Positions 1-12,685 of a stretch of DNA of 12,685 bases are shown in pieces (position 1 is the stretch's first letter; each line of letters opens with the position of its first letter). The position numbers were made by a program, and so were the translations under genes. Source of the DNA: a bacterium (lineage in GTDB: Bacteria; ARS69); the NCBI GenBank assembly GCA_025774805.1, contig JALGZR010000113.1, positions 1-12,685 of the forward strand, in the 5' to 3' direction. The notes under the pieces are model-generated. The model was not told the DNA's origin. It worked only from the letters and a program-made list of their open reading frames with translations, and made no database searches.

Positions 1-56
1 TCCTCATCTTCTGGGGGATGGGGATCCTCACTATCAAGGTCTGGAGGCGGGGCTAG
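1..56 (+). CDS. C-terminal end of an upstream phage protein (partial)
   Basis: Frame 3 is open from the window edge to a TAG at 54-56. It encodes only 17 residues, LIFWGMGILTIKVWRRG. The hydrophobic run followed by a basic end (KVWRRG) looks like a membrane segment with a cytoplasmic tail, but too little is present to name a family. Its stop codon shares one base with the GTG start of the next gene, so it belongs to the same transcription unit as the structural genes that follow. It could equally be the hydrophobic end of a soluble protein. Confidence 0.5.
   Translation, partial: LIFWGMGILTIKVWRRG
43..47 (+). promoter_or_regulatory. Ribosome binding site supporting a GTG start
   Basis: GGAGG lies 8 nt before the GTG at 56-58. 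It decides the start of the 539-aa structural protein, whose frame has no ATG nearby and whose first residues (MAEIW) resemble the start of the later fibre-like protein (MAETW). Confidence 0.6.
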
Positions 57-1675
57 TGGCCGAAATCTGGACCGACATCACAACCGAGGACAACCCCGGA
101 TCGGGCGGCGAGGCCGTCGAGAAGGGCCGCGTCTACCGGGACAACGACGACGCCCTCGGGGCCAACATCCAATTCGGCCAGCGGACGGTCCGGTTTGACG
201 GGCTCGAGAGCCCCGACCCTCCTGGCCGGGTCCCCGGGGTCGATTTCACGGCGACGGGATGCGCCATCCAGGTCTTCCTCCCGGCCCAGGCCAAGACCAT
301 CACCTTCCGCTATTACATCGGCAAGATTAGCCCGGGCGGGGCCGGGGTCTGGGGCTTTGTCCGGTTCGACGATAACCCGACCCACGACACGCCGATTAGC
401 GTCTCGACCTACATCGACCGGATCACGGCTCTCCCGGTCCCCGGCGACGCGACCCCCTTCGAGGTCATCGGCCACGACATTTCAGCGATCGCCGACGGGG
501 AATTCCACAAGATGGAGGTCTTCGCGGGGGCCCTCCCCAATAGCGTCGGGGATTCGGCCGACTACATCATCCGGCTCCCCTCGGGCGGGCCCATCACCAA
601 CATCGCCGGCGGCGGAAACCTCATCACATTCGACTTCAGCGAGCTCGAGGCCATCAACATCGTCACGACCGACATGGGGGCCCTCGAGACGACCGACGCC
701 GAGCTCACCGTCGAGAAGCTCCACACCGAGACGGTCGGCGCCAAGTGGTACGACCGCGACGAGGCCCTCCGGCTCCGGCCGGCCCATGTCGTCCATCCCG
801 AGGCCTCGACCTCGAGCCCGACCTTCGAGATCATGCTCGACCCGGCCTTCTCCCTCTATGTCCCCGAGAGCGCCGGCGTCCTCCGGTTCCAGATCGAGGC
901 CAAGATCACCGGCGGGACCCAGGGGAATCTCATCTACTCGATGGTCGACCAGTCACAAAACGACTTCATCAACTTCCCCGTTACGGCGACGTCCTGGACC
1001 ATCCTCGAGGCCGAATTCCTCAACCTCGCCAAGCTCCGCGGCAAGACCCCGGCGATACGGCTCACCGGGGCGAAGACCGGCGGGGGGAGCGTCGAGGTCC
1101 GGATCCCGGATTACCTGGCCGCGAATTGGAAGGCCCAGCCCATCGTCTCGAGGAGCCTCCACGGGCTCCAATGGCGGCCCTGGGCCCTCGAGGCCCGCCA
1201 GGTCGGCGCCCTCATGCATGCGGGATGGTGGAGACGGATGAGCTCGCGAGACCGCGACCTCCAGGAGCGCCAGCTCCAGCCCCGACCCCTCGACTCGATC
1301 GCTCTCGCCAGCAATATCGGCCAGTATGTCCCGGTCCGCGATGCGACCAATAGCGAGAGGGGCTCCTATAACTGGCGATGCTACATCCCCCACGGGACGA
1401 CCCGGCTCTATGCGCCGATCGAGATGGTTACCACGGGATTCGCCTCGATGCGGATCAAGGTCGACCTCCCCAACCACGACCCATTCACCGACAACGCCGG
1501 CGCCATCATCGACCCGATCGACCCGGGGATTTATGAGCCCTACTACCCCATCGTCCCGAGCGACTGGGGGACGTTTAAGTTTTTGATGGTCCATGTCATC
1601 AACAACGCCCCGACCTCGACCTGGCGCCTCCTGGACGAGGACCGGGGCCGGATGAGGTTCACCGCGGAGCTATAG
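56..1675 (+). CDS. Large beta-rich phage structural protein (tail or fibre associated)
   Basis: A 539-residue protein starting at GTG and overlapping the upstream TAG by one base. No signal peptide or membrane segment is visible. The sequence is dominated by alternating hydrophobic/polar stretches, Gly, Asp, Thr and Pro, as in virion beta-sandwich proteins. Examples are the ITFRYYIGKI region (about residues 82-91), the LRFQIEAKI region (about 274-282) and an Asp/Pro-rich C-terminus. A basic, Trp- and Arg-rich segment at about 360-415 (HGLQWRPW, AGWWRRMSSRDRD) separates the two beta-rich halves. I do not recognise the family. The virion assignment comes from composition and from the position just before tail-like genes and a lysis cassette. 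A baseplate or minor tail protein, or a carbohydrate-binding appendage, would all fit. The following gene starts one base after its stop. Confidence 0.72.
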   Translation: MAEIWTDITTEDNPGSGGEAVEKGRVYRDNDDALGANIQFGQRTVRFDGLESPDPPGRVPGVDFTATGCAIQVFLPAQAKTITFRYYIGKISPGGAGVWGFVRFDDNPTHDTPISVSTYIDRITALPVPGDATPFEVIGHDISAIADGEFHKMEVFAGALPNSVGDSADYIIRLPSGGPITNIAGGGNLITFDFSELEAINIVTTDMGALETTDAELTVEKLHTETVGAKWYDRDEALRLRPAHVVHPEASTSSPTFEIMLDPAFSLYVPESAGVLRFQIEAKITGGTQGNLIYSMVDQSQNDFINFPVTATSWTILEAEFLNLAKLRGKTPAIRLTGAKTGGGSVEVRIPDYLAANWKAQPIVSRSLHGLQWRPWALEARQVGALMHAGWWRRMSSRDRDLQERQLQPRPLDSIALASNIGQYVPVRDATNSERGSYNWRCYIPHGTTRLYAPIEMVTTGFASMRIKVDLPNHDPFTDNAGAIIDPIDPGIYEPYYPIVPSDWGTFKFLMVHVINNAPTSTWRLLDEDRGRMRFTAEL

Positions 1676-1676
1676 G

Positions 1677-1865
1677 ATGGCGGAGAAACGGACATCGAGG
1701 GGCGACCGGCTGGGCGGCTCCCGGCCTGATAGGAAGATCAACGCGGACCGGGTCAAGGCCCACGTCGAGGACGAGGCTCTCCACCTTGACCCGGACGGCG
1801 GCGACCGTATCATCTCGACGGAGTTCTATATCCCATTGGCGACGACCGAGGAGGCCGTCTCTTAA
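1677..1865 (+). CDS. Small hypothetical protein
   Basis: A 62-residue protein starting at ATG one base after the preceding stop, with GGAG at 1666-1669 as ribosome binding site (7-nt spacing). The N-terminal half is strongly basic and polar (many Arg, Lys, Asp). The C-terminal half ends in a short hydrophobic strand (RIISTEFYIPLA). No membrane segment, cysteine or known motif is visible. It sits between two virion-type genes, so it may be a small structural or chaperone component. No function can be assigned. Codon use (CTC, GAG, GAC, ATC) matches its neighbours, which supports real coding. Confidence 0.6.
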   Translation: MAEKRTSRGDRLGGSRPDRKINADRVKAHVEDEALHLDPDGGDRIISTEFYIPLATTEEAVS

Positions 1866-1883
1866 CCCAGGAGGAGGAGGACC

Positions 1884-2402
1884 ATGAAGACCCCCCAATG
1901 GCTCGACCGGCTCATCGCCCGACGGCGCCACGACTGTCCCCAGCTCAAGGTCCACACGGATCTATTCGCCCGGGTCATGAGGCGAGACGAGAAGACGGGG
2001 CTCTATGTCCCGAAGGACCTGGGTCTCCTCGGTCACTGTCGCAAGTTCACGACCGCGGGGCGGGACTTTATCATCGACTCCCTCCAGAACCTCACCGAGG
2101 ACGACCTCTTCAAGTTCCACGGGAGCGGGACTGGAGTGGCGGCCGAGAGCAACGCCGACACGGTCCTCGGGACCGAGGTCGAGACCCGGGACACCGGCAC
2201 CCAGACCGAAAACGGATCGGGGACCTACCGGACGGTCGCGACCCATACATACGGCGGGACCTTCGCCATCACCGAGCACGGGATCTTCAGCGCCTCGAGC
2301 GGCGGGACCCTCCTCGACCGGACGGTCTTCACCGCCATCAACGTCGTCAACACCGACCAGATCGAATTCACCTTCGACCTGACAATCGCCGCGGAGGCCT
2401 AA
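1884..2402 (+). CDS. Phage virion-associated protein with a conserved beta-strand C-terminus
   Basis: A 172-residue protein with a near-perfect ribosome binding site (GAGGAGGAGG at 1871-1880, then ATG). The N-terminus (1-60) is basic and charged. From about residue 70 a beta-rich domain begins: a phrase FHGSGTG near residues 80-86, a run of polar Thr/Glu/Gly, and then ITEHGIF (129-135) followed by SASSGGTLLDRTVF. The pattern 'ITE-x-G-(I/L)-F ... GGTLL-x-RT-x-F' recurs, from memory, in small proteins encoded near phage tail and fibre genes. I infer a minor tail, decoration or fibre-accessory role. It lies 6 bp upstream of the repeat-bearing fibre-like gene, consistent with co-assembly. The exact position in the particle is unknown. 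Confidence 0.72.
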   Translation: MKTPQWLDRLIARRRHDCPQLKVHTDLFARVMRRDEKTGLYVPKDLGLLGHCRKFTTAGRDFIIDSLQNLTEDDLFKFHGSGTGVAAESNADTVLGTEVETRDTGTQTENGSGTYRTVATHTYGGTFAITEHGIFSASSGGTLLDRTVFTAINVVNTDQIEFTFDLTIAAEA

Positions 2403-2408
2403 CCCTCG

Positions 2409-3737
2409 ATGGCGGAAACCTGGTACGCGAGAGATTCGGCGGCGCCCCTGGCTTGTGGGCCGGGGACGCGGAAGAACCTCTCCGAGACCGTCGGGTCAAG
2501 CACCAAGGCCCTCCGGCTCGACGGCACCGGGGACACATGGAACAAGGCCGAATCCAGGACCATCGCGGCGGGCGACTGGCGGGTCGCGATGGTCCTGGAC
2601 ACCGACTCGGGAGGCGGCCCCCAGAATCGGGTCAACGTTCTGGTCCAGCGGGTCAATTCCTCTTGCACGGTCCAGGGATCCGACATCATCAACGAGACCA
2701 TCGACGTCACCAAGGGGGACTCTGGGAAGACCTACTTCACGACCCTCCCCAACGACCCCGGGGAGATCACCTTCGCCGCCGGCGACGGCGTCCTCGTCAC
2801 CTTTACCGATACCAATGGCAACCAGTGGAAGGACGTCAAGTACGACGGCGGGGTCGGCGGGAATACGAGCCTCGTCCATCCCGACGAGGCGACCGGGCCC
2901 GAGCTCCAGGACGTCGGCGACGCCACGGTCTCCCCCACGGGCGCCCTCGCGACGGTCTTCACCCAGGCCCAGGCCGTCGGCGGGGCCACGGCCAGCCCGA
3001 CGGGCGGCGTCTCCAAGAAGGTCTTTTGGCCGGAATTCGGAGCGGGGCCTCCTCCGACCCCGTTCATCCTCAACCCGACGGGCTCCCTCGGGACGGTCTA
3101 CCGCCAGGCCCAGGCCGTCGGCGGCCATACCGTCCTCAACTCATTCGGGACGGTAGTCAAAAAGACATCGAAGACGGCCGGCGGGGCGACGGTCTCACCC
3201 ACGGGGGACCTCACGCCGGTCAAGCTCGGGATCGCCGAGCAAGCAACGGGCGGCTTCACGATGGCCCCCGTCGCGAGCCTCATGACGACCTTCGAGCAAA
3301 ACAAGAGCGTCGGGGGCTACACCGTCCTCGTCTCGGGGGCCCTCTCCACGGCCCTCATCCAGGCCGAGGCCGTCGGGGGCTTTACGGTCGCCCCGACGGG
3401 CGCCCTCACGACCCATAAATGGCACGGCGCCTATGGCCGGCCCATGTACCTCCTCGACCCGACCCTCTACGACCCGGCCGCGGTTATCGAATTCGAGGCC
3501 GTCCTCAAGACCGACGCGGGGACCGCCCGGGCCCGCCTCTGGAATATCACCGACGGGATCCCCGTCCCCGGCTCCGAGGTCACCGCGACCGAGACGACCT
3601 TCACCCGCAAGCGGAGCGCGGCCCTCACTCTCCCGGCGGCCGCCAAGGAGTACCAGGCCCAGCTCGGGAATGACGAGGGGAACACGACCACGGGCGACGG
3701 CGCCGGGCTCATCGTCCGCCAGGGGACGCCGTCATGA
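2409..3737 (+). CDS. Repeat-containing tail fibre or receptor-binding-like protein
   Basis: A 442-residue protein starting at ATG, with GGAG-type sequence inside the end of the previous gene. Three regions can be seen. Residues 1-168 are beta-rich with one short aromatic-poor core (GDWRVAMVLDTDS, then a FAAGDGVLVTFTDTNG strand pair). Residues 169-337 hold about eight degenerate repeats of about 20 residues with consensus VGG-x-T-V-x-P-TGAL-x-T. Residues 338-442 form a beta-sandwich-like module (AVIEFEAVLKTDAGTARARLWN, VPGSEVTATETTF) similar to C-terminal domains of phage appendage proteins. The architecture of a rod-like repeat stalk plus a terminal globular module suggests a fibre or receptor-binding protein; binding specificity cannot be read. 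Its last codon overlaps the next ATG by 4 nt (ATGA), linking the virion and lysis genes translationally. Confidence 0.7.
   Translation: MAETWYARDSAAPLACGPGTRKNLSETVGSSTKALRLDGTGDTWNKAESRTIAAGDWRVAMVLDTDSGGGPQNRVNVLVQRVNSSCTVQGSDIINETIDVTKGDSGKTYFTTLPNDPGEITFAAGDGVLVTFTDTNGNQWKDVKYDGGVGGNTSLVHPDEATGPELQDVGDATVSPTGALATVFTQAQAVGGATASPTGGVSKKVFWPEFGAGPPPTPFILNPTGSLGTVYRQAQAVGGHTVLNSFGTVVKKTSKTAGGATVSPTGDLTPVKLGIAEQATGGFTMAPVASLMTTFEQNKSVGGYTVLVSGALSTALIQAEAVGGFTVAPTGALTTHKWHGAYGRPMYLLDPTLYDPAAVIEFEAVLKTDAGTARARLWNITDGIPVPGSEVTATETTFTRKRSAALTLPAAAKEYQAQLGNDEGNTTTGDGAGLIVRQGTPS
2913..3419 (+). repeat. Tandem degenerate ~20-aa coding repeats
   Basis: Within the fibre-like gene, residues 169-337 can be split into about eight units that begin with VGG/AGG/TGG, continue T-V-x-P-TG-x-L, and often end in QAQA or QAEA. 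Unit two carries a Pro/Phe-rich insertion. At DNA level a 21-nt block is exact at 2963-2983 and 3104-3124, so duplication is still partly visible, while other units have diverged. This looks like a repeat stalk that can change length by recombination. Confidence 0.75.
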
Positions 3738-4117
3738 TCCTCCTCCTCCTGGCCCTCGCGGCCTTCGACGTCGAGGTCAACTCCCCGGACCCCGGAGCTC
3801 TCGAGTGTCGGGTCTGGACCATGCCCGAGGTCTCCATCGGGCGGCCCCTCGAGGGCGAGCTCGCCGGCGAGTGTTGGATCCATGAGGCGGTTTGTACCCA
3901 GACCGGGATCTATGCCAAGTTCCACATCAACCCACGCGGGGCCTCCATCCTGGGGGTCTGTATTCGCCAGGACCTCGAGGGGACCTGGACCGATTGTGTC
4001 GACATCTTCACCGAGGCCGACGGCGGCGGCGGGGGGCCGGATCCGCCTCATCGCCGAGAGGAGGCAGCGGGGCTATCCTCGCCCGCCCGAGGCCTCTCCC
4101 CAGGAGGACAACCATGA
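3734..4117 (+). CDS. Small secreted Cys-containing protein, unknown
   Basis: A 127-residue protein overlapping both neighbours by 4 nt (ATGA at each end). It opens with a short hydrophobic segment (MILLLLALAAF) that could be a signal peptide without the usual basic residues, with possible cleavage near residue 10. Five cysteines follow at 25, 47, 54, 76 and 88, compatible with disulfides in an exported domain. The domain ends near residue 96 and runs into a Gly/Pro/Arg-rich tail (97-127) that looks unstructured. I do not recognise a family. Its place between the fibre gene and the endolysin suggests an envelope or lysis-related role, or a virion-attached small protein. An odd number of cysteines leaves one unpaired or metal-bound. 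Confidence 0.6.
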   Translation: MILLLLALAAFDVEVNSPDPGALECRVWTMPEVSIGRPLEGELAGECWIHEAVCTQTGIYAKFHINPRGASILGVCIRQDLEGTWTDCVDIFTEADGGGGGPDPPHRREEAAGLSSPARGLSPGGQP

Positions 4118-4608
4118 GCCCAACGCCCGGACAACTCACGCCGGGACTCGCGAGGAAATACCAGGAGCTCGACCGGCTCGCCGGCGCCGAGGGGATCAAG
4201 CTCAAGCTCACAAGCACGGCCCGAGGCTTCGGGAAACAAGCCCGGATGTGGAACGCCTACCGGCGGAGCCCGGCCGAGGCCCGGGACAAGTATGGGGTCG
4301 TCTCCGAGCCCGCCCCGGCCGGACGGACGCGCCATCACCCATTCTTCGACGGCAAGGCGGCCGCCTTCGACGCGACGCCGACCTCCTGGCCCGAGCATAA
4401 ATTCCCCGACAAGGTCGCCGTCCAGGAGCGGGTCGGCGAGCTCGCCGAGGGCCTGGGCCTCCTCTGGGGCGGCCGATGGAAGAAGCCCGATCGGGTCCAT
4501 TTCGAGGAGATGGTCGACGGGAAACGGTTTGACGTTTCCAAGGCCTTCCAACGGGAGATGGACAAGCTCGACCGGCTCGCCGGCATCATCGAGGAGGAGA
4601 CGGCTTGA
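4114..4608 (+). CDS. Endolysin: M15-type zinc peptidoglycan peptidase (L-alanyl-D-glutamate or DD-peptidase like)
   Basis: A 164-residue protein; the ATG at 4114 has a strong AGGAGG site and overlaps the previous stop. It matches the small single-domain M15 endolysins (VanY/T5 endolysin group). A helix leads into TSTARGFGKQARMW (33-46), the Ser/Arg/Gln motif. Next comes a His-rich segment RTRHHPFFDGKAAAFD (71-86) containing candidate zinc ligands His74/His75 and Asp86. The third block is WGGRWKKPDRVHFEE (118-132), with the D-x-x-H pair Asp126/His129 in the place of the catalytic Asp and third zinc ligand of T5 endolysin. The first ligand block has a longer His-to-Asp distance than the classic H-x6-D, so which His (or Asp79) binds zinc is uncertain. 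No signal peptide or cell-wall-binding domain is seen, so release would depend on a holin. The enzyme would cut the peptide stem of peptidoglycan. Confidence 0.85.
   Translation: MSPTPGQLTPGLARKYQELDRLAGAEGIKLKLTSTARGFGKQARMWNAYRRSPAEARDKYGVVSEPAPAGRTRHHPFFDGKAAAFDATPTSWPEHKFPDKVAVQERVGELAEGLGLLWGGRWKKPDRVHFEEMVDGKRFDVSKAFQREMDKLDRLAGIIEEETA
4592..4597 (+). promoter_or_regulatory. Ribosome binding site supporting a TTG start
   Basis: AGGAGG inside the end of the endolysin gene, 7 nt before the TTG at 4605-4607. It supports TTG as the start of the coiled-coil membrane protein, since no ATG or GTG precedes the membrane segment in that frame. Confidence 0.6.
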
Positions 4609-4979
4609 CCCTCCCCAACGACATCGGGGCCTTCATCGTCCAGGGGGTCATCGCCCTCGCGGCCATCGTCACGGTCTGGGTCTTGGTCACCCGGTCAACC
4701 CGGGACCGATTCGCCAAGGTCTACGACAAGCTCGCCCTCGACAAGGAGAAGCTCGAGCTCGAGGTCAAGGCCCTCAACAAGGACCTCACCGAGGTCCGGC
4801 TCCAGCTCGCCGAGCGGGTCCGGGCCCGGGAGCTCGAGGGCGTCCGCGAGAAGCTCGAGGCCTACATCGACAAGCGCCTCGGCCAGCATGAGGCGGCCGA
4901 GGAATTAACTCGACAATCCATTCGGGCGGACATCTCCAAGCTCGAGCGGATCATCATCACCAATGGGGGAACGAGATGA
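4605..4979 (+). CDS. Membrane-anchored coiled-coil protein of the lysis cassette
   Basis: A 124-residue protein starting at TTG that overlaps the endolysin stop (TTGA). One hydrophobic segment at about residues 8-29 (GAFIVQGVIALAAIVTVWVL) is followed by a basic patch (TRSTRDRFAK). A long helix rich in Leu, Glu, Lys and Arg then runs from about 40 to 118 with heptad-like spacing, typical of a coiled coil. This single-TM plus coiled-coil layout is shared by inner-membrane spanins (Rz-like) and some phage accessory membrane proteins. The positive-inside rule puts the coil in the cytoplasm here, which argues against a classic Rz. Holin-partner or lysis-regulator roles are possible. The context (endolysin before, holin-like gene after, all coupled) is the main support for a lysis role. 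Confidence 0.65.
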   Translation: MTLPNDIGAFIVQGVIALAAIVTVWVLVTRSTRDRFAKVYDKLALDKEKLELEVKALNKDLTEVRLQLAERVRARELEGVREKLEAYIDKRLGQHEAAEELTRQSIRADISKLERIIITNGGTR

Positions 4980-5206
4980 AGGACAACGGGCTCATCAAGA
5001 TCTTCGGGCGGGCCCCCGGATTCATGGCCCTCGCGGTCATCCAGACCGGGATCGCGGCCTGGCTCGCCAACACCGGATCGGGCGACCTGGCGGGGTTCGC
5101 CGACGCCCTTCTCCCCATCAATCTCGGGGTCTACGGCGGCGGAGCGGCCAAGGTCGTCGCCTCCTACATGAGCAAGCGGCCGGCGCCGCCGGCCCCCAGC
5201 TCATGA
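4976..5206 (+). CDS. Small holin-like membrane protein
   Basis: A 76-residue protein coupled to both neighbours by ATGA overlaps. A short basic N-terminus (MKDNGLIKIFGRAPG) precedes one clear hydrophobic segment (about 15-33, FMALAVIQTGIAAWLAN). A second, weaker one (about 41-65, ALLPINLGVYGGGAAKVVASYM) follows, then a Lys/Arg/Pro-rich tail (SKRPAPPAPSS). Size, one or two membrane helices, a charged tail and the place beside an endolysin are the usual features of phage holins. It would make the inner-membrane lesion that releases the endolysin. No family signature is recognised, so another small membrane protein remains possible. Confidence 0.6.
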   Translation: MKDNGLIKIFGRAPGFMALAVIQTGIAAWLANTGSGDLAGFADALLPINLGVYGGGAAKVVASYMSKRPAPPAPSS

Positions 5207-6042
5207 GCGCCATCCTCTACGCCCTCCTCGCCGGCGGGGGGCTCATGGGGGCCCTCTGGGCCTGGATCACCTGGAGAAGGCGCAAGGCCCAGAAGGCGGT
5301 CCGCCAGGAGCTCGAGCGCCGGCGGGAGGTCCTCGCCGAGGACCTGGGCCGGCTCGACGACGAGGCGGCCGGCCTACGGGCCCAGGACGAGGGCCACGGC
5401 CAGGACGCCCAGGAGGCCGAGAAGCGGGCCATCGTCGCGAGGGAGGAGGCCCGAGATAAACTCACCGAAATCAAGGAGATAGACGGCGAGCTCCGGGGCC
5501 TGGCGGCCAAGTACCCGATAAAGCCTCGAAAACCCGCGGCCGGCGCCCTTTTCCTGGCGGCCCTCTTGGCGGCCCCAGGAGCCCTTCAAGCCCAGCCCCA
5601 GGACCAACCGGCCGGGGAGGTCTGCGAAAGCCTCGAGGAGACGAGCCTGGAGGGCCTGACCCAGGCTCTCAGAGAGCTCGGTCCGGGAATCGGCGCCGAC
5701 GGCGCCCGGGGGCTCCGCCTCCAGGAGCGGAAGATCCTCAAGCTCTGCGGCGCCCTCCTCGACCGCGGGGCCCAGGTCCGGGCCCTCGAGGACAAGGTCC
5801 GGGCCCTCGAGCTCCAGCTCGTCGCCCGGGCGGCCCTCATCCAGGTCGGCCAGGAGCGCGGGGACCGATTCAAGGAGGAGCTCGAGGCCCAGCGGGAGCT
5901 CTACGAGCAGCTCGACGCCGGCGGGGGGATCAAGTGGGGCCTCCAGGCCACGGCCGGCCCGCGGCTCGGCGAGGACGAGGACGGCAAGCGGGGCGAGCTC
6001 GACGTCGTCGTCGGGATCGGGGTCACCATCCCCTTCAACTGA
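5203..6042 (+). CDS. Two-TM coiled-coil protein with periplasmic C-terminus, possibly spanin-like
   Basis: A 279-residue protein whose ATG lies within the upstream stop; it lacks an obvious ribosome binding site and so depends on coupling. Residues 2-21 form a first membrane segment followed by WRRRK. Residues 24-100 are a charged coiled coil. PRK (108-110) then leads a second hydrophobic segment (112-130, ending ALQA) that looks like an internal signal peptide with a possible cleavage site after Ala130. The rest contains a lone Cys141, another coiled coil (about 185-245), and a C-terminus with two beta strands ending VGIGVTIPFN, as outer-membrane strands often do. A single polypeptide that could link inner and outer membranes would suit a spanin-like job, but this is inference. 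A phage baseplate or envelope factor is an alternative. Confidence 0.6.
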   Translation: MSAILYALLAGGGLMGALWAWITWRRRKAQKAVRQELERRREVLAEDLGRLDDEAAGLRAQDEGHGQDAQEAEKRAIVAREEARDKLTEIKEIDGELRGLAAKYPIKPRKPAAGALFLAALLAAPGALQAQPQDQPAGEVCESLEETSLEGLTQALRELGPGIGADGARGLRLQERKILKLCGALLDRGAQVRALEDKVRALELQLVARAALIQVGQERGDRFKEELEAQRELYEQLDAGGGIKWGLQATAGPRLGEDEDGKRGELDVVVGIGVTIPFN

Positions 6043-6047
6043 GCCCC

Positions 6048-6077
6048 TTGACACCTGGCTCGCGAGGGGCTTATAGT
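6048..6077 (+). promoter_or_regulatory. Sigma70-type promoter for the downstream recombination operon
   Basis: A perfect -35 hexamer TTGACA (6048-6053) is followed by an 18-bp spacer and a five-of-six -10 hexamer TATAGT (6072-6077). It begins 6 bp after the stop of the last lysis-cassette gene, in the only intergenic gap longer than about 20 bp. The AT-rich hexamers stand out in a very GC-rich genome. Transcription would start near 6084 and give a leader of about 100 nt before the GTG at 6183. Confidence 0.75.
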
Positions 6078-6105
6078 CTCCCTCGCCAAGAGCCTTATCC
6101 ACCTT

Positions 6106-6162
6106 CCCCCCGGGCCCGGCGGCCGGACGCAACGGGGCCCGGGGGGACGCGGGAAGGGCCCC
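6106..6162 (+). promoter_or_regulatory. GC-only leader hairpin with a competing alternative stem
   Basis: Left arm 6106-6117 and right arm 6135-6146 are perfectly complementary over 12 bp, all G-C, with a 17-nt loop. There is no T-tract after it, so it is not a standard intrinsic terminator. A third segment, 6156-6162 (GGGCCCC), can pair instead with 6134-6140. CCTTCC at 6102-6107 can pair with GGAAGG at 6152-6157. The leader could therefore fold in exclusive ways just ahead of the ribosome binding site at 6171. Possible roles are attenuation, a messenger-stabilising 5' hairpin, or the end of the upstream transcript. Confidence 0.55.
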
Positions 6163-6170
6163 TGGAGATC

Positions 6171-6176
6171 AGGAGG
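6171..6176 (+). promoter_or_regulatory. Ribosome binding site for the first gene of the second operon
   Basis: A perfect AGGAGG with 6-nt spacing to the GTG at 6183-6185. It is the main evidence that translation starts there, since the frame contains no suitable ATG upstream of the coding-like part. Confidence 0.65.
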
Positions 6177-6182
6177 AAAGAC

Positions 6183-6557
6183 GTGGGATCCTCGTCGCCC
6201 ACAACTAACCACATCCGGCCCCTTCGGCCCACCAAAAATCGACGCCCGAAGACCAATCGCGACGACGACCTCCACGCCTGGCGGCGCCTTACCAACGCCG
6301 ACCCCCTTCTGGCGGAGCGCCGGCGAGCGGATTTCGACGAGGGATTCACCTGGCGGGTCATGGATCACCGACCGGAGGGTATGAGCTCGCCCCGGTCGGC
6401 ACCCAGCGGAGGAGGCCATCATGGCCGAGCATCAACAAGCCCCCCCAGGCCCGGCGACCATCCGGGCCGCCCGGGAGCTCATCCGGGAGCACGAAACGCC
6501 AGGCCCCGGAATGGCTCCACCTGTCCATCCCCCCGGCGCCGACTGCTTAGGGTGTAA
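6183..6557 (+). CDS. Hypothetical basic protein, first gene of the second operon
   Basis: A 124-residue frame from GTG with a strong ribosome binding site. Residues 1-66 look coding: a basic, Pro/Arg/Asn-rich start, then DDDLHAWRRLTNADPLLAERR and ADFDEGFTWRVMDH, with amphipathic helical character. From about residue 68 on, the sequence becomes Pro/Gly/Arg/Ser-rich, as expected where it overlaps the next gene (6421 onward, 137 nt) in another frame. The gene is therefore either a true long overlap or shorter in reality through a frameshift or sequencing error near 6380-6420. No family is recognised. Its position directly after the promoter is typical of small early phage proteins. Confidence 0.5.
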   Translation: MGSSSPTTNHIRPLRPTKNRRPKTNRDDDLHAWRRLTNADPLLAERRRADFDEGFTWRVMDHRPEGMSSPRSAPSGGGHHGRASTSPPRPGDHPGRPGAHPGARNARPRNGSTCPSPRRRLLRV

Positions 6558-6735
6558 CGCCGCCCGCGAGACCCTCGAGAGGGCCCAGGTCGCCGCCCAC
6601 GGGACGACCGCCCGCGGCGAGCTCGCCGCCCGCCACATCCCCGGCGGCGGGGGATCTCTGGACGCCGACGCGGCCGCGGACATGGACGTCGAGGACGCCA
6701 CGGAATGGGGCGACGAGCCCTTCGGCAACCGATGA
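6421..6735 (+). CDS. Small protein with a CxxC motif, unknown
   Basis: A 104-residue protein with a very strong ribosome binding site (GGAGGAGG at 6408-6415, 5-nt spacing to ATG). An N-terminal helix (about 11-24, ATIRAARELIREHE) is followed by a Pro/His-rich stretch and ADCLGCNAARETLERA, where Cys42 and Cys45 form one CxxC with nearby histidines. That could be half of a zinc site or a redox pair. The C-terminus is acidic and Gly/Asp-rich. It overlaps the preceding frame by 137 nt and the next gene by 4 nt (ATGA). No family recognised; an early-region accessory protein is the likely category. Confidence 0.65.
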   Translation: MAEHQQAPPGPATIRAARELIREHETPGPGMAPPVHPPGADCLGCNAARETLERAQVAAHGTTARGELAARHIPGGGGSLDADAAADMDVEDATEWGDEPFGNR

Positions 6736-6893
6736 GCGCCCTCATCAACGCGGGGCTCACCTGGGCCATCGACATCTTCCGCCCGCGGCTCGACGAGCCC
6801 CCCATCGACTGGAATGAGGTCGAGGAGGGCCTGGTCTACGCCCTCCTCATCATCATCGTCGCCGTCCTGGCGGCATCTCTCACCGCCCGATAA
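6732..6893 (+). CDS. Small single-pass membrane protein, unknown
   Basis: A 53-residue protein with its ATG inside the preceding stop (ATGA) and no own ribosome binding site, so expression would rely on coupling. The N-terminal half (MSALINAGLTWAIDIFRPRL) is amphipathic. The middle is acidic (DEPPIDWNEVEEG), and the C-terminus is a strongly hydrophobic segment, VYALLIIIVAVLAASL, ending TAR. This is the layout of a tail-anchored membrane protein. Its position just before the recombination genes gives no clear function; roles in superinfection exclusion or in membrane association of early proteins are only guesses. Confidence 0.6.
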   Translation: MSALINAGLTWAIDIFRPRLDEPPIDWNEVEEGLVYALLIIIVAVLAASLTAR

Positions 6894-6906
6894 AAGGAGA
6901 AGGCTC

Positions 6907-8112
6907 ATGGCACCATCGAAACCGACGACCGCCCTCGCCAGGGTCGAGGACCTCCCCCAGGAGGCCCTCGCCAACATCGAGGAGCTCACCGACCGGCTCC
7001 AGGCCCTCCAGGCCCGGGTCAACCTGGTCTCTCCCATCGCCCAGGTCGACTCGATTCTCCCCATGCACAAGGTAAGCCTCCGGGCCGTCGTCCTCGACCC
7101 GACGCCCGACGGGGGGGACGTCTACCAGGACCGGCGATTCTGCAAAGACCAGGAGCGGGCCCTCAACAAGAACGCCCTCATGCGGATCATGGGAGCGGCC
7201 GGCGCCCAGCTCCTCGAGACCGTCCGGGAGGACGACCGATCGGATCCCTACTACGCCGAGGTCTCCATCACCATCGGCGTCCGGGATTTCGACGGGACGA
7301 CCCGGACCATGAAGGCCCGCAAGGAGACCGACCTCCGGGATGGAGCTCCGGAGACCATGAAGCCGGAGTGGGAGAAACAAGGCCAGCGCAACGTCAAGAC
7401 CGGGAAGACCGTCCCCCTCGAGCCCTCGGCCCTGGCGGAGAAACGGCGCCACATCCTCCCCAACACCGAGACCAAGGCCCTCGAGCGAGCCCTTCGGGCC
7501 ATGTTCTCCCTCAAGCACAAGTACACGGTCGACGAGCTCGCCAAGCCCTTCGTCGTCCCCAAGCTCGTCCCGGCCCTGGACCCGAGCGACCCCGACCAGA
7601 AGCGGGCCCTCATCGCCCAGGCCAGCGGGGCGGATATGACCCTCTTCGGGTCGGCCAACGTCGCCGGCGCCATCTCGAGCGAGCCCTCGCCGGAGGCCCT
7701 CGCCGGCGCCGGCCAGGCCCAGCTCACCGCCGGGGTCGACCCAGCGGCCCCCGATGGCGAGAAGACGGTCAAGACCGTCGTCGACACCAACACGGGGGAG
7801 GTCCTCGAGAGCGAGACCATCCCGGCGGGGAGTGTCAACGTTGACACCCTCGAGGCCCCGCCTCCCCAGGAGGCTCCCCCGGTTTGCACCTGTCCCTGCG
7901 GCCATGAGGAGCCCGTCACCAAGCCCGTCGCCGAGGCGACCATCGCCAACGCCGGGGCGCCTCGATGCGCCGCCTGTTACCCCTGGAATGCTCGATTCGA
8001 CGCCAAGGGCCATCTCAAGCTCAAGGACCTCGGGCTCCCCAAGCGCCCGGGCTACACGGCGAAGGACGCCATCGCCTGGGCCAAGGAGAAGGCGAAAGGG
8101 GGCTCCCGATGA
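6907..8112 (+). CDS. Putative single-strand-annealing type recombination protein with C-terminal Cys/His cluster
   Basis: A 401-residue protein; the ATG has AGGAG upstream at 6895-6899. After a short helix (about 25-45) comes a mixed alpha/beta core. It contains MHKVSLRAVVLDP, a NKNALMRIMGAAGAQLLE helix, the strand YYAEVSITIGVRDFDG, and then KRRHILPNTETKALERALR (179-197) followed by KYTVDELAKPFVVPKLVP. A block of the type 'ETKA-x-x-RA-x-R ... KPFVVP' recurs in phage proteins next to SbcD/Rad50 genes, and an 'ETKA..RALR' helix is typical of ERF/RecT/Rad52-like annealing families. The assignment is by pattern and context, not by a certain match. The C-terminal 80 residues hold Cys327, 329, 331, His333, Cys354 and Cys357, a probable zinc site, then a basic helix-forming tail. 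It would bind single-stranded ends made by the following nuclease pair. Confidence 0.6.
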   Translation: MAPSKPTTALARVEDLPQEALANIEELTDRLQALQARVNLVSPIAQVDSILPMHKVSLRAVVLDPTPDGGDVYQDRRFCKDQERALNKNALMRIMGAAGAQLLETVREDDRSDPYYAEVSITIGVRDFDGTTRTMKARKETDLRDGAPETMKPEWEKQGQRNVKTGKTVPLEPSALAEKRRHILPNTETKALERALRAMFSLKHKYTVDELAKPFVVPKLVPALDPSDPDQKRALIAQASGADMTLFGSANVAGAISSEPSPEALAGAGQAQLTAGVDPAAPDGEKTVKTVVDTNTGEVLESETIPAGSVNVDTLEAPPPQEAPPVCTCPCGHEEPVTKPVAEATIANAGAPRCAACYPWNARFDAKGHLKLKDLGLPKRPGYTAKDAIAWAKEKAKGGSR

Positions 8113-9341
8113 GAATCGCCCACATCTCCGATTCCCATTTCGACGAGCGGGGCCGGCTCAAGGACGACATCCTCCTCCATGAGGCCTTCCTCAACCAGGC
8201 CCTCGAGGAGGGGGTCGACCTCATCCTCCACACGGGGGACCTCTTCGAGCGGCGGTCCACGCCGGCCGAGCGCCTGGCGGTCAAGGCCTTCTTCGAGGCC
8301 GCGGCCGAGGTCGCCCAGGTCGTCCTCGTCAAGGGCAACCATGAGGCCCAGCTCGACGTCGACCTCTGGCATCAACTGAGGGACACCGGCCGGCGGGTCC
8401 ACGTCATCACCGGGGCGGTCGGGGCGACCCCTGGCTCGGCCCACATCCTCAACGTCAAGGCGACGCCCCCGATCGGGATCCTGGGGCTCCCCTGGTTTGA
8501 CAAGGCCCATCTCGTCGCCCAGCTCGGGGCCCAGGTCTCCCAGGAGAAGACCCGCCAGCTCACCATCGCCACGGCCGGGAAGCTCCTCGCCGGCTACGTC
8601 GCCGAGGCCAACCGGCTCCGGGACGAGGGGATCGTCCCCATCATGGGCGCCCATGTCCTGGTCCAGGGGAGCGAGGTCTCGAGCGGTCAAACCCTCATCG
8701 GGACGACCGTCGAGCTCGCCCCCGGCGACCTCCTCGACATCCCGGCGGCCTACATCGGCCTCGGCCATGTCCACAAGACCCAGACCTGGGAGGGCGGCCG
8801 GATGGCCTACGCCGGGAGCCCGAAACGATGCAATTTCGGCGAGCCCGAGGCCAAGGGATGGCGGCTCATCGAGATCCTCCACGCCACGGAAGGCCGGGTC
8901 CTGGGCGGCGGGACAATGGTCAGCGAGACCATCACCAACGAATTCCGGGCCCTCCCGGCTCGGCCGATGATCCGGGAGCTCATCTCGGCCGAGGCCGCCA
9001 GCTCTATCAGCGGCGAGCGCCTCCGGGAGCAACGGGCGGACCTCATCGGGGCCATCGTCCGGGTCCGCTACGAGGGGAGCGAGGAGATCCTCGCCCTCAT
9101 CGACAAGGAGGTCGTCGAGAAGGCCTACCTCCACGCCGGCGCCGAGGAGGTCAAGGTCGAGCCCATCCTCGAGGACAAAAAGGCCGTCCGGGTCCAGGAG
9201 GTCCGGGAGGCCGGCTCGGTCGCCGACAAGGCGGTCGTCTTCTGGAATGCCAAGGGGCTCGAGCTCCATGAGCCCTGCGAGGAGGAGCTCCGCAGCAAGA
9301 TCGAGCGGCTCGAGGAGGAGGCCCGCCATGAGGCTCAATAA
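8109..9341 (+). CDS. sbcD: SbcD/Mre11-like DNA nuclease (calcineurin-like metallophosphoesterase)
   Basis: A 410-residue protein coupled by ATGA to the preceding gene. All phosphoesterase motifs are present: I DSH (Asp8, His10), II GDLFE (Asp44), III GNHE (Asn77, His78), IV GAHVL (His182) and V GHVH (His220, His222). These bind two metal ions, usually Mn, that cut DNA. A capping-domain-like region follows (about 250-350), and the last part ends in a charged helix that could contact the partner coiled coil. Its length fits SbcD/Mre11 and phage T4 gp47. It acts with the Rad50-like ATPase encoded next, whose start lies 14 nt inside this gene. Together they open and resect DNA ends and hairpins. 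The phage copy probably feeds recombination-dependent replication or removes blocked ends. Confidence 0.93.
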   Translation: MRIAHISDSHFDERGRLKDDILLHEAFLNQALEEGVDLILHTGDLFERRSTPAERLAVKAFFEAAAEVAQVVLVKGNHEAQLDVDLWHQLRDTGRRVHVITGAVGATPGSAHILNVKATPPIGILGLPWFDKAHLVAQLGAQVSQEKTRQLTIATAGKLLAGYVAEANRLRDEGIVPIMGAHVLVQGSEVSSGQTLIGTTVELAPGDLLDIPAAYIGLGHVHKTQTWEGGRMAYAGSPKRCNFGEPEAKGWRLIEILHATEGRVLGGGTMVSETITNEFRALPARPMIRELISAEAASSISGERLREQRADLIGAIVRVRYEGSEEILALIDKEVVEKAYLHAGAEEVKVEPILEDKKAVRVQEVREAGSVADKAVVFWNAKGLELHEPCEEELRSKIERLEEEARHEAQ

Positions 9342-11586
9342 GCTCGCCGTCAAGGGGGTCACCCGATTCGAGCGGGACGTCGTCCTCGACCTCGCCCAGC
9401 TCGGCCCGGGGCTCATCGCGGTCATCGGGGCCAACGGGGAGGGGAAGACGACCCTTATGGAGGCCACGCCGGCCCTCCTCTACGGATCCTTCCCCTCGAG
9501 GCCCGGCCATCTCACGGCCCACGCCCACGGCCCGGACGCCTACATCGAGGCGACCTTCACCCACGACAACGGATTCCAGACCCGGGAGCTCAAGGCCCGC
9601 GTCCTCATCGACGCCGACAAGCGTCGGCTCGAGCCCTATCTCTTCGAGCTCGACGGCGCCGGCAAGTGGACGACCCTCACGTCCGGCCGGGCGGCGGAGT
9701 ACAAGCTCGAGATCCAGCGCCGATTCGGCTCGGAGGGTCTTTTCCTGGCGTCGGTTTTCGCGGCCCAGGACAAGGCGGGGAATTTCCTCGGCCTCAAGCG
9801 GACCGCCCGGATGGAGCTCTTCGCCGAGCTCCTCCACCTGGGCTATATCCAGGAGCTCCAGGTCCTCGCCAAGGGCCATCTCGACAAGGAGCTCGAGCGC
9901 CTGGCCCTGGTCGTCAACCGGATCGGCGACCTCGAGCGGGACCTCGAGGGGCGGCCCGACCTCGAGAAGCGCCTCGAGCTCGCCCAGCTCCAGGTCGACG
10001 CCGACACCCAGCTCGTCGAGGAGCGGGAGGCCAAGCTCGAGGAGGACCTCGTCGCCCTCGACCGAGCGAAGACCGCCCTCAAGAGCATCGAGACCTTCGA
10101 CAAGGCGGCCATCGAGGCCGTCGCCGGCGCCGAGGAGGGCCGGAAACGGGTCGAGCGGGCCGGCGGCCTGGTCGGCCGGCTCGAGGCCCGCAAGGCCAAG
10201 CTCCCGGATAAAATCGAGAATGTCACCGGGGCGGCCAACCGAGAGCTCGAGCGATTTACCCGGGAGAAGGACGAGCTCGAGACCAGGCCCAAGGCGACGG
10301 TCCCCCAGACCGTCGGCCTCGCCCAGGTCGAGGAGGAGCTCGCGACCCAGATCCTCGAGAAGAATCGGCTCCTCGAGGTCCGGCGGGCCTACGACATCCA
10401 GGAGGCCGAGCGGGACGCGGCAACCAGGACGGCCGACCTCCTCGATGAGGCCCCCTGCGTAAAATCGCCCATGTGGGCCCGCGTCGTCGAGGGCGAGGGC
10501 CAACGGATCGAGGACCTGGCGGGGACCTGTCCCCTCCTCGAGGAGGCCCAGAAGGCCAACAAGCTCCTCGGGACCGCGGCGACCATCGACGACCCGGTCG
10601 AGGACCTCGACGCCGTCATCCGGCGGGTCGACGAGCTCAACGCCTGGAGGGACGAGCTCAAGGCCAACGAGGGGATCGACCGGCTCATCGCCGACAACAA
10701 GCTCCAGGCCGAGGGGGTCACCAAGCGCCTCGAGGCCTTCCTCCAGGAGACCGAGGAGGAGGCCCGGACCATCAACGAGGAGCTCGCGGCCGCCATCCTC
10801 GAGCGGGACCTGGCGGTCGGCGACACCCAGGAGCTCGAGCGCAAGCGGGACACGGCCGTCGCCCAGCGGGAGACCCAGGTCGCCTTCATCGGCGCCCAGC
10901 CCGTCGGCAAGCTCGAGAGCTCCATCATCGTCGCCCGGGAGGAGATCCGGACGGCGAAGGCCCGGCTCGCCCGCGGGGAGCTCGCCAAGCTCCAGGTCCT
11001 CCTGCAGCAACTCGAGGACAAGGCCCGGGACCTCCAGGTCTCCCAGGACGAGCGGACCGGCGCCCAGCGGGAGGTCAAGGCCTGGAAGCTCATCGAGGAG
11101 GCCCTCGGCCGAGACGGGATCCAGGCCCTCGAGATCGACGCGGCCGGCCCCGAGGTCGCGAGCCTCACCAACGAGCTCCTCCGGGCCTGTTACGGCGCCC
11201 GGTTCTCCATCTCGTTTGAGACCCTCCGGGCCAAGCGGACGGGGGGCTTCTCCGAGGCCTTCGACGTCAAGGTCTACGACGGGGGCCAGGAGCGAGCGGC
11301 CGAGGCCATCTCGGGCGGCGAGAAGGTCATCATCTCCGAGGCGGTCGGGCTCGCGATCGCCATCTTCAACGCCCGCAAGAGCGGGATCCAATGGCGGACC
11401 CTCTGGCGGGACGAGACGGCGGGGGCCCTCTGGCCCGAGACCGCCCAGGCCTACGTCGCGATGTTACGGCGGGCCCGGGAGCTCGGGGGATTCGACCAGG
11501 TCCTCTTCGTCTCCCATCAACCCGAGGTCTGGGAAGCGGCCGACGTCCAGGCCCGGGTCGCCGGCGGGGAGGTCCGGCTCTCATGA
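9328..11586 (+). CDS. sbcC: SbcC/Rad50-like ATPase of the DNA-end-processing complex
   Basis: A 752-residue protein; GAGGAGGAGG lies before the ATG at 9328 and the gene overlaps the nuclease gene. The N-terminal ATPase half has Walker A GANGEGKTT (34-42) and a Q-loop at SVFAAQDK (Gln147). Coiled coil one spans about 175-370. The apex has Cys377 and Cys401, 23 residues apart (APC ... GTCPLL), instead of CxxC. Coiled coil two spans about 405-610. The C-terminal half has the signature ISGGEK (661-666), Walker B-like LWRDET (Asp695, Glu696) and an H-loop SHQ (His730). This is the full order of a Rad50/SbcC/T4 gp46 protein, shorter than the roughly 1000 residues of E. coli SbcC. It would dimerise on ATP, tether DNA ends and drive the SbcD-like nuclease. 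The apex cysteines lie near the middle of the protein, as expected for a hook. Confidence 0.93.
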   Translation: MRLNKLAVKGVTRFERDVVLDLAQLGPGLIAVIGANGEGKTTLMEATPALLYGSFPSRPGHLTAHAHGPDAYIEATFTHDNGFQTRELKARVLIDADKRRLEPYLFELDGAGKWTTLTSGRAAEYKLEIQRRFGSEGLFLASVFAAQDKAGNFLGLKRTARMELFAELLHLGYIQELQVLAKGHLDKELERLALVVNRIGDLERDLEGRPDLEKRLELAQLQVDADTQLVEEREAKLEEDLVALDRAKTALKSIETFDKAAIEAVAGAEEGRKRVERAGGLVGRLEARKAKLPDKIENVTGAANRELERFTREKDELETRPKATVPQTVGLAQVEEELATQILEKNRLLEVRRAYDIQEAERDAATRTADLLDEAPCVKSPMWARVVEGEGQRIEDLAGTCPLLEEAQKANKLLGTAATIDDPVEDLDAVIRRVDELNAWRDELKANEGIDRLIADNKLQAEGVTKRLEAFLQETEEEARTINEELAAAILERDLAVGDTQELERKRDTAVAQRETQVAFIGAQPVGKLESSIIVAREEIRTAKARLARGELAKLQVLLQQLEDKARDLQVSQDERTGAQREVKAWKLIEEALGRDGIQALEIDAAGPEVASLTNELLRACYGARFSISFETLRAKRTGGFSEAFDVKVYDGGQERAAEAISGGEKVIISEAVGLAIAIFNARKSGIQWRTLWRDETAGALWPETAQAYVAMLRRARELGGFDQVLFVSHQPEVWEAADVQARVAGGEVRLS

Positions 11587-11870
11587 GGATTCACGTCGAC
11601 AAGCTCAAGGAGTTCCAGATCACCGTCGAGGGCGAGGGCCGCGGGCGCTATGTCGTCCGGGCGACCATCCAGGTCCTCGCCGACCGGCGGCTCTTCAAGC
11701 GGCTCCAGAAAGAGGCGACCAACGGCCGATCCTGGCGGTTCGTCCTGGTCTGTAAGCCCCTCGGCCTGGAGTTCCCGGAAATGAGCCTCACGGGCTTTAA
11801 TGGTCTCACGGCCGGGGCCAGGACGGAGGGGGAGTTCGGCGAGTTCACCCTCGAGGGGCCCGTCTCATGA
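11583..11870 (+). CDS. Small beta-rich protein, unknown, next to the Rad50-like gene
   Basis: A 95-residue protein with ATGA overlaps at both ends. It begins MRIHVDKLKEFQITVEGEG and continues with YVVRATIQVL, a basic helix (ADRRLFKRLQKEA), RFVLVCKPL and a Gly/Glu/Phe-rich C-terminus. It probably folds as a small alpha/beta protein with a beta sheet. One cysteine only, no membrane segment and no recognised motif. Tight coupling to the Rad50-like gene suggests co-production with the recombination complex, but it may simply be an early accessory protein. No family is recognised. Confidence 0.6.
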   Translation: MRIHVDKLKEFQITVEGEGRGRYVVRATIQVLADRRLFKRLQKEATNGRSWRFVLVCKPLGLEFPEMSLTGFNGLTAGARTEGEFGEFTLEGPVS

Positions 11871-12127
11871 ACGATCCCCAATGGGAGGAGACCCTCCACG
11901 CCATGACATTCGTCGCCCAGCAGCTCCTCAAGCTCCCCCTTGGGGAATTCCTCGAGCGGGCGTCGAGAGCTCAATCCATCGGCCCCATCCTGGACCCGAC
12001 CCTCTGGATGGGGGCGACCAACAAGCTCGAGGCCATCCAGGAGGTCGCCTCGGCTCTCCACGCGGCCCAGGTCCGGATCAACAAGCTCCGGCCGGCCGAC
12101 ATCCAGGAGGTCCGCCATGAAGGCTAA
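11867..12127 (+). CDS. Small alpha-helical protein, unknown
   Basis: An 86-residue protein starting in the preceding stop (ATGA) and overlapping the following gene by 11 nt. The sequence is mostly helical: QWEETLHAMTFVAQQLLKL, then GEFLERASRAQS, a short Pro/Gly/Trp turn (ILDPTLWMG), and NKLEAIQEVASALHAAQVRINKL. Charge and spacing suggest a helical bundle or a coiled-coil partner protein. No cysteine, membrane segment or motif is visible. Its function is unknown; the operon position places it among early or replication-associated genes. Confidence 0.58.
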   Translation: MNDPQWEETLHAMTFVAQQLLKLPLGEFLERASRAQSIGPILDPTLWMGATNKLEAIQEVASALHAAQVRINKLRPADIQEVRHEG

Positions 12128-12365
12128 TTTCATCATCATCGAGGACGACTTCCTCAAGGAGGAGCCCCTCGTCATCCAGGACGTCGGCCCCTGGGATAAG
12201 TACCAGACCGTCACCAACGCGGCCGAGGAGGTCGTCCTCTGGCTCGTCGCCGGCGGACATCTCCCCCGAGGCCGCCGGCTCCTCTACATCGACACCGACG
12301 GCCACAAGGACGAGATTGTCCACGCCGACGGCCGATTCGTCGCCTTCAAGACGGGGCCGAGATGA
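12117..12365 (+). CDS. Conserved-looking small phage protein of unknown function
   Basis: An 82-residue protein with a strong ribosome binding site (AGGAGG just before the ATG at 12117, inside the previous gene). The phrases VIQDVGPWDKYQTVTNAAEEVV and LPRGRRLLYIDTDG, split by a helix (VVLWLVAGG), match my memory of a small family of conserved phage proteins whose members carry 'I-x-D-x-GPWD...TVTN-A...VV' and 'RL-x-Y-x-D-x-(E/D)G'. No function is known to me for that family. It probably has an alpha/beta fold, with no membrane segment and no cysteine. Confidence 0.66.
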   Translation: MKANFIIIEDDFLKEEPLVIQDVGPWDKYQTVTNAAEEVVLWLVAGGHLPRGRRLLYIDTDGHKDEIVHADGRFVAFKTGPR

Positions 12366-12541
12366 GCCTCCCCAAGGGCCCGAGGACGGCCGTCCTCAAC
12401 GTCAAGGTCACGCCCGAGCTCCTGGCCCGGTTCAAGGCCGAGGCCGACGCCCGGGGGATCAAGCGGAGCGACTACCTCGAGGAGGTCCTCGAGCGGGTCC
12501 TCCAGGTCGACGAGGCCATCCGACCGAGGCCGGGGACATGA
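12362..12541 (+). CDS. Ribbon-helix-helix (Arc/CopG-type) DNA-binding protein
   Basis: A 59-residue protein coupled by ATGA to both neighbours. The layout is a short basic N-terminus, a beta strand TAVLNVKVT (9-17), helix A PELLARFKAEADARG (18-32) and helix B KRSDYLEEVLERVLQ (34-48), the canonical RHH fold. Such proteins dimerise so that the strand pair enters the major groove; residues of NVKV are candidates for base contacts. In phages they act as repressors or early regulators. A likely target is a promoter in this region, for example the one at 6048-6077, though no palindromic operator was identified there. No toxin partner is visible, which speaks against an antitoxin role. Confidence 0.75.
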   Translation: MSLPKGPRTAVLNVKVTPELLARFKAEADARGIKRSDYLEEVLERVLQVDEAIRPRPGT

Positions 12542-12685
12542 GCCCCTGTCGGGTCATCAAGACCGAGGGGACGACCGTCATCGCTTGCGGCCGCGGGAGA
12601 AACCTCCGCAAGTGCCGATTCCCCGGGGCTCACACATACGCCCCCCATGTGGTCGCCCTCTGTGACTACGTCCTCGGCAACGGCC
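12538..12685 (+). CDS. Cys-rich putative zinc-binding phage protein (3' truncated by window)
   Basis: At least 49 residues, running off the window edge, with ATG overlapping the preceding stop. Cysteines at 4, 17, 26 and 42 and histidines at 32 and 37 are spaced like a small zinc-binding domain. The end of the visible part, APHVVALCDYVLG, recalls small phage proteins with a terminal 'x-LCDYPL'-type strand following zinc-finger cysteines. Function is unknown; nucleic-acid or protein binding is likely for such domains. Confidence 0.6.
   Translation, partial: MSPCRVIKTEGTTVIACGRGRNLRKCRFPGAHTYAPHVVALCDYVLGNG

Follow-up and report, generated by a model that had tools for sequence, protein, structure and literature searches.

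The window, by which we mean the whole 12,685-nucleotide stretch of DNA analyzed here, is one entire contig (C76) of a 5.1-Mb assembly and carries adjoining genes for an SbcD/Mre11-like nuclease and an SbcC/Rad50-like protein. The SbcC-like frame starts at position 9328 and overlaps the 3′ end of the SbcD gene, the stop of which lies at 9341. Other genes of the window encode an M15-type endolysin and proteins with a weak holin match and weak matches to virion proteins, so the window most likely represents a contig of phage or prophage origin. The features of the two adjoining genes are as follows:

8109-9341, + strand: SbcD/Mre11-like nuclease gene, 410 aa (Metallophos PF00149, E 1.1e-11; PHROG 100, SbcD-like, E 1.8e-16)
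9328-11586, + strand: SbcC/Rad50-like gene, 752 aa, an open frame with an ATG start
9427-9450, + strand: Walker A, GANGEGKT, residues 34-41 (sequence motif)
10450-10557, + strand: whole apex motif, residues 375-410, [VA]PC-x23-C-P-L-L-x-x-A-x-x-A, holding the eight most conserved columns of the coil
10456-10458, + strand: Cys377, first hook cysteine, in the motif PC (97% conserved in alignment A3)
10474-10512, + strand: predicted β-hairpin between the cysteines, residues 383-395 (AlphaFold2; pLDDT 50-60 at full length, about 82-85 for the apex alone)
10528-10530, + strand: Cys401, second hook cysteine, in the motif CPLL (100% conserved in A3)
11311-11322, + strand: ABC signature SGGE, residues 662-665 (sequence motif)
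11401-11418, + strand: Walker B, LWRDET, residues 692-697 (sequence motif, typical of the family)

Upstream of SbcD, a 401-aa protein (6907-8112) matches PHROG 13782, a family of unknown function (E 3.8e-25), and has a Cys-rich stretch, CTCPCGH...CAAC, near its C-terminus. A predicted protein at 2409-3737 contains repeated VGG-T-x-SPTG-like segments and has no family match. We also note that the SbcD-like proteins of three plasmid loci (L002, L004, and L013) carry GTFSHEP in place of the GNHE motif of the window SbcD, possibly reflecting an altered nuclease active site.

The SbcC-like protein has a complete bipartite ABC ATPase head, with Walker A, a Q-loop, SGGE, and a Walker B ending in DE; Q147 of the Q-loop and the DE at 695-696 are invariant in the alignment with relatives. 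Pfam assigns AAA_23/AAA_27, and residues 1-733 match PHROG 77 (SbcC-like) at E 5.7e-39; all 35 aligned relatives also match PHROG 77. The preliminary description of this DNA had read the Walker B correctly as LWRDET and had called it unusual; among relatives, the commonest forms are FRDETAGAL and WRDETAGAL, making it the family norm. In a full-length AlphaFold2 model built from A3 (mean pLDDT 82), the protein is predicted to adopt a Rad50-like fold with a long antiparallel coiled coil between the head halves, and the best Foldseek match to this model is Rad50 (7zr1_C, E 6.7e-24), with phage G gp375 also matching. The adjoining Mre11/SbcD nuclease gene, a mark of the Rad50 family, is a regular companion, lying close to SbcC in 49 of 52 loci with the apex described below. 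Elsewhere in the window's own assembly (G000), no SbcC scored above the TIGR00618 cut-off, though 13 of 14 control genomes likewise fell below it, making this weak evidence of absence. The TIGR00618 matches seen there were rejected as SbcC, being short P-loop stretches only.

The distinctive part of the protein is its apex. It has three cysteines, at 377, 401, and 621, and no CXXC anywhere in its 752 residues; at the tip of the coiled coil there is instead a C-x23-C, within the segment (10441-10536, residues 372-403) to which the preliminary description had drawn attention as a replacement for the CXXC zinc hook. The 23 residues between Cys377 and Cys401 are VKSPMWARVVEGEGQRIEDLAGT. Their midpoint falls at residue 389 and the center of the protein at 376, so the cysteines are not at its exact middle, as had been stated. 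Two ways in which this apex might have proved illusory had been raised, namely that the cysteines lie far apart in a predicted apex and are not conserved in homologues, or that a frameshift hides a normal CXXC; both cysteines proved conserved, and we rejected the frameshift since relatives align in one frame on both sides of the apex. Neither the whole protein nor the apex matched the Pfam hook model PF04423 (Rad50_zn_hook) at E 1, a weak test given that a relative with CPTC itself scores only E 0.14. There is no histidine in the apex (345-435), and no third cysteine in its inter-cysteine loop.

Scans with a single sequence gave no matches in viral or genome contigs, and alignment queries were needed; these returned 54 and 46 viral loci (from partly overlapping contigs) and 79 genomic loci, while tblastn recovered similar proteins in Burkholderiales and Leptospira plasmids, Leptospira phage LE1, and Moorella phage MTATph1. 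Among the 12 relatives first read, 11 had VPC-x(n)-C-x-LL with n = 7, 8, or 13, the remaining one, phage G gp375, having CNFC. Overall, the pattern PC-x(7..34)-C-x-L-L-x-x-A, with small variations, is shared by 57 distinct proteins, the window protein among them, that come from phages, plasmids, and prophage-like contigs. This bears out the earlier suggestion of a distinct hook class built on a "PC ... C-x-L" pattern. In an alignment of the window protein with ten early relatives, P376, C377, C401, L403, L404, and A407 were invariant and nearly nothing else in that region was. A3 is an alignment of 36 sequences; when its 376 coil columns (residues 200-575) are ranked by conservation, the top eight, in order 401, 377, 403, 407, 376, 404, 375, and 410, all lie at the apex. 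The conservation of the apex cysteines exceeds chance, because the commonest residue in the median coil column reaches 28%, against 100% for C401 and 97% for C377.

The spacing between the cysteines is far less constant. Across the 57 proteins, the number of inter-cysteine residues is 7 in 3, 8 in 21, 9 in 4, 10-13 in 14, and 17-34 in 15. With 81% of their head residues in common, proteins L025 and L134 have loops of 34 and 24 residues; the window protein and L019, with 61% in common, have loops of 23 and 10. Judged from these sequences, loop length is free and quick to change among close relatives, with both cysteines kept. The window protein belongs to a long-loop subgroup with the motif PC-x5-W-x(n)-DLAGTCPLLADA, in which a Trp stands six residues past the first Cys in 23 of the 25 loci counted (some of them duplicate copies) and DLAGTC leads up to the second.

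In the full-length model, helices at 331-374 and 402-416 are separated by two short strands of low confidence, and C377 and C401 are placed between the helices. AlphaFold2 applied to the apex alone, with 38 sequences, predicted a helix-hairpin-helix (pLDDT 85) with strands at 383-387 and 391-395. The paired strand positions are symmetric about residue 389, with 383+395 = 387+391 = 778; since 377+401 gives the same sum, Cys377 and Cys401, as reckoned from strand register, are expected to stand opposite one another at the predicted hairpin's base. Structural comparison of the apex by VIA-align gave the Rad50 hook 1l8d at Z 6.4 and also listed Lamassu LmuB, both tied with prefoldins or other unrelated helical hairpins, and we therefore make no claim of fold from that list. 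A BFVD search with the apex model returned nothing at E 0.001, and PDB sequence matches to the apex profile (a designed PPR chain, keratins, and prefoldins) were judged to be chance.

In the known zinc hook, a CXXC motif in a short β-hairpin (PMC9569753) contributes to one Zn(Cys)4 site common to two Rad50s (PMC9569753, PMC5093744), and its conservation has been reported for Rad50 from archaea to humans "and even viruses" (PMC5093744). Relative to that hook (PF04423; P. furiosus 1L8D, human 5GOX), the split hook has its cysteines separated by 7-34 residues rather than two, an additional hairpin of variable length, and different flanks, PC...C-x-LL-x-x-A, which the Pfam hook model does not match. 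The phage SbcC-like proteins of PHROG 77 (phage G gp375, T4 gp46 type) fall in the same PHROG as the window protein, although gp375 has a normal CNFC hook, and the annotations found for PHROG 77 proteins make no mention of a spaced hook. The SbcC proteins of Leptospira phage LE1, a Leptospira plasmid, and Burkholderiales plasmids (annotated "SMC family ATPase") share the split apex and have SbcD adjoining, but their loop is shorter (13 or 8 residues) and lacks the conserved Trp, and they are only 21-26% identical to the window protein. The RloC anticodon nuclease (PMC2610378), likewise an ABC ATPase with a hook-bearing coiled coil, is zinc-responsive, but has a normal CXXC, an additional nuclease domain, and another function. 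We found no description in the open-access literature of hook cysteines spaced 7-34 apart. The split hook is a real and conserved form of hook within a known family of proteins and, as far as that literature can be searched, an undescribed one.

In trees built from 349 columns of the head domain, nearly all split-hook proteins fall into a single phage/plasmid clade. Within it, proteins from Treponema and viral contigs with a CPTC-type hook (L123, L132, L136, L120, L141, L143, L154, L140, L114, and others) form a sister group to the split-hook proteins L026/L059/L064, with support of 100/98. The CXXC group thus appears to be nested among split hooks, and an exchange between the two forms is likely but not firmer than that, because forcing all non-CPTC rows together cost 17.4 log units with an AU p of 0.085, so that the alternative to nesting is not rejected. 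Such nesting, with its split-hook sister group, suggests that the two hook forms may be able to stand in for each other. Also within the clade, L029 and L135 have the apices MCSACPLTADV and MCSECPAITDA, each a C-x2-C with the second Cys aligned with C401. A further 13-member clade of phage SbcC-like proteins within the split-hook clade (L034, L037, L039, L040, L043, L050, L052, L065, L116, L121, L122, L124, and L137) has neither PC...C-x-LL nor CXXC, both cysteines having been lost together; an SbcD gene is nearby in 12 of the 13. The MTATph1 and Sporomusa/Bacillota proteins with n = 7 branch outside the main split clade, so the split form could have an early origin or several independent ones.

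Our preferred reading, to which we assign a probability of roughly 0.6, is that the window protein serves a phage Mre11-Rad50 (SbcCD) nuclease as its Rad50 subunit and bears a split zinc hook, comprising an intermolecular Zn(Cys)4 site and an inserted hairpin. Each monomer would present a cysteine pair at its coiled-coil tip, flanking a β-hairpin of variable length rather than forming a single CXXC turn. The cysteine pairs of two monomers would then make up one common Zn(Cys)4 site joining the two SbcC arms, with the SbcD nuclease at the heads and the inserted hairpin reaching beyond the metal. The conservation and apex position of the cysteines, the variable length between them, and the neighboring SbcD, as in an ordinary Mre11-Rad50 pair, are observed; the hairpin and the facing cysteines are predicted; zinc, dimerization, and any role for the hairpin are what we infer. 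Since the window's apex has no histidine, its loop no third cysteine, and the family only two conserved ligands, four ligands could be assembled only from two monomers. Sequence by itself does not decide among a shared zinc, a disulfide, or some other cysteine chemistry, but the absence of other soft ligands favors a shared metal site.

The same pair might instead form an intramolecular C377-C401 disulfide, a covalent staple at the hairpin base that stiffens the tip and leaves any dimerization to other contacts. Two cysteines would suffice for this, the predicted register sets them opposite one another, and their joint loss in the Cys-less clade is consistent with it. However, the window SbcC is a cytoplasmic protein, stable disulfides are rare in the cytoplasm, and some family members have an apical CPTC or C-x2-C, both typical metal motifs; we regard the staple as unlikely. 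An intramolecular or other metal site, in which the two cysteines and acidic or other loop residues of one monomer form a small zinc-stabilized tip, would account for the conserved Trp and DLAGTC at the ends of the long loops. It is very unlikely on our reckoning, as no Cys, His, or acidic position within the loop is conserved across the family, and an extra Cys occurs in only 4 of 45 loops and a His in 13 of 45.

Dimerization could also depend chiefly on hairpin contacts and on the hydrophobic LL/A residues, as in a small SMC-type hinge, with the cysteines secondary. L403, L404, A407, and A410 are conserved as well, a clade without the cysteines exists, and the main task of the known hook is to link two arms, with an SMC hinge able to replace it in yeast (PMC6969161). 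Yet no coil residue is as conserved as the cysteines, and the 7-8 inter-cysteine residues of the shortest members are too few for a separate domain, which leaves this arrangement distinctly improbable. What counts against the split zinc hook itself is that one clade of relatives lacks apex cysteines altogether, so that the apex site is not essential in every such protein, that the CXXC group is only probably nested, and that the apex model resembles 1l8d no more closely than it does unrelated helical hairpins.

A more speculative proposal, which we consider rather doubtful, is that the hairpin acts as a fast-evolving specificity lock, by which phage and plasmid Rad50s would pair solely with their own kind and not with host SbcC, zinc providing the strength. 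If so, the hook would be clasp and key at once.

Collectively, these data suggest that the hook, so far regarded as uniform, exists in a second form that is undescribed. A lineage spread broadly over phages and plasmids has retained two apex cysteines but not their fixed distance, and in part of it the apex carries CXXC or lacks cysteines altogether; searches based on CXXC overlook hooks of phage SbcC proteins. The lineage thereby offers a natural series of split, CXXC, and cysteine-free apices on comparable heads, with which to ask what the hook is needed for: to hold zinc, to dimerize, or merely to close the arm.
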